This document shows, piece after piece, positions 1 through 64,000 of a stretch of 64,000 nucleotides of DNA; positions within the stretch are counted from its first letter, which is position 1, and every line of letters starts with the position of its first letter. The stretch covers positions 186,001-250,000 of the forward strand of contig NZ_SBFF01000006.1 of assembly GCF_004151485.1 (NCBI RefSeq), written 5' to 3'. The stretch is from Sphingosinicella sp. CPCC 101087 (lineage in GTDB: Bacteria > Pseudomonadota > Alphaproteobacteria > Sphingomonadales > Sphingomonadaceae). A program made the position numbers and the translations under genes. The notes beneath the pieces are model-generated. The model was not told the origin of the DNA. It saw nothing but the letters and a program-made list of their open reading frames with translations, and ran no database searches.

Positions 1-62
1 CTTAAGTCCCGCTCAATTGCGCGAAGGTCCGCGAAGCGCGGCAGATCGGCCTTAGGGGTCAT
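1..62 (-). CDS. Start of an unidentified leftward gene (partial)
   Basis: A leftward ATG at 62 opens a frame that stays open to the window edge, giving about 20 residues rich in charged amino acids. A weak purine stretch (AGAAGA) precedes the ATG. It would be transcribed divergently from the tail operon. Too little is visible to assign a family, and it could be a chance open frame. Confidence 0.3.
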   Translation of the reverse strand, partial: MTPKADLPRFADLRAIERDL

Positions 63-185
63 GAGTCTTCTGCATTCGTTCCCCCTCCCCCGCACGCTTC
101 CCCGATTATTTGCAGTGCATCTCCGCCGCGGTCTAGCTTCATTTGTCGGAGCCGCGAGCCGCCGCTCAGACAAAACATCCGCGGC

Positions 186-214
186 GCTGTTGTAACCGCC
201 GCCGATACAACAGC
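186..214. promoter_or_regulatory. Perfect 9-bp inverted repeat upstream of tail operon; candidate Ogr site
   Basis: GCTGTTGTA (186-194) and TACAACAGC (206-214) form a perfect dyad with an 11-base spacer, 48 bases before the chosen gpV start. P2 late promoters carry a TGT-N12-ACA dyad bound by Ogr. Here TGT and ACA are 13 bases apart, close but not identical. A second, looser dyad (TTTGTC 142-147 / GACAAA 169-174) lies just upstream. The prophage encodes an Ogr-type zinc finger at 14092-14454, so a late-activator role is plausible but inferred. Confidence 0.45.
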
Positions 215-261
215 CAGTCCGCGCAAGCCGCGCCGACATGCCGCACCATGGCGGCCGAACC

Positions 262-843
262 ATGCGCGAAAAACAGGATCAATTTGAGGGCGACCTCGGC
301 GACGCCATGAATTGGGCGACCGTGCTCGAGGTCGACCTGGAGAAGGGACTCGTCCGAGCCGAGGCCGGCGATGTCGAGACCGACTGGGTCCGCTGGGGCG
401 GCGGCCGCGCCGGCGCGACGCGCACCTGGTCGCCCCCGAGCGTGGGCGAGCAGGTCATGCTCTTCGCGCCCGGCGGCGATATCGCCTCGGCCTTCGCGAT
501 TCCCGGCTTTCATTCCGATCTGCATCCGCCCGCCGGCAACAGCCTGCGCGAGCTTGTCGTCTTCCAGGACGGCGCCGAGATCGCCTACGATCCGGAGGCG
601 CACCTCCTCGAGGCAAAGCTGCCCGACGGCGCCACCGTCTCGATCGTCGCGACCGGCGGCATCACCCTCGACGCGACCGAGGGCGGCCTCACCATCAAAG
701 GCGACGTCTCGATCGAGGGCGAAGTCCATGCGACCGGCGATATCGGCTCGGACGGCGACGTCGTCGCCGGCGCGATCAGCCTGCAGCAGCACAGGCATGG
801 CGGTGTCGCCGCCGGCGGCGCGCTGACCGGTGTACCCCAATGA
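262..843 (+). CDS. V: Phage baseplate assembly protein V (gpV spike)
   Basis: Homologue of the P2 gpV central spike that punctures the outer membrane under the baseplate. The N-terminal OB-type region has the family pattern TDWVRWGGGRAG and PSVGEQVMLFAPGG. The middle is a repetitive Asp/Gly-rich beta-helix, and the C-terminus has the HRHGG metal-binding motif (HxH, iron in P2 spikes) and ends LTGVPQ. The ATG at 262 is preferred because it gives an N-terminus about as long as in P2; an in-frame ATG exists at 238 and another at 307, and none has a good ribosome site. The stop overlaps the next ATG (ATGA). Confidence 0.9.
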   Translation: MREKQDQFEGDLGDAMNWATVLEVDLEKGLVRAEAGDVETDWVRWGGGRAGATRTWSPPSVGEQVMLFAPGGDIASAFAIPGFHSDLHPPAGNSLRELVVFQDGAEIAYDPEAHLLEAKLPDGATVSIVATGGITLDATEGGLTIKGDVSIEGEVHATGDIGSDGDVVAGAISLQQHRHGGVAAGGALTGVPQ

Positions 844-1208
844 TCGGCATGAATGCCGCCACGGGAGCCCCGCTCGAGGGCAACGCGCACCTGGCGCAGT
901 CGATCGCCGACATCCTGACGACGCCGATCGGCTCGCGCTGCATGCGCCGGGATTATGGCTCGCTGCTCTTCGCGCTGATCGACCAGCCCATCAACGCGAC
1001 CACGCGCCAGCGCTTCATCGCCGCCACCGCCACGGCCCTCTCCCGCTGGGAGAAGAGGATCCGCGTCGCGAAATGCGACGTCACCCTGGGCGACGGGACC
1101 GGCGCCGTCGTCGTCGATCTCGAGGCCGAGCGCATCGACGCGCCGGCGCCGAACAGCCTCGTCCGCCTCACCGTCCCGCTCAACTTCGGCCGCCCCGCCT
1201 TCGCTTAG
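840..1208 (+). CDS. W: Phage baseplate wedge protein W (gp25-like)
   Basis: 122 residues of the GPW/gp25 family, a baseplate wedge part that seeds sheath assembly. The family signature is clear: an N-terminal LAQSIADILTTPIGSR followed by the RRDYGSLLF block and the C-terminal beta region. Starts in an ATGA overlap with gpV, so it is translationally coupled. In P2 the next genes would be J, I and H (baseplate and fibre); here the sheath gene follows after only 9 bases. Confidence 0.92.
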   Translation: MIGMNAATGAPLEGNAHLAQSIADILTTPIGSRCMRRDYGSLLFALIDQPINATTRQRFIAATATALSRWEKRIRVAKCDVTLGDGTGAVVVDLEAERIDAPAPNSLVRLTVPLNFGRPAFA

Positions 1209-1217
1209 GAGCCTCAC

Positions 1218-2354
1218 ATGCACGGCATCACGATCCTCGAGCCCGTCACCGGCACCCGATTCATCCGCACCGTCGCGCTCGCCGTCATAGGCCTGGTCGC
1301 GACCGCCGAGGATGCGGATGCCGAGGCTTTCCCGCTCAACACGCCGGTCCTGGTGACCGACGTCCGCCGCGCGATCGGCGATGCCGGCACCGACGGCACG
1401 CTGGCCAGGAGCCTCGGCGCGATCGCCGACCAGGCGAGCCCGATCGTGATCGTCGTCCGCGTCGCCGAGGGCGAGGACCAGCCCGGGACCGAGACCAACG
1501 TGATCGGCGGAGTCGCCGGCGGTGCCTATACCGGCATGCAGGCCCTGCTCGCGGCCGAGGCGCAGCTCGGCGTGCGGCCGCGGATCCTCGGCTGTCCCGG
1601 GCTCGACAGCCAGGCCGTCACAACGGCGCTCGTCGTCATCGCCAAGAAGCTGCGCGGCTTCGTCTATGCCGCCTGCCGCGCCGAGGACGGCATCGCGATC
1701 GCGCCCGACGATGCGGCCGCTTTGCTCTACCGCGGGGAGTTCGGCGATCGCGAGCTGATGCTTATCTATCCGGACTTCACCGGCTTCGAGGGCCATGCCG
1801 TCGCCGCGGCGATGGGCACCCGCGCCCGCATCGATGAGGAGGTGGGCTGGCACAAGACGCTCAGCAACTTCGCCGTCAACAACGTCACCGGCATCAGCAA
1901 GGACGTCTTCTTCGACATCCGCGATCCGTCGACGGCCGCGGCTTTGCTGAACGACGGCGACGTCACCACGCTCGTCCGGATGAACGGCTATCGCTTCTGG
2001 GGCAACCGCACCTGCTCCGACGAACCGCTCTTCGCCTTCGAAAGCGCGGTCCGCACCAGCCACGCGCTGCAGGATTCGATTGCCGACGGCCTCGCCTGGG
2101 CGGTCGACAAGCCGATCACCCAGGGTCTGGTCCGCGACATCGAGGAGACGATCAACGCCTTCTTCCGCAGCCACGTGGCCGCCGGCCGGCTGATCGGCGG
2201 CCGCGCCTGGTTCGATCCCGCGCTCAACAGCGCCGCGAACCTCGCCGCCGGCCAGGTCGTCATCGACTACGATTTCACGCCGTGCGCGCCGGCGGAATCG
2301 ATCACCCTCAATCAGCGGATCACCGACCGCTACTACGGCTCGATCGCCGCCTAG
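1218..2354 (+). CDS. FI: Phage tail sheath protein FI
   Basis: 378-residue contractile sheath subunit, close to the 396 residues of P2 FI. Many family blocks are visible: ADAEAFPLNTPVLVT near the start, the GCPGLDSQAV block, DQEQGWHKTLSN-like sequence (DEEVGWHKTLSN), the RFWGNRTCSDEPLF block, AVDKPIT and the C-terminal ITLNQRITDRYYGS. Ribosome site AGGAG lies 8 bases before the ATG. It follows gene W directly, an order that differs from P2. Confidence 0.97.
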   Translation: MHGITILEPVTGTRFIRTVALAVIGLVATAEDADAEAFPLNTPVLVTDVRRAIGDAGTDGTLARSLGAIADQASPIVIVVRVAEGEDQPGTETNVIGGVAGGAYTGMQALLAAEAQLGVRPRILGCPGLDSQAVTTALVVIAKKLRGFVYAACRAEDGIAIAPDDAAALLYRGEFGDRELMLIYPDFTGFEGHAVAAAMGTRARIDEEVGWHKTLSNFAVNNVTGISKDVFFDIRDPSTAAALLNDGDVTTLVRMNGYRFWGNRTCSDEPLFAFESAVRTSHALQDSIADGLAWAVDKPITQGLVRDIEETINAFFRSHVAAGRLIGGRAWFDPALNSAANLAAGQVVIDYDFTPCAPAESITLNQRITDRYYGSIAA

Positions 2355-2392
2355 CGCCGCGCCGCCGAATATCCAGCTCCAGGAGAACGACC

Positions 2393-2983
2393 ATGGCCCT
2401 CGCCCGCAAGCTCAAGAACATGAACCTCTTCAACGACGGCCAGTCCTACCTGGGCCAGGCCACGACCGTGACCCTGCCCAAGCTCGGCCGCGTCTTCGAG
2501 GATTATCGGGCGGCCGGTATGGACGGGCCGGTCAAGATCGACATGGGCCAGCAGCCGCTCGAGATGGAGTGGACCTGCGGCGGTTTCATGTCGACGATCT
2601 TCCGCCAGTACGGAGTTGTCTCGGTCGACGGAGTCATGCTCCGCTGGGTCGGCGCCTACCAGAACGACCAGACTGGCCAGGTCGACGCGGTCGAAGTGGT
2701 CACCCGCGGCCGCCACGAGGAGATCGATTCCGGCGAGGCGAAGCCCGGCGAGGACACCGAGCTCAAGGTCAAGTCGGCCCTCGCTTACTACAAGCTCACG
2801 GCCGCCGGCACCGAGCTGATCGAGATCGACATTCTCAACATGATCATGCGCGTGGGCGGCGTGGACCGCCTGGCCGAGCAGCGCGCCGCGCTTGGCGTCG
2901 GCGGCGGCGCCCTGGGCGGCCTGATCTCGCCGCCCGCGCTCAACCTTCCTGGCCTCGGCGGGCTGAGGATCCCGGGCCTGTAG
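2393..2983 (+). CDS. FII: Phage major tail tube protein FII
   Basis: 196 residues, the inner-tube subunit. The start MALARKLKNMNLFNDGQS, the KLGRVFEDYRAAGMDGPV block and the VEVVTRGRHEEIDSGEAKPG block match the FII family; the C-terminus adds a Gly/Leu-rich tail. The ATG at 2393 has CAGGAG seven bases upstream; a longer open frame upstream of it is not needed. Follows the sheath gene, as in P2. Confidence 0.95.
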   Translation: MALARKLKNMNLFNDGQSYLGQATTVTLPKLGRVFEDYRAAGMDGPVKIDMGQQPLEMEWTCGGFMSTIFRQYGVVSVDGVMLRWVGAYQNDQTGQVDAVEVVTRGRHEEIDSGEAKPGEDTELKVKSALAYYKLTAAGTELIEIDILNMIMRVGGVDRLAEQRAALGVGGGALGGLISPPALNLPGLGGLRIPGL

Positions 2984-3038
2984 CCGCGGCGGCCGCGCCG
3001 CGGCCGTCGGTCTCGCCCAAAAACAGGAGGAAGGAAAC

Positions 3039-3347
3039 GTGACGCAATCGAAGCAGGAAGTCTCTGCACCCGTCACACTCGACGAGCCGATCCGGCGCGG
3101 CGAGGAGACGATCGACAAGGTGCAGGTCCGCAAACCGAAGGCGGGCGAGCTGCGCGGCCTCAACTATCTCGACCTCGCCCGGATGGACGTCAGCGCGGTG
3201 ATCACAGTGCTGCCACGCGTCACCCTGCCGATGATCACGGAGGCCGAGGCGGCCGACATGGAGCCGTCGGACCAGCTCGCCTTGGCGGGAGAGCTCGCAA
3301 ATTTCTTCGTGCCGAAGGCGGAGAGGCAGGCCTCCCGCACCGCATAG
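3039..3347 (+). CDS. E: Tail assembly chaperone gpE
   Basis: 102 residues, P2 gpE family, which binds the tape measure and tube subunits during tail assembly. Family features are the TIDKVQVRKPKAGELRGLNY block and MTEAEAADMEPSDQ-like sequence. Starts at GTG with a strong AGGAGGAAGG site. A canonical -1 slippery heptamer lies at 3299-3305, 14 codons before the stop, so a fraction of ribosomes should make the longer E+E' protein. Confidence 0.9.
   Translation: MTQSKQEVSAPVTLDEPIRRGEETIDKVQVRKPKAGELRGLNYLDLARMDVSAVITVLPRVTLPMITEAEAADMEPSDQLALAGELANFFVPKAERQASRTA
3299..3305 (+). promoter_or_regulatory. Programmed -1 frameshift site A AAT TTC in gene E
   Basis: In the E frame the codons read GCA AAT TTC, so bases 3299-3305 form the ideal X-XXY-YYZ slippery heptamer A-AAT-TTC. 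A -1 slip lets both tRNAs re-pair (AAA, TTT) and continues in an open frame through the E stop to 3487. P2-like phages are known to make E+E' by a -1 shift at the same place (TTTTTTG in P2). The site is read directly from the sequence; its use is inferred. Confidence 0.85.
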
Positions 3348-3487
3348 AGCGGGTGATGGGCGACGTTGCCTTCGTCTTCGGCTGGTCCCCGGAAGTGATG
3401 GATCGGATGGACGTGACCGAGCTGCTCGGCTGGCATGGCGAGGCGGTCCGGATCCACAATGCGGTGAACGGGACGAAGGACGGCTAG
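3305..3487 (+). CDS. E': gpE' extension, made by -1 frameshift (E+E' about 149 aa)
   Basis: After the slip at 3299-3305 this frame is open for 60 codons and ends TAG at 3487. It contains the GpE-family block V-x-FVFGWSPEVMDRMDVTELLGW, with the Trp and Met-Asp pattern typical of P2 E'. An internal ATG at 3356 gives a 43-residue free product, but no ribosome site supports separate initiation. It ends 3 bases before the tape measure start, the standard place for tail chaperones. Confidence 0.85.
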   Translation, partial: LRAEGGEAGLPHRIERVMGDVAFVFGWSPEVMDRMDVTELLGWHGEAVRIHNAVNGTKDG

Positions 3488-3490
3488 GCC

Positions 3491-6070
3491 ATGGACCGCA
3501 ACCTTCGCCTCCAGGTCATCTTCGACAGCCTCGACCGGCTGACCAGGCCGCTCCGATCTATCATGGGCGGTTCGCGTGCGGCCGCCCGCGGCCTGGCCGA
3601 GACGCGGCGCGAGATCCGCGGTCTTCAGCAGGAGCAGGCGCGGATCCGCGGACTTCGCGACCTGCAGAAGGGCCTCACCGACACCCATACCAAGCTCGAC
3701 GCCGCACGCCGGCGCGTGCGCGAGCTGCGCACCGAGATCGCCGCGGCCGACACTCCGACCAAGCGGCTGACAAATTCCCTGCAGTCGGCGATGCGGGCCG
3801 AGGCCCAGCTCAGCCGGCAGACCGAAGAGCAGTCCGGCAAGCTTCGTCGCCTGCAGTCAGAGCTCGGCGAGGCCGGCGTCGACGTCCGCGACCTGGCCCG
3901 GCACGAGGACCAGCTCGCCTCCCGGATCGGCGAAACCAACCGCCGCCTGGAGCAGCAGCGCGAAAGTCTCGAGCGGACGTCCCGCGCTCGTGAACGCCTC
4001 GAGCGTGCCCAGCAGCGCGGCGAGCGGCTGCGCTCGACCGGCCGGTCGATGGTCGTCGCGGGCGCCGTGGCGTCGGCCCCGCTCGTCGCGTCCGGCGTAA
4101 GCGCGGCGAGCTTCGAAACCCAGCTCACCGACATCGCGCAGAAGGCGGACCTTGCGCGCGATCGCGTCGCGGCGATCGGCCGCGAGTTCGACCGCATGGG
4201 GCCACGCGTCGCCCAGCTGCCCGCCAGCCTTGCGGAGGGCGTCGACACCCTGCTCGGCCTCGGCGCCTCGCTTCCGCAATCGATGCAGGCGATCGAGCCG
4301 ATCGCCCGCGCCGCCACCGCCTATCGTGCCGAGGTGGTGGATCTCTCCAACGCCACCTTCGCCTCGCTCCAGAATCTCGAGGTCGCCGCCGGCGACACGG
4401 GCCGCACGCTCGATGTCATGGCCCAGGCCGGGAAGGCCGGCGCCTTCGAGCTGCGCGACATGGCGCAATATTTTCCGGCGCTGACCGCCTCGGCCAACGC
4501 CCTAGGGCAGCGCGGCGTCCCGGCCGTCGCCGATCTCGCCGCCGCCCTGCAGATCACGCGGCGCGGCGCCGGCGACGCTAGCACCGCGGCGAACAACCTT
4601 CAGAACCTGCTCAACAAGATCAACGCGCGCGACACGATCGCGAATTTCAAGAAGCTCGGGATCGACCTTCCCGCGGCGATGCGCCGCGCCGCGGCCGAGG
4701 GGCGCTCGCCGATCGAGGCGATCGTGGAGCTGACCCGCCGGGCGACCGGCGGCGACCTCGCCCGCCTGCCCTTCCTGTTCGGCGACGCCCAGGTCCAGGC
4801 CGCCCTGCGCCCGCTCGTGCAGGGACTGGACGATTATCGGCAGATCCGCGACGAAGCGCTCGCCGCCCAGGGCACGGTCGCGACCGACTTCGCCGAGCGG
4901 ATGCGGGACAGCGAACAGCAGTATCGCCGCAATACCGCTCGCCTCCAGCAGCTCGCCCACACGGTCGGCGCCGCTCTGCTCCCGACCTTCAATCGGGTCA
5001 TGGAAGTGGTCGGCCGGCTTGCCGATCGGTTCTCCGTCTGGGCCGAACGCAACCCCGAGCTCGTCGCGACGCTCGCCAAGGTAGCCGCGATCGCAGCTTT
5101 GCTGCTGGTGGGCCTCGGTGCCCTTGCCATTGCGATCGGCACGGTCCTCGGACCGTTCGCCTATCTGCGCTTCATGCTCGTCCGTGCCTGGCCGCTCATC
5201 CGTGGCTTCGGCACCGCGATCATGTGGGCCGCCCGGGTCGCCTTCCCGCTCTTTCAGGCGGCGATGCTCATGCTCGCTCGCGGCGTGATGCGCGCCGGCG
5301 CGATGATGCTGGCCAACCCGGTCATCCTTATCATCACCCTAATCGTCGCCGCGGTCGCCGGCGCCGCCTACCTGATCTGGCAGCATTGGGACACGATCCG
5401 GGCCGCCTTCGATTCCGCGGTCGGGTGGCTCGGCCGAGCCTGGCAATCGATAAAGCACATCGTCGTCCAGAGCGCGCTCTTCCTCACCGCACCGATCCGC
5501 CTGCAGGCAGCCAGCCTGATGATAGTCTGGGATTGGATCCGCGGCATCTTCAACGGCGCAGTGGCCTTCCTGTCGACCCTCCCGTCGCGAATGCTTCAGC
5601 TCGGGCGCAACGTGATCCAGGGCCTGATCAACGGCCTCATGGCGCCGATGCGGCTGCTTCAGGCTACGATCGAGCGCATCGGCAACATGATGCCGGGGTG
5701 GCTCGCGCGGCCGCTCGGCATCCGATCGCCGTCCCGCGTCTTCGCTCGCCTCGGCGGCTTCGTCACCGACGGACTTTCCCAGGGCATCGATCGCGGCGCC
5801 GCCCGTCCCCTGGCCCGCGTCCGCAGCCTCAGCCGCGAGCTGACCACGGCGCTGGCCGTCGGCGCCGCCGCGCCGGCGATGGCAGGTATCGGCTCGCCGG
5901 GCGCGACGTCGACCAGGGCGGCGCCCGCTGGGTCCGGACCGGTGACGATCAACATTTACCCTTTGCCTGGTCAGAGCTCCGAGGACATCGCCCGCGAGGT
6001 CGAGCGGATTCTCGAGCGCCGCGAACAGCAGAAGGCGGCCGAGCGCCGCTCGAGCTTCGAAGATGACTGA
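3491..6070 (+). CDS. T: Phage tail tape measure protein T
   Basis: 859 residues; sets tail length and is ejected with DNA. Order: an N-terminal coiled coil (about 25-185, repeated Glu/Arg/Gln heptads), a TP901-type core (about 200-480, with ASFETQLTDIAQKADL and a run of helices), hydrophobic segments at about 520-560 and 570-635 that could span the inner membrane, and a Ser/Pro/Ala-rich tail ending in a second short coiled coil. Position right after E/E' is diagnostic. Its stop overlaps the next gene by 8 bases. Confidence 0.93.
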   Translation: MDRNLRLQVIFDSLDRLTRPLRSIMGGSRAAARGLAETRREIRGLQQEQARIRGLRDLQKGLTDTHTKLDAARRRVRELRTEIAAADTPTKRLTNSLQSAMRAEAQLSRQTEEQSGKLRRLQSELGEAGVDVRDLARHEDQLASRIGETNRRLEQQRESLERTSRARERLERAQQRGERLRSTGRSMVVAGAVASAPLVASGVSAASFETQLTDIAQKADLARDRVAAIGREFDRMGPRVAQLPASLAEGVDTLLGLGASLPQSMQAIEPIARAATAYRAEVVDLSNATFASLQNLEVAAGDTGRTLDVMAQAGKAGAFELRDMAQYFPALTASANALGQRGVPAVADLAAALQITRRGAGDASTAANNLQNLLNKINARDTIANFKKLGIDLPAAMRRAAAEGRSPIEAIVELTRRATGGDLARLPFLFGDAQVQAALRPLVQGLDDYRQIRDEALAAQGTVATDFAERMRDSEQQYRRNTARLQQLAHTVGAALLPTFNRVMEVVGRLADRFSVWAERNPELVATLAKVAAIAALLLVGLGALAIAIGTVLGPFAYLRFMLVRAWPLIRGFGTAIMWAARVAFPLFQAAMLMLARGVMRAGAMMLANPVILIITLIVAAVAGAAYLIWQHWDTIRAAFDSAVGWLGRAWQSIKHIVVQSALFLTAPIRLQAASLMIVWDWIRGIFNGAVAFLSTLPSRMLQLGRNVIQGLINGLMAPMRLLQATIERIGNMMPGWLARPLGIRSPSRVFARLGGFVTDGLSQGIDRGAARPLARVRSLSRELTTALAVGAAAPAMAGIGSPGATSTRAAPAGSGPVTINIYPLPGQSSEDIAREVERILERREQQKAAERRSSFEDD

Positions 6071-6458
6071 TCGCCGCCTCACCTACTGCACCCATTGCGG
6101 CCACAACCTCGAGGCAGAGCGGCCGACGTCGATCGGCCCGCTCGCCTTCGACCCGCTCGGCATGGCGTCGTGGCGGGGCGCGCCCTTCCACCTCACCGCC
6201 GGCGAGCATTTGCTGCTCGGCGGGCTCGTCCAGGCGCGCGGGGGCCTGGTCCGGGATTCGGTGCTGGCGGAGCGTATCGGGACCGAGAGCCTCGGCAACG
6301 TCATCCAGGTCCTCATGACCCGGCTGCGCCGCAAGTTCCGCGACGCCGGCGCGCCCGCCACCCTGATCCAGACCGTCCGGCACCGCGGCTACCGACTCGA
6401 CGTCGCGATGCTCGAGGAAGCCGGCGACGCCGGCGCAATGACCATTTCTGGGGATTGA
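6063..6458 (+). CDS. Winged-helix (OmpR/PhoB-type) DNA-binding protein inside tail operon
   Basis: 131 residues. After a short CTHCG knuckle (one Cys pair only), residues about 45-115 form a trans_reg_C-like winged helix: LTAGEHLLL, an internal helix around ERIGTESLGNVIQVLMTRLRRKFRD, and the wing IQTVRHRGYRL. There is no receiver domain. It overlaps the tape measure end by 8 bases and precedes gpU by 2 bases, so it is made as part of the tail operon. P2 has no gene here. A role in late regulation is inferred; it might also be a structural reuse of the fold. Confidence 0.75.
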   Translation: MTDRRLTYCTHCGHNLEAERPTSIGPLAFDPLGMASWRGAPFHLTAGEHLLLGGLVQARGGLVRDSVLAERIGTESLGNVIQVLMTRLRRKFRDAGAPATLIQTVRHRGYRLDVAMLEEAGDAGAMTISGD

Positions 6459-6460
6459 CT

Positions 6461-6838
6461 ATGCCGCTGATGTCCCTCGGCATGTTCATCTTCGCGCTCG
6501 ACAGCGTGCCCTACGAGCAGCTCGCCCGCCGGCAGAGCTGGCGCCACGGCAAGACCGAGCGAGTCGGCGCCTTCCCGGCCTCGCAATTCCTGGGCCCGGC
6601 CGAGGACATGATCAGCCTGTCCGGCCTCCTCGTCCCGCCGATCGCCGGCGACTTCGGCAGCATGCGCGTCCTCGAGGAGCTCGCCAGCCAGGGCGAGGCC
6701 CATCCCCTGGTCGACTCCGAGGGCGTCGTGTGGGGCCACTACGACATCGAGTCGATCGACCGGAAGCAATCGGTGCTGATGGACAATGGCGTACCGAGAA
6801 AGACCGACTTCACCATCGAGCTGAGGAGGGTGCGATGA
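6461..6838 (+). CDS. U: Phage tail protein U (tail terminator-like)
   Basis: 125 residues of the P2 gpU family, involved in finishing the tail. Typical features are the N-terminal MSLGMFIFALDSVPYEQL, the RRQSWRHG block, and the block around VVWGHYDIESIDRKQSVLMDNG. Starts at ATG after GGGGATTG and overlaps the next ORF by ATGA at the stop. Confidence 0.93.
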   Translation: MPLMSLGMFIFALDSVPYEQLARRQSWRHGKTERVGAFPASQFLGPAEDMISLSGLLVPPIAGDFGSMRVLEELASQGEAHPLVDSEGVVWGHYDIESIDRKQSVLMDNGVPRKTDFTIELRRVR

Positions 6839-7005
6839 ACCGTTTTCGCGGAGTCGATCAGGACGCGCTGCGCGCGCCGATCGACGTGCCGATGTGCACC
6901 AGGTCCTGCCCGTGCATATGCTGCCGCCTCGATCGCGGCGAACTCGTCGTGAAGCCTCGGACCTGCGGCAAGACAACCGAGTTCCTCGGCCGTGCCCGAA
7001 GCTAA
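6835..7005 (+). CDS. Small Cys-rich phage protein, unknown
   Basis: 56 residues starting in the ATGA overlap with gpU. Six cysteines are packed as CxxxCxCxCC (residues 21-30) plus Cys44, flanked by basic residues, which suggests metal binding or disulfides. It is not the LysM-type gpX. In P2, U is followed directly by D, so this is an insertion into the conserved order. Its stop lies inside the gpD start region. No family is recognised. Confidence 0.6.
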   Translation: MNRFRGVDQDALRAPIDVPMCTRSCPCICCRLDRGELVVKPRTCGKTTEFLGRARS

Positions 7006-8035
7006 TATCCCCGGCTTCCGCGTCACCCTCGACGGCCGCGATCTCACTGAGGCGATCGCGCCGCGGCTGATCTCGCTGTCCGTCAGCGAGAAGCGCGGCG
7101 GCGAGGCCGACCAGCTTGACCTCACGATTCACGATCATGATGGCGCCATGGCGATTCCGCGCGAAGGCGCTCGCCTGCAGGTCTCGCTCGGCTGGACGTC
7201 GGCCACCTCCGATTCCGGACTGCCGGTCGGCCTGGTCGACAAGGGCAGTTTCAAGGTCGACGAGGCCGATTGGGGCGGACCGCCGGACCTGATCACGATT
7301 CGCGCCCGCTCGGCCGACCTCACCGCCGGCTATCGACAGCGCCGCGAGCGCCGCCACCGCGACACGACGATCGGCGCGATCGTCCAGCAGGTCGCCGGCG
7401 CCAATGGCCTGCAGCCGCACGTCGCGCCCGATCTCGCGTCGATCGCCGTGCCGGTCCTGTCCCAGGACCAGGTCAGCGACATGGCGCTGATCCGTCGCCT
7501 CGGCCGACGCCATGACGCGGTCGCCCAGATCCGGGACGGCCGGCTCATCTTCATGCCGATCGGCGCCGGCGTCACGCCCGGCGGCCGCGAGATCCCCGCC
7601 GCCGCTCTCACGAAGCGCGATGGCGACAAATACAGCTTCCGGCGCGTCGAACGCGGGAAGTACAACAAGGTCGAGGCCCGTTGGCACAGTCAGGCCGGCG
7701 CGAAGCGTGAGACAGTCAGCGCCGAAGTCGGCGGTCCCGCCGGCGGCAGCGGCGGCCGCGACCGCGGAACGCGTCGGATCCGCCGCGTCTACGCCACCGA
7801 AGCCGAGGCGCGAGAGGCGGCCCGGGCCGAGGCCCGCCGCATCATCCGCGCCGCGGCCGAATTCGAGATCACGCTCGCCTATGGCAGGCCCGATCTCTAT
7901 CCCGAACGGCCCATGACCCTCGCCGGGTTCAAGCCGGAGATCGACACGAAGTCCTGGCTCATCGCCGAAGTGACCCACTCGCTCGACAGCGCCTCCGGCC
8001 TAAGGACGCGTCTGAAGCTCGAGACGCGTTCCTAG
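6992..8035 (+). CDS. D: Phage late control protein D (baseplate hub)
   Basis: 347 residues of the gpD/gp27-like hub family that sits above the gpV spike. The N-terminus PGFRVTLDGRDLTEAI, the EKRGGEADQLDLTIHDHDG block, an SADLTAGYRQRRERRHRDTTIG block and C-terminal SHSLDSASGLRTRLKLE-type sequence are characteristic. Starts at GTG 6992 with a 14-base overlap on the Cys-rich ORF and no obvious ribosome site, so it is probably coupled. Last gene of the tail operon; its stop overlaps the convergent gene's stop. Confidence 0.93.
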   Translation: MPEANIPGFRVTLDGRDLTEAIAPRLISLSVSEKRGGEADQLDLTIHDHDGAMAIPREGARLQVSLGWTSATSDSGLPVGLVDKGSFKVDEADWGGPPDLITIRARSADLTAGYRQRRERRHRDTTIGAIVQQVAGANGLQPHVAPDLASIAVPVLSQDQVSDMALIRRLGRRHDAVAQIRDGRLIFMPIGAGVTPGGREIPAAALTKRDGDKYSFRRVERGKYNKVEARWHSQAGAKRETVSAEVGGPAGGSGGRDRGTRRIRRVYATEAEAREAARAEARRIIRAAAEFEITLAYGRPDLYPERPMTLAGFKPEIDTKSWLIAEVTHSLDSASGLRTRLKLETRS

Positions 8036-8262
8036 AGCTCGTCCCCTTTGAACGGCTCGGATCGAAGGCGGCGCTGCCGGCTTTCGGGGGCGTCCATCTG
8101 CTCGGCCAGGTCGATATCTTCCAGGAACTCCACGTCGTCCAGATCCTCCCGGAACTGGTCGCGCGTCGCGCGAGCCCGAGCGAGGTCGTTGGTCTCGAGC
8201 AAGTGCACGTCGCCTTCCGAATCCACGCCGCTGACCTGAAAGCGTCGCCATCTTCCCGGCAT
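8032..8262 (-). CDS. Small acidic protein, unknown
   Basis: 76 residues, leftward, converging on gene D with overlapping stops. The ATG at 8262 has a strong AGGAGGAGC site. The sequence starts MPGRWRRFQVSGVDSEGDVHLLETNDLARARATR and then turns strongly acidic, like a small single-domain beta/alpha protein. Phage-borne accessory gene of unknown role. Confidence 0.65.
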   Translation of the reverse strand: MPGRWRRFQVSGVDSEGDVHLLETNDLARARATRDQFREDLDDVEFLEDIDLAEQMDAPESRQRRLRSEPFKGDEL

Positions 8263-8342
8263 CTCGTCGCTCCTCCTGGAAAGCCGATAACGCGGTCGCG
8301 GCCGCATCGTTGCCGCCGCTTTCGCTGGAAGCGCGGACCTGC

Positions 8343-8357
8343 GTTCCTTATATGTTC
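8343..8357. promoter_or_regulatory. LexA (SOS) box, alphaproteobacterial type
   Basis: GTTC-CTTATAT-GTTC is an exact match to the direct-repeat SOS box GTTC-N7-GTTC known for alphaproteobacterial LexA. It lies 4 bases before the likely start of the 8361 gene and upstream of an SRAP gene, a family with a known SOS link. It should make the 8361-9644 (possibly to 10380) operon damage-inducible. Confidence 0.75.
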
Positions 8358-8360
8358 CGC

Positions 8361-8636
8361 ATGTCCGAGTCGCTTATCCCGGTTGAAACCGACGAACTGT
8401 GCATGGCCCTTCGCCTCTGGATCCGCGGTTCCCCTCGGTGGATCTGGCAGCGCGATGCCGAATATGAGCGCGCCAGGGCGGAGAAGCGCCACGATCCCGA
8501 GAAGGCGCCCGACCCGCAACGCGACCTTGCCGCCTACCTGGCGGATCGGTTCGCCAGCCTCGGCTGGACGGTGGCGCGCCCCGAGCCGGGCAACATCTTT
8601 GCGGACCGGATCGGCGACGATCGGCAAGTGCCGTAA
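8361..8636 (+). CDS. Unknown protein, first gene of SOS-boxed operon
   Basis: 91 residues from the ATG at 8361; an in-frame ATG at 8352 lies inside the LexA box and is less likely. Contains a Trp-rich block RLWIRGSPRWIWQRDAEYERARAEK and ends in a charged tail. No recognised domain. It sits one base before the next ATG, so it is co-transcribed with the zinc-ribbon and SRAP genes. Confidence 0.6.
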   Translation: MSESLIPVETDELCMALRLWIRGSPRWIWQRDAEYERARAEKRHDPEKAPDPQRDLAAYLADRFASLGWTVARPEPGNIFADRIGDDRQVP

Positions 8637-8637
8637 G

Positions 8638-8961
8638 ATGAGCGAGCTTCCCTCGGCCAACCCGCTGCGGGACCTGTTCGATGCGGCGGCCCGGCAGCGG
8701 CGGGTCCGGATCACCTGCCCCAGGTGCGGACATGCCGCCATATTCGAATCCGCCGCGCTCTGGTGGTACTTCCACCGGCGGGCATGGCGGCACAATCTCG
8801 CGTCGGCGGCTCGCCGCTTCGTCTGCGTTCCGTGCTGGAGCGATCGCGACGAGCTCGTGCGCGCGACGGAGATCGAGCTGGTCGACCAGGAACCGACCGA
8901 GACGGGATTGCCCATGCCGACCGATCTGGACTGGAAGCGCGAGCTGCGCCGCCGGCGTTGA
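8638..8961 (+). CDS. Zinc-ribbon protein, unknown
   Basis: 107 residues with two paired cysteines, CPRCGH at about 22-27 and CVPCW at about 63-67, which would bind one zinc. Between them is an aromatic/basic stretch. The C-terminus is acidic then basic. Second gene of the LexA-boxed operon, between an unknown gene and the SRAP gene; DNA or RNA binding is likely but not shown. Confidence 0.65.
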   Translation: MSELPSANPLRDLFDAAARQRRVRITCPRCGHAAIFESAALWWYFHRRAWRHNLASAARRFVCVPCWSDRDELVRATEIELVDQEPTETGLPMPTDLDWKRELRRRR

Positions 8962-8993
8962 CTCCGGCGGCCCGGCCGCCCGACATAGCGCCC

Positions 8994-9644
8994 ATGTGCA
9001 ACCTCTACACGCAGAAGAAATCGCCGGACGTGATCGCCGACCTGTTCAGGGCGCAGATCCCGGCCAACTTCAACGCCGGCCCGGGCGAGGTCTACCCGGG
9101 CGGCCGCGGCATCGTCGTACGCGAGGACGGCGGCGAGCGCATTGTCGAGGCCATGACCTGGGGCTTTCCGATGCGGCTCAAGTTCATGAAGCCCGATTCG
9201 AAGCCGAAGCCGGTCAACAACATCGCGGACGTCGGCAAATATCCGTGGAAATTCATCGCCGGAAAGCCCGAGCATCGCTGCCTCATTCCGCTGACCGGCT
9301 TCTGCGAGGCCGAGGGCGAGAAGGGCTCGAAGACGCGCACCTGGTTCAGTCTCAAGGAGACGGAAGTCTTCGCCTGGGCCGGCATGTGGGACCAGTCGAA
9401 TGAATGGGGAGCCGTTTATTCGGGCCTGATGACGAACTGCAATGAGTTCGTCCGCCCGGTCCACAACCGCATGCCGGTCCTTCTCCACGAGGAAGATTAC
9501 GATCGCTGGCTGCGCGGCTCGCTCGAGGACGTGCGTGCCTTCCAGGAGCGCTGCTTCCCCGACGAGCTGATGCAGCTCGAGCGCACGGCCGAGCCATGGT
9601 CCAGGCGACGCGCCACTGATGCGGCGCCAGAAGCGGCCATGTGA
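8994..9644 (+). CDS. SOS response-associated peptidase (SRAP/YedK-HMCES-like)
   Basis: 216 residues. SRAP proteins crosslink to abasic sites in single-stranded DNA through the alpha-amine and thiol of Cys2, exposed when Met1 is removed; MCNLY is present here. The HRCLIPLTGFCEAE block replaces the usual RCLIP-GFYEW and keeps the Glu. The late His is present in VHNRMPVLL. The usual N-A-R-x-E motif is altered to NNIADV, so this is a divergent phage-borne copy. Last clear member of the LexA-boxed operon. Confidence 0.88.
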   Translation: MCNLYTQKKSPDVIADLFRAQIPANFNAGPGEVYPGGRGIVVREDGGERIVEAMTWGFPMRLKFMKPDSKPKPVNNIADVGKYPWKFIAGKPEHRCLIPLTGFCEAEGEKGSKTRTWFSLKETEVFAWAGMWDQSNEWGAVYSGLMTNCNEFVRPVHNRMPVLLHEEDYDRWLRGSLEDVRAFQERCFPDELMQLERTAEPWSRRRATDAAPEAAM

Positions 9645-9931
9645 TGGCGATGCCCGACGAAATTGCCGAACGCATCATCGGCGGTATGAATCCGGTGAAG
9701 GCGTGGCGATTGCACAGCGGGTTCACCCTGCGCGAGCTGGCCAGCCGCGCTGGGATCCCGCCTGCCAGGCTGGAGCGGTGCGAAGGCCGCAGCCGGCTGC
9801 TCGAGGAGGAAGCGCAAGCCATAGCCGACGCGCTCGGAATTGGTCGCAGCTACGTACAGCGTTATCGAGGCGAGTTTCGCGGATGCGTTGCGGCGCTCGA
9901 GGACGTCGACGTCGATGAACTAGAACGGTGA
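9644..9931 (+). CDS. Xre-family HTH protein
   Basis: 95 residues with one helix-turn-helix at about 17-60: NPVKAWRLHSGFTLRELAS, turn, then PPARLERCEGRSRLLEEEAQAIADALGI. The C-terminus is acidic. The ATG overlaps the SRAP stop, so it is translated with the SOS operon. Could be an autoregulator or an antirepressor-like switch, but no operator is evident. Confidence 0.75.
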   Translation: MAMPDEIAERIIGGMNPVKAWRLHSGFTLRELASRAGIPPARLERCEGRSRLLEEEAQAIADALGIGRSYVQRYRGEFRGCVAALEDVDVDELER

Positions 9932-10380
9932 GGATCGCCGCGATCGCCGCCGTTGCCGCGGCGGGACTGGCGACCGCCGCATGCGGAGCAATTGCGGCGC
10001 AGGATGACCCGGATCCCTCACCGGCCACCTTCGTTTGCGATGTCCTGCGCGTCCACGACGGCGACGGCCCGATCCATTGCCGCAACGGTTCGCGGATCCG
10101 CCTGTCCGGCATAGCGGCGCGCGAACTCGACGGCCGATGCCTTGACGGACACCCATGTCCTGTAGCGTCGGCCGAGGCGGCGAAGGCGGAGTTGGACCGA
10201 CTGGCGGTGGGACGACGGCTCACCTGCCATCAGGTCGGCACGAGCTATCGCCGCGTCGTCGCCTGGTGCGAGACGCCGACGGGCGAGGATCTCAGCTGCG
10301 CGATGGTCCGGAGCGGAACGGTGCTGCGATGGGCCCGACATGATCCGAACCATCGCCTCGTTGGATGCTCGCCAACATAG
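9928..10380 (+). CDS. Exported staphylococcal-nuclease-like protein
   Basis: 150 residues from a GTG that overlaps the previous stop. An N-terminal signal peptide (Ala-rich, to about residue 24) is followed by an SNase fold: VHDGDGPIHC, GSRIRLSGIAARE (equivalent of the R-L-x-G-I-D/A-x-P-E block) and YRRVVAWC. Six cysteines suggest a periplasmic, disulfide-bonded protein. The catalytic Arg/Asp/Glu set is only partly recognisable. Bases 10381-10624 that follow hold no convincing gene. Confidence 0.7.
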   Translation: MRIAAIAAVAAAGLATAACGAIAAQDDPDPSPATFVCDVLRVHDGDGPIHCRNGSRIRLSGIAARELDGRCLDGHPCPVASAEAAKAELDRLAVGRRLTCHQVGTSYRRVVAWCETPTGEDLSCAMVRSGTVLRWARHDPNHRLVGCSPT

Positions 10381-10624
10381 GTATTGCTCCTCCGCAGATC
10401 CTGGCCGATTAGGCCACGCTTGGTTTTGTCGATGCCATTGCGCAACTCATTCGCCGCTTTCGTCGCGGGAGTTGGCTGTCCTTTGATGGCGATCACCCGT
10501 TGCGTTGGACCCGTTCCAATGCCGCAAGGTGATACGGATCGACAAGGTGGTCGATCGGCTCGAGCACGAATCCAGGTTGAGCTCGATTTAGCCCTCGTTC
10601 CGGGCTTGTTTCAGGGTGGTCATC

Positions 10625-10843
10625 ATGCGAGTCTTCGACATGGGGCCTGACATGCCGCGCCAGCACAGGAATACGAAGCGCGAAAGTGGCCGGGCCTGGC
10701 TCTCTGGCCTAGCGATTACCGTTACCACCCTCGTGGCGTTATTTGGCTTCTGGCACCTCGCTCCGGGAGCGACATTCATCATCGCGTGCTTGGCGCTCGT
10801 CGGCTTGGTGATAGCTTTCTGGGTGGCGGGTGGATCCGATTAG
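10625..10843 (+). CDS. Small two-TM membrane protein, unknown
   Basis: 72 residues from ATG 10625, which has AGGGTGG six bases upstream; later ATGs at 10640 and 10652 are possible. A basic N-terminus is followed by two hydrophobic helices (about 27-45 and 50-68). Ends convergently with the 10840 gene (stops overlap). Phage small membrane protein; a holin or exclusion role cannot be judged. Confidence 0.45.
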   Translation: MRVFDMGPDMPRQHRNTKRESGRAWLSGLAITVTTLVALFGFWHLAPGATFIIACLALVGLVIAFWVAGGSD

Positions 10844-11697
10844 TCGAACTTCGGATCGATCACTCGCATCACCGATCGGCCTCCCCGCATCAGTCGCCAG
10901 CGCCCATCTTCCAGGACTTCTCTAGTTTCAATTCGGATGGTCATTCGGATGCCTTCGCGCATCTGCTCCGGAAAACCCTTAGTTTGAATCGCGTGCAAAA
11001 CGCGGGCGTCGCGCATCACCGCGTCGAACTCCGGTAGGCCATCGGGCTTGAACGTCCACGATCGCGGCGTGTGTACGAGGGCCGGTTTCACGAGCACGAC
11101 CTCCAGCACCGTTTGAGTAACCCGTGCGGGCGTATCTTCCTCGACGGTGAAAAGCCCGTCATCATACGGGAACGATTTCCTGTCCAAGAAGACAATCGGC
11201 TCATCTTTCGGCTTCTCTTTGATGCCTACGCCCACCACAGCGGGCTCACGTTCAACGGTCCTGTAAAATTTGCTACGTGCGGTCACAACGGCGGGGTGAT
11301 GGCGGGTCTGCTCTTCGATCCGCCTCAGCATTTCGCGATCTTCCTCGGTAAACGTGTCGCCGAAATATACGTCGTAAGTCGGATAAGCGGTCGTTATCGT
11401 GAAAAGGGCGAGAGCAAGGAGTAGCTTTCGAGAGCGAGGCTGGCGGTCATACCCGCGAGCAATCCGCTCCAAGTGCGGATCGACATTCCTCTCGAACCAA
11501 TCGACCAGAGTATTGAAGATTGCGCTGCTCTGATCGACGTCGACCAGCTCCACCTTCACGTCGCTCTCCGGATCGATCGCCTGCGCAACGGCTCTAAGCG
11601 TCTCAACCCAAGCGATGGCGGCTGCTGAAATTATCTCTAGGTCCGCCGTCTCCTGTTCTTTCAGCTTAAAATAAAGGCTGAGTGAGTTATCTGCCAT
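10840..11697 (-). CDS. Unknown protein with one TM, possible lysogenic-conversion gene
   Basis: 285 residues. An N-terminal soluble domain (about 1-85, beginning with SLSLYFKLKEQETADLEIISAAAIAW) is followed by one TM segment at about 90-106 and a large C-terminal domain with mixed alpha/beta character. The DNA is visibly richer in A/T than the flanking phage genes, and it runs opposite to the early operon next to the repressor. That is the usual place for genes expressed in the lysogen. No family recognised; a phage-exclusion or defence role is possible. Confidence 0.7.
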   Translation of the reverse strand: MADNSLSLYFKLKEQETADLEIISAAAIAWVETLRAVAQAIDPESDVKVELVDVDQSSAIFNTLVDWFERNVDPHLERIARGYDRQPRSRKLLLALALFTITTAYPTYDVYFGDTFTEEDREMLRRIEEQTRHHPAVVTARSKFYRTVEREPAVVGVGIKEKPKDEPIVFLDRKSFPYDDGLFTVEEDTPARVTQTVLEVVLVKPALVHTPRSWTFKPDGLPEFDAVMRDARVLHAIQTKGFPEQMREGIRMTIRIETREVLEDGRWRLMRGGRSVMRVIDPKFD

Positions 11698-12250
11698 GAG
11701 CTTCCCCTGCTTCGGAGAAGCTAGGCCGTACTATCGAACTGAGATCGGCAAGCTCCACATCCAATACCTCGCAAGTCGAATTGCTAACCTGCCCGACCGC
11801 CATTCCCACGTTCATTCCGCCGAGCCCATTACGAGCGCGATATTGCATGGTCACGCGGTGACTTCCCTCGACGTTCGGCCCGATCCTGGTTTCCGCATGC
11901 TCGAACGACTCCGGATCGCGGAGGCTTGCCTTTACCGTGTCGACAAGTCCCGAATGGCTACCGTCCCAGGCGCTGAGGCAGTGGAAGCCTTTCCGACGAT
12001 CCTCGGCCGCAGCGGCCTCACGTTGCACCTTCTGCTCGGCTGATTCGCCGCCGGTGAAAGCGCACACTCCAATGACCAGCGCACCAATTACAGCACAACC
12101 CATGGCGCCAGCTTTGTTGGCCTGAGTCGTGCCGCGCCGAGCTTCTGCGAGATCGGCTTCCGAGAACTCATGCTGACAAAAGCGACAGACCTTTGCGTCT
12201 GACTTGATCACCTCGGCACAGCGCGGACACTTCTTCTCGCCCGGCTTCAC
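11687..12250 (-). CDS. Zinc-ribbon, single-TM protein, unknown
   Basis: 187 residues. N-terminal zinc ribbon CPRCAEVIKSDAKVCRFC, a short linker, one TM helix at about 48-66 with two Cys, then a C-terminal domain with HCLSAWDGSHSGLVDTVKASLRDPESFEH, a pattern seen in small exported domains of phage and bacterial unknowns. Overlaps the next leftward gene by 11 bases, so the two form one unit. Preceded by an ATTCCACA-type site at 12292. Confidence 0.7.
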   Translation of the reverse strand: MKPGEKKCPRCAEVIKSDAKVCRFCQHEFSEADLAEARRGTTQANKAGAMGCAVIGALVIGVCAFTGGESAEQKVQREAAAAEDRRKGFHCLSAWDGSHSGLVDTVKASLRDPESFEHAETRIGPNVEGSHRVTMQYRARNGLGGMNVGMAVGQVSNSTCEVLDVELADLSSIVRPSFSEAGEAHGR

Positions 12251-12291
12251 CTGCCCCTCCCCCTCCGATCCCCTGCAGCGAACGTAGAATT

Positions 12292-12302
12292 ATTCCACAC
12301 TT
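12292..12302. promoter_or_regulatory. Candidate repressor operator (ATTCCACACTT)
   Basis: An 11-base word, identical at 10 positions to ATTCCACAGTT at 12765-12775. This copy lies 42 bases before the start of the leftward 11687-12250 gene; the other lies between repressor and cro-like gene. Both are in promoter positions, which suggests a common regulator, most simply the Xre repressor. Two copies are weak evidence. Confidence 0.35.
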
Positions 12303-12328
12303 GTTGTCGAGGGGCGGCCGCTAAGGCA

Positions 12329-12742
12329 TCAGCGATGTTCTTCGACGCGATAATCCTGTTGGCCACCATGCATTGTGGGCCCAGGCTCGGAAGGTTCGGC
12401 AGATTTGCGCAAGGCTTTGACCACCGTCAGCGCCGCTTCGCGCATGTGCTTCGGCAATTGCTCCAGCTCGGTTACTAGGTCGCTGGTTTCGCGACTCAAA
12501 CGTGGACCTTCGCTTCGTTGGCCCGTGAGCAAATAGAGAATATCTACACCCGCTTGGGCCAGCGCCGCTAAATACTCTGCATTGGGCTGGGTCTCGGACG
12601 TTTCGTAGCGGCTCTGGGTTTGCAACCCGACGCCGGCGATTTGGCCAAAATCCTTCTGATTCAATCCCGTACGCTGCCGCTCCGCCTTCAGGCGCGCGGA
12701 AAATTCTACAGGATTGAATAATCCCGGTTGACTCTTTCCCAT
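12329..12742 (-). CDS. Xre-family phage repressor (CI-like)
   Basis: 137 residues from ATG 12742 (an ATG at 12766 overlaps the candidate operator and is less likely). The N-terminal HTH spans about 8-65: FSARLKAERQRTGLNQKDFGQIAGVGLQTQSRYE. The rest is a short helical oligomerisation region with no peptidase domain, so SOS release would have to be indirect. Divergent from the Cro/Ner-like gene, the usual immunity arrangement. Confidence 0.8.
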   Translation of the reverse strand: MGKSQPGLFNPVEFSARLKAERQRTGLNQKDFGQIAGVGLQTQSRYETSETQPNAEYLAALAQAGVDILYLLTGQRSEGPRLSRETSDLVTELEQLPKHMREAALTVVKALRKSAEPSEPGPTMHGGQQDYRVEEHR

Positions 12743-12764
12743 AACTGCGGAAGGCTGACGCGAC

Positions 12765-12775
12765 ATTCCACAGTT
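12765..12775. promoter_or_regulatory. Candidate repressor operator (ATTCCACAGTT)
   Basis: Second copy of the ATTCCACA-N-TT word, in the short divergent region between the repressor (12742) and the Cro/Ner-like gene (12787). Placement fits an operator controlling both promoters. Inferred. Confidence 0.4.
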
Positions 12776-12786
12776 TAGGCGAAGCC

Positions 12787-13146
12787 GTGATACCTGCCGA
12801 GTCAATCTTGGGCCCGATCCCTGCGCAGTCGATTCGTGAAGCTCGCGCCAAGCTGGTCCTGGATGGCAAGTCGGTTGAGGACTGGTCACGCGAGAACGGC
12901 TTCGCGGCCAAGCTGGTCTACGAGATTCTGTCGGGCAGGCGCAGAGCGATCCGCGGCAAGTCGCTGCAGATCGCCAAGAAGCTCGGCCTGCGGCCGGATA
13001 CGGCTAATCCCGCCCCTTCTGATCCCGCTGCCCCGCAAGGTCTCCCTGTTGCACTGACCCCCGCTGGGCGCACCATAGCGGGCGGGCCGCCGAATCCGGA
13101 TCGGAATCGGCGGCCCATTTCCCAACTCGGCGAGCCCGTCTCCTGA
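12787..13146 (+). CDS. Cro/Ner-like phage DNA-binding protein
   Basis: 119 residues from GTG. The HTH at about 17-67 (IREARAKLVLDGKSVEDWSRENGFAAKLVYEILSGRR, then AIRGKSLQIAKKLGL) matches the family of phage early regulators that includes DNA-binding proteins of transposable and P2-like Pseudomonas phages. A Pro-rich tail follows. First gene of the rightward early operon. Confidence 0.8.
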   Translation: MIPAESILGPIPAQSIREARAKLVLDGKSVEDWSRENGFAAKLVYEILSGRRRAIRGKSLQIAKKLGLRPDTANPAPSDPAAPQGLPVALTPAGRTIAGGPPNPDRNRRPISQLGEPVS

Positions 13147-13580
13147 TGGGCGGGCAAGGGGGAAAGTCGAGACGATCGACTCCGGCCTTCGGCGCGCTCG
13201 TTGCGCAATCCAAGGCGGAGACGGCCGAACTCATCGGCGCCGCAGGCGCGACGCTCGCAGCCTTCGGGGCCGAGCTCGAGTCCGGAACGCCACTGCGCGC
13301 CGCTCAATATGCGGCGCTGCGCCGCCTCGGCTCGGCGCTCGAGCGCTTCGAAGACCTCACCGATCCCGCCCAACGTACCGACGGGCCGGGATCCAGTCAT
13401 CCGCCGGGTGGCGGTGAAACCCACCCAGGGAGCCGTCTCCAAACTCGCTCCCCCGAGCTTGCTCCACTCACTCGGAGCCGCCCGGCGGATGCCGGCCCGA
13501 TCAGCTCGGCCAGGCTGATCGGGCTCGAGAAAGAGACCGCGCACGCAGTCAATGACCGCGGAGGGGGCCACTGGGCATGA
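13146..13580 (+). CDS. Unknown early phage protein
   Basis: 144 residues, starting in an ATGA overlap with the previous gene and overlapping the next by 4 bases. The N-terminal half is helical (ELIGAAGATLAAFGAELES, LRRLGSALERFEDL); the C-terminal half is low-complexity Pro/Ser/Arg. No domain recognised. Tight coupling on both sides is the main support. Confidence 0.55.
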   Translation: MGGQGGKSRRSTPAFGALVAQSKAETAELIGAAGATLAAFGAELESGTPLRAAQYAALRRLGSALERFEDLTDPAQRTDGPGSSHPPGGGETHPGSRLQTRSPELAPLTRSRPADAGPISSARLIGLEKETAHAVNDRGGGHWA

Positions 13581-14095
13581 CCAAGCGCCGCGCCCCCCTC
13601 ACCTTCCACCTCGCGCTCACCCAGATCGCCGCGCTGATTGGCTGGGACAACGCCGCCGCGATCGTCGGCAAGCGCGAAGGCACCGTGCGCAACTGGAGCG
13701 ATCCGGACACCAGCGCCGCCATCACGCTCGACGACGCCCTCGCGCTGGACGTCGCCTATCAGGAAGCCGGCGGCGACGGCGCCCCCTTCTGGCAGTGCTA
13801 CTCCACCCGGCTCGAGGCCGACACGGCGCGGGCGCTATTCTCGACCGACGCGATCCTGGAGGCAGGCGCGACGGCAGCAAAGGAATCGGGCGATGCGATC
13901 GCCGCCGTCATGCAGGCCGCCCGCCCGGGAGCCTGCGACGGAACGAAGGCGATCGCCATCCGCGAGCTCGAGGAATCGATCGCCGCCCAGACCAACACGC
14001 TCGCCAAGCTCCGCGCGGGGCGGAGCAGCGACGTGCGAGCGGATCCTGCCGGCGTTGCCGGTCGCGCCGGATCCGTCCCCGGGGAGGGGAAATGA
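13577..14095 (+). CDS. CII-like phage regulatory protein
   Basis: 172 residues. The N-terminal part, LTFHLALTQIAALIGWDNAAAIVGKREGTVRNWSDPD, is an HTH typical of phage CII/CP76-type regulators in alphaproteobacteria, followed by a helical domain that begins ITLDDALALDVAYQ. The C-terminal 50 residues are an acidic/basic helix and flexible tail. Lies between an unknown early gene and ogr, overlapping both by 4 bases. Confidence 0.75.
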   Translation: MTKRRAPLTFHLALTQIAALIGWDNAAAIVGKREGTVRNWSDPDTSAAITLDDALALDVAYQEAGGDGAPFWQCYSTRLEADTARALFSTDAILEAGATAAKESGDAIAAVMQAARPGACDGTKAIAIRELEESIAAQTNTLAKLRAGRSSDVRADPAGVAGRAGSVPGEGK

Positions 14096-14454
14096 CGATG
14101 GCCACAGGCCCCCGCCTGTCGATTGACTGCCCGCATTGCGGGCAGAAAGCGCGAACCAGGAGCAGCCGCGCCGTAGGTCCGACCTACAAGCAGCTGAACA
14201 TGCAATGCTCCAACCTCGAATGCGGCCACACCTTCGCGGCCGCGCTCGAGATCCTCTACACCATCGCGCCCAGCGCGCGGCCCAACCCGGAGATCAACCT
14301 CCGAATGGCGCCGCCCCGCAGCAAGGCGCTTCCCACGCCCGCCAACGACGACGGCGCCCCGGCGAAGTTCGCCGGCGGCTGCGGCCCGGAGGTGCCGCCG
14401 CTCGCTGCGAATGATGATGACGGCTGCGCCGAGGCCGTAGCCACCGGCGCCTGA
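14092..14454 (+). CDS. Ogr/Delta-type zinc-finger late activator
   Basis: 120 residues. Residues about 13-70 carry the Ogr/Delta motif CPHCG-x-K-ARTRSSR followed by YKQLNMQCSNLECGHTF and a tail starting LEILYTIAPSARP. Ogr proteins bind TGT-ACA dyads and recruit RNA polymerase to P2-family late promoters. In P2, ogr follows D; here it is in the early operon, which would tie late activation to early transcription. The dyad at 186-214 is a candidate target. Confidence 0.88.
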   Translation: MTMATGPRLSIDCPHCGQKARTRSSRAVGPTYKQLNMQCSNLECGHTFAAALEILYTIAPSARPNPEINLRMAPPRSKALPTPANDDGAPAKFAGGCGPEVPPLAANDDDGCAEAVATGA

Positions 14455-14578
14455 TCGAGCCTGCCCCGGCCTAGGCCGCGGGCCAGGCCGGAACCCGGCT
14501 TTCCCTCTTCCGAACCAATCACCACCCGTCGCCGTACCGGCGGGACGGCCTTTCTGTTGCCTGAAGAAAGGACCAAGC

Positions 14579-14788
14579 ATGAACCGCCACCTGGCCACGC
14601 CCATACATCCGATCTGGTGCGAATGCCGCGCCTGCGCGCCGAACCGCTCTACCCTGGGGCAGGACATTAGGGAGTCGGTGATCGACACCGGTCTCGGCGC
14701 CGGCCTGGGCGCCATCGTCGCCGCTGCGATCCTGATCACGCATCACTGGCCGGCGATCGCCGCGGCCGCGGTGGCGCTCCATGGCTGA
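14579..14788 (+). CDS. Small membrane protein with Cys knuckle, unknown
   Basis: 69 residues, ATG with AGAAAGGA upstream. N-terminal IWCECRACAP has a CxCxxC cluster; residues about 38-60 are a Gly/Ala/Ile-rich TM helix. A 124-base gap with a GC hairpin precedes it, so it may start a sub-operon. Overlaps gapR by 8 bases. Confidence 0.6.
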   Translation: MNRHLATPIHPIWCECRACAPNRSTLGQDIRESVIDTGLGAGLGAIVAAAILITHHWPAIAAAAVALHG

Positions 14789-15023
14789 AGCCAACGTCGC
14801 CGCCGAGGAGCTGCGCGGCCTGATCGAGCGGATCGAGCGCCTCGAGGACGAGAAGCGCGGGATCTCCGACGACGTCCGCGACGTCTATGCCGAGGGCAAG
14901 GCCCGCGGCTACGACCCGAAGACGATGCGCGCGATCGTCCGCCTCCGGAAGATGGAGGCGAACGCCCGCCAGGAGGCCGAGGCCCTCCTCGAAACCTACA
15001 AAGCCGCGCTGGGGCTCAGCTGA
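14781..15023 (+). CDS. GapR-family (DUF2312) nucleoid protein
   Basis: 80 residues that match the DUF2312/GapR family across the whole length: LRGLIERIERLEDEKRGISDDVRDVYAEGKARGYDPKTMR, then a C-terminal helix. Caulobacter GapR binds overtwisted DNA ahead of replication and transcription and helps gyrase/topo IV. The chromosomal copy is essential there; this one lies in phage DNA next to parB, so it probably serves phage replication or is a decoy. Confidence 0.88.
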   Translation: MAEANVAAEELRGLIERIERLEDEKRGISDDVRDVYAEGKARGYDPKTMRAIVRLRKMEANARQEAEALLETYKAALGLS

Positions 15024-15130
15024 TGGCGGCGCAAAGCGACATTGATGGCTGCGCCTTCGTGATCGGTGCGCCCTCCGCCCTCTTCATCCTAGCGATGCTC
15101 ATTCTTTGGCTGACGGGGAACCTGCGCTGA
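15023..15130 (+). CDS. 35-residue single-TM peptide
   Basis: ATG in the ATGA overlap with gapR, ending TGA at 15130 in another ATGA overlap with the next gene. The peptide has a short polar start and one TM helix (about 12-30, VIGAPSALFILAMLILWL). Below usual length cut-offs, but coupling on both sides supports it. Function unknown. Confidence 0.55.
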   Translation: MAAQSDIDGCAFVIGAPSALFILAMLILWLTGNLR

Positions 15131-15384
15131 TGCCGGGCCTCGTCCTAGAGCTCGGCGTCGGCCGCTATCAGGTCGGCGGGGATCCGGGCGAAAATCCGCC
15201 GCGGATCCACTTCTACGACTGCGATCATGACCGGCCGATCGGCAGCGACGTGCCGCCCGACGGTCGCCGCCGCGAACCCGTCCTGACCCTCGTCTTTCAC
15301 AATCCGGAATCGGTCGAAGCGATGGCCCGCGCCCTCGCGAACACCTCGAGCTGGTTCCCGATCGACCTTCGGAAGGTGCTGTGA
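15130..15384 (+). CDS. Unknown early phage protein
   Basis: 84 residues: a beta-rich N-terminus (LVLELGVGRYQVGGDPGEN) and a helical end (PESVEAMARALANTSSWFP). Coupled to both neighbours by 1- to 4-base overlaps. No family recognised. Confidence 0.6.
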   Translation: MPGLVLELGVGRYQVGGDPGENPPRIHFYDCDHDRPIGSDVPPDGRRREPVLTLVFHNPESVEAMARALANTSSWFPIDLRKVL

Positions 15385-15779
15385 TGGCCTGCGACTGCAT
15401 CGCGACGATGGACCGCCTGCTCGCGAAGCATAACACAAAGCTGCAGGTGACGTTCGCCTTCGGCCGCGACGGATCCTCTGCGACCTATCCGTCGATCGGA
15501 ACCGAGAAGATCGAGCGGCGGACCCGAAAAGGGCCGATGCTCGCGATCCCGACCTACTGCCCCTTCTGCGGCGTCCGCTACAGCCCCGCGCCGGCCGAGC
15601 CCGCGGGCGCCGACGCCGCCCCCATCGAAGCCGGGGCGCCGGCCGAAGCCGACGCCCCGTCCCCGAACTCCGAAGCGCCGTTGCCTGACGACGCTGGCGA
15701 GCAAGCCCGCCGCCGAAGCTCGCCTGCCCCAGCGCAGGCTGGGGATCGCGGCACCAACCCTACTGGCACCGGAGGCTGA
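15384..15779 (+). CDS. Zinc-binding protein with disordered tail, unknown
   Basis: 131 residues. N-terminal domain (about 1-65) has Cys4, Cys6 (ACDC) and a distant YCPFCG pair that together could hold one zinc. The remaining half is a low-complexity Ala/Pro/Glu tail. Ends one base before parB. The N-terminal part resembles small phage proteins with an IPTYCPFCG ending; function unknown. Confidence 0.6.
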   Translation: MACDCIATMDRLLAKHNTKLQVTFAFGRDGSSATYPSIGTEKIERRTRKGPMLAIPTYCPFCGVRYSPAPAEPAGADAAPIEAGAPAEADAPSPNSEAPLPDDAGEQARRRSSPAPAQAGDRGTNPTGTGG

Positions 15780-15780
15780 T

Positions 15781-17205
15781 ATGCAGATCACCGTACCCCT
15801 GAACAAGCTGCTGCTTTCCCCGCGCAACGTGCGCAAGACGCCCGCGCCCGACCTCGACATCGAGAGCATGGCCGCCTCGATCCGCTCGAAGGGCCTGCTG
15901 CAGAACCTGGTCGTCTCCGAATCTCCGACCGGGAAGGGCTTCTACGAGGTGGACGCCGGCGGTTGCCGCCTGCGCGCCCTGCAACTGCTCGTCGAGCGCA
16001 AGGAGCTGCCGCGCAACTGGCCGGTCCCCTGCCTGGTCGTTCCCCGCGACGACGCGACCGAGGCCAGCCTCGCGGAGAACCTCCGGATCCCGATGAACCC
16101 GGCGGACGAGTTCCGCGCCTTCGCCACCATCATCGATTGCTATGAATCGGGCGGCATCGTCGACCGGTCTGAACGGATCGCCAACTGCGCCCGCCGCTTC
16201 GGCGTCACCGAGCGCCACGTCGAGCAGCGGCTTCGCCTGGCCGACCTCGCGCCCGAGATCCTCGACGCACTGCGCGAGAACCGGATCAGCCTCGACGCGG
16301 CCAAGGCCTACGCGAGCTATCCCGACCACAAGCTGCAGATGAAGGTCTTCGCCGCCGAGGAGAAGAAAGGCAGCTGGGGCCACTCCGCCAAGGCCATCCG
16401 CGATGCGATGAGGGGCAAGGTCTATTCGATCGACCACCCCGCCGTCATCTATGTCGGGCTCGACGCCTATCGCGCCGCCGGCGGCCGGATCGAGCGCGAG
16501 CTGTTCATGGGCACCGAGGACAAGGACGTGATCCTCGACCCGTCGATCGTCGACAAGCTTTGCGCGAAGCGCACCGCCGAGGACGCCCAGCACTTCGCCC
16601 AGGAGCAGGGCTTCCTGGACGGCGTCGTCAAGCCATGGAGCGGCCCGAGCTGGGCCGAACCGAAAGCCCCCGCCGGGTTCAAGCGCGCTTATGGACTGAA
16701 TCCCGACAGCGTCCCCGAAGAGAAGCGAGCGGACACCGTGATGGCGTTCGCCATCGCCAGCGATGGATCGACGCTCGAGCCACTCGGCTATTGCTATGTG
16801 CGCGCCGAGCCCGAATCTCAGCCGGCGCGCTCAGGCTACACGCCCGAGACGCCCGAGCAGCGCGCCGCTCGCGAGCGCCGCGAGGCGATCGAGGAACGTG
16901 CCATCCGGCTCGCCGCGCCAAAGGTGGCCGGTACCCCGCTCGAGGGCCGCGCCTTCTGGCCATCGAACCACGGTAGCTGGATCGATCCGGTCGAGCAGGA
17001 CGACGATGGCAACTTCGTCATCGCGTTGCTGATCAAGATCCCTGCGGCCGACGTCGAAGCCGCGATGGCCGAGGCCGAGCGCCTCTACGAGCAGGAACAG
17101 GCCGAGCTCGCCGAGGAAGAAGCCGCGCTCGTGGCGGAGGAGAACGCCGAGGAAGTTGAAGCCGCGACCGCCGAGCAGCTCGAGACCGAGGAAGCGACGT
17201 CGTGA
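15781..17205 (+). CDS. ParB/Spo0J-like protein, phage-borne
   Basis: 474 residues. The ParB N-terminal domain (about 3-115) has the nucleotide-contact motifs GGCRLRAL (60-67) and ENLRIPMNPADEF (99-111), then an HTH region (about 125-185, RFGVTERHVEQRLRLADLAPEIL). A large unassigned middle and an acidic coiled-coil tail (about 420-474, Glu/Ala) follow. No parA is adjacent. Could be a plasmid-type partition or replication protein, or a ParB-fold nuclease. Confidence 0.82.
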   Translation: MQITVPLNKLLLSPRNVRKTPAPDLDIESMAASIRSKGLLQNLVVSESPTGKGFYEVDAGGCRLRALQLLVERKELPRNWPVPCLVVPRDDATEASLAENLRIPMNPADEFRAFATIIDCYESGGIVDRSERIANCARRFGVTERHVEQRLRLADLAPEILDALRENRISLDAAKAYASYPDHKLQMKVFAAEEKKGSWGHSAKAIRDAMRGKVYSIDHPAVIYVGLDAYRAAGGRIERELFMGTEDKDVILDPSIVDKLCAKRTAEDAQHFAQEQGFLDGVVKPWSGPSWAEPKAPAGFKRAYGLNPDSVPEEKRADTVMAFAIASDGSTLEPLGYCYVRAEPESQPARSGYTPETPEQRAARERREAIEERAIRLAAPKVAGTPLEGRAFWPSNHGSWIDPVEQDDDGNFVIALLIKIPAADVEAAMAEAERLYEQEQAELAEEEAALVAEENAEEVEAATAEQLETEEATS

Positions 17206-17597
17206 CCCACGGCCGCATTCTCACCGAGGCCCAGCTCGACGAAATGGCCGAGCTGCGCGAGCAGGGCTGGACCACCGCGCGGATCCAGCGCCACTTCGAA
17301 CGCAAGGGAGTCTTGGTCAGCCGAGGCGCGATCGACTGGCAATGTCTTCGGCTCGGCGCCGATGTGCCCCCGGAGTGTCGGCGACCAAGCTCCCAGCGTG
17401 ACCGGCCTTATCGCCGCAATGGACGGACAGTGCGCCCATTCTCTCCGGTCGAGGACGCCCAGCTCCTCAGCCTCGAGCGGCAGGGCGAACCGCTCAGCCG
17501 CATTGCCCGGACGATGGGCCGCGGCAACAACTCGATCCGCGGGCGCCTGATGATCTTGGCCCGGCGCGATGAACGGGCTGAAGCGGCGTCGTCGTGA
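17202..17597 (+). CDS. Two-HTH DNA-binding protein
   Basis: 131 residues from GTG in the parB stop overlap. Two helix-turn-helix segments are visible: residues about 8-42 (TEAQLDEMAELREQGWTTARIQRHF) and about 80-118 (FSPVEDAQLLSLERQGEPLSRIARTMGR). This is a GcrA-like or Myb-like arrangement. Both would read short DNA sites; target unknown. Confidence 0.65.
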   Translation: MTHGRILTEAQLDEMAELREQGWTTARIQRHFERKGVLVSRGAIDWQCLRLGADVPPECRRPSSQRDRPYRRNGRTVRPFSPVEDAQLLSLERQGEPLSRIARTMGRGNNSIRGRLMILARRDERAEAASS

Positions 17598-17845
17598 TCC
17601 GGCGCCGCCACCGCCGCCACGGCGCATTGCGCCCGCCCTGCTGCCTCACCGCCGGCTGCGGCCGGCGGCCGAGGCGCGATCGCTTGCTCTGCACCGACTG
17701 CTGGTACCGCATCGGCACGGCCATCCGCCTGGCCATCGAGGAAGCCCGCGAAGCGCGCCTTTTCGCCGACATGCGTCGCATGTCCCGCGCGGCCGCCCGC
17801 ATCATCGACCGCGCCGATCGGCGCAGCCCGCCGGCTGCGTCATGA
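17594..17845 (+). CDS. Small basic Cys protein, unknown
   Basis: 83 residues from GTG overlapping the preceding stop. Very Arg-rich N-terminus with CCLTAGC and CTDC clusters, then a helix LAIEEAREARLFADMRRMSRAAARI. Likely a zinc-binding nucleic-acid protein. Coupled to both neighbours. Confidence 0.55.
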   Translation: MIRRRHRRHGALRPPCCLTAGCGRRPRRDRLLCTDCWYRIGTAIRLAIEEAREARLFADMRRMSRAAARIIDRADRRSPPAAS

Positions 17846-18108
17846 GCGAAACTGAACGCCTCGCCTTTCTCGCCCGCGTGCCCGCGGACTTGGCCGCCCT
17901 GGTCGTGCTCGAGGCGACTCAAGCGGCGATCCCGCTTCGTCAGCTTCGGAGCGAATGCCGACGGCAGGACCTGCTCCGGACCCGCCAACGGGTCGCGGTC
18001 CGCGGGCGCGACCACGGCTTCTCATGGTGGCAAATCGCGCGCGCGCTCAACCGGGACCATGCGACCGTCATGAACGCCTGGCGTCGCGGAGTGGCCGCCC
18101 GTGGCTGA
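17842..18108 (+). CDS. DnaA domain IV-like HTH protein
   Basis: 88 residues. The C-terminal half has the DnaA DNA-binding signature: a helix followed by FSWWQIARALNRDHATVMNAW, where RDHATV (71-76) corresponds to the R/G-DHTTV motif that reads DnaA boxes. No AAA+ domain. It may mark phage origin sites or block host DnaA; both are inferences. Lies in the early operon next to parB and a HerA-like ATPase. Confidence 0.7.
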   Translation: MSETERLAFLARVPADLAALVVLEATQAAIPLRQLRSECRRQDLLRTRQRVAVRGRDHGFSWWQIARALNRDHATVMNAWRRGVAARG

Positions 18109-18280
18109 GGTCCTCGCCATCGCCGGCTGGATTGCCGCTGCCGCCCTGGCGGAGGCGAGGCGCCGTGCGCTCGACCGCCTCGCCGTCGCCCGCGCTCGGA
18201 TCGACGTGCTCGAGCACCTGGTCGAAGGATCCCGCTGGGAATGCCGCCCTAGTCGCTGGCCGGAGGTGGCCGATGGCTGA
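18101..18280 (+). CDS. 59-residue protein, unknown
   Basis: GTG at 18101 overlaps the previous stop by 8 bases, and its own TGA at 18280 overlaps the next ATG (18273) by 8 bases. Hydrophobic Ala-rich helix at about 3-20, then a basic amphipathic helix and a short Trp-containing tail. Supported mostly by its fit in the overlapping gene chain. Confidence 0.5.
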   Translation: MAEVLAIAGWIAAAALAEARRRALDRLAVARARIDVLEHLVEGSRWECRPSRWPEVADG

Positions 18281-19961
18281 ACGCACATTCGCCCACCTCG
18301 ACGAGCACCGCGCCTATATCGGCGCCAGCGGCAGCGGGAAGAGCACCACCGCGCGCGTCGACGTCGAGCAGCTGCTCCGCGAGCGCCGGCACACCTGCGT
18401 CACCGACCATACCGGCGTCTGGTATGGCCTGCGATCCAATCGCGCCGGCACCGGCCCGGGCTTCGATATCCCTGTCTTCGGCGGCCGCCGCGGCGATCGC
18501 CAGCTGCGCTTCGGACCTGGCGACGGGGCAACGATCGGCAGGGTGATCGGCGACGGCGTCTCGGCCGTCATCGACCTTTCGGGCCTGCGGAGCGGCGCCG
18601 AGCAGCGCGCCTTTATGCGCGACTTCGTCGGCGCGCTACGCCGCAAGCCGGCCGGCCATTTCCAGCTGGTCGCCGACGAGGCCGACGAAGACGTGCCGGA
18701 GAAGACCCGGGACGAGGCCGGCTTCGAGCTGCAGGAGGACATGATCTGGATCGCCAAGCGCGGCCGGTCCGACGGCTTCGTCCTGTCGATGATCACCCAG
18801 CGCCCGGCCTCGATCGCGAAGGAGGCATTGAGCCAGGCCCAGGCCATCTTCGCCCACCAGCTCACCGCCCCGACCGACACAAAGGCCTTCGGCGCCTACA
18901 TCCGCGCCCACGGCACCAAGGCCGAGCATGACGAGATCATGGCCCGCCTTCCCTCCCTGCAGGTCGGCGAGCGCTATCTCTACCGTCCCCGCGACCACGT
19001 CCTCGAGCTCGGCCGAACCCCGATGCCGCAAACCTTCGACAGCAGCCGCACGCCGGACCCGGGCGAAGCGAAACGCGAGCCGAAGATGCTCAGCGAGATC
19101 GACGTCTCGGCGATCGCCGCGGCCCTGCAAAAGCCGAAAGTTGAAACGGCAATCGCCGCTTACGAGGCCGGCGCCGAGGTTGGCCAGCTGCTCGTCGAGA
19201 AGGACGCGAGGATCCGCGCGCTTGAAGCCGAGCTCGCAAGCTTCAAAGCTTCGGCCGAGAGGTACAGCGCAATAGCGGCCAGCTATCATGGCTGCCTTGC
19301 AGACGTCGCGAGGCTGGTCGGCCAGGTCCTGCCCTCGAGCGACAACAATTCGAACCTGAGTTCCGTCGGCACCGAGGAGGAGATTCCCCCCTCCAGGCGC
19401 GGTTCGCCGGCGGAGGGGGAGGCGCGAGCGAACCCGAAACGCTCCAGTGGCGCCTCCCCCACCCCACCATCGGGCGACCAGGACAAGTCCCTGCAGCGCG
19501 GCCGCAAGGCGCTGCTCGCCCTCGCGCGCATCTATCCGGCCATGCTGACTGAGCCGCAATGGGCGACGCTCGCCGGCTACGCCAAGACCGGCGGCACCTG
19601 GGGCACCTACAAGAGCGCGCTGCGCTCGGCCGGCCTGGTCGAGGAGACCCGCGGCCTGTGGGGCGCGACCAAGGCCGGCCTGGCCGCCGCCGGCGTCGAG
19701 CCCGAGCCGCTCCCGGATCCCGGCCCTGACCTCGCACTATTCTGGAGCGCACGAATCCCCGGCGTCCGCCGCATGGTCGACGTCCTCGTCAAGCGCTGGC
19801 CCCACTTCGTCACCCGCGAAGGCCTCGCCGCCGATCTCGCCATGTCCGCCAAGGGCGGCACCTTCGGCACCTATCTCGGCCGCCTTCGCTCCAACGGCCT
19901 CCTCGAGGAACAGAAAACCCGCGTCCGCCTGGCGCCGTCGATCATGGGGAGCGGCCGATGA
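18273..19961 (+). CDS. HerA/FtsK-like ATPase with two C-terminal winged helices
   Basis: 562 residues from ATG 18273. Walker A GASGSGKST (17-25), Walker B FQLVADEADE (130-139) and an ITQRP sensor motif (174-178) place it in the HerA/FtsK/VirB4-like P-loop ATPases. After about 270 residues come a coiled coil (about 290-350), a Ser/Pro-rich linker and two similar winged-helix modules. Each module holds a GGT[WF]GTY block and ends in G-L-[VL]-E-E. DNA pumping or tethering is likely; the partner (NurA-like nuclease) is not seen. Confidence 0.75.
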   Translation: MAERTFAHLDEHRAYIGASGSGKSTTARVDVEQLLRERRHTCVTDHTGVWYGLRSNRAGTGPGFDIPVFGGRRGDRQLRFGPGDGATIGRVIGDGVSAVIDLSGLRSGAEQRAFMRDFVGALRRKPAGHFQLVADEADEDVPEKTRDEAGFELQEDMIWIAKRGRSDGFVLSMITQRPASIAKEALSQAQAIFAHQLTAPTDTKAFGAYIRAHGTKAEHDEIMARLPSLQVGERYLYRPRDHVLELGRTPMPQTFDSSRTPDPGEAKREPKMLSEIDVSAIAAALQKPKVETAIAAYEAGAEVGQLLVEKDARIRALEAELASFKASAERYSAIAASYHGCLADVARLVGQVLPSSDNNSNLSSVGTEEEIPPSRRGSPAEGEARANPKRSSGASPTPPSGDQDKSLQRGRKALLALARIYPAMLTEPQWATLAGYAKTGGTWGTYKSALRSAGLVEETRGLWGATKAGLAAAGVEPEPLPDPGPDLALFWSARIPGVRRMVDVLVKRWPHFVTREGLAADLAMSAKGGTFGTYLGRLRSNGLLEEQKTRVRLAPSIMGSGR

Positions 19962-20278
19962 CATGCCACCGCATCGCCGGCGCGATCGTCTGCACGCGCT
20001 CGAGGCGGCGGCGGCAGGCGCCGAAGCCCCTGCCCTGCCGCTGGCCCGGCTGCACGCGGCGCGCCACACATTCGAGCTGGGGCTGCAGGGCGCATTTCTT
20101 CAAGCTCACGCCCAGCCTTCGAGACGCCCTCTGGCGCGCCGATCGCGACGATCGCGCCGCCTACGGCCGCCTAGGCCGAGCCTGGGATGAAGCCGCCGGC
20201 CGCGCCGATCGGCATGTCGCCGAGATCCTCAATCGCCCACCCGCGCCGACCTGGCGCCAACCGGAGCTGCCCCTGTGA
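19958..20278 (+). CDS. Cys/His-rich early phage protein, unknown
   Basis: 106 residues, ATGA-coupled to the ATPase gene. CRWPGCTRRATHSSWGCRAHFF forms a C-x4-C-x9-C-x2-H type knuckle at about 27-46. The rest is helical with many Arg/Asp. Probably zinc binding; role unknown. Confidence 0.6.
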   Translation: MTCHRIAGAIVCTRSRRRRQAPKPLPCRWPGCTRRATHSSWGCRAHFFKLTPSLRDALWRADRDDRAAYGRLGRAWDEAAGRADRHVAEILNRPPAPTWRQPELPL

Positions 20279-20508
20279 GCGACGAAAGCAAGAAGCCGAA
20301 CCTCGCCGGCATCCAGGCGCTGCTGGGCGCCCAGCAGGCGGACGCCGAGAAATTCCGCCAGGCGATCGAGGAGCTGGTCCGGATGTGGCGCCTCTTCGCC
20401 GAGCTCGCGCCTGAGATCGCCAGCCACCGCCGGCTGATGTTCCAGGCCTACGTCGACGCCGGATTCTCCGAGGCCCAGGCGCTCGAGCTCTGCAAGGCGC
20501 CGATGTGA
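20275..20508 (+). CDS. Small helical protein, unknown
   Basis: 77 residues from GTG overlapping the previous stop. Predicted all-helical: LAGIQALLGAQQADAEKFRQAIEELVRMWRLF then RRLMFQAYVDAGFSEAQALELC, which resembles small phage helix-hairpin proteins. A 114-base gap follows before alpA. Confidence 0.55.
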   Translation: MSDESKKPNLAGIQALLGAQQADAEKFRQAIEELVRMWRLFAELAPEIASHRRLMFQAYVDAGFSEAQALELCKAPM

Positions 20509-20622
20509 ACGAGACGCCGTGCATCTCCGCGCGCGCGCCGCCCTGACCGTCACGGCGCCGGCTCCGGCGCCAACCTCTCGCCCAACAATCGAACCAACCT
20601 GTACCCAAGACGAGTAACGCCC

Positions 20623-20829
20623 ATGTCCGACCGCCTCTTGCGCCGCCCCGAAGTCGAACGGGAGCTCGGCCTCAAGCGCAGCGCCATCTACGAAATGATG
20701 CAGCTGCCGCCCGAAGATCCCAGGCACTTGCCGCGGCCGAAGCGAATCGGCCGCCGCGCCGTAGCCTGGCCGGCCTCCTGGATCGAAGCCTGGAAGGACC
20801 GCCAGCCCACCGCCGAGCGCCACGCATAG
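20623..20829 (+). CDS. AlpA-family excisionase-like regulator
   Basis: 68 residues with the AlpA/MerR-like winged helix: LLRRPEVERELGLKRSAIYEMM, then PRPKRIGRRAVAWPASWIEAW. AlpA proteins control integrase expression or act as recombination directionality factors and usually sit near the attachment site. It is the last gene of the prophage here; no integrase lies beside it. Confidence 0.85.
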   Translation: MSDRLLRRPEVERELGLKRSAIYEMMQLPPEDPRHLPRPKRIGRRAVAWPASWIEAWKDRQPTAERHA

Positions 20830-20838
20830 CCGCACGCC

Positions 20839-20857
20839 GGGGGCATTCCTGGGGGCA
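20839..20857. repeat. GGGGGCA direct repeats at prophage right end
   Basis: GGGGGCA occurs at 20839-20845 and again at 20851-20857, with a 5-base spacer, directly after alpA and before the chromosomal region. Such short repeats are typical of arm-type integrase or excisionase sites next to att. The following 115 bases (20858-20972) contain no gene or tRNA that I can see. Confidence 0.4.
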
Positions 20858-20972
20858 CCACCCCGAATCACACCAACATCGCTGTCAACAGAATCAAGGG
20901 GGTTAGCATGCTCAGTTCGACAGAGGCTCGGGCCTCCACATCTTCTGAATCAACGACACCAAAGCTCTCGGC

Positions 20973-22103
20973 TCAGGTTTCGGCGATCAGCTCCGGCGGA
21001 CGCGAGGCCGGCGCGGCGGCATCGGATCCGGTCCGCATCAGCCGGTCGACCAGCGCCCCCGCCCCGAACCACAGCAGGAGCGCGCCGACCGCGCCGACGA
21101 CCCCGTCGATCGCATAATGCCAATTGAGGTAGACTGACCCGATCCAGATCATCAGGGCGAAGGCCGACATGGCGAGGCCGCACAGGCGACCGATCCGAAA
21201 GCTTGCCAGCGCAAACAGGACGGCCAGCGCATTGTGCACAGAAGGGATTGCCGAGATCCCGCCCCCAACGACGAGAGCGGGTCGGTCGAGATTGGCGATC
21301 AGATATTGCTGATTGTGGAGCGAGGTGAGCAGCCCACCCCCGCTCGTTGCTGCTAGCCGGTCGGCAACCGCCGTGAATGGCCCGGCCTGACCCGGATCTA
21401 CCAAGGCGGCGTAGAAAGCCGGCCCGGCCGCCGGGACCAGGAAAGCGAGCACGGCACCCAGAATGATCCACACGCCGACATAAGCGATCATATATTGCGC
21501 CCGGGTGCGCGTCCCCGCGCACAGTCCGACCATCGCCACACCCAGCGTCGTCGGGAGGAACCAGCCATGGTAGAGGGCGTCGAGCAGCGCCGTCGCGACA
21601 GGCGACCCGATCGTGTCGTGGAGCCAGAGCCCGGGGTCGGTCCCGAAAAAGGCGCGGTCGATCGCCGCAAGCTCGGGGTCGTAGAGAAAGCCGGCATCGG
21701 GAAGAATGCGCTGCTTGAACGCGTTGAAGCTCGGCATCAGCAACAAGAAGACGCCGGCCGGCCAGGCGAGGCTCAGCAGACGGTCCTCTCGCCACTTGTT
21801 CAGAATGGCGGCACGCGCGGCGTCCATCGGACTCGCCTTCCAGCGGCTGGCCCGTCCCGCTTTCCAGACCGCGCCGGCGGCAAGCAGCAGGCACGCAGTA
21901 CCGACGATGAGTAGGGTGACGCCGACATAAGCGGCGGCGAGTTCGGCAAACGCGATGGTAGAGACGTCCTCGTCCAGAAGGACGACAAGGGCGAAGGCGG
22001 CGACCATGGCGAAGGCCAAGGCGGCGAAGGTCGCCTCCGTACGGACGAGCCTGCTCGAAGCGGAAGTCCAAGGCGATCGCATGCCTCCGGTTAGGCGAAG
22101 CAT
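20973..22103 (-). CDS. PAP2-superfamily inositolphosphotransferase/phosphatase-like membrane protein
   Basis: 376 residues from ATG 22103 (22082 also possible). About seven TM helices. The PAP2 catalytic motifs are at the C-terminal side: SIPSVHNALAV (with catalytic His) and WHYAIDGVVG (second His and Asp), preceded by a weak K-x6-R/P-type region. Substrates are usually lipid phosphates (undecaprenyl or phosphoinositol lipids). First chromosomal gene after the prophage, tail to tail with it. Confidence 0.8.
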   Translation of the reverse strand: MLRLTGGMRSPWTSASSRLVRTEATFAALAFAMVAAFALVVLLDEDVSTIAFAELAAAYVGVTLLIVGTACLLLAAGAVWKAGRASRWKASPMDAARAAILNKWREDRLLSLAWPAGVFLLLMPSFNAFKQRILPDAGFLYDPELAAIDRAFFGTDPGLWLHDTIGSPVATALLDALYHGWFLPTTLGVAMVGLCAGTRTRAQYMIAYVGVWIILGAVLAFLVPAAGPAFYAALVDPGQAGPFTAVADRLAATSGGGLLTSLHNQQYLIANLDRPALVVGGGISAIPSVHNALAVLFALASFRIGRLCGLAMSAFALMIWIGSVYLNWHYAIDGVVGAVGALLLWFGAGALVDRLMRTGSDAAAPASRPPELIAET

Positions 22104-22128
22104 GGTAAAATGAGCGTAAAGGCGCCCC

Positions 22129-23592
22129 TCAGCTAATGGGCGACGCTCCACTGCCGCTGCCCGCGGCAGCCGGGACATCGGCGACATGGATTACTGCCCA
22201 ACGATCGGCATGAATGCGGCGCCAGCCGGGCTCGCGGTCGAGCCTTGCGGCAAGGCGGCTGTCCGGCGGGAGGATCGTCCAGCCGATCCCCCACTGTTGC
22301 AGTGCACGTTCGAACGCCTGGCGGTCTCCGCTGATGATACGTTGATGCTCGAACATGTGGGCGTCGCCGTAAAGGTCCGCCCGCCCGTCGATGAACGGGC
22401 GAATCCCGTCCAGGATGAGAGGTCCACCAAAACCGTAGCCGTTGAGCACCGGAACATTGCGCAAGGCGGCGGGGATATGCGCGATGGCCGTACGCGGATT
22501 GGACCCGCTGTCGCCCGGCGAAAGGTCGATCGGAAGGCGCACCGCCCACACGAGGAGGACCGAGCCGGCAATCACGAGTGCGACGGACCGGGGAAGCGGC
22601 CTCCCATTCCCACCTGCCGTCTTCGCGCCGAACGATTGGGCAAGCGGCTCGATCAACAGCAGCGAGCCGATGATCCCCAGCAGCGCCTGGTGACGCACAT
22701 GCGCGAAGGCCATGAGGAGCAGAAGACCGAGGAACAGCAGCCGGACCGGCGGAATCCGCAGTCGCCGATAGAGAGCGAACGCAGCCATGCCCGCCAGGAC
22801 CAAGGCGAAGCCGACGCTTTCGGTGAGGTCGGTGGCCCGCCACTCCATGATGAGCGGCAGCGATTCCATCCGGCTCACCGCGAGCGGAAAGCGAAGTCCG
22901 TCGATGCCGTGCGGAGTGGCAATCGCAGCGACCAGGGAAAGGATGAAGAAGGCGCCCCAGCCTATGATCGTCGGCATCCGCGCCCGGTCCGCGACAAGCG
23001 CTTCGAGGGCGAAAGGCAGGATCATGAGGAGGCCGAACAGGAAGCTGCCGTGCAGGTTCGCCCAGAGCAGCATCAGAAGCGCCGCGGACAGTGGCGGACT
23101 ACGGCCGGCCTCGCGGGCGCGCAACATCAGGATCGCCCACAAAGCGAGAAGCGGCCAGGCGAGAACGTGCGGCCGGGCGACGATGAACGGCGCGAGGACG
23201 ATGAAGAGCGCGAGGATGAGAGCCGCCGACGCGGACGACGGCAGCGCCAGGCGACGCGCCTGGAGCGCCACGATCCAGAGCGTCGCCGCGGCCGAGGTTG
23301 CGAACAGGAGCGACAGGCCACCCCATGACCCCAGCCGGAACGCCCCCGCCATCAGGAGTTCCGCAAGCCATTCGTGCGCCGTCCAAGGTTGACCGGCATG
23401 GGTGAAGGAGAAGGGATCGACACGAGGAATCGATCCCGCCTCGATCATCCACCGCCCGGCGGCCAGATGCCAGCTCGTGTCGCCGTCGTTAAACAACGCC
23501 GGCGCGAAGGAGAGATAGACCAGCACGGCAATGCAGATGGCGCACGGCAGGATCAGGTCGGCCCCGGCACGTTCCATAAGCTTCAGATCCAT
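22129..23592 (-). CDS. Multi-TM membrane protein, glycosyltransferase-like, unknown
   Basis: 487 residues from ATG 23592, about 10-11 TM helices with a periplasmic loop after TM1 holding DTSWHLAAGRWMIEAG and HEWLAELL. That layout resembles GT-C-type glycosyltransferases but has no clear catalytic Asp pair. The C-terminal soluble part has FIDGRADLYGD. Ends 26 bases before the PAP2 gene on the same strand, so the two are likely one operon. Confidence 0.7.
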   Translation of the reverse strand: MDLKLMERAGADLILPCAICIAVLVYLSFAPALFNDGDTSWHLAAGRWMIEAGSIPRVDPFSFTHAGQPWTAHEWLAELLMAGAFRLGSWGGLSLLFATSAAATLWIVALQARRLALPSSASAALILALFIVLAPFIVARPHVLAWPLLALWAILMLRAREAGRSPPLSAALLMLLWANLHGSFLFGLLMILPFALEALVADRARMPTIIGWGAFFILSLVAAIATPHGIDGLRFPLAVSRMESLPLIMEWRATDLTESVGFALVLAGMAAFALYRRLRIPPVRLLFLGLLLLMAFAHVRHQALLGIIGSLLLIEPLAQSFGAKTAGGNGRPLPRSVALVIAGSVLLVWAVRLPIDLSPGDSGSNPRTAIAHIPAALRNVPVLNGYGFGGPLILDGIRPFIDGRADLYGDAHMFEHQRIISGDRQAFERALQQWGIGWTILPPDSRLAARLDREPGWRRIHADRWAVIHVADVPAAAGSGSGASPIS

Positions 23593-23787
23593 TGACTGCC
23601 CCGATTGCTGCGCCAGTGTCGAGCCGTGGATGGTCTGGCGGCGGTCCGGCAAACGCCTTTTTCGCGCTAAGAGGGTAATCGATGGTTAACGCCACGCTCG
23701 GCAGTTCGTCTTTCGAACTTGTTAACCAACGGGAATTACCTCGTCACCGTCACGCAGGCGCTTTCGGACGCGAGGGTCCAGGACAGA

Positions 23788-24777
23788 ATGAAGCTTGTCA
23801 TTCAAATTCCCTGCTTTAACGAGCTAGGTAGCCTCCCTGAAACCTTACGGGCTCTTCCGCGGCGCATCACCGGTATCGACGAGATCGAATATCTCATCGT
23901 CGACGACGGCAGCTCCGACGGCACGGGCGACGCCGCGGCTGGGGCTGGAGTCCACCATATCGTTCGGCACCGGACGAACCGCGGTCTGGCGGCAGCCTTC
24001 CAGAGCGGGATCGACGCGGCCCTAGCGGCGGGTGCTGACATCATCGTCAACACTGACGCCGACAACCAATATGATTCCCGCGACATCGAAGCGCTGATCG
24101 CGCCAATCCTAGAAGGCCGCGCCGACATCGTCGTCGGCGACCGACAGGTCCGCGACAATGTGCATTTCGGGCGAGGAAAGCGCCTGCTCCAAGCCATGGG
24201 CAGCGCCGTCGTCCAGCGCTTCTCGGGAGTCCGCGTGCCGGACGCGGTCAGCGGCTTTCGCGCCATGACCCGAGCCGCCGCGCAGCGCATCTACATCGTT
24301 TCGAGTTTCTCCTACACGACGGAGATGCTCATCCAGGCCGGGCGAAAGCGCATGGCGATCGCCTCGGTGCCGGTCCGCACGAATCCGGCGGTGCGGCCCT
24401 CGCGGCTTTTCTCGAGCATTCCGCAGTTCATCATCAACACCGGCATCACGCTCGCCCGTGCTTACGCCATGTACAATCCGTTGCGCGTGTTCGTGACTGC
24501 CGGCGCGGTGGCGGCGGTGGCCGGGCTGATTCCGATCGTCAGGTTCCTCTATTTCTACGCGACTGGCGACGGCGGGGGGCACGTTCAGTCGCTGGTGCTC
24601 GGTGGCGTGCTCATCATCCTCGGCGTGTTTTCGACGATGTTCGGGATCGTCGCGGATCTGGTTGGGCGCAACCGGCAATTGCTCGAGACGGTCCTGGAAC
24701 GGGTGCGGCGGATCGAGGCCGCAGCCTCGCCTCAGGTGCCCGAAGCGCCGCGGCTCAGCCCCAAGCGCGCGGCCTGA
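23788..24777 (+). CDS. GT2 glycosyltransferase (DPM1/polyprenyl-phosphate type)
   Basis: 329 residues. The start is set at ATG 23788 (AGGACAG upstream), which puts MKLVIQIPCFNE at the N-terminus as in the family. GT2 motifs: DDGSSDGT, NTDADNQYD (the DxD that binds the sugar-nucleotide metal), GDRQ and the GFRAMTR acceptor loop. Two C-terminal TM helices (about 235-260 and 270-300) resemble undecaprenyl-phosphate glycosyltransferases. Confidence 0.9.
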   Translation: MKLVIQIPCFNELGSLPETLRALPRRITGIDEIEYLIVDDGSSDGTGDAAAGAGVHHIVRHRTNRGLAAAFQSGIDAALAAGADIIVNTDADNQYDSRDIEALIAPILEGRADIVVGDRQVRDNVHFGRGKRLLQAMGSAVVQRFSGVRVPDAVSGFRAMTRAAAQRIYIVSSFSYTTEMLIQAGRKRMAIASVPVRTNPAVRPSRLFSSIPQFIINTGITLARAYAMYNPLRVFVTAGAVAAVAGLIPIVRFLYFYATGDGGGHVQSLVLGGVLIILGVFSTMFGIVADLVGRNRQLLETVLERVRRIEAAASPQVPEAPRLSPKRAA

Positions 24778-24781
24778 CAGC

Positions 24782-25690
24782 GTGACCTCCATCCAAGCCA
24801 ATGCCGATCAGCTGTTCGAGTGGATCGCCAGGCGACGTGACCGGCTGCGCAAATGGGGCTTGGCGCTCGCCTTCCTCGTCTTCGCAAGCGGCCTTGCGTG
24901 GTCGCTCCAGAGCATTCCCGATCTCGGTGCCCGCGTTAGGCTCGCGCCACTGCTGCTTTTGCTCGTGATCGGCGCGCCGATCGGGACCCTGCTGAATTCA
25001 GTGGAGATGTATGCGATCAGCCGCATTGCCGGCGGGCCGATGACTTGGCGGACGTCGTTCGAGCTCACCGTATATACGAGCGCCGCGAACATGCTGCCGA
25101 TGCCGGGCGGCGCGCTCGCCAAGCTTGCGGCGATGAAGGTTCACGGCGTCGGCTACGGCCGCGGCTCGGCAATGATCCTCCTGTCGTCGGCGGTATGGGG
25201 CGGACTGGCCTTCCTCTATTCGGGCGGAGCCCTGTTCTGGCTCGGCCAAGAACGCATCGCTTCAGTCTTCGCTACGCTGGGGCTCGCGCTGCTCGCGCTC
25301 GGCGGCTTCGGCTTCGCGCACTTTGCCAAGCCGCGGCTCGTAGCGGTCGTCGCCCTGATGCGAATCATCTCCTTTCCGCTAGAGGCGTTCCGCTACATGC
25401 TCGCCCTGACCGCAGTCGGCGCCTCGGTCGGCTTCCTCCAGGCGTCGATCTTCGTGATCGCGTCGTTCATCTCCTCGGCGGTCGTCTTCGCCCCCTCCGG
25501 CCTCGGTGTCGGCGAATCGGCCGCGGCCCTGCTTTCGAGCCTGATCGGCATCGGCGCCGCGCTTGGTTTCATCGCGGCCACACTAGGCCGCGTGGTCCGG
25601 CTCTTTGGCCTTTCACTCATCGTCGGCGCACTGCTGCTCATCAACGGCAGGAAGGGCGCCCGCGGGCATCCGCTGGCCGCTGGAGCCTGA
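24782..25690 (+). CDS. Flippase-like/UPF0104-type membrane protein
   Basis: 302 residues from GTG, 5 bases after the GT2 stop. Eight or so TM helices with the lysylphosphatidylglycerol-synthase TM-type signature (SAANMLPMPGGALAKLAAMK, PSGLGVGESAAALL). Members often move or regulate lipid-linked sugars. The pair with the DPM1-like GT2 suggests a lipid-linked sugar used in cell-surface glycan or protein glycosylation. Confidence 0.8.
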   Translation: MTSIQANADQLFEWIARRRDRLRKWGLALAFLVFASGLAWSLQSIPDLGARVRLAPLLLLLVIGAPIGTLLNSVEMYAISRIAGGPMTWRTSFELTVYTSAANMLPMPGGALAKLAAMKVHGVGYGRGSAMILLSSAVWGGLAFLYSGGALFWLGQERIASVFATLGLALLALGGFGFAHFAKPRLVAVVALMRIISFPLEAFRYMLALTAVGASVGFLQASIFVIASFISSAVVFAPSGLGVGESAAALLSSLIGIGAALGFIAATLGRVVRLFGLSLIVGALLLINGRKGARGHPLAAGA

Positions 25691-25767
25691 TCATCGAAGG
25701 TGGAAACGCTCTGCGCTTTGGCCGAAAGCGTGAGTCGGGCCAATTTGTCAATGGTTTGTGAGATCAC

Positions 25768-26487
25768 CTAGTCCGGATCACAGTATAGGCGCTCCAGAAG
25801 CTGGCGACACACCTCGCGGTCGAAAGCCGGATCGCGGCGGAACGTGATCGTACGATCGAACTCCTTAACGCCGGTGGCGAAGGCGAGCGCACGGCCATAG
25901 TCGCCGGTGCGGGCGTCATAATCGTCGAGCATGAACAGGCAGTCGGCGCCCACCGGCAGGCTGAGGAAGGATTCCAGGATGCTCGCGGCCCGAAATCGTC
26001 CGTCGATGAAGACAAAGTCGGGCACTAGCTGGAGGTCGCCGAGTTCGGTCCATGGCGCCGCCGGATAGCGCCGCCAGCGCTCGACGCGGGCTTTGACGTT
26101 CCAGGTAACGAGGGGACGACCCCACGGTGCCGTCCATCCGATGTCGACATATATGGGGTGGAACGCGCCGCGTTGGGGGATCGCCGCCACCCTAGCCTCG
26201 ACCGACTCAAGATAGCGCCTATTGGTTTCGACCGACAGGACATGCGAAACCGACTGCACCGCCTCGACTGTGGAGCCGCCGGCGCCATATTCGAGATAGA
26301 CCCGCGAGCGGCCGATCGCGTCGCGCCACCGCGCAAGCGCGACCGGATTTAGATGAGGAGAGGAGTCGATCGCGGGCTTGCCGAAGCAGCCCAGGCGGTC
26401 AGCCGCGGCCCAAGCGAAGCGCCAGGGAAAGCGCACCACGTCGAGCGGCTTCCTGTATCGCGCCCGCCAGTTCAATGCTGCCCCCAT
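25768..26487 (-). CDS. SAM-dependent methyltransferase-like protein
   Basis: 239 residues. A class I methyltransferase-like core: YLEYGAGGSTVEAV (motif I), VLSVETNRRY, VPDFVFIDGRFRA and FMLDDYDAR. Lies 10 bases after a GT2 gene on the same strand. The family is often found in polysaccharide clusters; substrate unknown. Confidence 0.75.
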   Translation of the reverse strand: MGAALNWRARYRKPLDVVRFPWRFAWAAADRLGCFGKPAIDSSPHLNPVALARWRDAIGRSRVYLEYGAGGSTVEAVQSVSHVLSVETNRRYLESVEARVAAIPQRGAFHPIYVDIGWTAPWGRPLVTWNVKARVERWRRYPAAPWTELGDLQLVPDFVFIDGRFRAASILESFLSLPVGADCLFMLDDYDARTGDYGRALAFATGVKEFDRTITFRRDPAFDREVCRQLLERLYCDPD

Positions 26488-26497
26488 ACCACCGCGC

Positions 26498-27397
26498 TCA
26501 ATAGTCGCCGGCCTGGAAGTTCGGCCACAGCGCCTCGCGTGTGAAGCCGCTGTTCCATGCGGCCAGGCCGATCAGGATGCCCGGCAGGTGGAGCAGGAAA
26601 CGCGTTTTTGGGGCCGTTCGTGCGCCGAGCACCCGCCGCGCCATCTGCACCGTTCGAGCCGCCCAGAGCCCCGCGGACCATAAAGGCCAACGAACTGCCC
26701 AGGCGCCGGCCAACTCGGGCTGCTCGCGCCGCAGCCGCGCGCTGTGGCGGCCGATATGGAAAAGGTGCCGAACCATCCGCCGCGCTCCGGGCAGATTGTA
26801 GTGGCGGACCACCAGCGCCGGATCGAAGATGATCCTACTTCCTGCGGCGGTCAGCCGCGAGTGGGCGAGAGAATCCTGCCCCATCCTCCAATCCTCCGGA
26901 AAACCGCCGACGGCGGCGAACCGCTTGCGGCGGATCGCCATGTTGCCGGACGGGCCGCCGGTGATCGGACGCCGCGGCATATAGGGATGGACACTGCCGA
27001 ATTCGATGAACCACAAGGACATTCCCCAATATCCACCGCTGGTCTCGTAATCGATCGCTCCCAGAACGCAGTCCGCATCCCCGGCGTCGATTGAGCGGCG
27101 CAGCGCGGCATACCAGCCTTCGCCGACCACCACGTCCTCGTCGATGAAGGCGACCCATTCAGTGTCCGCCACGGCCATGCCGCGGTTGCGAGCGGCACCG
27201 GCGAACAACCGTTGGCTGGAATGCAAGACCCTCACCGCCGGGTCGTCAGCGAAACGGCCGGTCGGATTGCCCGTGCCGCTGTGGGAGATAATTATCCGGC
27301 CGCCGGCAGGAAGCTCGCGCTTCAGCGAGGCGACGACCTCCTCCAGATGCGGCCCGGGACCGTAAGCCGGAATGATCACCGTGATCGCGTCAATCAT
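26498..27397 (-). CDS. GT2-family glycosyltransferase
   Basis: 299 residues. GT-A fold: TVIIPAYGPGPHLEEVV, AGAARNRGMAVADTEWVAFIDEDV (metal-binding D-E-D), GGPSGNMAIRR and GGFPEDWRMGQD acceptor motifs. C-terminal TM segments at about 250-290. Upstream of the methyltransferase in the same operon; sugar and acceptor are not predictable. Confidence 0.85.
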   Translation of the reverse strand: MIDAITVIIPAYGPGPHLEEVVASLKRELPAGGRIIISHSGTGNPTGRFADDPAVRVLHSSQRLFAGAARNRGMAVADTEWVAFIDEDVVVGEGWYAALRRSIDAGDADCVLGAIDYETSGGYWGMSLWFIEFGSVHPYMPRRPITGGPSGNMAIRRKRFAAVGGFPEDWRMGQDSLAHSRLTAAGSRIIFDPALVVRHYNLPGARRMVRHLFHIGRHSARLRREQPELAGAWAVRWPLWSAGLWAARTVQMARRVLGARTAPKTRFLLHLPGILIGLAAWNSGFTREALWPNFQAGDY

Positions 27398-27567
27398 CGA
27401 ACAAGGACCGGATCAATCACGATGATCTCTCCATTGCTCCCTCCTCGCTCGTAGCTGGGCAACAAAAATCCCCCCCGTCACGGCCCCCTCCGGTTGTGGG
27501 TCTGGACCCTCGCCATCCCTCTCATTCTACACAGCGCGCCTTGCCTGTCATCCACGAGCGCACGATT

Positions 27568-28659
27568 ATGCCGCGGATGACGAACCGGCGCCACAAACCA
27601 CCAGCAGGGCGAGGGAAAGTTCTTTTCGACCTCGTCCACCCGGCGGACGCATTGTTCTTCTGCCATGCGATCAGGGCGCTGGCGGCCGAAGGCGTCGAAA
27701 TCCGCATCGCCAGCCGCCACAAGGACGTGCTCGTCCCGCTGCTCGACGAGCTTGAGCTGCCGCACGTGCCGCTCACCAGCGCCGGCCGGGGCCGTGCGGG
27801 GCTCATGCGCGAATTGCTGCAGCGCGATTACCGGCTGTGGCGCCTCGTCCGTGCCTTTCGTCCTCAAGTGATGGTAGGCTTTGGCGGCGTCGCCATCTCG
27901 CAGGTTGGCAGGCTCACGGGCACGCCCAGCCTTGCATTCTACGACACCGAGCACGCACCGCTGCAACTCCGGCTCACGCTTCCGTTCGTGAGCGAATGGC
28001 ACGTTCCGGACAGTTGGCAGGGACCGGAGGCGAAGGGCCGAACCTTTCGATTCCCCGGCAGCAAGCAGTTCGCCTACCTTCACCCGGAACACTTTCGTCC
28101 ATCGCGCCCGATCGCCGAGTCGGCCGGCCTGGATCCCTCGTGCGATAATTTCCTCGTCCGAATCGTCGCATGGGCCGCCAATCATGACGCGGGCCGCGCC
28201 GGCTTCTCCACGGATCGGCTGACCGCCATCGTCTCTGCGCTGGCCGCCCGCGGCAAGGTGCATATCTCCTCGGAAGGCGAGCTACCGCCTCAGCTTGAGC
28301 CGTTGCGGTATCGCGGAAGCGCAACCGCCTTTCACCATCTTCTCGCTCATTGCCGCCTTTGCTGCAGCGAGAGCATCACCGTTGCAAGCGAAGCCGTAGC
28401 ACTCGGCGTTCCGGTGGTTCTGCAGATCGACGAGGAATATGGCTACGTCGCCGAACAGGAGGCCGCTGGGCTCATCAACCGCCTCGACGCCGCCGGCGAC
28501 GTCGACGGTGCGCTCCGTAAAGCTCTCCTGCAAGATCCCGATCATTTTCGCCGGCGGGCGCGCGCGTTCGCCGATCGAATGGGCGACGTCAACCGTTACG
28601 TCATTGATCAGCTAGAGCGCGTGATGAGGGCCGGGCCTGCGTCCCGCGAGACCGAGTAG
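27568..28659 (+). CDS. DUF354-type glycosyltransferase-like protein
   Basis: 363 residues from ATG 27568, so that KVLFDLVHPADALFF lies near the N-terminus as in DUF354 proteins. A longer GTG start exists at 27496. GT-B fold features include a His-Pro-Ala site, GFGGVAISQVGRLTG and the C-terminal SITVASEAVALGVPVV UDP-sugar-binding block. Role in glycan synthesis is likely. Confidence 0.85.
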   Translation: MPRMTNRRHKPPAGRGKVLFDLVHPADALFFCHAIRALAAEGVEIRIASRHKDVLVPLLDELELPHVPLTSAGRGRAGLMRELLQRDYRLWRLVRAFRPQVMVGFGGVAISQVGRLTGTPSLAFYDTEHAPLQLRLTLPFVSEWHVPDSWQGPEAKGRTFRFPGSKQFAYLHPEHFRPSRPIAESAGLDPSCDNFLVRIVAWAANHDAGRAGFSTDRLTAIVSALAARGKVHISSEGELPPQLEPLRYRGSATAFHHLLAHCRLCCSESITVASEAVALGVPVVLQIDEEYGYVAEQEAAGLINRLDAAGDVDGALRKALLQDPDHFRRRARAFADRMGDVNRYVIDQLERVMRAGPASRETE

Positions 28660-28665
28660 CCCCAG

Positions 28666-30366
28666 TCAAAGGTGACCGAAAAGGGGTAAGGATTGGGCCG
28701 CCTGCGCCGGGGCCGCCAATCGACGCCCGATACGCAGCCGGACCCGCTGGGCGCCGGTCGGGCTTCCGATCCGATGCATTCCGCGTCCCAACCGGACGGC
28801 AGTTCCGGGCGAGATGAGGCGGCCATCGAGGACTACCGGCCGATGCCCTTCGAATGTGTACAGACCAGGTATCAGCAGCTCGAACCGGCGTTCCGCCGGT
28901 GTCGCGTCCAGGACCTTGCCTGCTACCCAGAGCGCTCCCCAGTGCGGGATGTAGTTGCGGCGCAGCTCAGCCCGATCTTCGTCGAGCAGCCGCTGCTCTG
29001 CCGATGGCGCTAGCCCCAATGCCTCTTTCAGCACCGGACTGTTCACGAGGACGAAGAGCGGTGCCTCGCGGACCAGCACGTCGCGAATGACCGGCCGTCC
29101 GGCGGCGAGATAATTCTCCATTCCCCAACTGCTCATGAAGAATCCCTTCTTGGGGAAGGACCCAATCATCGAGGCGCGGTCGATATAGGGGACCGGTTCA
29201 GGAAAGATTTCATGGACAGCTTCGACATGCGCCCGCTGGACCGCCAGTATAGGCGACAACGCGTTCAGGCCGTGGTGAAGCGACATGGTGCCGAAGATGA
29301 TGCCGAGGGCCATGCCGCTGCGTAGCCGTCCCATCCGCATTGCGGCATAGCCCGCCAGGATCGACGCGGGCGCCAGCATCATCGCGTAATAATAAGGAAA
29401 GGCGTTCCTGTAGAAGAGGAGGCTGAGCAGAGGGAGGGCCAGGCCGATCAGGATCAGAAGGCTTTCCCGAGGCTGCCGCCCCGCGCGCCAATCGCCCAGG
29501 GCATAGCCGAGCCCCACCAGGATGATCGTCCAGACGAATGGATCGCTCACGAGCGAGCGGACGAGCACGTCGAGCCTCGGCACAAGCCCGGCCTCAAGGA
29601 TGGTTTTGCGGAAGCCGTGAGCGACCATCTCCGGCCCCGCTCCGGTCTCGGTCGCCAGAGATGATGCGTGAAGCCATGCGACCAGGCCGAAGGTAAGGAG
29701 CCCCGCGACGGCGATCGTCGCGAGGCGGCGAATGCTGCCCCGCCAGTCTTCGGTGCATTCCGGACGGCAAACGGCCGCGATCGCGATCGTCGGCGCGAAG
29801 AAGATCGCCTTCATGGTGACAAGACCAGCGAGGGCGGTCATAGCACCCACGCCCGCCGCGGCGAGCCGGCTCCGCTTCCTCTCCAGAGCCAGCGCGAGCG
29901 AGGCCATTAGCAGGAAAATCGCCAGGGGATCGAAGCGGAAGCTGGCCCCGTGGCGGATCACGTAGCTCCCCGCCACGTAGCAGAGGACCGCGACCAGAGC
30001 CGGCGTCGGCTCCATGAAGCGGCGCGCGCATCGATGGATCAGGAAGACCGTCCCCAGCTCGAGGAGGAACACTGCCACACGCGCAACGATGACCTGATCC
30101 ACCTCCGATAGGGGCAGGCTTGGAAGCCAGAAGAACAGTTGGACGTGCAGCGTCTGAAGCCAGGCGGTGAGCTCGCCCCGTCGATAGGCATGCACGTCGG
30201 CCAGGAAGCGGAACTCGTCCCAGTTCACCGGTTGCAGAACAACGAGGCCCGCTTGGATCGTCAGCGACACCAAGATGGCGGCCGCAAGCCAGATGTTCGC
30301 AGACTTCGCGAGCGAGGGCTTTCCCTCCAGCCTGAGGTCGCTCGAGGAAGTATGGCCCGCCGTCAT
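28666..30366 (-). CDS. GT39-like (ArnT/Pmt type) membrane glycosyltransferase
   Basis: 566 residues with about 11 TM helices. The first periplasmic loop holds NWDEFRFLADVHAYRRGEL, the paired acidic motif (DE) expected in GT-C enzymes of the ArnT/dolichyl-phosphate-mannose family. A C-terminal soluble domain of about 150 residues is present. Converges with the DUF354 gene. Substrate not predictable. Confidence 0.8.
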   Translation of the reverse strand: MTAGHTSSSDLRLEGKPSLAKSANIWLAAAILVSLTIQAGLVVLQPVNWDEFRFLADVHAYRRGELTAWLQTLHVQLFFWLPSLPLSEVDQVIVARVAVFLLELGTVFLIHRCARRFMEPTPALVAVLCYVAGSYVIRHGASFRFDPLAIFLLMASLALALERKRSRLAAAGVGAMTALAGLVTMKAIFFAPTIAIAAVCRPECTEDWRGSIRRLATIAVAGLLTFGLVAWLHASSLATETGAGPEMVAHGFRKTILEAGLVPRLDVLVRSLVSDPFVWTIILVGLGYALGDWRAGRQPRESLLILIGLALPLLSLLFYRNAFPYYYAMMLAPASILAGYAAMRMGRLRSGMALGIIFGTMSLHHGLNALSPILAVQRAHVEAVHEIFPEPVPYIDRASMIGSFPKKGFFMSSWGMENYLAAGRPVIRDVLVREAPLFVLVNSPVLKEALGLAPSAEQRLLDEDRAELRRNYIPHWGALWVAGKVLDATPAERRFELLIPGLYTFEGHRPVVLDGRLISPGTAVRLGRGMHRIGSPTGAQRVRLRIGRRLAAPAQAAQSLPLFGHL

Positions 30367-30458
30367 GCCCCCTTATCGGCAAAACGAGGTAAACAGGTCG
30401 TCAACGCTGACCTGTTCCGGCGCGCTTTCCCGCAAGCCGCTGAACTCCCCTTCCCCGC

Positions 30459-31943
30459 CTACCCTGCGGTCTCCTGCCGCGCCTTCGCCTTCTCCAGCTC
30501 GGTCGCCGGGACCCACCAGCCATGGACTTGCGCACGCAGCTGTACCGGCACCTTGACCTTGGCGACGGGATCGGCGGCGATGTTGCCGGCGTCGACGATC
30601 CAGACCTCCGAGCGAAATTCGTCCTCGCCGACCGGCCGGTCGACGACCATCATCAGCCAGCCTTCGCGCCCTTCCCTTGCCGCCGGTATATGGACCGGCT
30701 CGCTGATCGACATTCCGGGCGGCAGATCCATGACGTCTACGTTTCCGGTCTCATGGTCGATCCGGAACAGGCGGTTGAACATCGCCTCGACGGGCCCGCC
30801 GACGACCAGGGGGAAGCCCTCGGGATTGATGCTGCAGTAATAGCCGATCCGATAGGGCCGGCCCTGCGCCGCGTCGGGGATGCGCGGCATGTCGCCGGGC
30901 GGCCCCAGCGGCCGCTGCTCGATTTCATCGCTGTTCCGGCTCAGGTCCATCGTCCAGCGGAACAGGCCGCTCCGCCGCTCGTGCATGGGCGGCTTGGTGC
31001 CCGATGTCACCTGGATGAAAGGAAAGGCGTTGGTGCTGGAGACGCCGAAATCGAGATGGATCCGGCTTCCTTCATCGAACGCGTTCATGAAATGGTAGCT
31101 CGAGACGCCCTTCGGCCCCTTGAACCAGCGCATCTCCTCGACCTTCCCGTAACGGGGCATCACGCCGATCCAACTGTCGAGCTCGGGATCGTGCATCCAA
31201 TGATCGCCGCCCGCCTTCAGCCGGTCGAGATCGGCCGTAGTGGGAAAGACCGGAAAGATGGCGTGAGTCTCGGTGATCGCGAAATCGTGCATCAGTGCGC
31301 AATATGGCGTCTCGAACCATTGCTCGGAGACGAGCTCGCCATTCCTGTCCGCGATGCAATAGGCGACGTCCCGGCTGCATGGCCCGCCGGCCTCGTAGCC
31401 GAAGAAGAACATTTCTCCGGTGTCCGGATCGATCCGGACATGGGCGGTCATCGTCTCCGATCGAAGCCCGCCATGGAAATCCCATTGGCCGATCGTCTCC
31501 AGCGTGTCGGGATCGACCTCGTAGGCGCGGCCATCCTCCTTGGTCATGAACAGACGGCCGGCGTGCCAGACCGGCGTGGTGTTCGCGAGCGTACGGTCCA
31601 CGCCCTTCGCGTCAGGAAGATCGGTGTAGTGATTGCGATATCTGCCGAACAAGGCGCGGCGGGCCTTTCGCTCCGCCTCATAGCGTGCGGTGCGGACATA
31701 TTTGATGGCATGGTCGACGCGGCCTTCCTTGAACAGGAAGCGGCTGACCATCCCGTCGCCGGAGAGATAATGGTCGTCCTCGAACAAAGGCGGGTGCGCC
31801 GGATCGGGGACGGCGCGAAAGAAGGCGCCTTCGATCTCGGCCGGAATCTCGCCCTCGACTTCCAGATCGCGCGCCTCCCACTCAACTCGAACCGGTGTGT
31901 TCAAACCGGTGAATTGGGGGGTTTTCGGAAAGCCTGTCGCCAT
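30459..31943 (-). CDS. Carotenoid oxygenase-family (lignostilbene dioxygenase-like) enzyme
   Basis: 494 residues from ATG 31943 (CAGGAG 14 bases upstream); a longer open frame upstream is ignored. Seven-bladed propeller dioxygenase with four iron-ligand histidines: H168 (AHVR), H219 (LMHDFAIT), H284 (SSYHFMNA) and about H474 (VHGWWVP). The family cleaves carotenoid or stilbene double bonds. It is the last gene on the strand after the pectate lyase; a link to pectin use is not expected from chemistry. Confidence 0.85.
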   Translation of the reverse strand: MATGFPKTPQFTGLNTPVRVEWEARDLEVEGEIPAEIEGAFFRAVPDPAHPPLFEDDHYLSGDGMVSRFLFKEGRVDHAIKYVRTARYEAERKARRALFGRYRNHYTDLPDAKGVDRTLANTTPVWHAGRLFMTKEDGRAYEVDPDTLETIGQWDFHGGLRSETMTAHVRIDPDTGEMFFFGYEAGGPCSRDVAYCIADRNGELVSEQWFETPYCALMHDFAITETHAIFPVFPTTADLDRLKAGGDHWMHDPELDSWIGVMPRYGKVEEMRWFKGPKGVSSYHFMNAFDEGSRIHLDFGVSSTNAFPFIQVTSGTKPPMHERRSGLFRWTMDLSRNSDEIEQRPLGPPGDMPRIPDAAQGRPYRIGYYCSINPEGFPLVVGGPVEAMFNRLFRIDHETGNVDVMDLPPGMSISEPVHIPAAREGREGWLMMVVDRPVGEDEFRSEVWIVDAGNIAADPVAKVKVPVQLRAQVHGWWVPATELEKAKARQETAG

Positions 31944-32108
31944 CGTCACTGCTCCACTCCTGTAACGCATCGACGAGAAGGCAACACGCCTCTCCGTCGA
32001 GCCTTTCCAGGGCCATTCGTATCTGTTGCTTACAATCTTAACAACGCCATTGCGACGGACGATGCGGACTTGCGCGACCAAATACGGCCGCGGGACCAAA
32101 GCCTTATG

Positions 32109-33665
32109 TCAGTCCGTCGCGTCGAGCGCCGCGATCAGGCGCGCCATGTTGGCGATGTAGGTCGCGGTCGAGATTCCGGTGACGGGCCGGTCGGTAGTGT
32201 AAGGCGAGGTGTCGGACGAGTCGCCGACATGGGTGGTGCGATAATCGCCCGGCGACACCTCGGCGGGAGGCGGCCCGGAATAAGGGTTGCTGGTGGCGCG
32301 CAGCGGCGTCGGCCACCAGCCCTGGGCGTTCAGCGAAGCGATGATCTCGGCCGGCGATCCGCCTCCGGAGGCGTTGAGGTCCGAACCGGCCGCGACTTCG
32401 CTCACCATATATCGCGGCAGCGGCTCGGGCCGCGGCGCGAACATGGGAGAGCTTGCCCGCAGCGTCTCCGCAGAAATCCGGCGAAGATCGTCATATTCGC
32501 GGCGCAGCGCAGTGAGATCGATCGCCCGGAACGCCGAATAATGGCCGATCGTCGCTTCGGAATCATGGTCCCAATAATATTCTCCATTGGCCGCGTTCGA
32601 GCCGCGGCGGTGAACGTAGATCGGCCGGTTGGTGCCGAGCTCGATGAAGGTCGGGAAGGCGCGACCTTCGCGGACCTGATCGGGCGACAGACGAACCGAT
32701 TCCAGCCAATCCAGCGCCTCCGGGATCCGCGCCAGAAACTTGCTCTCCCCGGTGAGCCGATAAAAGTGCATCAGCTGCTTCACGTTCGCGGCGGTCGTAT
32801 GGGTGGAGAGCGCCAGCGGCTCGTAGGTCCGCGCCGCAGCCGGCTTGAGGTCGAGCCCATGCTGCAGCGCCCATCCCGCCTGCGGCGGCCCCTGCTGGGT
32901 GACCAGGAAAGCGTTCATTCCGCGCACGATCGCGTCGCGGATCCGCTCGCCGCCGAACACCTGCCAAGCGAGCAGAAGGAAGCGGATATTCTCCGACGCG
33001 ACATCATCGTTGAAGGTGATCATTCGAGCATAATCGGGCTGGTCGGGGTCGGGGGGCCAGCGCTGCGGCCAGCCGCCGATCGGATATTGGCTGTCGAGAA
33101 CGAATCCGATCGCCCGATCGAGCGGAGCACGGAAGCGAGGGTCGTTCTTCTCGAGATAGAGGCGCAGCAGGAAGATCCCGGCCTCGACCGTGCCGGCATC
33201 GTCGAAGGTGGCGTCGTCGGCGGGATGGAAGAATTCCTCCATCCGCCACGCATTGCGGCCGATCGTCTCGTACCAGCGCCGCGTCGATGCCGGCCCGCCG
33301 AAATCGATGAAATAGCCCCAGCCGCCGCTGGCATGCTGCCCACGCGCCAAGGCCTCGCCGACCCGCTCGGCGGCGCGATAATAATATTCGTCGCCGGTGG
33401 CGTGATAGGCATCGAGGAAGAGCTGGCCCATCGTCGCCGTACCCGGCGGCTGAATCCAGATCATCGTCGGATAGGCCTCCGCCTCGCCCCAGCGTCGGGA
33501 CATGTCGGGCAGGTAGGACCAGAGATATCCGCCCTCGGTGGAGACTTCCTCGACCATATATTCGGTCGCGCGGCGCATCGTCCGCTCAATCTCCTCGCGG
33601 CTCTGCGCGGCCGCAGGAGCGGCGGCGAGGCAGAGGCTCAGGACAGCGGCAAGCAAGCGGAACAT
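32109..33665 (-). CDS. pelA: PL10-family pectate lyase
   Basis: 518 residues with a signal peptide (FRLLAAVLSLCLAAAPAAAQ). Pattern of polysaccharide lyase family 10: QYPIGGWPQRWPPDP, ITFNDDVASENIRFLL and the alpha6-toroid repeats with GGWGYFIDFGG. These enzymes cleave polygalacturonate by beta-elimination with Ca2+. Its ATG overlaps the esterase stop (TGATG) and the GH43 gene is just upstream, so the three form a secreted pectin-degrading set. Confidence 0.92.
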   Translation of the reverse strand: MFRLLAAVLSLCLAAAPAAAQSREEIERTMRRATEYMVEEVSTEGGYLWSYLPDMSRRWGEAEAYPTMIWIQPPGTATMGQLFLDAYHATGDEYYYRAAERVGEALARGQHASGGWGYFIDFGGPASTRRWYETIGRNAWRMEEFFHPADDATFDDAGTVEAGIFLLRLYLEKNDPRFRAPLDRAIGFVLDSQYPIGGWPQRWPPDPDQPDYARMITFNDDVASENIRFLLLAWQVFGGERIRDAIVRGMNAFLVTQQGPPQAGWALQHGLDLKPAAARTYEPLALSTHTTAANVKQLMHFYRLTGESKFLARIPEALDWLESVRLSPDQVREGRAFPTFIELGTNRPIYVHRRGSNAANGEYYWDHDSEATIGHYSAFRAIDLTALRREYDDLRRISAETLRASSPMFAPRPEPLPRYMVSEVAAGSDLNASGGGSPAEIIASLNAQGWWPTPLRATSNPYSGPPPAEVSPGDYRTTHVGDSSDTSPYTTDRPVTGISTATYIANMARLIAALDATD

Positions 33666-34663
33666 CAAGACCACAGCCCCCTATATCGTGCCCAGCCGAG
33701 CAGCAGCTCCGGCCAGAACTCGGCCGAAGTGCCTCGCGCCAGCCGGATGCCGAAGCCGTGGCCTCCATCGGGAAAGAGATGGGTCTCGACCGGGACGCTT
33801 TTGCTCATGAGCGCATCTCGCAGAAGCAGGCTGTTGGCGGCCGGCACCGCATCATCGTCCTCAGCGTGGAGAAGGAAGCATGGCGGGCTGTCCGCGCGCA
33901 CATGAAGGTGCGGCGAGTGCGCCCGCTCGAGCGCCGGCGAAGCATCGGCGCCAATCAGCCGCTCGCGCGAACGGGCGTTGGCGAGCGGCGGCGACATCGA
34001 CACGACCGGATAGATGGGTGCCGCCGCGTCGGGTCGCGCGGAAAGCCGATCCGCGGAGTCGACCGGGTCGTAGATGCGCGAGCCGAAGCGGGCGGCGAGG
34101 TCGGCGCAGACATGGCCGCCGGCCGAGAAACCGATTGCGCAGACCCGCGCCGGGTCGATGCGGAACTCGGCTGCGCGCCACCGAATCAGCCGCACGCCCC
34201 GCTGGGCGTCGCCAAGCGCAATATCTGCGCCGGCCGCCCAGCCCTCGCCGGGCAAGCGATAGAAGAGGACGAAGGCGGTGACGCCGTGCTGCGCGAGCAG
34301 CCGCGCCAGCTCATAGCCTTCCTTGTCGATCACCACCCGCTCGTAGCTGCCGCCGGGCGTGATCAGCGCCGCCGCGCCGTTCGGCCGGTCGGGCCGGAAG
34401 ACCACCAGGCGCGGCCGGGCGATGCCGGTCACGATGCGGTCGTTATAGGCGGGATCGGTGCTGCGCTCGCGCACGGCCTCGACTGGAAGCGTCGTCGGGG
34501 CCCCGGGCGCCCCGCCCGGCCACAACTCGATCGTCTCCGTCGGATCCGGCGCGACGAGCGGCCGGGAATCGCGCACGGCCGGGGGCGGCATCTGCGCACC
34601 GGCGCGCGCGCCGAGTCCGAACGCAAGCGTCCCCAACAGGGCCTGGCGCCGATCGATCCTCAC
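33665..34663 (-). CDS. Secreted alpha/beta-hydrolase, likely sugar-acetyl esterase
   Basis: 332 residues with a Tat-type start (RRQALLGTLAFG). Alpha/beta hydrolase with the nucleophile elbow GFSAGG, a likely Asp around AEDDDAVP, and the catalytic His in DGGHGFG. Similar to BD-FAE/acetylxylan esterases. Starts at GTG overlapping the GH43 stop and ends overlapping pelA. Deacetylating pectin or xylan side chains is the reasonable role. Confidence 0.85.
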   Translation of the reverse strand: MRIDRRQALLGTLAFGLGARAGAQMPPPAVRDSRPLVAPDPTETIELWPGGAPGAPTTLPVEAVRERSTDPAYNDRIVTGIARPRLVVFRPDRPNGAAALITPGGSYERVVIDKEGYELARLLAQHGVTAFVLFYRLPGEGWAAGADIALGDAQRGVRLIRWRAAEFRIDPARVCAIGFSAGGHVCADLAARFGSRIYDPVDSADRLSARPDAAAPIYPVVSMSPPLANARSRERLIGADASPALERAHSPHLHVRADSPPCFLLHAEDDDAVPAANSLLLRDALMSKSVPVETHLFPDGGHGFGIRLARGTSAEFWPELLLGWARYRGLWS

Positions 34664-36315
34664 CCAAGCGCCCGGTAGGTGAAATTGCGGAAACGCGCCG
34701 TGCCGCGCCCGGCGGCGTAAAGTGCGGGGCGCAAGCTGAGGAAATCATAAGCGACGTTGTGATGGTAGCCAGACACTTCCATCTGCACGTCGAATTTCTG
34801 CCAGCTCCGCCGCCCGTCGGAACTGGTGTGGATGGTGAGAATGTTGCGGTCATTGGTCAGCCGCAGGCCGAGCGAACGCACCGGCCCGGCCGCCCCATTG
34901 TCCCGCTGGCCCGGGGGCGTGCCGCGCGCTCGTTGCAGGCCGTAACGGTGCATGACCAAACCCTCGTCGCCGAAACCGAGTCCGGCATAGAGCCGCCGGT
35001 TGTAGAAAAGCAAAAGCCCGGCTTCGGCGCCGGGTTCGACCTCGACGTCCGCCTCGAGCCGGTAGATATGGTCTCCGGCGATGCAGCAGAGCGGAGAGCT
35101 GTCGCCAGGCGTCGACCCCTTGGCCCTCAAATGCAGCGCGCCCTCGGCGAGCCGCACCCGCGCCGCCTCGTCGGGGGCCGGATCGTAGAACGCCCATTGG
35201 GTGCCGAACCGATCGACGGTGAAATCGTCGCTCAGCGGCGTGCCGTGGGGCTGTGCACCTAGATCCACCGGCTTGGCGATCGGCCGCGAAAGGTCGCCGC
35301 CCAACGGGCGTGCCCATCCGTCGTCGCTCCACTCGATCGGTTCCAGCAAGGCCTGCCGCCCGAGCGTCCAATAGCCGTTTTCGTAGCCGTGGTAGATCAT
35401 CCACCAGCGCCCGCCGGGACCTTCGAATAGGGTTGCATGGCCCCGCGACCACCATTTCTCCCGCTCGGAGCGGGTACGCACCACCGGATTTTGGGGATCA
35501 TTCTCCCACGGCCCATGGATCGACCGCGACCGCGCAATGATGACCATGTGGCCGGTCGGAGGGCCGGCGGTCCCGCCGACCGCGGTCACCATGTAGAACC
35601 ATTCGCCGCGGCGCACGATCTTGGGGCCTTCCGGCGCGAATGTCTCGACCACCCAATCCTCGGGATAGCGCCACGGATCATAGACATGTTCGACCTCGCC
35701 GACGGTCGCGAGCCCGTCCGGGGTCAGCCGGACCCGATCGCCGCCGGACAGGAACAGATAACGGTGCCCGTCCTCGCCCACGGCATGTCCCGGGTCGATG
35801 TGGCGCGGCAGGTCCAGGTCGACCGGCTCCGACCACGGTCCTTCGATCCGGTCGGCGTGGATGACGTAGATGGAGCGGCGGTCGGGAAATCGGGCCGGAA
35901 TGTAGACGTAGTAGCGGCCATCATGCCTGATCAACTCGGGCGCCCAGACCGATCCGATCGGCGTGCGCAGCGCCGCAGTCAGCGGACGCCAGTTCACCAG
36001 GTCGCGGCTGTGCCAGATGACGATGCCAGGATAGGCGTCGAAGCTCGAGAAGGTGACGTAATAATCCTCGCCGTCGCGAAGGATCGTCGGGTCCGGATGG
36101 TCGCCTGCGAAGACCGGGTTCAGGAAGGTCCCGTCGCCCAGGTCGGCCCGGCGCTGGCCTTCATATCCGCGCGCCCATCGCATTTCGGCATAAGGGTCGA
36201 GCGAGGACGAGGCCCGCGACCCCTGCCCTTTCCCCGCGGACAGCAACGGCATGGGCCCGATCCCCGCCCCCAGACTCGCGGCGACGATCGCCTTGATGCT
36301 CGTACGTCGGTCCAT
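34660..36315 (-). CDS. GH43-family glycoside hydrolase with C-terminal beta-sandwich
   Basis: 551 residues from ATG 36315 (GAGGCGG upstream). Signal-like N-terminus (SIKAIVAASLGAG). Five-bladed GH43 propeller: NPVFAGDHPDPTILRDGEDYYVTFSS (base Asp), HIDPGHAV (pKa modulator Asp) and FAPEGPKI (acid Glu). The last 190 residues form a concanavalin-like domain (SDDFTVDRFGTQWAFYDP). Arabinan or beta-xyloside side-chain removal is likely. First gene of the secreted trio. Confidence 0.9.
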   Translation of the reverse strand: MDRRTSIKAIVAASLGAGIGPMPLLSAGKGQGSRASSSLDPYAEMRWARGYEGQRRADLGDGTFLNPVFAGDHPDPTILRDGEDYYVTFSSFDAYPGIVIWHSRDLVNWRPLTAALRTPIGSVWAPELIRHDGRYYVYIPARFPDRRSIYVIHADRIEGPWSEPVDLDLPRHIDPGHAVGEDGHRYLFLSGGDRVRLTPDGLATVGEVEHVYDPWRYPEDWVVETFAPEGPKIVRRGEWFYMVTAVGGTAGPPTGHMVIIARSRSIHGPWENDPQNPVVRTRSEREKWWSRGHATLFEGPGGRWWMIYHGYENGYWTLGRQALLEPIEWSDDGWARPLGGDLSRPIAKPVDLGAQPHGTPLSDDFTVDRFGTQWAFYDPAPDEAARVRLAEGALHLRAKGSTPGDSSPLCCIAGDHIYRLEADVEVEPGAEAGLLLFYNRRLYAGLGFGDEGLVMHRYGLQRARGTPPGQRDNGAAGPVRSLGLRLTNDRNILTIHTSSDGRRSWQKFDVQMEVSGYHHNVAYDFLSLRPALYAAGRGTARFRNFTYRALG

Positions 36316-36327
36316 CCGCCTCGTCAC

Positions 36328-36356
36328 AAAAAACGGCCGGGCATAGGCGCCCGGCC
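36328..36356 (-). terminator. Rho-independent terminator of the TonB receptor gene
   Basis: Read on the minus strand, an 8-bp perfect stem (GGCCGGGC / GCCCGGCC, loop of 6) at 36356-36335 is followed by G and a run of six T. It sits between the receptor stop (36375) and the GH43 start (36315), so it separates the two unless read through. Confidence 0.85.
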
Positions 36357-36374
36357 CTAGGGGGAGAGGGTTCT

Positions 36375-39284
36375 TCAGAGCGTGAACCGCGCCCCGAACA
36401 GGATCGTTCGCCCGAAATGATTATTCTCATAGGCACGGTTGGCATCGATATCCACGAAGCGGTCGCGATACTCGTCGGTGAGGTTGATGCCCTCCAGCGA
36501 AAGCTCGATATTGTCCGTGAGCTGGTAGCGGAGCGCGGCATCCACGTTGATCGTTGAATTATAGCCTTCGAAGATGTTTCCGGTGCCGCCGCTCGCGTCG
36601 ATGAACCGACTGCGATAGCTGACCGAGACGCGGGCACTGAACCTGTCGTCGTCATAATAGAGCGTGCCGTTGAAGGCGCGCTTGGAAAGGCCGAATAGGG
36701 TTGAGGTCCGAGTCTCCGCCTGAAGGCCTCCCCCCGGAATGATCGCCGGGCCGCTGACCCGATAATCAGCGTCCGAGTCGACGAAGGTGGCGTTCACCAG
36801 CCCGCCGAAGTTCGACAGAAAGCCCGGTAGGAAGCGGAACGGCGCCTGCAGGGACAGTTCGAGGCCGTTGAGCGTCGCGCCCTCGCCATTGCCGATGGTC
36901 GAGATCTGCCAGATCGGAGCCGCCCGAAGCGCCGGGTCGAGCGCCGCCGGGGAGGACGGAACCAGAACCGACACCGGAAGTCCGGTCGAATTGAAGCTGT
37001 CGGTCCGGGTGACGCTGACCGGGAAGCTGGATATTTCCTTGCGGAACAGAGCGACCGAGAAGATCGATTCCGGCGCAAAATACCATTCGGCGGCAAGGTC
37101 GTAGGCGGTTGCCCTGAACGGCTCGAGCTGAGGATTGCCGAAGCTGACTCGCAGGTTGAATCCGTCGGCCGATCCCCCGGGAGTCAGATTGCCGAGCGTC
37201 GGCCGGGTCATCACCTCGGAAATCGCCGCACGGATAATGAGATTGCTGGTTGGATAGAGCGCCAGGTTGGCGGCTGGAAGCCAGTCGCTGTAGCTTCGAT
37301 CGATCGTCACCGGCACACCGGCGTTGAGGCCGGTCGAGGTCTGCTCGGTATGGGCGTAGCGCATGCCCATGTTGAGCGCATATTCGAGCCCGCCAATATC
37401 GCCGCGCGCGTCGAACTGCAGATAACCCCCGGTCACCTCCTCCCGCACGCTGCGGGTGTTGCCCGCATCGATGCCGAGTGGCCGCTCGTAGAGGTTGGTG
37501 AAATCGGTCGTCGCATCGAGATTGGGAATGATCCAGCTGTTGCTGTTGCCGCTCGGCTGGCCGGCGTCGCCCATCTCGAACCTTTCGGCGAGGTCGGGCG
37601 TGACCGGGAAGCCGTAGACCGCACCCGGCCCGAACGTGCCGCTCGGCGAGCAGGTGATCGTGCCGAGCACGCGGTCCGGGCCGCCATTGCCGCACACCGC
37701 CGTATCGCGGGTGAAGGCTTCGATGTCGAAATCGAAGCGCCGCCAGACGGCGCCGGTCTTGATCTGAAAGCCTTCGACCACGTCCCATTCGGTCCGCAAT
37801 TGCGCCGTGCGGAACTTGTTGACGACGCTCGACGGCCGGTCGCGGATCTCGGCGAGCTGGAAGTTGGCTGGATCCGTGGGATCGGTACCGAAGGCGAGCA
37901 ACGGAAATCCGCGGTCCGTATAATCGTAGCGATAGCCCTGGGCGTCGCGATCATCGAAGATCATCGTCGTCTCCCGCGAGATGGTCGCGTCCGATTCGGA
38001 CAGGCCGCCCAGCAGGGTGAAGCGGAACTTCTCACCCACATCCTGATCCCAGCTTCCGCCGATCTGCCAGAATTCGGTCTCCGAGGACCGGAGGTAATGC
38101 TCCATCCGCACCCACGCATCGTCGACAGTCGCGCTGACCATGTCGTTGGTCTCGGGATCGATCTCATAGTCGACGATGTCGATCGACCGCTCGTTGCTGC
38201 GGAACAGCACCTCGCCCCATTTCTCGCTGCGGTCTTCACGGAAGCGCGAATAGAGGCCGTCGATCGAGATGTTGGTCCGGTCGGTCGGCGCAAACTGGAT
38301 GCTGGCCGTCATGCCCAGCCGCTCGCGATCGTGACCGACTTCGCCGTAGCGCGGAATGCGCGGGTGAAAGGCGAGCGCGGCCTCGTCGCATTGCGGACTC
38401 GAGACGTAGACGCCGCCGCTGTTGGGCGACGGCACGTCGGTCGGATTGCCTTCGGCGTCGGCGACGAAGAAGCAGGGCTGGCCGGCCACCGAGTCGAACC
38501 GAGCCTGGGCCCAACGCACCGTATTGTTGCCGAGCTCGAGCGTGTCGGTCTTCGAATAAGCCGCCGAGACGGAGGCACCGAACGTGCCGGCATCGTTGCG
38601 CCAGCCGATCAGGCCGGCGATTCGCGGCCCGACATTGTCGCTGAGATCGTTGTAGGAACCCTGCACGTTGAGCGCCGCGGTAAGGCCGGCCCGACCGCCC
38701 AGCGGATTGCCCGTGTTGAGGTCGACGACCGCACCGAGCGAGCCCTCGTCGAGCGAGGCCTCCGCGGTCTTGTGGACGACGATCGAGGTGAACAGCTCGG
38801 AAGCGAAGACGTTGAAGTCGAAGGCTCGGTCGCGGTTCGCCGAGGCGCCGTCGGTCGAGGTCGCCACCGTCTCGAGGCCGTTCAGCCGGACGCGCGTGAA
38901 CTGGGCGCCGAGACCGCGCACCGTGATCGCCCGCCCCTCGCCGCCGTCGCGCTGGATCGAGATGCCAGGGATGCGCTGCAGCGATTCGGCGAGATTCTGG
39001 TCGGGGAACTGGGCAATGTCCTCGGCGACGATCGCATCGACCGAAGACACCGAGTCGCGCTTGACGTTGAGCGCCGCGTTGAGCGAGGCGCGAAATCCGG
39101 TGACGACGATCGCCTCCTCGCCGGCATCGGTCTCCACGGCGACGCCAGGCTGAGCCTCGGCAGTCTCCTCGGCGTCGGTCACCTGCGCCTGCAGGCCAGT
39201 GGTGGCGAAAGCCAGCGCGGAGGCCGCGCTGAGCATCCGGATCATGAGACGCCTGCCTGGCCTGGTTTCCTGGTTCGAAGCCAT
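36375..39284 (-). CDS. TonB-dependent receptor (oligosaccharide type)
   Basis: 969 residues. Signal peptide (MLSAASALAFATTGLQAQ), a TonB box EEAIVVTGFRAS, plug domain (SVDAIVAEDIAQFPDQNLAESLQRIPGI, RGLGAQFTRVRLNG) and a 22-strand barrel ending FGRTILFGARFTL. This subfamily, common in Sphingomonadales and Caulobacterales, imports plant oligosaccharides. Two LacI-type operators (39332, 39483) lie upstream; its terminator is at 36328-36356. Likely oligogalacturonide uptake across the outer membrane. Confidence 0.93.
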   Translation of the reverse strand: MASNQETRPGRRLMIRMLSAASALAFATTGLQAQVTDAEETAEAQPGVAVETDAGEEAIVVTGFRASLNAALNVKRDSVSSVDAIVAEDIAQFPDQNLAESLQRIPGISIQRDGGEGRAITVRGLGAQFTRVRLNGLETVATSTDGASANRDRAFDFNVFASELFTSIVVHKTAEASLDEGSLGAVVDLNTGNPLGGRAGLTAALNVQGSYNDLSDNVGPRIAGLIGWRNDAGTFGASVSAAYSKTDTLELGNNTVRWAQARFDSVAGQPCFFVADAEGNPTDVPSPNSGGVYVSSPQCDEAALAFHPRIPRYGEVGHDRERLGMTASIQFAPTDRTNISIDGLYSRFREDRSEKWGEVLFRSNERSIDIVDYEIDPETNDMVSATVDDAWVRMEHYLRSSETEFWQIGGSWDQDVGEKFRFTLLGGLSESDATISRETTMIFDDRDAQGYRYDYTDRGFPLLAFGTDPTDPANFQLAEIRDRPSSVVNKFRTAQLRTEWDVVEGFQIKTGAVWRRFDFDIEAFTRDTAVCGNGGPDRVLGTITCSPSGTFGPGAVYGFPVTPDLAERFEMGDAGQPSGNSNSWIIPNLDATTDFTNLYERPLGIDAGNTRSVREEVTGGYLQFDARGDIGGLEYALNMGMRYAHTEQTSTGLNAGVPVTIDRSYSDWLPAANLALYPTSNLIIRAAISEVMTRPTLGNLTPGGSADGFNLRVSFGNPQLEPFRATAYDLAAEWYFAPESIFSVALFRKEISSFPVSVTRTDSFNSTGLPVSVLVPSSPAALDPALRAAPIWQISTIGNGEGATLNGLELSLQAPFRFLPGFLSNFGGLVNATFVDSDADYRVSGPAIIPGGGLQAETRTSTLFGLSKRAFNGTLYYDDDRFSARVSVSYRSRFIDASGGTGNIFEGYNSTINVDAALRYQLTDNIELSLEGINLTDEYRDRFVDIDANRAYENNHFGRTILFGARFTL

Positions 39285-39331
39285 TTGCGATCCTTCCCGT
39301 CAGCGCGCTCGTGCGGCGCGACCTCTTTTTA

Positions 39332-39345
39332 TGACACCGGTGTCT
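39332..39345. promoter_or_regulatory. LacI-type operator upstream of TonB receptor (site 1)
   Basis: TGACACCGGTGTCT, an almost perfect palindrome around the central CCGG, 48 bases before the receptor start. Matches five other sites in the locus, upstream of kduI, the regulator itself, the hydratase, the MFS gene and again the receptor. Confidence 0.75.
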
Positions 39346-39482
39346 TGCCCGGATACGGAAAGAACCGACGGCGACGATCGCGCGGCGGATCGAGGATGGC
39401 AAAGGCGAGGAATGCCCCCTTTCGTCCCCTCTCCCTCGACGCTGCGTATGCCGCAGTCATTCCGTTCCGGCGTCCGTTGAAG

Positions 39483-39494
39483 TAACCGGTGTCA
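39483..39494. promoter_or_regulatory. LacI-type operator upstream of TonB receptor (site 2)
   Basis: TAACCGGTGTCA, the same element with one variant half, about 150 bases upstream of site 1. Two sites would allow DNA looping by a tetrameric or paired-dimer repressor. No other gene start lies between this site and 39570. Confidence 0.65.
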
Positions 39495-39569
39495 TTGGAC
39501 TTTGATCCGCAACTCGGCTCCTGTCAAGCATGCGCATGTCCGGCGGCGCCGAAAGACGCTCGCCGACTC

Positions 39570-41123
39570 TCAGGTACCCGGCTGCACATAAGGCACGCGC
39601 GCGAACAGCTCGCGCTCGGCACGGCGCGGATCGGCCTCGGCGCGCGGCTCTGCGTCAAAGATCATCGTTTTCCGCTCCGGCAGACGATAGGCCGGCCAAT
39701 CCGGAAGTCCGTCATGGTTCGGGTCGCCCGAGCGGGCAAAGGCGATGAAGGCGTCCATCATCGTTGCGCTTACCGCCCGCGAAGCCGCACCGGTGCCGGC
39801 GATCGACCCCGGCGCGTCAAGCGTGCCGAAGACGAGCGGGATGTCGTGCGCGTGCGGCGCCCCTCGCCATGAATCGACCGGCGACGGATAGTCGAGCTGG
39901 TAGACGAAGGTAGGGGCCCCGGCCCGAGCGCGAGCATCCGCCTCCTCGACCTGGCCGCGCCAGCTCCTTCCTGCGGTCGTGGCGGCGAAGAAGATCTGCT
40001 CGGGCGTGAGGCTGGGGAACAACCGCCGATACTCGCGAACCACATATTCGGGCAGGATGTCGACCCGAAGCTCCGGAGCGATGCGTTCGGCGATATTGTC
40101 CCAGGAAAGGCCGGCCACCTTGGGATGATCGGGCGAGAAGAAGCCGCGGGTCTCGTCACGGGTGTTGCCGAGGATCATCGGAATATCGTGCGCCTGCGCT
40201 GGCGCGTCGGGCCAGAAGGGATGCCGCTGGAGCCAGTTCATGTCGAGTACCGGCCCGAAATAGACGTTGCCGCCCAGGATCGGGTCTTCCGCGGCGAGCG
40301 CCTCGATCAGCGCATCGGGAGGAAGCGCGAGCAAGGCCTCGATCGAAGCGGCGCCCAGCGCCGACATGAAGGCGCGGGCACGCTCGGTGGCATTGAGCGG
40401 ACCGGAGGCGGTCACCTGCTGGCCGCTCATTGTCGCGACGCGGTGGAACAGGCCGCCGGCCGCCGGCATGCCCATCAAGGTGGTGATTTTGGCGCCGCCG
40501 CCCGACTGGCCGAACAGCATCACCTGATCGGGATCGCCGCCGAAGACCGCGATATTGTCCCGGATCCAGCGCAGAGCGAGGATCAGGTCGAGCTGCCCGA
40601 CATTGCCACTGTCGGCGAAGCCCGGATCGATCCGGGCGAGGTAGAGATATCCGAAGGCGTTCAGTCGGTGGTTGACCGTCACCACCACGACATCGCCCCG
40701 CGCCGCAAGGTGCCGACCATCGTTCAGGGGATCGGCGACGCTGCCGGACGAATAGGCGCCGCCATGGAAATAGACCATGACCGGCCTCCGCCGGGCGCTG
40801 GAGGCCTCTGGCGTCCAGACGTTGAGGAACAGACAGTCCTCGCTCTGCGGCCTGTAGCGCTCGCCGCGCTGCGGCGCCGACGGGCCGAACCGCTCCGCGG
40901 AGACCGGCTCGCGTGAGGGCGAAGGCGGCGAAGGGGCGCGAAAACGTCTGGCGATCCCGTAGCGGATGCCCCGGAATGTGGCGAGCCCGCCCTCGCTCGT
41001 CCCGCGGATCCGGCCCAGGCTGGTCGTGACTTCCGGCGGAGCGGGCGCACGCGCGGCGCGGGGCGCCGCGGCGGCGCTCGCCGCCCCCGCAGCCGCGGCG
41101 AGGAATCGGCGGCGGGTCAGCAT
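39570..41123 (-). CDS. Type-B carboxylesterase, exported
   Basis: 517 residues, Tat signal (TRRRFLAAAAGAASAAAAPRA). Carboxylesterase type B features: SEDCLFLNVWTP, VMVYFHGGAYSSGS, the nucleophile elbow GQSGGG and a C-terminal catalytic His (HAHDIPLVFG). Starts 2 bases after the kdgK stop. Likely removes ester groups (methyl, acetyl or feruloyl) from pectic oligosaccharides; the exact bond is not determined. Confidence 0.88.
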   Translation of the reverse strand: MLTRRRFLAAAAGAASAAAAPRAARAPAPPEVTTSLGRIRGTSEGGLATFRGIRYGIARRFRAPSPPSPSREPVSAERFGPSAPQRGERYRPQSEDCLFLNVWTPEASSARRRPVMVYFHGGAYSSGSVADPLNDGRHLAARGDVVVVTVNHRLNAFGYLYLARIDPGFADSGNVGQLDLILALRWIRDNIAVFGGDPDQVMLFGQSGGGAKITTLMGMPAAGGLFHRVATMSGQQVTASGPLNATERARAFMSALGAASIEALLALPPDALIEALAAEDPILGGNVYFGPVLDMNWLQRHPFWPDAPAQAHDIPMILGNTRDETRGFFSPDHPKVAGLSWDNIAERIAPELRVDILPEYVVREYRRLFPSLTPEQIFFAATTAGRSWRGQVEEADARARAGAPTFVYQLDYPSPVDSWRGAPHAHDIPLVFGTLDAPGSIAGTGAASRAVSATMMDAFIAFARSGDPNHDGLPDWPAYRLPERKTMIFDAEPRAEADPRRAERELFARVPYVQPGT

Positions 41124-41124
41124 C

Positions 41125-42168
41125 TCAGCGGCGCACGTCCCGCTCGCCGGTCTGGAACGCCTCGATCGCCCCGGGCCCGAACAGGCTCACATCGCCGGGT
41201 AGGCTATGCTTGAGGCAAGCGAGCGCCAGACCCGAGCGTGCTGCCCAATCGAGGTCGCGGCCGAGCCGAAGCCCGTGGAGAACGCCGGCGGCGAAGGCAT
41301 CGCCGGCGCCGATTCGGTCGACGATTCCGGTGACCTCCACCTCCTTGGTCTGAGCGACGCCGTCGCGCCCGTCGATCCGTGCGGAAATGCGGTGCGTCTC
41401 GGCGTCAACGACATGGCGTGCGGTCGAGGCGATCAGCTTCAGGCGTGGAAAGGCATCGAAGGCCGCCTCGGCGGCGGCACGGCGGCGCGCCTCGCCGTCG
41501 CCGCCGAACTTGGCGCCGAGCAGCAAGGAGATGTCGCGGTGATTCCCGAACATGATCTCGGCCTTCTCGACGAGAGGCGTGAGCACGATGCGTGGGTCGC
41601 CGCCCCGGCGCTGCCAGAGCTGGGGCCGGAAATTGCCGTCGAAGACGACCCGAATCCCGCGTGCGGCGGCGGCTTCGGCCGATGCGAGCGCCGCCGCCGC
41701 AGGCCCGTCGCCCAGCGCCGGCGTGATCCCCGACAGATGAAGGAGGTCGGCCCCGGCGAGCAGGACGTCCCAGTCATAATCGACCGGCCCGGAGGCGGCG
41801 AAGCTGCTGCCTTCGCGGTCGTAGACGATCTCCGAGGGCCGCAGCCCGGCCCCTAAAGAGACGAAATAGAGGCCCATGCGTCCGGGCGCGCTCGCCACGC
41901 CGGAAACGTCGACACCGTGCCGGCGCAGATGGCCGATCGCAGCCTCTCCGAGCAGATTGTCGGGCAGGCGGCTGACCATGGCTGCGCGATGACCGAGCCG
42001 GGCAAGCCCGACCGCGACATTCGCCTCCGCGCCGCCGACATGGACGTCGAGACGGCCGCTCTGCAGCAGCAGCTCGCGCCCCGGGGCCGTGAGTCGGAGC
42101 ATCAACTCGCCGAAGCAGACGGCGCGGCCGCTGTCCTGGACTGGATCGGTGTTCAGCGCTTCCTCCAT
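41125..42168 (-). CDS. kdgK: 2-dehydro-3-deoxygluconokinase
   Basis: 347 residues of the PfkB/ribokinase family. N-terminal VCFGELMLRLTAPG, a VGGAEANVAVGLARLG substrate-binding block and the C-terminal GAGDAFAAG anion hole with catalytic Asp. It phosphorylates 2-keto-3-deoxygluconate to KDPG. It lies downstream of kduI-kduD on the same strand, after a 205-base gap holding a nested inverted repeat, and its stop abuts the esterase start. Confidence 0.92.
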   Translation of the reverse strand: MEEALNTDPVQDSGRAVCFGELMLRLTAPGRELLLQSGRLDVHVGGAEANVAVGLARLGHRAAMVSRLPDNLLGEAAIGHLRRHGVDVSGVASAPGRMGLYFVSLGAGLRPSEIVYDREGSSFAASGPVDYDWDVLLAGADLLHLSGITPALGDGPAAAALASAEAAAARGIRVVFDGNFRPQLWQRRGGDPRIVLTPLVEKAEIMFGNHRDISLLLGAKFGGDGEARRRAAAEAAFDAFPRLKLIASTARHVVDAETHRISARIDGRDGVAQTKEVEVTGIVDRIGAGDAFAAGVLHGLRLGRDLDWAARSGLALACLKHSLPGDVSLFGPGAIEAFQTGERDVRR

Positions 42169-42193
42169 CGATGGCGTGCTTGCTCGGATTAGA

Positions 42194-42255
42194 TGATCAG
42201 GTTGCCATCTCCCCCGGACATGGCGGCGAGCACCGGGGACAGACGCACCTGATCA
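42194..42255. repeat. Nested inverted repeats between kduD and kdgK
   Basis: An outer perfect 9-bp arm (TGATCAGGT 42194-42202 / ACCTGATCA 42247-42255) encloses an inner perfect 6-bp arm (CCCCGG 42212-42217 / CCGGGG 42233-42238). This would fold as a two-stem RNA hairpin in the kdu mRNA. There is no U-run, so it is not a classic terminator. Function unknown. Confidence 0.6.
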
Positions 42256-42373
42256 TTTCACCGATCTCGATACCCCTCAGCATGAGCGGAAGGAGAAGAA
42301 CACCCCTCATCCTGCGTAGCAACCCGAGTTGCCTGGCCCTGCCAGAAGGGTGCGGGTCCCGTGTCGAAAGACG

Positions 42374-43138
42374 TCACCTTGCCAGCCACCCGCCGTCCAC
42401 GGCGAGGATATGGCCATGAACATAGTCGGAAGCGGCGGAGGCGAGGAACACGGCCGCCCCCGCCAGGTCGTCCGGCCGACCCCAGCGCCCGGCCGGTATT
42501 CGCTCGACGATTTGCCGGTTGCGAACCTCGTCGGCCTGGAGCGCAGCGGTGTTTCGGGTGGCGATGTAGCCGGGCGCGATCGCATTGACGTTCACGCCTC
42601 GAGCCCCCCATTCGTTGGCAAGCAGCTTCGTCAGCCCGGCGACTCCGCTCTTGGATGCGGTGTAGCTCGGCACCCTGATGCCGCCCTGGAAGCTCAGCAT
42701 CGAGGCGATGTTGATGATCTTGCCCTGTCCCTGCGCGATCATTTGCCGGCCGGCCGCCTGGCAGAGGAAGAAAAGCGATTTCAGGTTTGTGTCGATCACG
42801 GAATCCCAATCTTCCTCGCTGAAATCGACCGCGTCGGCGCGCCGGATGGTGCCGGCATTGTTCACGAGGATGTCGACCCGGCCGAATTCCGCCACGGTCC
42901 GCTCGACGATCTCGCCGACGGGCGCGATCGTGGAAAGGTCGGCGGAGATCGTCAGGGCGCGACGCCCGGCCTCGCGCACCAGCTCCACGGTCTCATCGGC
43001 CGGCGAGCGCCCGACCAGGGCCAGGTCGGCACCCGCCTGGGCCAAGGCGCGGGCAATGCCCTGGCCGATCCCGGCATTGGCGCCGGTGACCAACGCTATG
43101 CGACCGGTGAGATCGAACATCGTGGCCGGCCCGCTCAT
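42374..43138 (-). CDS. kduD: 2-dehydro-3-deoxy-D-gluconate 5-dehydrogenase KduD
   Basis: 254-residue [15 protein letters not shown] nucleotide site, [19 protein letters not shown] (typical KduD), catalytic Ser and Y-x3-K (YTASKSG), [13 protein letters not shown] and C-terminal DGGWLAR. Reduces 3-deoxy-glycero-2,5-hexodiulosonate to 2-keto-3-deoxygluconate. Start overlaps the kduI stop by 4 bases. Confidence 0.95.
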
Positions 43139-43974
43139 TGCAGTTGGCAGATGTCGAGGACGTTCATGTCCGTATAGTCCTGGTTCTCGCCCGCCATCGC
43201 CCAGATGAAGGCATAGGATTTGGTCCCTGCACCCATATGGACCGACCAGACCGGACTGATCACCGCTTCCTCATTGGCCATGACGATGTGCCGCATCGCC
43301 TCGCCTTCACCCATGAAATGGAACACCCGGTCGTTGTCGCCGTCCAGATCGAAATAGAAATAGATTTCCGACCGGCGCTCATGGATGTGCGGCGGCATCG
43401 TGTTCCAGACGCTGCCGGGCTTCAGCACCGTCAGCCCCATGACGAGCTGCGCGCTGTCGCACACGCCGGGGATGACGAGCTGAAAGATGGTCCGCTCGTT
43501 CGACTCCTCGAGGCTACCGCGCTCGAGCGCATTGGCTTCGCCGATGGAAATCTTGCGCGTCGTGAAAGCCTTATGGGCTGGGCAGGAGGCCAGATAGAAA
43601 CGTGCGCCCGGCCCTTCGAACACGACCTCGGCCGCGCCCATCGTGACATACAGGCAGTCCTTCGATTCGAGCCCGAAGCTCTCGCCGTCGACATGCACCG
43701 TTCCCGGCGTCGAGCCGACATTGACGATCGCGAGCTCGCGCCGCTCCAGGAGTGGCCGGCCAGCCGCGGAAGCCGGCTCGGTCTGGTCGGGGAGCCGCAC
43801 CGGCGCAGCGCCGACGACGACGCCGCCGATGACGAAGCGGTCGGCATGGGTGTAGTTCAGCACCACCTCGCCGTCGCGGAACAGATCCTGGATCAGATAG
43901 CGGTCGCGTAGCTCTTCGTTCGACACGCACTCCATCATGTCCGGATGGGTGGCGTAATATGTGCGTTCGAACAT
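43135..43974 (-). CDS. kduI: 5-keto-4-deoxyuronate isomerase KduI
   Basis: 279 residues from ATG 43974 (AGGAGAG upstream), matching the 278 residues of E. coli Kdu[13 protein letters not shown] start, metal site [15 protein letters not shown] (His, His, Glu) and WSVHMGAG with a later His. Isomerises 4-deoxy-L-threo-5-hexosulose uronate from pectate lyase products. First gene of the kduI-kduD-kdgK-esterase operon, under the operator at 44011. Confidence 0.95.
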
Positions 43975-44010
43975 CGTCTCTCTCCTGCTCACGTCTCGAT
44001 GGCAGCAATT

Positions 44011-44025
44011 TGGTAACCGGTGTCA
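44011..44025. promoter_or_regulatory. LacI-type operator upstream of kduI
   Basis: TGGTAACCGGTGTCA, 36 bases before the kduI start. Same 14- to 15-base dyad as the other sites in the locus. Confidence 0.75.
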
Positions 44026-44143
44026 GACCGGTCCGCAACCCTCCCCTCCTCGCGCCCTGTTCACCGCCCACCCGTGAAAGAGATTGACTGCCGAGGTACC
44101 AGCGGTGGCAGGAAGGACAAACTCCGGCCGTCGCCGCTGGGTT

Positions 44144-45211
44144 TCACGTCCGCGGCGGCGGCGCCACCGATCCTCGCCTGATCAGCATCGAGGCCAGCAT
44201 CGACGGCTGATCGTCGGGCGCTTCGCCGTCAACCACGTCACCGACCAGCTTGCGAGCCGCCGATCTCGCCATCGACACGATCGGCCAACGCACGGTGGTG
44301 AGCGGGGGCCAGATATGGGCGGCAATCGGCGTGTCGTCGAATCCGATCACCGATAGGTCGTCGGGCACCGAAACGCCGCGCTCGCGGGCCGCATAGACGA
44401 TTCCCGCAGCCATTTCGTCATTGCTGGCGAAGATGGCCGTTGGGCGCGGCGATAGGTCGAACAGGCGGTTGGCGGCGCTGACGCCGGTTTCGAATGTGTA
44501 ATTGCCGGCCGCGATCAGGCTGCGCGGCAAGCCGATCCCCGCCGTGCTCAACGCATCCTCGAAACCGAGGCGGCGTTCGCGCGCCGACCGAAACCCATCG
44601 GGTCCCTCGATGAGGCCGATCAGCCGATGGCCCATCTGGATGAGGTAAGTGATCGCCTCGCGCACGGCCTCGCGATCGTTGGAAGCGACCATATGGGCGG
44701 CGTCGTCGAGCTGGACCGAGCCCATCCGCACGTAGCGGCAGCCGACCTCGTCGCACAACCGTGCCAGCGAATCGTCCTCCGAGATGGGCGGCAGCAGGAC
44801 CACGCCGAACAAGCGCTGCCGCTCCAGAAAGGCCCGGACGTCGTCGAGCATCATCGAAGAATTGCGATCGACCGGGCGCACGACCATTTCGAAGTCCGTG
44901 CCCTGAAGGGCCTCGAGAATCCCTTGCTGGACGTTGAGCACCATCTGCGCGTTCGGATTGTCGTGAATCAGCCCGACCAGGAAATTGCGCCCGAGTGCCA
45001 GCGCCCGCGCCTGGGGATTGGGCACGTAGCCCAGCCGCCGGATCACCGCCTCGACCCGCTCGCGCGTCTCCTCGTTGAGCAGGGGCGAACGATTGATCAC
45101 CCGGCTCACGGTCTTCTTTGAGACGCCGGCAAGGCGCGCGACATCGTTTATCGTCGGCTTGGCGGAGCGCTTGCTGCCGCCCCGGTCGCTGCTGCTGTCC
45201 TTCTCGGCCAA
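44144..45211 (-). CDS. LacI-family repressor of the uronate locus (KdgR-like)
   Basis: 355 residues. N-terminal HTH/hinge TINDVARLAGVSKKTVSRVINRSPLLNEETRERV, then a periplasmic-binding-protein-type ligand domain (VGLIHDNPNAQMV, IFASNDEMAAGIVYAA, VIGFDDTPIAAHIWPPLTTV). The most likely effector is a deoxy-keto-uronate intermediate. Six LacI-type palindromes in the locus, including one in its own upstream region (45300), are its probable sites. Confidence 0.88.
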   Translation of the reverse strand: MAEKDSSSDRGGSKRSAKPTINDVARLAGVSKKTVSRVINRSPLLNEETRERVEAVIRRLGYVPNPQARALALGRNFLVGLIHDNPNAQMVLNVQQGILEALQGTDFEMVVRPVDRNSSMMLDDVRAFLERQRLFGVVLLPPISEDDSLARLCDEVGCRYVRMGSVQLDDAAHMVASNDREAVREAITYLIQMGHRLIGLIEGPDGFRSARERRLGFEDALSTAGIGLPRSLIAAGNYTFETGVSAANRLFDLSPRPTAIFASNDEMAAGIVYAARERGVSVPDDLSVIGFDDTPIAAHIWPPLTTVRWPIVSMARSAARKLVGDVVDGEAPDDQPSMLASMLIRRGSVAPPPRT

Positions 45212-45299
45212 CCTCCACCCTCCCGTGATCGCGGATAGAATGTTTTGCCCGCTTCCGCCATGCCGAAGGCGTGGAGTATCGCGCTCCGCTGCCTTGCGC

Positions 45300-45314
45300 T
45301 GATACCGGTTACCA
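45300..45314. promoter_or_regulatory. LacI-type operator upstream of the regulator gene
   Basis: TGATACCGGTTACCA in the divergent region between the regulator and the hydratase, 89 bases from the regulator start. It suggests autoregulation. Confidence 0.65.
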
Positions 45315-45412
45315 AGAACTTGACCAGCCTGTGCAAGTCCGTTCCCGCCCGTGCCCCATAGGGCCCGGCTGCTAGAGGCTGATTGCGGCCGTCAATCGCG
45401 GAGCATTGCTCA

Positions 45413-45427
45413 TGACACCGGTTTCCA
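45413..45427. promoter_or_regulatory. LacI-type operator upstream of the hydratase gene
   Basis: TGACACCGGTTTCCA, 39 bases before the likely GTG start of the hydratase gene. The distance fits a site over the core promoter. Confidence 0.7.
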
Positions 45428-45465
45428 TTATGACGCGTGCGAAAAGGGCACGTGAGGGGATCAGG

Positions 45466-46272
45466 GTGAAATCGCTTACCGACGAAGCGGCGGATATCGC
45501 CGATCGCTTCCTGTCCGCCCGGCGCAGCGCCGTAGGCCTTGCCGACTATCCCGGCGCGCTCCCGTCGAGCCTGGACGAGGCCTATGCCGTCCAGGATGCC
45601 GCGATCGCCGCATGGTACCGGCCGGTGATCGGCTGGAAGGTGGGCCGTATCAATCCTCCCGATTCGGATCGGTTCGGAGTCGATCGCCTCGCGGGGCCGA
45701 TTTTCCGGAGCGAACGGGCAGCTGCTGACGGCACCAGCCCGGAAATGCCGGTCTTTGGCCGCGGCTTCGCTGCGGGCGAGGCCGAGTTCCTGTTGCGCAT
45801 CGGCACGGCACCGTCGCCCGATCAGCGCGACTTCTCCCTAGAAGAAGCCGCGGCCCTGATTGATGCCGTGCATGTCGGAATCGAGGTCGCAAGTTCGCCG
45901 CTAGCGGCGATCAATGACCTCGGACCCACCGCCGTGATTTCAGATTTCGGCAATAATAACGGCATCCTGGTCGGGCACGCGATACCGAACTGGCGCAGCA
46001 GCGACTTCGAGAACTGGATCGTGACCACCCTGATCGACGGGCGCGAGGTCGGCACCGGCCGTGCCGCCGATTTTCCCGACGGCGCGATCGGCGCCGCCCG
46101 CTTCCTGTTCGAGACTCTCGCTCGCCGCGGCATTGCACTTCGGCCGGGCCAGTGGATTTCGTCAGGCGCGGTCACCGGTGTGCACGAGGCCCGGCCCGGC
46201 CAGCGCGTCGAGGCGGCGTTCGGCGGGGGCTTTCAGGTCAGCTGCACTTTGGTGGCCGCCCGGGCCGAATAG
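45466..46272 (+). CDS. 2-keto-4-pentenoate hydratase/FAH-type enzyme
   Basis: 268 residues from GTG 45466, chosen because AGGGGA precedes it and an earlier ATG at 45430 lies against the operator. MhpD/FAH-like fold: GWKVGRINPPD, GEAEFLLRIG, AVHVGIEVASSP, ISDFGNNNGILVG, and a C-terminal GAVTGVHEARPGQRVEA. Enzymes of this type hydrate or open keto-acid intermediates. Its operator ties it to uronate use, but the substrate is not known. Confidence 0.8.
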   Translation: MKSLTDEAADIADRFLSARRSAVGLADYPGALPSSLDEAYAVQDAAIAAWYRPVIGWKVGRINPPDSDRFGVDRLAGPIFRSERAAADGTSPEMPVFGRGFAAGEAEFLLRIGTAPSPDQRDFSLEEAAALIDAVHVGIEVASSPLAAINDLGPTAVISDFGNNNGILVGHAIPNWRSSDFENWIVTTLIDGREVGTGRAADFPDGAIGAARFLFETLARRGIALRPGQWISSGAVTGVHEARPGQRVEAAFGGGFQVSCTLVAARAE

Positions 46273-46314
46273 CGATCGAGGCGCTTTCCCGCGCATCCAA
46301 GGAGAGGAGCGCGA

Positions 46315-46884
46315 TCAGTGCTCCCATTCCTCCTCGAGCACGGCGGCCTGACGCCCGTCCCAGCGTACCTCGACTTTGCGCCCCTGCGGATCGCCGCCCG
46401 CCTCGGCATAAAGCTCATAGATGGTGAGACCGTCGGCCTGGACACTTTCGATCACGCGTGTGGGGGTGAATGTTTGATCTCCCCGCCGGGCCGCCACTCG
46501 AACAGGTTCGGGAGCGGACGCGAACGCGATGTCGCGTTGGGCCTCGACCACTCGCCAGGTACGGCCTTCCTCCATGATGTCGAACTCGATCTCCGAGCCA
46601 TCCGGCATCGTCCCGCCAATGTCGTAATAGTTCCGCCCGTCGCGAGTCTCCCTCTCCGCTTCGGTGGCGGTAAACCCCGGATGGGCCGTGCTGGCAGCGT
46701 TCATCACCTGAGCCGGGACGGCCTCGAGCGGCACGGCGCTCTTGCCCGACGTGACCACCTGGTTGCCGGCGGAAGCTTGTGGGGCGGACTGCCCGGCTGC
46801 CGCTTCGTCTGCAGGCACGCTCGCCGGTCCGCAGGCGATCAGTCCGAGCACCGCCAATAACGTCACACCCAAGCCTCTGCGCAT
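46315..46884 (-). CDS. PepSY-like lipoprotein
   Basis: 189 residues from ATG 46884 (AGGGGAGCAGCAGG upstream); an upstream ATG is not supported. Lipobox VLGLIACGP, a Ser/Ala linker, then two related beta-alpha segments (HPGFTATEAERETRDGRNYYDIGG and the later EPVRVAARRGDQTFTPTRVIE) as in PepSY-type modulators. Divergent from the MFS gene and convergent with the hydratase gene. Role unknown. Confidence 0.7.
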   Translation of the reverse strand: MRRGLGVTLLAVLGLIACGPASVPADEAAAGQSAPQASAGNQVVTSGKSAVPLEAVPAQVMNAASTAHPGFTATEAERETRDGRNYYDIGGTMPDGSEIEFDIMEEGRTWRVVEAQRDIAFASAPEPVRVAARRGDQTFTPTRVIESVQADGLTIYELYAEAGGDPQGRKVEVRWDGRQAAVLEEEWEH

Positions 46885-46923
46885 CCTGCTGCTCCCCTTT
46901 ACCGACAATCCTCGCATTGTAAT

Positions 46924-46938
46924 TGACACCGGTTTCCC
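46924..46938. promoter_or_regulatory. LacI-type operator upstream of MFS transporter
   Basis: TGACACCGGTTTCCC, 62 bases before the MFS start and 40 before the lipoprotein start on the other strand, so it could affect both. Confidence 0.7.
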
Positions 46939-46985
46939 ATACAAGTCGTGAACCGCCCGCAGAGGCGATGAGGGAGGAGATGAGG

Positions 46986-48290
46986 ATGGCTTCCAGCACC
47001 GGCGAAGGGGCAGGCATCGACGAAGGCGCGGCCCCCGGCAGGTTCAGCGTCGGGCGAGTGCGCTGGGGTATCTGCGCTCTTCTCTTCTTCGCGACGACCA
47101 TCAATTATATCGACCGGCAGATGATCAGCGTCCTCAAACCGACGCTGCAGGCCGAATATGGCTGGAACGAATCCACCTACGCCAACATCGTTTTCGCCTT
47201 CCAGGCCGCTTATGCGATGGGCTATTTCGCCTTCGGTCACCTGATCGACCGCCTGGGCGCACGCTTCGGCTACTCGCTCGCAGCGGCGATCTGGGGCCTC
47301 GCCGCCATGGCTCATGCCGGCGCCCGCGGCGCCGTCGACTTCATGATTGTCCGCTTCGCGCTTGGCCTCGGCGAGTCGGGGAACTTTCCGGCCGGCGTCA
47401 AGGCGGTGTCGGAATGGTTCCCAGCCCGGGAAAGGGCGCTTGCGATCGGGATCTTCAACGCCGGCGCCAATATCGGGGCCATTCTCACCCCTCTGATCGC
47501 ACCCATTCTGGTGATGGCGTTCGGCTGGCGCGTCGCCTTCCTGTTCACCGGCGGGATCGTCTTCATCTGGCTCCGCTTCTGGTGGACCCTTTACCGTCGC
47601 CCCCGCGAGAAGAAGAGCCTGTCCGCCAGCGAGCTCGCCTGGATCGAAAGCGATCCGCCCGATTCCCCGGGCAAGGTGCCGTGGCTGTCGCTGCTGCGCC
47701 ACCGCCAGACCTGGGCCTATGCGGTCGGCAAGTTCATGATCGACCCGATTTGGTGGTTCTTCCTGTTCTGGCTCCCCGATTTCTTCGCCCGCGAGCACGG
47801 GCTCAACCTGATGACATTCGGCCCTCCCCTGGTGGCCATCTACATCATCTCCGATCTCGGCAGCGTCGGCGGCGGATGGCTGTCCTCGGCCCTGATGAAG
47901 CGAGGCTGGAGCGCCAATGGGGCGCGCAAACTCGCAATGCTCGTTTGCGCCTTGTGCGTGCCGCCGGTCATGCTCGCCCCTGGGATTGCCAGCCTGTGGG
48001 GCGCCGTGCTGCTGATCGGCCTTGCTACGGCCGCCCACCAGGGCTTCTCGGCCAATCTCTACACCCTCCCGTCGGACCTGTTCCCGCGCAAGGCCGTAGG
48101 CGCCATCATCGGCATCGGCGGCACGATCGGAGCGATCGGCGGGATGTTCATGGCGAAGTTCACAGGCTGGGTGCTCGATGCCACCGGGAGCTACATGCCG
48201 ATGTTCGTCGTGGCCGGATCGACCTATCTGCTGGCCCTGCTGATCATCCATCTGCTCGTGCCGCGGATGGAGCCGGCGAAGGTGGAGTAA
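46986..48290 (+). CDS. MFS sugar-acid transporter (ExuT-like)
   Basis: 434 residues from ATG 46986, which has GGAGGAGA upstream; earlier ATGs overlap the ribosome site. Twelve TM helices. N-terminal TTINYIDRQMISVLKPTL and the GHLIDRLGARFGYSLAA loop fit the anion:cation symporter group (ExuT/GudP). Probably imports galacturonate or unsaturated oligouronides across the inner membrane. Under the operator at 46924. Confidence 0.9.
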   Translation: MASSTGEGAGIDEGAAPGRFSVGRVRWGICALLFFATTINYIDRQMISVLKPTLQAEYGWNESTYANIVFAFQAAYAMGYFAFGHLIDRLGARFGYSLAAAIWGLAAMAHAGARGAVDFMIVRFALGLGESGNFPAGVKAVSEWFPARERALAIGIFNAGANIGAILTPLIAPILVMAFGWRVAFLFTGGIVFIWLRFWWTLYRRPREKKSLSASELAWIESDPPDSPGKVPWLSLLRHRQTWAYAVGKFMIDPIWWFFLFWLPDFFAREHGLNLMTFGPPLVAIYIISDLGSVGGGWLSSALMKRGWSANGARKLAMLVCALCVPPVMLAPGIASLWGAVLLIGLATAAHQGFSANLYTLPSDLFPRKAVGAIIGIGGTIGAIGGMFMAKFTGWVLDATGSYMPMFVVAGSTYLLALLIIHLLVPRMEPAKVE

Positions 48291-48418
48291 AATGCGGGGC
48301 GGCACCCACGGGCATCCGCGCCCTTGCGGGAATGAGTTCTTAACTCGACGGGGAATAGACCGCAGGAAGGACGGACCGTCGGCAAGCGACGGTGCCGGGA
48401 CAAGCGAGTCGAACCGCC

Positions 48419-48676
48419 GTGGCGAAATCGATCAACGACCTTTCGAAACTGGTTTCGGCCGGCCGTGCCCGCAAGGGTGTGCCGGCCACCCGCTCCGAGG
48501 TCCTCGCCGCCCTATTGCGCAAGCGCGCGGCGGCCTGGCGCAGCGGGCTTTCCGATCTCGAGGCGCGGCTCAGGAATCAGATTCTCTGGTCGCTGCCGGT
48601 CGAGCGGCCGGAAGACTCGAGGACGGCGAACGAAGCCGATGATGTGAAGGGCTCGGGTGCGACCCCCGGGGACTAG
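48419..48676 (+). CDS. Small unknown protein, possible
   Basis: GTG start; 85 residues, highly basic, with a helix NDLSKLVSAGRARKGVPATRSEVLAALLRKR and an RNQILWSLPVERPEDS stretch. There is no clear ribosome site and no recognised family. It fills an otherwise gene-free 420-base gap after the MFS gene, and codon bias is compatible, so it may be real. Confidence 0.35.
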   Translation: MAKSINDLSKLVSAGRARKGVPATRSEVLAALLRKRAAAWRSGLSDLEARLRNQILWSLPVERPEDSRTANEADDVKGSGATPGD

Positions 48677-48712
48677 TCTCCAGCTTCCCCACCTTACGCC
48701 TTCGATGCGGCT

Positions 48713-49948
48713 TCAGTCTCGATCGGCACGCGGCCCGAGCCTTGCCGCAAGCGGCAGGACGACTCGAAAGACGGCGCCCCCGTCGCGGCGTATTCCGGCA
48801 GTGATCCGGCCGCCATGCGCCTCGACGACCGTCCGGCAGATCGCCAGCCCGACCCCCATCCCATCGGCCTTGGTGGACGTGAAAGTCTCGAACAGGGTTG
48901 GAAGCCGCTCGCGCGGAATGCCCGGGCCGTCATCCTCCACTCTTATCTCCGCAAAGCCGTCGATCGCAGCCGTGGCGACCACGATCCGCCCCGGTCCGCC
49001 GGCGAAGGCCTCGGCGGAATTCCTGATCAAATTGTGCACGACATGGTGGAACTGGACCGGGTCGACCGACAATATCAGCCGATCGACGAGCCTGAGTTCG
49101 AGCGCAACCCCTTCCCTCGCCGCCAACGCCACCGCGGCGGCGTCCTCGATCAGGCGTTTCGAATCGACCGGCTGGCGAACGGCCGGACTGCCTTCGGCGA
49201 GCCGGCGCAGGCTCCGAATCACGCCCCCGGCGCGAAGTGCGCTCTCCTCGATCGCGTCGAGGCCACGCGCCAGCACTTCCTTGCGGGCCGGCTCGGCATC
49301 CAGAGCATGGCGGGACCCCGCGACATAATTGCTGATCGCCGCCAGAGGCTGATTGAGCTCGTGGGCCAACGTCGCCGCCATCGTGCCCATCGCACTCTTG
49401 CGTGCCATCTGGATGAGCTCGGCCTGAAGCGCCTTGACCCGTTCCTGCGCCGCCCGCGCTTCGGTGACGTCCTGCTTGATGCCGAAGATCCTGACTGGAC
49501 GGCCGCCCTCCTGCTCGACGTCGGCGGTAAGGCGCAGCCAGCGGTCGTTCCCGCGCGCCGTACGAATGCGGATGTCGAGGCTGAAGCTCCCGCCGCCGGC
49601 GATCGCCTCGGCGCGCAGGCGCTCCATCTCTTCCCGCGACTCGTCATGGTACATCTGGAGTATGTCGGATCGGCGCACAGGCGAGCCGCGCGGCAGCTCG
49701 AACAGGTCGTAGACGCCGTCGGTCCAGGTCAGCTTCCCGGTCACGAGATCGCATTCCCACACGCCCAATCGGGCCAGCATGGAGGATCGTTCGTACATCT
49801 TGCGATAGTGGGCGATCGTCGCCGCCTGTTCGCGAACGATGAGCGAGTCGGCGGCGGCCGGAACCTCGTCCGTGCCGGGCCGCAGAGCTTGCTCGTCCTC
49901 GTCCAACCGCGCCGACACGGCTCCCCCTTTGGGCGGCTGCAGCATCAT
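48713..49948 (-). CDS. PAS-domain sensor histidine kinase (FixL-like)
   Basis: 411 residues from ATG 49948. A PAS domain (about 57-165, with GVWECDLVTGKLTWTDGVYDLF) precedes a HisKA-type core: phospho-His196 in TLAHELNQPLAAISNY, N-box HNLIRNSAEA, G1 VEDDGPGIP and the G2 region TKADGMGVGLAIC. No TM segments, so it is cytoplasmic. An adjacent response regulator is not visible. Confidence 0.88.
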   Translation of the reverse strand: MMLQPPKGGAVSARLDEDEQALRPGTDEVPAAADSLIVREQAATIAHYRKMYERSSMLARLGVWECDLVTGKLTWTDGVYDLFELPRGSPVRRSDILQMYHDESREEMERLRAEAIAGGGSFSLDIRIRTARGNDRWLRLTADVEQEGGRPVRIFGIKQDVTEARAAQERVKALQAELIQMARKSAMGTMAATLAHELNQPLAAISNYVAGSRHALDAEPARKEVLARGLDAIEESALRAGGVIRSLRRLAEGSPAVRQPVDSKRLIEDAAAVALAAREGVALELRLVDRLILSVDPVQFHHVVHNLIRNSAEAFAGGPGRIVVATAAIDGFAEIRVEDDGPGIPRERLPTLFETFTSTKADGMGVGLAICRTVVEAHGGRITAGIRRDGGAVFRVVLPLAARLGPRADRD

Positions 49949-50080
49949 GTATTCGGCGCCGCGCGCTGCCGCCGTCGCGCCCCATGAGCTGAAGCGAAAG
50001 ACCCCGGCGCGGCGGACCGCCCCGGGGCCAGTGGAAGACCTGCGCCGCTTACACTGCGGCGAACGCGTTCTTTTCCTCAT

Positions 50081-50453
50081 CGACTCCGCACCGATCGTCG
50101 CGGCAGGATCACCGGACGGAGCTCGAGCCAGGAAGGACGGCGCACGCTCCGATGCGCATTGCCCCGACCTTCCGCAGCTGGCACATGTCGTCTACTCGTC
50201 GGCCGCGGAACCGGCATCACCCAAATAGGGTAGAACAAGGCCGATTGCCGGTGCCGCCAAGCGCTTCGGAAATCGCTTCCGCCTCGCTCCGGCGGCGGGC
50301 GATGCCCGGCTACCGCGCAGGTTGAAACACGACTGTCGCGCAATCGACACAATTGAAACAACTGAGACCGGATTGGGACCAAGATCCGGATGCATGGGCC
50401 GCAAGGGAAGCTTATGGATCGCCACCGTCGGGAGATCTCGACAGGAGGCTGAC
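50081..50453. other. Gene-free region (373 bases)
   Basis: Between the kinase gene and the small 50454 gene. The open frames here lack ribosome sites and codon bias. A TTGAAAC-type -35-like stretch is present near 50322 but has no clear -10. Nothing else supportable is seen. Confidence 0.5.
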
Positions 50454-50615
50454 ATGAAGCTCTGGAAGATGCTGAAGAACCCGATCGCCTTGGTGGTCCA
50501 GGGATTTGCCGTGGGCGGCTTCCTGTTCATCGTCGCGAATCCGGTCGCGCCGCTTGATCGTCAGCCCACGCCCCAGCAAGCTGGTGAGTCGATCCTTTCG
50601 ACGCTTGAGGCCTGA
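50454..50615 (+). CDS. 53-residue single-TM protein
   Basis: ATG preceded by ACAGGAGGCTGAC, a strong site. A short basic N-terminus, one TM helix (about 10-30, IALVVQGFAVGGFLFIVAN) and a Pro/Gln-rich end. No recognised family. Confidence 0.65.
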   Translation: MKLWKMLKNPIALVVQGFAVGGFLFIVANPVAPLDRQPTPQQAGESILSTLEA

Positions 50616-50939
50616 GCGCGGTTGATCCGCGGCGACGGACCCGCGACTTGCGTCCGCCCTGTCGGGGCGGCACTTCGACCTGCGCGAGCAAGGATCGGAC
50701 GGACCATGGCGTGGGCCAATAGGTCATCGAAGAATATTCGGGCACGCGTCGAGCAGCGGGCATGAAAGCCGCCCTTCGTTGCAAATCGACGCCAACTCCC
50801 CTATATCGGTTCGGCTGACGTCGCTTGCGTCGGAATTTGGCGCCTCCCCTGGCGGGATGCTCATCCTTTTCCTTCCATGCTTCTTCGCTCCCGCGCACCA
50901 TTTGCGCGCGGATTCGTTTTTTCGTGGAGGAGGGCTCTT
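50616..50939. other. cspA upstream region, about 325 bases without a gene
   Basis: No convincing coding frame. It contains the candidate cspA promoter (50779-50807) and a 5' leader of roughly 120-130 bases before the cspA ATG, the length typical of cold-shock mRNAs. Confidence 0.6.
50779..50807 (+). promoter_or_regulatory. Candidate sigma70-type promoter of cspA
   Basis: TTGCAA (50779-50784), 17-base spacer, TATATC (50802-50807). It would give a long 5' leader before the cspA ATG at 50940. Inferred from consensus only. Confidence 0.5.
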
Positions 50940-51146
50940 ATGCCTGTCGGAACCGTCAAATTCTTCAACACTGATCGCGGCTACGGCTTCATCTCCAACG
51001 ATGAGGCGGGTGCCGACGCTTTCGTCCATATCAGCGCTGTCCAGGCTTCCGGCCTGGCTTCGCTCGACCAGGACCAGCGCGTCCGCTACGAGCTCGAGAC
51101 CGACGCGCGGGGCAAGAGTTCGGCCGTCAATCTCGAGGTCCTTTAA
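50940..51146 (+). CDS. Cold-shock domain protein (CspA family)
   Basis: 68 residues, one CSD. RNA-binding motifs RNP1 (RGYGFIS) and RNP2 (DAFVHIS) are present, with the N-terminal GTVKFFN. Strong site GGAGGAGGG before the ATG. Acts as an RNA chaperone. Followed after 3 bases by infA. Confidence 0.95.
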   Translation: MPVGTVKFFNTDRGYGFISNDEAGADAFVHISAVQASGLASLDQDQRVRYELETDARGKSSAVNLEVL

Positions 51147-51149
51147 GTC

Positions 51150-51410
51150 TTGGCGAAGGAGGACCTGCTCACCATCGAGGGCCAGATCGACGAGATCTAT
51201 CCCGATGGCCGCTTCGGCGTCATGCTCGACAACCAGCATAGGATCATCGCTTACACTGCCGGGAAGATGCGGCGTTTTCGCATCCGCTCGGTCGTCGGCG
51301 ATCGGGTCCATGTCGAGATGACGCCATACGACCTCAGCAAAGGTCGCATCGTCTTTCGCGAGCGCACCCCCGGGCAAGGCCCAGGACCGCGGCGCGGCTT
51401 TCGACGTTGA
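51150..51410 (+). CDS. infA: Translation initiation factor IF-1
   Basis: 86 residues, S1-type OB fold. The N-terminus [24 protein letters not shown], the GKMRRFRIR block and [15 protein letters not shown]-type ending (here [17 protein letters not shown]) are diagnostic. It begins at TTG, three bases after cspA, and carries a 13-residue Gly/Arg-rich C-terminal extension not present in E. coli IF-1. Co-transcription with cspA would raise it in cold shock; this may be a second infA copy. Confidence 0.88.
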
Positions 51411-51466
51411 GAACCCAGCTGCAAACCATCGAACCATCATGGCGGCACGAGCCGCCCGAGGACTGA

Positions 51467-51607
51467 ATGACTACCGAAAACCTGGCCGGCAAGCGGCCCA
51501 AACTGACCCTGCCCTTCGGCAGGAGCGTGAGTGAGCGGCACATGCCGCGCTCTTCGACCCTTACCGGCAGCGAATTGCGCCGGATCGTCACCGACCTGAT
51601 CGGTTGA
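51467..51607 (+). CDS. 46-residue unknown protein
   Basis: ATG at 51467, TGA at 51607. The sequence is basic then helical (TLTGSELRRIVTDLIG). Only the fit between neighbours in the same direction and the codon use support it. Confidence 0.4.
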   Translation: MTTENLAGKRPKLTLPFGRSVSERHMPRSSTLTGSELRRIVTDLIG

Positions 51608-51659
51608 ACCAAGCGGGCGGCGCCCATGGCGCCGCCCTTCTCAATGCCGGAGACCTGCC

Positions 51660-51869
51660 ATGTCCAGAACGAACCTGAAGCCCTACCTTATCGCCAAGGA
51701 CGAGGAAGGCCGGGTACGCCTGACCGTTCGCGAGACCCGCTACAATTCGCAAAACTATCCGCTCATCACCGAGACCCTCGTCGAAGAGGTATTCGCAAAC
51801 CCCACCGCCGCGCGCGCCTTCGCCCGGACGCAATTCGGGGCCGAGGCGGGTCAGTTCGCTTCGAAATGA
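51660..51869 (+). CDS. Small conserved unknown protein
   Basis: 69 residues. GGAGACC upstream of the ATG. A beta-rich start (YLIAKDEEGRVRLTVRETRYNSQNYPLITETLVEEVF) followed by a helical end (TAARAFARTQFGAEA). Seems a single small domain; no name assigned. Confidence 0.65.
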   Translation: MSRTNLKPYLIAKDEEGRVRLTVRETRYNSQNYPLITETLVEEVFANPTAARAFARTQFGAEAGQFASK

Positions 51870-51885
51870 GTCCGGAACTCCGGCA

Positions 51886-52062
51886 ATGAAGCCGTTCGAA
51901 CGCCATAGACAGCCCTGGACCTCTCAGGAGATCCAGAAGCTTCACCTGCTCGCCCGCAAGGGCATGGGGATGAAGGCGATCGCCAAGGCGCTGACTCGCA
52001 GCGAGGAATCGGTCAGTGCGAGGGCGAAAATCGACGGCGTCAGGATCGCCAAGCTTCGCTAG
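51886..52062 (+). CDS. 58-residue Myb/SANT-like HTH protein
   Basis: ATG 51886 to TAG 52062. The pattern WTSQEIQKLHLLARKGMGMKAIAKALTRSEESVSARA, with a Trp then two helices and a recognition helix, matches small Myb/GcrA-like HTH proteins. Downstream of the previous small gene by 17 bases. Confidence 0.6.
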   Translation: MKPFERHRQPWTSQEIQKLHLLARKGMGMKAIAKALTRSEESVSARAKIDGVRIAKLR

Positions 52063-52102
52063 AGCCTTCCCTCGCTTGGGCCGAGGGCACGCATGTATCC
52101 GC

Positions 52103-53383
52103 CTAGCCGGCCGAGCCCGCAGCGGCCTCGTCTGCCGGCCCCGGCTCCCACCCGAACACCGACCGCCCGCCATATTCCTGAGACCGCCGTCGCTCCTCGG
52201 CGACGAAAGCGGAGAAAGACGGACCCGCGGTGTCGTCGCGCTCGAGCCGCCGCGCCTGCGCGTCCAGGCGCCTGATAGCGCCCAGCTTCTCCTCACTCCC
52301 GAGCTTCGCCTTTTCGACCGCGGACTTGAGCACCGCGATGGTTCGATCGAACGCTCGGGTCGGCACCGGGTACGGGTGCCGGTCCTTCCCGCCATGAGCG
52401 AGCGAGAATCGTGCCGGATCGGCGAAGCGGCACGGGGCGCCGTGGATGACTTCGGCGACCATGGCGAGCGAACGCACCGTGCGTGCGCCGACGCCCGGCA
52501 CCATCAGCAGCTCGGGAAAATCCTTCGGGCCGGCTTCGGCGGCAGCCGCGAGCGTGCCGTGGAGGCGCCGGAGAATCACGTCATCGGGCCGCAGCTCGTG
52601 ACGATCGGGCAGCACCAGGTCGGGCAACATGGGCTCGACAGCCGCTCGATCGTCGATTCCGCGCGGCGAAGCCGGCCAGGCAAGCATGACCGCCTCGCGC
52701 GCAAGCTTGTCCGGTCCGAGGTCCTCCAGCAGGTCGAGCTGAGCGCGGCGCGACGCCGCGGCGCGCCGGTCGGCGAGGTTGACGATTTGCCCTTCGTTGC
52801 GCCCTTCGATCGCGGCGTGCGGCGCGTCGACGAAACTGGTCAGGCCTTCCGACAGCCAGTGGTAACGTCGCGCGCGTCGGCTCTCTCCATTCATGCCCTG
52901 CTGCACGACCGTCCATTTGCCGTCATCGGCGACGATGAAGCCGTGGAGGTAGAGTCCGAACCCGTCCTGCACCGCCGCGCTGTCGACCTTGGCGACCAGC
53001 CGGCTCGCATTGGCGAGGCCAGCACCGTCGAAGCCAGCCCGCTCCCCGGCCTGCACCAATTCCTGCGGCGTTCGGCGCGAATGACTTCCCCGCCCGCCGC
53101 AGACCTGAAGGCCGAGCTCGCCGGCCAGCGGATTGAGGCCGCGCTTCAGGGCGCCGATGACGCTTGTGGTGATTCCCGACGAATGCCAGTCCATCCCCAT
53201 CACGGCGCCGAACGACTGGAACCAGAAGGGATGGGCAAGCCGCCGCAGCAGCTCGTCCCGGCCATAATGGTGGACGATTGCCTCGGCCATCACCGTCCCG
53301 AGTCGCGTCATCCGCTGCCCCAGCCAGGCTGGAACCCGGCCGCCGTGGAGGGGCAGGTCGGCACTTCCGGAACGCTTGGACAT
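52103..53383 (-). CDS. DUF763 protein with helix-hairpin-helix
   Basis: 426 residues from ATG 53383. Matches the DUF763 family: SADLPLHGGRVPAWLGQRM start, MDWHSSGITTSVIGALKRGL, GRGSHSRRTPQEL, and a helix-hairpin-helix LLMVPGVGARTVRSLA at about residues 300-325. HhH implies DNA binding. The family function is not established; a nuclease role has been suggested in general. Confidence 0.85.
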   Translation of the reverse strand: MSKRSGSADLPLHGGRVPAWLGQRMTRLGTVMAEAIVHHYGRDELLRRLAHPFWFQSFGAVMGMDWHSSGITTSVIGALKRGLNPLAGELGLQVCGGRGSHSRRTPQELVQAGERAGFDGAGLANASRLVAKVDSAAVQDGFGLYLHGFIVADDGKWTVVQQGMNGESRRARRYHWLSEGLTSFVDAPHAAIEGRNEGQIVNLADRRAAASRRAQLDLLEDLGPDKLAREAVMLAWPASPRGIDDRAAVEPMLPDLVLPDRHELRPDDVILRRLHGTLAAAAEAGPKDFPELLMVPGVGARTVRSLAMVAEVIHGAPCRFADPARFSLAHGGKDRHPYPVPTRAFDRTIAVLKSAVEKAKLGSEEKLGAIRRLDAQARRLERDDTAGPSFSAFVAEERRRSQEYGGRSVFGWEPGPADEAAAGSAG

Positions 53384-53484
53384 CCGCGACACCTTAAGGA
53401 ACAATTGCCGAACAGGCTAGCAGAGACGATGGCCTTTGCCCAATCGGAATCCGGGCGTCCGGACGCGCCATCAGCGCGGGAGAC

Positions 53485-54546
53485 TCAGCCTCCCTGCAGC
53501 TGGTGCCGCCGCATCGCATGCCGCAGCTGATCGTAGCTGAGGCTCAGCGCCGCTGCCGCCGCGCGCTGATTCCAGCGGCATTTCTCCAGCGCGGCCGAGA
53601 GGATCGCTTTCTCATACTCGGCCACCGCCAGACGGAAATCGCAGCAAGCGTGCGGATCGTGGGCCGCTGAAGCCGCCACACCGCCATTCGCCGGGCCGGA
53701 AACATTCTCGTTGGCGGCCGCGGCCAGGGCCGTTTCGGGCTCGCTGGCCGAAGACTTGGCATAGGCTGGAGCCCAGGGCGACTCGAACGGATCGAAAGTG
53801 ATATCCTCGATCGGCCCCTCCTGACCGTCCCAGCGATAGACCGCGCGCTCGATCACATTCTTCAATTCACGCACATTGCCGGGCCAAGCGTATCCGAGCA
53901 GCTTCGCCATCGCCTCGTCACTGAACTCCGGCCAGCTCTCCCAACCCAGCTCCAACGCCATCCGCCGGCCAAAAAAATCGGCGAGCACCGGAATGTCGCT
54001 GTGTCGATGCCTCAAGGGCGGCAGGGTCACGACCTCGAAGCTCAGCCGGTCAAGCAGGTCGGCGCGGAACCGGCCCTGATCGACCAGGCGCGGTAGGTGC
54101 TCGTTCGTCGCCGCTACGATGCGCACGTCCACCCGGACCGGTCGACTCGATCCGATGCGGGTCACGTCACCATATTCGATCGCCCGCAGCAGCCGGTCCT
54201 GCGCCGGGCTCGACAAGGTCGCCAGCTCGTCGAGGAACAAGGTTCCGCCATTCGCTTCTTCGAATCGGCCGGGCCGCGCCTTGGTCGCGCCGGTGAAGGC
54301 GCCCGCCTCATGGCCGAACAATTCGGCTTCGATCAGAGTCTCGGGCAAGGCTGCGCAATTCATGATAATGAGGGGACCGTCCCAGCGCGAGGAGAGGTGG
54401 TGGAGTCGTTCGGCGATCAGTTCCTTGCCGGTGCCGCGCTCGCCGATCACCAGCACCGGCCGGTCGAGCGGCGCCGCCCGGCTCGCTCGTTCGACGGCGT
54501 CGAGAAAGGACGACGACTGGCCGACCAGCTGGACGTGATGCTCCAT
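53485..54546 (-). CDS. pspF: PspF-type sigma54 activator
   Basis: 353 residues from ATG 54546. AAA+ domain with Walker A GERGTGKE (35-42), the sigma54-contact loop GAFTGA (82-87), Walker B GGTLFLDELATL and R-finger region. No regulatory N-terminal domain, as in PspF, which is held in check by PspA. C-terminal Fis-type HTH (QRAAAAALSLSYDQLRHAMRRH). Divergent from the psp operon. Confidence 0.92.
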   Translation of the reverse strand: MEHHVQLVGQSSSFLDAVERASRAAPLDRPVLVIGERGTGKELIAERLHHLSSRWDGPLIIMNCAALPETLIEAELFGHEAGAFTGATKARPGRFEEANGGTLFLDELATLSSPAQDRLLRAIEYGDVTRIGSSRPVRVDVRIVAATNEHLPRLVDQGRFRADLLDRLSFEVVTLPPLRHRHSDIPVLADFFGRRMALELGWESWPEFSDEAMAKLLGYAWPGNVRELKNVIERAVYRWDGQEGPIEDITFDPFESPWAPAYAKSSASEPETALAAAANENVSGPANGGVAASAAHDPHACCDFRLAVAEYEKAILSAALEKCRWNQRAAAAALSLSYDQLRHAMRRHQLQGG

Positions 54547-54687
54547 GTTCATGCCTCGCGCGCCGGTAGGTTCGACCGGCGATCCGACCACTTATTGGGA
54601 TATTTCACCACCTCTTGGCAAGCTCTAAATGGCTTTTCCACCTTCCGAGAGGCTGGTTTTCGGCAGTTTTCCGCGGTTCCTGTGACT

Positions 54688-54703
54688 TGGCACGCCCCCT
54701 GCT
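54688..54703 (+). promoter_or_regulatory. Sigma54 promoter of the psp operon
   Basis: TGGCACGCCCCCTGCT: the GG at 54689-54690 (-24) and GC at 54701-54702 (-12) are spaced exactly 12 bases, the sigma54 rule. It reads rightward to the small upstream gene and pspA, with pspF encoded upstream on the other strand. Confidence 0.88.
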
Positions 54704-54769
54704 TAGTTTCCCACGTCACCGCCGATGGTCGGTGGGACGTGAACGCAAACCAGGTTGAGGAGACCGGAT

Positions 54770-54930
54770 ATGTTCAGCACCGAAGTCTTTCTCGCGTCGC
54801 CACGGCCGCAGTCGGCGCGCTCGTCCTTTCGACCCTCTCGGTCGCAGCCGCGGTCGGTCCGGCCCAGTCGGCCGGCTCCCCTGCTGCAGCCTACGCCATG
54901 ATCGACAACGGCACCCGTACGCATGGCTGA
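54770..54930 (+). pseudogene. Small exported-protein gene, interrupted by an apparent 1-base deletion
   Basis: ATG 54770 has a GAGGAGACC site, but its own frame stops early and gives an Arg/Pro-rich peptide. The next frame over encodes SRVATAAVGALVLSTLSVAAAVGPAQSAG, a signal-peptide-like sequence ending TGA at 54930. Adding one T to the TTT at 54788-54790 joins the two halves into one natural reading frame beginning MFSTEVFSRVATAAVG. It could be a real mutation or an assembly error. A GTG at 54739 gives the same frame without the shift but has no ribosome site. Confidence 0.5.
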
Positions 54931-54963
54931 GCCGGACCCCTTCCGGGTGGTGGTCGGGCCCGG

Positions 54964-54985
54964 GGAGCTCATCCGGATGAGCTCC
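54964..54985. repeat. Perfect 22-bp palindrome upstream of pspA
   Basis: GGAGCTCATCC and GGATGAGCTCC adjoin with no loop (54964-54974, 54975-54985). It lies between the small exported-protein gene and pspA. As RNA it forms a stem-loop, which could slow ribonucleases or act as a processing site. No T-run follows. Confidence 0.6.
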
Positions 54986-55048
54986 TCGCGCAAGTCTGGC
55001 CCTTCCCGTCCGGCACGGCCTTATGTTTCAACCAAGGAGTTCTTTCCC

Positions 55049-55747
55049 ATGGGCATCTTTTCGCGGACGCGCGATATCATTGCCGCCAACGTCACCGACC
55101 TGCTCGACAAGGCCGAAGATCCGGCCAAGATGATCCGGATGATCATCCTCGAAATGGAGGAAACCCTGGTGGAGGTTCGCGCCTCCGCCGCCCGTACCAT
55201 CGCGGATCAGAAGGAGATGCGCCGGCAGATCACCAAGCTGGACCGGCTCCAGGAAAGCTGGGTCGAAAAGGCCGAGCTCGCTCTGTCCAAGGGTCGCGAG
55301 GACCTCGCCAAGGCGGCCCTGTTCGAAAAGCAGAAGGCGGCCGACATGGCCGACCAGCTCAAGGCGGAGATCGAGGTCCTCGATGACGCGTTGCGCGCCT
55401 CTGAGACCGACATCGCCAAGCTGCAGACCAAGCTGCGCGAAGCCCGCGCGCGCCAGAATGCGATCGTGACGCGGATGGAGAGTGCCCAGAACCGCGCCCG
55501 CCTGCGCGAGCTCTATTCAGGTCCCAAGGTGGACGAGGCCTTCTCACGCTTCGACGTGCTCGAGCGCCACGCCGATCTCGCCGAGGGCCATGCCGACGCG
55601 ATGAGCTTGGGCGGCCCGCCCAAGACGCTCGACGAGGAGATCGCCGAGCTCAGGAACTCGGAGAAGGTCGATGCTGAGCTGGAGGCGCTGAAGGCGTCGC
55701 TCGCCAAGCGCACCAACGGCGGCGAGGCCGCGAGCAAGGAAGGCTGA
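55049..55747 (+). CDS. pspA: Phage shock protein PspA
   Basis: 232 residues from ATG 55049 (AAGGAG upstream). MGIFSRTRDIIAANVTDLLDKAEDPAKMIRMIILEM start and continuous long coiled coils to about residue 220. ESCRT-III-like membrane repair protein and inhibitor of PspF. First intact gene of the operon. Confidence 0.95.
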   Translation: MGIFSRTRDIIAANVTDLLDKAEDPAKMIRMIILEMEETLVEVRASAARTIADQKEMRRQITKLDRLQESWVEKAELALSKGREDLAKAALFEKQKAADMADQLKAEIEVLDDALRASETDIAKLQTKLREARARQNAIVTRMESAQNRARLRELYSGPKVDEAFSRFDVLERHADLAEGHADAMSLGGPPKTLDEEIAELRNSEKVDAELEALKASLAKRTNGGEAASKEG

Positions 55748-55751
55748 TCAG

Positions 55752-56096
55752 ATGGAGGATATCCTCGTCCCGATCTTCGTCGTCGGAATGCTCTTCATCG
55801 GGTTACCGTGGATCGTGTTCCACTACATCACGCGATGGAAGACGGCGGCGACCCTCACGACCGAGGATGAGAATCTCCTCGATGAACTGCACGACCTCGC
55901 CCGTCGACTCGACGAGCGGATGAACACGATCGAACGCATCATCCAGGCCGAGAATCCGAACTGGCGCTCGGTCGCGTTCGATCCGGTCGACACCGCGCTC
56001 GAGGATCGCAGCAACCGCATCCTGGAAGCCGGCCGCCTCGAAGCCGACCGGCTCGGATCCGGCCGCATGTCCAATCGCCCGCACAGGAGGAATTGA
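55752..56096 (+). CDS. pspB: PspB-type membrane protein
   Basis: 114 residues. N-terminal TM (PIFVVGMLFIGLPWIVFHYI) then the PspB coiled coil DELHDLARRLDERMNTIERIIQAENPNWR. A longer C-terminus than E. coli PspB (74 residues). Begins 4 bases after pspA and overlaps pspC by 1 base. Works with PspC to sense membrane stress and release PspF. Confidence 0.9.
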   Translation: MEDILVPIFVVGMLFIGLPWIVFHYITRWKTAATLTTEDENLLDELHDLARRLDERMNTIERIIQAENPNWRSVAFDPVDTALEDRSNRILEAGRLEADRLGSGRMSNRPHRRN

Positions 56097-56479
56097 TGAC
56101 CGGCGCGCGAACCCGCTTCTATCTCGACAAGCAGAACGCCAAATGGTCGGGCGTCTGCGCCGGAATCGCCGATTATACCGGCATGGACGTCACCCTGGTG
56201 CGCATCGGCATGGTCCTGCTCACCATCTTGGGCGGATTTCCCTGGACGTTGATCGCCTACTGGATCGTCGCCGCAATGGCTCCGAGGAAACCGCTCGAGC
56301 TTTACGAACAGGATCCGGCCCAGCAGAAGTTCTGGCAGGGCGTTCGCGCCAATCCGCGCCGCACCGCCCGTGACGTCCGCTCGCGCTTCCGCGACATCGA
56401 CCGCCGCCTCGCCGACGTCGAGGCCTACGTCACCAGCTCCAACGGCCGCCTCGCACGGGAAATCGAGGAGCTGCGCTGA
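56096..56479 (+). CDS. pspC: PspC-type membrane protein
   Basis: 127 residues. PspC domain: RFYLDKQNAKWSGVCAGIADYTGMDVTLVRIGMVL, then a second TM. The C-terminus carries an added helix (RDIDRRLADVEAYVTSSNGRLAREIEELR) very like the motif at the end of PspB and the following small proteins. ATG 56096 overlaps the pspB stop. Confidence 0.9.
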   Translation: MTGARTRFYLDKQNAKWSGVCAGIADYTGMDVTLVRIGMVLLTILGGFPWTLIAYWIVAAMAPRKPLELYEQDPAQQKFWQGVRANPRRTARDVRSRFRDIDRRLADVEAYVTSSNGRLAREIEELR

Positions 56480-56507
56480 TCGCGCTGAAAAAGAGGGGAA
56501 GGAACAG

Positions 56508-56801
56508 ATGGGTTTCGGAGGTCCGTTTTTCGTCATCGCGATCGTGCTGATCGCCACCGCGGGCTGGGTGATCACCACCTGGCTCAGGATCAAGCATGGC
56601 TATCCGCTGACCGACGATTGGGGGAATACGGTCCATCCGGTTCCCGGACCCGACGCGACCCGTCAGACGGAGCTGCTCGCGAGCGAGAACCAGAAGCTGC
56701 GCGGCCAGGTCGGCCGGCTGGAGGAGAGGATCGCCGTTCTCGAGCGCATCGCCACCGATCCGGCGGAGCGCACCGCGCGTGAGATCGACAAGCTGCGCTA
56801 G
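56508..56801 (+). CDS. PspB-like small membrane protein, array member 1
   Basis: 97 residues; ATG with GGGGAAGGA upstream. One TM (about 6-25), then a conserved cytoplasmic TWLRIKHGYPL and an acidic/basic coiled coil ending VGRLEERIAVLERIATD-x-AREIDKLR. Shares a 33-base identical block with member 3. Inferred to act with PspB/C. Confidence 0.75.
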   Translation: MGFGGPFFVIAIVLIATAGWVITTWLRIKHGYPLTDDWGNTVHPVPGPDATRQTELLASENQKLRGQVGRLEERIAVLERIATDPAERTAREIDKLR

Positions 56802-56822
56802 GCAATTGAAGGAGTATTGCCG

Positions 56823-57176
56823 ATGTCTTGGGGAGGTCCCGAATTCGTTCTGGCGATCATCGCGATCAGCACGCTCGGCTGGCTGGGGAGCAGCTGGATA
56901 CGGGCTCGGCACGGTTACCCGCTCGAGAATGAGTGGAGCGGGATGACGTTCAAGGACGACGTCGCCGCCGGAGCGCGCGAGGTCAAGCGGCTCGCCGTGG
57001 AGAATGGCGAGATGAAGGCGCAGATCGGCCGGCTTGAGGAGAGAATACGGGTGCTGGAGCGGATCGCCACCGACAAGGGCTCGGCGCTCGCAGCCGAGAT
57101 TGACGGCCTTCCCGATCTCTCGTCCCGCCCGCTCGAACGTTTGAATCGCCAGTCGGAAGGGAGCCTGCAGCCATGA
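56823..57176 (+). CDS. PspB-like small membrane protein, array member 2
   Basis: 117 residues from ATG 56823 (AAGGAG upstream). One TM, then ARHGYPLENEW and the IGRLEERIRVLERIATDKG coiled-coil motif, nearly identical to member 1. The C-terminal tail is extended. Overlaps member 3 by 4 bases. Confidence 0.75.
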   Translation: MSWGGPEFVLAIIAISTLGWLGSSWIRARHGYPLENEWSGMTFKDDVAAGAREVKRLAVENGEMKAQIGRLEERIRVLERIATDKGSALAAEIDGLPDLSSRPLERLNRQSEGSLQP

Positions 57177-57490
57177 ACTTTCCATTCGAAACATTCGCCC
57201 CGGTCTTCGCCCTCGTCGGGATCGCCGCGGTGGCCGGCTGGGTGTTCGTCACCTGGCTCAGGATCAAGCATGGCTATCCGCTCGACGGCGTCTGGGGCCA
57301 GGCGGTCTATCCGAAGAAGATGGACGAGGAGGCGATCGAGCGGATCAAGCTGCTCTCCACCGAAAATGCTCAGCTTCGCGCCGAGCTCGGATCGGTGAAG
57401 GACCGACTCGCCAATGTCGAGCGGATCGTCACGGACGACACGCACAGAATCACCCAGGAGATCGAGGCGCTGCGTTCGCCCAGTCACTAA
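57173..57490 (+). CDS. PspB-like small membrane protein, array member 3
   Basis: 105 residues from ATG 57173. TM (about 10-30), TWLRIKHGYPLDGVWG and the coiled coil VKDRLANVERIVTDDTHRITQEIEALR. The 57250-57282 stretch is identical to 56576-56608 in member 1, so it is a recent duplicate or subject to gene conversion. Confidence 0.75.
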   Translation: MNFPFETFAPVFALVGIAAVAGWVFVTWLRIKHGYPLDGVWGQAVYPKKMDEEAIERIKLLSTENAQLRAELGSVKDRLANVERIVTDDTHRITQEIEALRSPSH

Positions 57491-57581
57491 GGAGTCGCGC
57501 AATGTCGCCGTTGCCTTCAAGCTGTTCGCGCTATTCATGGCCCTGGGCGTCCCTTGCCTGTTCGTGAAGGCCTGATCGCTC

Positions 57582-57788
57582 ATGAACCTTGGATCGACCG
57601 CTGCGAGCCGCGCATGGGGACACGATGATGACGGGGAGAAAGCGGCAATATGCGGCTCCCAGGAGCCGCTCGAGCAGCGGGTACGGTGCTGGAGCGCATC
57701 GTCACCGAAAAGGAAATCACCGGCCGATGAGATCGAGAAGCTGCTCGACCGACCCTCGCCCCGCCCCGTTCAGAAAAGGAGCTTCTGA
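57582..57788 (+). pseudogene. Decayed array member between members 3 and 4
   Basis: No single open frame with TM. In one frame VLERIVTEKEITGR ends at a stop and in the next frame EIEKLLDRPSPRP continues the coil to a TGA that overlaps the member 4 start. Together these make the family motif ...LERIVTE...EIEKLL, broken by a frameshift, with the TM part lost. Bases 57491-57581 hold no complete gene; a short TM-like stretch there is out of frame. Confidence 0.6.
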
Positions 57789-58028
57789 GTGATCGACAAT
57801 CCGTTCGAAATGGTAGTCCTGATCGTCCTGATCATGGCGATCGCCGGGGTCATGCGCGCCAAATATAAGAGCCATCGCACTGCTGATTCGCAGATCGAGT
57901 CGGCCGAGACCGGCCAGCTGCGCGAGGAGGTACGCAAGCTGAAGGACCGGGTCGCCGTGCTCGAGCGGATCGCCACCGACAAGAACCACCTGCTCGAGCA
58001 GGAATTCGAGCGGCTGCGGGACAGTTGA
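57789..58028 (+). CDS. PspB-like small membrane protein, array member 4
   Basis: 79 residues from GTG. TM (about 7-22), then a short linker and LREEVRKLKDRVAVLERIATDKNHLLEQEFERLRDS, the most PspB-like coil of the array. It lacks the KHGYPL block. Confidence 0.75.
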   Translation: MIDNPFEMVVLIVLIMAIAGVMRAKYKSHRTADSQIESAETGQLREEVRKLKDRVAVLERIATDKNHLLEQEFERLRDS

Positions 58029-58035
58029 GTCAGCA

Positions 58036-58248
58036 ATGTCGAACCCGTTCGTCCTGCTCGTCCTGTTTGGCACCGCAACGATCGCCATCGCGATTGCCAC
58101 GGCGGCGGCATTTCGGATCTGGCGCGATTGGCTCGATCTCAAGCGGGCCGGGATGCGCCGGGATCCACCGGGCAGCGCGGGTTGCGAGATCACGGACCTG
58201 CGTCAGCGCATCCGCCGCCTTGAATCGATTGCCGACGGCGAGGTCTGA
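58036..58248 (+). CDS. PspB-like small membrane protein, array member 5
   Basis: 70 residues from ATG 58036. TM (about 5-27) and a short coil ITDLRQRIRRLESIADGEV, ending soon after the ERI-x-D position. The most divergent member. Last gene of the array; about 140 bases of gene-free DNA follow. Confidence 0.65.
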   Translation: MSNPFVLLVLFGTATIAIAIATAAAFRIWRDWLDLKRAGMRRDPPGSAGCEITDLRQRIRRLESIADGEV

Positions 58249-58390
58249 GTGGGACCATGCTTGTGCCGCATCCTCGCACTGGCTGAATGAGCACTTCAAA
58301 TGGCGATGCCCCAACCCGAGAGAACGGCGCGCGTGGCAATTGCTAGTCGGAGGAGGTGACGCGGCGGCCCGGCGACACTAAGTCGCAGCC

Positions 58391-58804
58391 ATGGCCTTCC
58401 AATCGCTACGCGACGTCTATTCCGATTACGAGCTGCTCGAAGCGGACGACCGCTACCGGCTGCTGATCGATCTCGGCCGGCAGCTCGAGCCGATGCCCGA
58501 CCCCCTCAAGACCGACGCCACCCTCGTACGCGGCTGCTCGGCCGCCGTGTGGGTCTATCCGATACCCGCCGAGGACGGGCGGCTCCATTTCCTCGCCGAC
58601 AGCAATGCGGCGATCACCAAGGGAATCGTTGCCCTGGTGCTGCTCGCGGTGCAGGATCGTACGCCCGAGGAGATTTTGGCGACGGACATCGAGGGCGAGC
58701 TCGCCCGATTCGATCTGGGCCATCAATTGAGCTCGAACCGCGCCCAGGGAATTCCCAACATGATCGCCCTGGTTCGCGAGACGGCGCGCCGGCTTGCCGA
58801 ATGA
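58391..58804 (+). CDS. sufE: SufE-like sulfur acceptor
   Basis: 137 residues. SufE fold with the persulfide-accepting Cys49 in RGCSAAVWV, and C-terminal helices with GIPNMIALVRE. Delivers sulfur from the cysteine desulfurase SufS for Fe-S assembly. Overlaps the thioesterase gene (ATGA). Confidence 0.93.
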   Translation: MAFQSLRDVYSDYELLEADDRYRLLIDLGRQLEPMPDPLKTDATLVRGCSAAVWVYPIPAEDGRLHFLADSNAAITKGIVALVLLAVQDRTPEEILATDIEGELARFDLGHQLSSNRAQGIPNMIALVRETARRLAE

Positions 58805-59244
58805 GCGGGGATGATCCGCGCGACGACCAACGCTTCGATCCGGAACGATTTATGAGCTATGTGCGTCAGGTCGGCCACGGCGGCGCGCTCGGCATCGCTT
58901 ATCGCGATCATGGCGACGACTGGGCGGAGCTCGCGCTTCCCTACGACGAGCGCCTCGTCGGAATGCCGGCCAGCGGGATCATCGCTTCTGGCCCGATCAT
59001 CAGTCTGATGGACATGGCCACCAGCCTCGCGATCTGGGTCAGGATCGGCCGTTTCCGGCACCAGGCGACTCTCGACCTTCGCGTCGATTATCTGCGGCCG
59101 GCGATCCCCGGTCGCACGCTGGTCGGCCGCGGCGAATGCTACGGTCTTACCCGAAGCGTCGGCTTCGTCCGCGGCACGGCCCATGACGGCGACCCGGCCA
59201 GCCCGGTCGCCCATGTCGGCGGCACTTTCATGTTCACGGACTGA
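58801..59244 (+). CDS. PaaI-type hotdog thioesterase
   Basis: 147 residues from ATG 58801. Hotdog fold with the PaaI pattern GPIISLMDMATSLAIW (Asp in the helix), ATLDLRVDYLRPA and a C-terminal GGTFMFTD. Acyl-CoA substrate unknown. Coupled to sufE. Confidence 0.85.
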   Translation: MSGDDPRDDQRFDPERFMSYVRQVGHGGALGIAYRDHGDDWAELALPYDERLVGMPASGIIASGPIISLMDMATSLAIWVRIGRFRHQATLDLRVDYLRPAIPGRTLVGRGECYGLTRSVGFVRGTAHDGDPASPVAHVGGTFMFTD

Positions 59245-59382
59245 CGCCCTGGTCCTCCCACCACTTCGCGGCAGGCCCCTCCCCCGAACCGGAGATGGCA
59301 GCGGAGATGCCTATCATTGCCTCCCCCTTCGGTGGAGAAGGAGGGACGTGCACGGCGCAGCTGGGCCGGAGGGCAAGGGGCG

Positions 59383-59913
59383 TTAAGCCGCGCTCCGCCT
59401 TTCTTCCGCCTTGCGCAGCACCTCATAGGCAGCCTGGATCGCCTGGAAGCGCGCGAGCGCCTCGGCATCGTCGGGCTTGAGGTCCGGATGGTGCGCCTTG
59501 GCGAGCCGCCGATAGGCGACGCGTATATCCTCGAATCCGGCGTCGGCGTCGAGTTCCAGAACGTCCAGGGCACGCATCTCGTCTCGGCTGCGGCTGCCGT
59601 CGCCCGGCCCGCCCCAGCCGTAATGGCCGGCCTGGCGATAGCCGTCGGCGCCGCGCCTTTCCTCGGCTTCGCGCGCGGCGGCATCCTCGGCGGTCAACCC
59701 TTCGAAATAGTTCCAGCCACGGTTGTACTCGGCGGCGTGCCGCTCGCAGAAATACCAGCGCTCCCGGCTGTTCGGGGATTTGGGCGCAGGCCGGTCCCCC
59801 GGCTCGTCGCAGCCGTGGCGGTCGCAGGTCCGCACCGGCTCGGCCTCGCGAGTCGATCCGTAGCCTCGCCAGCGGGGAAAGCCCCAGTCGTTCGATCGCG
59901 TCGCTTTAGCCAT
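59383..59913 (-). CDS. J-domain protein with zinc-like N-terminal region
   Basis: 176 residues from ATG 59913 (GGTGAGC upstream). The N-terminal part has CDRHGCDEPG and CERHAAEYN, a C-x4-C...C-x2-H cluster, which is not the DnaJ zinc finger. The C-terminal J domain has the catalytic HPD (AHHPDLKPDD). DnaK co-chaperone of unknown client. Confidence 0.85.
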   Translation of the reverse strand: MAKATRSNDWGFPRWRGYGSTREAEPVRTCDRHGCDEPGDRPAPKSPNSRERWYFCERHAAEYNRGWNYFEGLTAEDAAAREAEERRGADGYRQAGHYGWGGPGDGSRSRDEMRALDVLELDADAGFEDIRVAYRRLAKAHHPDLKPDDAEALARFQAIQAAYEVLRKAEERRSAA

Positions 59914-59997
59914 AGATATGCTCACCCTACTCGGCTCCCGCGGCAAATTCACGGGGCGATCGGAAAATTTTCCGCCTCACGCGCGGGAAAGAAGGCC

Positions 59998-60376
59998 AGA
60001 GGGTCTGTAAGCCGGGTTCTGTCCTCCGCCGCTGCCGAAACAGAGACGAAGGGACGGCCATTCCTCTAGGAAGCGGATCGCTCCGCTCCTCCAGCAACCA
60101 ACCCGGGCGACGAGGCTGGAACGAAGCCCAAATGCCGCCCCTATTCGGTCTTGCTCCCGGTGGGGTTTACCGTGCCGGCTTCGTTGCCGAAGCCGCGGTG
60201 CGCTCTTACCGCACCCTTTCGCCCTTACCGGCCCAAGCCTAAGCGAAGGCAGGCGGTCTGCTTTCTGTGGCACTTTCCCTGGGGTCGCCCCCGCCGGGCG
60301 TTACCCGGCACCGTCGTTCCAAGGAGCCCGGACTTTCCTCGCCTCGCTTGCGCGAGCCGCGGCCGTCCGACCCTCT
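59998..60376 (-). ncRNA. rnpB: RNase P RNA (class A)
   Basis: Minus-strand RNA, about 380 bases. P1 pairs AGAGGGTC at its 5' end (60376-60369) with GACCCTCT at its 3' end (60005-59998). The plus strand shows the conserved 3' part (GTAAGCCGGGTTCTGT) and, at 60265-60345, the complement of the conserved core. No protein frame is expected here. Matures tRNA 5' ends. Confidence 0.95.
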
Positions 60377-60434
60377 GGCTTGCTTTAGATAGTACCGATT
60401 GCGACGGCGGCCAACCCGTTCCAGCACCCATCCT

Positions 60435-61130
60435 TCAGAGGATGTGCCCGCGCTCGCGGTCGAGAAGGAGTTGGAGCAGTATGGCGCGGCATTCGCCATC
60501 TGTCTCGCCGTCGACCAGCTCGGGACGGAAGCGCCGCTGAAAGGCGGTGACCGCCGCCTCGGCCTCCCGAACGTCATAACCATAACGCTCCAGCGCCAGC
60601 AGGAAGCCGCCGTCGGTCCAATGCGGATCGACCAGATCGCGGGCCGGCCGCGCCACCGCCAGGCCGTGGCGAGCGAGCAGGCCCCAATCGAACAACTCGC
60701 CGGGATCCTGCTTTCGCGCAGGCGCCACATCGGAATGGCCGACCACATTGGCGCGCGGCACCTGGTGGCGGCGCACGATCCCGGCCAGCAACGGCAGCAG
60801 CGAATCCATCTGCGGACGTGTGAACGGACGGTATCCGAGTTCGTGGCCGGGATTGACGATCTCGATCCCGACGCTGGCCCCGTTCACATCGTGCATGCCC
60901 CTCCAGTAGGAACGGCCGGCATGCCAGGCACGCTTGTCCTCCGGCACCATGCGCAGCACCTGGCCGTCTTCGGCGATGAGGTAGTGGCACGATACCCTCG
61001 CCTCCGGATCGCGCAGCCGGTCGATCGCCGAGGCGGCATCCGACATTCCGGTATAATGAAGGACGACGATCGAAACCGGTTGGTCGCGCTCGTCGAAATT
61101 GGGCGACGGACAGTCGATGATATCGTCCAT
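60435..61130 (-). CDS. N-acetylmuramoyl-L-alanine amidase (AmpD/AmiD-like)
   Basis: 231 residues. Amidase_2 zinc site: VVLHYTGM (His), AWHAGRSYW and VVGHSDVAPARKQDPG (His and Asp). The C-terminal 50 residues form a peptidoglycan-binding-like helical unit. No signal peptide, so it may be a cytoplasmic 1,6-anhydro-muropeptide amidase (AmpD) despite AmiD-like length. Confidence 0.9.
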   Translation of the reverse strand: MDDIIDCPSPNFDERDQPVSIVVLHYTGMSDAASAIDRLRDPEARVSCHYLIAEDGQVLRMVPEDKRAWHAGRSYWRGMHDVNGASVGIEIVNPGHELGYRPFTRPQMDSLLPLLAGIVRRHQVPRANVVGHSDVAPARKQDPGELFDWGLLARHGLAVARPARDLVDPHWTDGGFLLALERYGYDVREAEAAVTAFQRRFRPELVDGETDGECRAILLQLLLDRERGHIL

Positions 61131-61208
61131 GCACCTTTACCGCGCGAAAGCCGAAGAAGGTCAATCCCTCGCAACCGCTCCAGAGCGGGGAGAGATCGTT
61201 GCCAGGCG

Positions 61209-62060
61209 CTAGGCCACGCGCACGGCCTGCGCGCCGCCGGCCGACACGGGGATGTACAGGCCGCGATTCTCCGGGTCGGAGACGAACCGGTCGGTCTGGC
61301 CGATCACCGTCTCGCCGGCGCCGAGCATCAGACTGCCGTCCGGCGCGATCGCCTGAGCGAGACGGGTGAAGGCGAGCCGGCGCATCTCCGTGGTGAAATA
61401 GAGGAGGACGTTGCGGCACAGCACGATGTCGAACCGGCCGGGACGCGGTGGCGGGTCGCTGATGCTCGCCTGCTCGAACCGGACCGCCTGGCGCAGGGCC
61501 GGCGCGACTTTCCATTCACGACCGCCCACTTCCTCGAAATAGCGGATCATCTGCATCACGGGCAGCCCCCGCTGTACCTCGAACTGGGAATAGACGCCGC
61601 CGCGGGCCCGTTCGATCGCCCGGCGCGACAGGTCGCTTCCGACGATCTCGATCTTCCAGCCCTGCCAACGCGTCTTCTCGTCGAGGAAGTTCATCGCCAG
61701 CGAGTAGACCTCCTGCCCCGTCGAGCAGCCTGCGCACCAGATGGCCAGCCGCCGCTCGCGTGAGCGGGCGAGCTCCAGGCGCCGGATCGGCCCTCCGAAC
61801 AGCAGGTCGAACGGCAGCTTGTCGCGGAAGAAATAGGTCTCGTTGTTGAGCAACGCTTCAATCACCGCCTCGGTCAGAGCGGGATCGCGACCAGAGACCA
61901 GCCGGGCGACGAGCTGGTCGATACTGTCGAATTCGCGCTCTCGCATGATCGACGTGAGCGCGCTGTCGATCCTCCAGCGCCGGCTGAAGGTGATCTGCTG
62001 ACCGGTCCGCGCCTCGAGCAGGCTGGACAGGATGCGCTGGGAGGATTGGCTGATGTCCAC
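61209..62060 (-). CDS. cheR: Chemotaxis protein methyltransferase CheR
   Basis: 283 residues from GTG. N-terminal CheR domain helices, then the SAM fold with IWCAGCSTGQEVYSLAM and the conserved ALLNNETYFFRD. Methylates receptor glutamates. Its start lies 5 bases past the cheB stop. Confidence 0.93.
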   Translation of the reverse strand: MDISQSSQRILSSLLEARTGQQITFSRRWRIDSALTSIMREREFDSIDQLVARLVSGRDPALTEAVIEALLNNETYFFRDKLPFDLLFGGPIRRLELARSRERRLAIWCAGCSTGQEVYSLAMNFLDEKTRWQGWKIEIVGSDLSRRAIERARGGVYSQFEVQRGLPVMQMIRYFEEVGGREWKVAPALRQAVRFEQASISDPPPRPGRFDIVLCRNVLLYFTTEMRRLAFTRLAQAIAPDGSLMLGAGETVIGQTDRFVSDPENRGLYIPVSAGGAQAVRVA

Positions 62061-62065
62061 GCGCG

Positions 62066-63151
62066 TCAGGCCCTCGATCGCTCGGCGATACGGCGCGCGA
62101 GATCGCCCGGCGGAAGGACGGCGCAGGCTAGCCCCTCTTCGGCGACCACACGCGGCATCCCCCAGACGGCGGAGCTGAGCTGGTCCTGGGCCAGCATTGC
62201 GCCGCCCTTCTCGATGAGCCGGCGGCTTCCGATCAGGCCGTCACGGCCCATCCCGCTCAGCATCACGCCGACCCCTGTGCCGCCATAGGCTTCGGCAACC
62301 GAGGCGAGCATGGGGTCGACCGACGGCAGGCAGCCCGACGGCGCGGCCTTGCGATCGAGACGCACCCGCACTTCGTTGCGCTGGCGGACAATGCACAGAT
62401 GGGCGTCCCCGGGCGCGACATGGACCATGTCGTCGACGAGGGGGCGGCCTTCGATAGCCACGCAAGCGGGCCGGCCCGAGGCGGTCTCGAGCTGGCGCGC
62501 GAAGAAGGACATGAAGACGGCCGGAAGGTGCTGGGTGATTAAAATAGGCACGCCGATCCGGGCCGGGAGCGCGCGCAGGAACTCGACCGAGGCATGAAGG
62601 CCGCCGGTCGAGGCGCCGAGCGCGACGCAGCCGATCGGAAGGTCAGGCATGGCGCGCAACCGCACCGGGGCGAAACCTGCCGCCGGCGGCGATTGCTGCC
62701 GGCTGGCGCGGCCGATTCGGCGCAGTTTGTCGGCAAGAACCTGGGAGAAGCGGCCGGCGAAGAAGCCGGTGCCGGGCTTGGGAAGGGTGTCGGCGGCGCC
62801 CTCCGCAAGTGCCCGTACGGCAACCTCCGCTCCATCTTCGGCCATCGTCGACACGATCAGCACCTGCGCGCCGTTGCCGGCTCGAATGATGTCCGGAAGG
62901 GCGTCCAGCCCGTTTGCCCCGGGCATCTCTACGTCGAGCAGCACGATGTCGACGCAGACCGTCCGGAGCGCGTCGATCGCCTCGCCGGCATTGCCGGCGA
63001 GCGCCACCACCTCGAAGTCGGGATCGGCCTCGACCATACGCGACAGCACGGCCCGCGCGACGGTCGAATCGTCGACGATCATCAGGCGGATCGGCGGCGA
63101 GCCGTCCCCTTCCGGGCGTCGCCGCCGAACGGGGACGACGGGGGCGTTCAC
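62066..63151 (-). CDS. cheB: Chemotaxis methylesterase CheB
   Basis: 361 residues from GTG in the overlap with cheY's stop. Receiver domain with phospho-site Asp73 (VLLDVEMP), then the esterase with GASTGG (Ser), THLP (His) and GMGRDG (Asp). Demethylates and deamidates receptors; paired with CheR. Confidence 0.93.
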   Translation of the reverse strand: MNAPVVPVRRRRPEGDGSPPIRLMIVDDSTVARAVLSRMVEADPDFEVVALAGNAGEAIDALRTVCVDIVLLDVEMPGANGLDALPDIIRAGNGAQVLIVSTMAEDGAEVAVRALAEGAADTLPKPGTGFFAGRFSQVLADKLRRIGRASRQQSPPAAGFAPVRLRAMPDLPIGCVALGASTGGLHASVEFLRALPARIGVPILITQHLPAVFMSFFARQLETASGRPACVAIEGRPLVDDMVHVAPGDAHLCIVRQRNEVRVRLDRKAAPSGCLPSVDPMLASVAEAYGGTGVGVMLSGMGRDGLIGSRRLIEKGGAMLAQDQLSSAVWGMPRVVAEEGLACAVLPPGDLARRIAERSRA

Positions 63152-63513
63152 GCGACGCCGACGATCTGCAGCTTGCTCTGAAGGGTCTCGCGATCGAACG
63201 GCTTCATCACATATTCGTCCGCACCGGCGGCGATCGCCGCGCGGATGTGCGCAATATCGTTCTCGGTCGTGCAGAACACCACCTTGGGCTGCTCGCTGCG
63301 CTCGGAGCCGCGCAGCGCCCGCAAGAACTCCATCCCGCTCATCACCGGCATGTTCCAGTCGAGCAGGATCACGTCGGGCATGCTGGCATCGCACCGGTCG
63401 AGCGCCTCGCGCCCGTCCTCCGCTTCCTCAACCGAGAAATTAAGGGTCTCGAGGATGTGCCGGGCAACCTTGCGGATCACCTTGCTATCATCGACGACAA
63501 GACAGCTTCTCAT
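63148..63513 (-). CDS. cheY: CheY-like single-domain response regulator
   Basis: 121 residues. Phospho-site Asp52 (ILLDWNMP), acidic pair VVDDS, conserved CTTEND (Thr) and the Lys in VMKPFD. No output domain. Downstream of cheW on the same strand. Confidence 0.92.
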   Translation of the reverse strand: MRSCLVVDDSKVIRKVARHILETLNFSVEEAEDGREALDRCDASMPDVILLDWNMPVMSGMEFLRALRGSERSEQPKVVFCTTENDIAHIRAAIAAGADEYVMKPFDRETLQSKLQIVGVA

Positions 63514-63580
63514 GTTTCAAGCTCCGTTGGCCGCGCCGCGCGCACGATGAGATCCTAATCCGAAAGAGGTAATCACAAGC

Positions 63581-64000
63581 TTAAGCGGCCTGCGCGGCCG
63601 GTCCGGCGATGATGAGATGCGGATCGACCAGCAGGAGCAGGTCGTCCTCGGCCTCGACCATGCCGATCGCGATGCGGTCCCATCCCGGGCCGACCGGAGC
63701 CCGGATCGGCACCGGGGGCCGCGCCGTCTCGACCACGTCCTCGACGGAATCGACCAGCAGCGCATAAGTGTGCCCGCCCGACGGCACGACGATCGCCTCG
63801 AGTAGCCCTTCGGCCGGCGAGCGGCCGAGTTCGAGCGCGGCGAGCCCGTCGATCACCGTCAGCACCCGGCTGCGCAGCGCCGACAGACCGGCGACGTGAA
63901 CGGCCGCCCGCGGCGTCGGCGTGATTCCGTCCAGCTCGACCACGCCCTCCACTTCCGACGCCGGCAAGGCGACTCGCCGGCCGGCGAGGCGGATGATCAG
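63581..64000 (-). CDS. cheW: CheW-like coupling protein (N-terminus cut by window edge)
   Basis: At least 139 residues visible. The frame stays open to the right edge (LIIRLAGRRVALPASEVEGVVEL is in frame with the downstream part), so the start is beyond 64000. CheW SH3-like pattern: SRVLTVIDGLAALELG, GHTYALLVDSVEDVVE, and LLLLVDPHLII. First visible gene of the chemotaxis operon. Confidence 0.85.
   Translation of the reverse strand: MIIRLAGRRVALPASEVEGVVELDGITPTPRAAVHVAGLSALRSRVLTVIDGLAALELGRSPAEGLLEAIVVPSGGHTYALLVDSVEDVVETARPPVPIRAPVGPGWDRIAIGMVEAEDDLLLLVDPHLIIAGPAAQAA

Follow-up and report, generated by a model that had tools for sequence, protein, structure and literature searches.

The Psp system is a textbook case of a response to membrane stress, and the enterics in which it has been studied carry one PspB and one PspC. 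In the stretch of DNA analysed here, 64,000 nucleotides from Sphingosinicella sp. CPCC 101087 (hereafter, the window), pspC is followed by a series of further small genes, which raises the question of what these genes are and what they might add to the response. The question extends to the whole family (Sphingomonadaceae), in which psp operons hold from one to nine further PspB/PspC relatives and a few genomes lack PspB. Such variation provides a natural test of which helix is responsible for silencing, for PspA capture and for protection.

The psp operon of the window

The core of the operon is readily recognized. The gene for the sigma54 enhancer-binding activator, pspF, lies on the reverse strand (53485..54552; TIGR02974, 484 bits, cut-off 443.55) and is divergent from pspA (55049..55747; TIGR02977, 271.5 bits, cut-off 242.95), pspB (55752..56096; PF06667, 93.1 bits, cut-off 25.6) and pspC (56096..56479; TIGR02978, 130.3 bits, cut-off 104), which are on the forward strand, as are the promoter, the small ORF and the array genes described below. 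All four genes score above the NCBIfam equivalog cut-offs, and the PspC has a C-terminal helix. A putative sigma54 promoter, TGGCACGCCCCCTGCT, is located at 54688..54703, 361 nt 5′ of pspA, and shows 11 of the 12 letters of the sigma54 consensus. The divergent pspF, the sigma54 promoter and the pspA-pspB-pspC series are together those of a pspFABC operon. The interval between promoter and pspA holds a small, signal-peptide-like ORF (54739..54930, with a guessed GTG start) that carries the motif VGPA and would come first on the psp transcript. An HMM was made from 48 ORFs picked by this motif, which the window ORF has too; it recovers the window ORF at E 1.3e-15 and finds relatives in 69 of the 81 loci compared below.

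Behind pspC, the five extra small genes that a preliminary description of this DNA had claimed were confirmed as ORFs. They are M1 (56508..56801), M2 (56823..57176), M3 (57173..57490, overlapping M2 by 4 nt), M4 (57789..58028, with a GTG start) and the terminal M5 (58036..58248); the [KR]HGYPL block ascribed to the first three is indeed present in M1, M2 and M3. Subfamily HMMs place M1 and M2 in subfamily alpha, M3 in beta, M4 in delta and M5 in epsilon. M2 is an additional alpha gene that is common to the window and Sphingosinicella terrae (L012), where its counterpart, with 77% identity, is third in the array. Between M3 and M4, the interval 57513..57773 holds a decayed gamma copy with a broken reading frame: gamma proteins match it in tblastn with a best E of 1.9e-8 and an in-frame stop, and a portion of it is also hit, in a different frame, by delta-type queries (best E 4e-5). 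The architecture of the window is, in effect, alpha-alpha-beta-(dead gamma)-delta-epsilon. In the whole genome (4.7 Mb), the alpha and delta models gave four matches each, all of them in the array and none elsewhere.

The array proteins have the single N-terminal transmembrane segment (TM) and C-terminal cytoplasmic coil that mark PspB. Among 370 array proteins from the 81 loci, a 17-residue hydropathy peak of at least 1.6 occurs in 75% (beta) to 99% (delta) of members, and K/R values rise from 0.00-0.26 before the TM to 1.95-4.00 over the 15 residues that follow; the coil is assigned to the cytoplasm because of this charge pattern. For M1, AlphaFold predicts helices at residues 6-30 and 48-96, the second being the long C-terminal helix, with modest confidence (mean pLDDT 70.6, pTM 0.31). 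After the array, at 58391-59244, come genes that by eye resemble SufE and a thioesterase; a SufE-like gene is present in 68 of the 81 loci.

Conservation and variation of the array

A scan of genome contigs with M1, M2 and M3 returned at least 499 related stretches, of which the best 80 were kept and, with the window, make up the 81 loci. The 80 comparison loci were selected by their likeness to alpha and beta proteins and are biased in that respect. pspF, pspA, pspB and pspC were found in all 81 loci, with the array genes directly after pspC (median gap, 29 nt). The array comprises three genes in 2 loci, four in 44, five in 26, six in 7, seven in 1 and nine in 1, and its 370 proteins were sorted into the five subfamilies by motif-seeded HMMs, with three ambiguous cases. 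Alpha is present in 81 of the 81 loci by construction of the locus choice; epsilon is likewise present in 81, always closing the array, delta in 77, gamma in 58 (missing in 23) and beta in 56 (missing in 25). The full series alpha-beta-gamma-delta-epsilon is found in 23 loci, the same without beta in 20 and without gamma in 19, and thirteen other architectures account for the remaining 19.

This order, with repeats and losses allowed, fits 77 of the 81 loci. Of the four exceptions, L012 has gamma ahead of beta, and three (L032, L086 and L089) deviate because of one ambiguous gene each. In two more distant family genomes (L219 and L220), gamma-type genes stand directly after pspC, ahead of beta and alpha; therefore, the order has changed within the family, and these two loci together with the four exceptions rule out a strictly fixed one.

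In all 81 loci, the 700 nt preceding pspA contain a sigma54 site that agrees with the consensus in 10 or more of 12 letters, versus 1 of 81 shuffled upstream regions. The reading of the array as co-directional genes after the psp sigma54 promoter is supported. Within the operon, sites of this quality occur in only 2 of 81 loci; the internal sites seen in 59 of 81 operons at 9 of 12 letters were rejected on the strength of that fall. A scan for sigma70 promoters found none, and a scan for terminators found 4, with 2.5 expected by chance.

In the family as a whole, at least one member-like match was found in all 163 sampled genomes (f1), counted as presence and not as position. Within the order, the alpha model finds a match in 214 of the 246 genomes; by a hand count of the matches, these are 160 of the 163 genomes of the window's family and 54 of the 83 genomes of other families, where matches are weaker (best E 2.5e-11). 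The three family genomes without an alpha match have one or two delta-like genes behind pspC, as detected with a broader model. Ten psp stretches from more distant family genomes (L180, L212-L220) were also examined. Here, the array can be reduced to one gene, L214 and L215 show only delta, and epsilon was detected in five stretches (L216-L220) but not in the remaining five. Thus, the expansion described earlier as lineage-specific stands at the level of the whole family, but not as a recent or local event, which is ruled out by the array in 81 of 81 loci and its family-wide presence. Neither this presence, nor the five subfamilies, nor the remnant at 57513-57773 figured in the preliminary description.

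An array of this kind could also have arisen by mostly neutral tandem amplification, without a selected function. The variation from 3 to 9 genes across the 81 loci and the decayed window copy would be expected in that case. Against it, the array genes are under purifying selection in the pairs tested: in 12 chosen locus pairs, of which 7-12 were usable per subfamily, median dN/dS was 0.109 for alpha, 0.042 for beta, 0.080 for gamma, 0.082 for delta and 0.090 for epsilon, values like those of PspB (0.108) and PspC (0.070). The order kept in 77 loci and the family-wide presence speak against neutrality as well, and we give it only a very slim chance. Between the window and S. terrae, delta (0.70) and epsilon (0.36) look relaxed; the delta pair is perhaps not orthologous.

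Relationship of the array proteins to PspB and PspC

The alpha to delta proteins are considerably closer to each other than to the PspB and PspC of the operon. M2 and M3 are 45-48% identical to M1 nearly end to end, and M3 and M4 are 50% identical over 42 coil residues. In profile comparisons, alpha (M1, M2), beta (M3), gamma and delta (M4) match with E-values of 7e-13 to 1e-29 and with values of 97.9-99.8% in every pairing, which places these four subfamilies in one protein family. Epsilon (M5) is weakly linked to the rest of the array, with profile values of 89% to gamma, 49% to alpha and less than 1% to PspB or PspC; the last of these give no support for filing M5 with either protein.

The much greater closeness within alpha to delta than with PspB or PspC is consistent with a separate coiled-coil assembly, in which the members would pair among themselves and use the psp promoter without touching PspB, PspC or PspA. 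The mostly constant order and the well-separated subfamilies would also fit heteromers of this type. Nevertheless, the subfamilies are freely lost, as the loci without beta or gamma and the delta-only genomes show, which makes an assembly of that sort decidedly unlikely.

Kinship with PspB and PspC is more distant and differs among subfamilies. Delta and PspB reach a profile value of 92.3% over membrane helix plus coil, alpha and PspC 91.9% over membrane part plus tail, and beta and PspC 91.8% over the tail only; in each case, none of 30 heptad shuffles did as well. None of 30 shuffles reached the values of gamma with PspC (64.9%), delta with PspC (68.7%) or alpha with PspB (72.1%) either, while the scores of beta and gamma with PspB (75.7% and 86.3%) were each equalled by 2 of 30. 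As a control, FtsB from 26 genomes was used, an unrelated TM coiled-coil protein, against which alpha, beta, delta and epsilon give 2.6-3.7%. Because gamma gives 67.9% against it, values of 65-75% are weak evidence and were rejected as signs of homology by themselves. All subfamilies remain below 6% against PspA.

Searches with curated models, in which the library run (Pfam or NCBIfam) varied between subfamilies, point in the same direction. PspB is the commonest Pfam match at E 0.01 for delta (10 of 23) and gamma (10 of 22), and alignment scans of these two against PspB gave best E-values of 1.1e-5 and 4.7e-5, respectively. The NCBIfam PspC model TIGR02978 matches 22 of 24 beta proteins and 0 of 19 alpha proteins at E 0.01; 16 of the 24 beta proteins are also matched by an unrelated coil model, Npun_F5560. 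Alpha matches neither the PspB nor the PspC models at E 0.01, M1 and M2 reaching only E 0.07-0.1 with NCBIfam PspB, and none of 24 epsilon members matches a Pfam family at E 0.01. In the window, the PspB Pfam model that had been proposed as a check finds M4 (PF06667, E 5.4e-4), but at 20.4 bits of the 25.6 required, and it does not match M1, M2, M3 or M5. Ten further delta proteins were scored singly; four match PspB with E-values no higher than 0.01, but none reaches the cut-off, the highest score being 20.2 bits. Filing members as PspB was accordingly rejected for proteins scored singly, although a single delta or gamma member may yet lie above that cut-off. The PspC domain PF04024 matches none of M1-M5 at E 1. 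The array adds conserved small proteins, of which none scored singly passes a curated family cut-off.

The likenesses lie in particular parts of the proteins. Like PspB (PF06667, TIGR02976), the array proteins have a single TM at the N-terminus and the pattern R-x-x-x-[LIV]-E-[RS]-[IV] in their cytoplasmic coil, while the coil of the window PspB is followed by NPxW and that of the array members instead by TD and then EI-x-x-L. With PspC (TIGR02978), the array shares only the tail, in which the coil closes with EI-x-x-LR: the window beta protein, M3, aligns to the last 58 model positions, with 20.5 of the 104 bits of the cut-off, and the end of PspC aligns with that of M1. By these comparisons, PspB is the protein that gamma and delta resemble, the PspC tail is the counterpart of beta, and alpha is close kin of beta. 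The paralogous PspB/PspC-related array put forward in the preliminary description holds for alpha to delta as one family with these kinships, with M5 only weakly linked to it.

Such genes may already have been touched on in print. Extra 'PspB duplicates' in a psp operon were published in 2024, with AOL22920.1 as the example (PMC11237479, section 17), which is possibly an instance of the Sphingomonadaceae array. That mention is a single clause, however, and gives no subfamilies, order, PspC-tail-like members or spread in Sphingomonadaceae; the main text of PMC11237479 has neither 'Sphingo' nor 'Erythrobacter', and the searched part of PMC9239133 has no 'Sphingo'. In open-licence literature, as covered by titles, the starts of abstracts and main texts, no description of the array was found.

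Outside the family, the relatives fetched are single or paired delta-like genes in Proteobacteria, mostly without a psp gene nearby. In stretches of about 3-7.5 kb, psp genes were found only in L134, from another family of the order, where a delta-like gene follows pspA-pspB-pspC-pspC, and in L126, with a PspB-like gene inside a psp operon. Thus, having the coil is not in itself a sign of a Psp role. A delta-only search gave 8 matches in 289 genomes of the class; with a broader model (A8), matches numbered 11 among these 289 and 32 among 299 genomes of the phylum. The counts include plain PspB genes (L184, L185, L186) and what by eye are chance matches (L125 and L127, which look like seryl-tRNA synthetase). 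Two genomes from another family of the Alphaproteobacteria have a delta-like gene next to a further small coil gene in tandem (L130, 3227-3709; L179, 2874-3374), with no psp gene found in either fetched stretch; the neighbours in L130 look by eye like dut and coaBC.

Relatives of this kind suggest that the architecture can work without PspA, and the array proteins could be effectors, induced with the operon and acting on the membrane or on other machinery without signalling via PspA or PspF. In enterics, PspD and PspG are thought to be effectors. The position of the array genes behind the regulators in the operon would agree with this, as would the juxtamembrane motif [KR]-x-GYP-x(4)-W, which is conserved in alpha and beta and absent from the PspB and PspC consensus. 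On the other hand, the parts that match, the PspC tail for beta and PspB for gamma and delta, correspond to signalling helices, and we regard an effector role as rather unlikely.

A possible role in PspA capture

On balance, the Sphingomonadaceae psp operon appears to be an extended pspFABC system, whose array would supply further helices anchored in the membrane; these would enter the PspB/PspC complex and adjust the capture of PspA. Cytoplasmic contacts between PspB and PspC reportedly silence the response in Yersinia, to go by the title of a paper. Damage would free PspF and fire the promoter, and the array proteins would be produced alongside PspA, PspB and PspC and combine with them into mixed complexes in the membrane; the mixed coiled coils proposed in the preliminary description are plausible. 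By analogy with the Yersinia and E. coli systems, we infer that alpha and beta may contribute docking tails for PspA, and gamma and delta PspB-like partners. In detail, beta, with its likeness to the PspC tail, and alpha, as its kin, would offer PspA additional sites at which to dock on the membrane, the PspB-like gamma and delta would pair with PspC-type tails and set the threshold between the off and on states, and the number of array copies would tune sensitivity and PspA recruitment. In the on state in Yersinia, the C-terminal cytoplasmic domain of PspC is reported to bind PspA and to free PspF (PMC5596341). For E. coli, a putative leucine zipper of PspC is described as required for interaction with PspA, and PspB as self-associating (PMC3068692).

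A bolder version, tentative and somewhat doubtful, is a combinatorial Psp system. Its mixed membrane receptor would consist of up to about ten different PspB-like and PspC-tail-like single-TM subunits, with gamma and delta able to replace PspB, alpha and beta serving as further docking tails for PspA, and gain or loss of genes retuning the stress threshold from species to species.

Natural losses of PspB are seen in a few genomes. In a scan of 246 genomes, a true pspB was present in 160 of the 163 family genomes, and the Pfam PspB match was missing in three (G078, G170 and G209). In each of them, pspA-pspC is followed by gamma and delta, which fits these two covering for PspB. Against this, there are only three cases, two of them in one genus (g30), whose other genomes retain PspB plus gamma- or delta-type genes, and alpha, beta and epsilon were not found in the stretch examined from the three genomes. 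No pspF was found in the stretch from G078 (L180); its psp operon, at 3288-4904, has no pspB, encodes a PspC without the C-terminal tail, and includes both gamma and delta.
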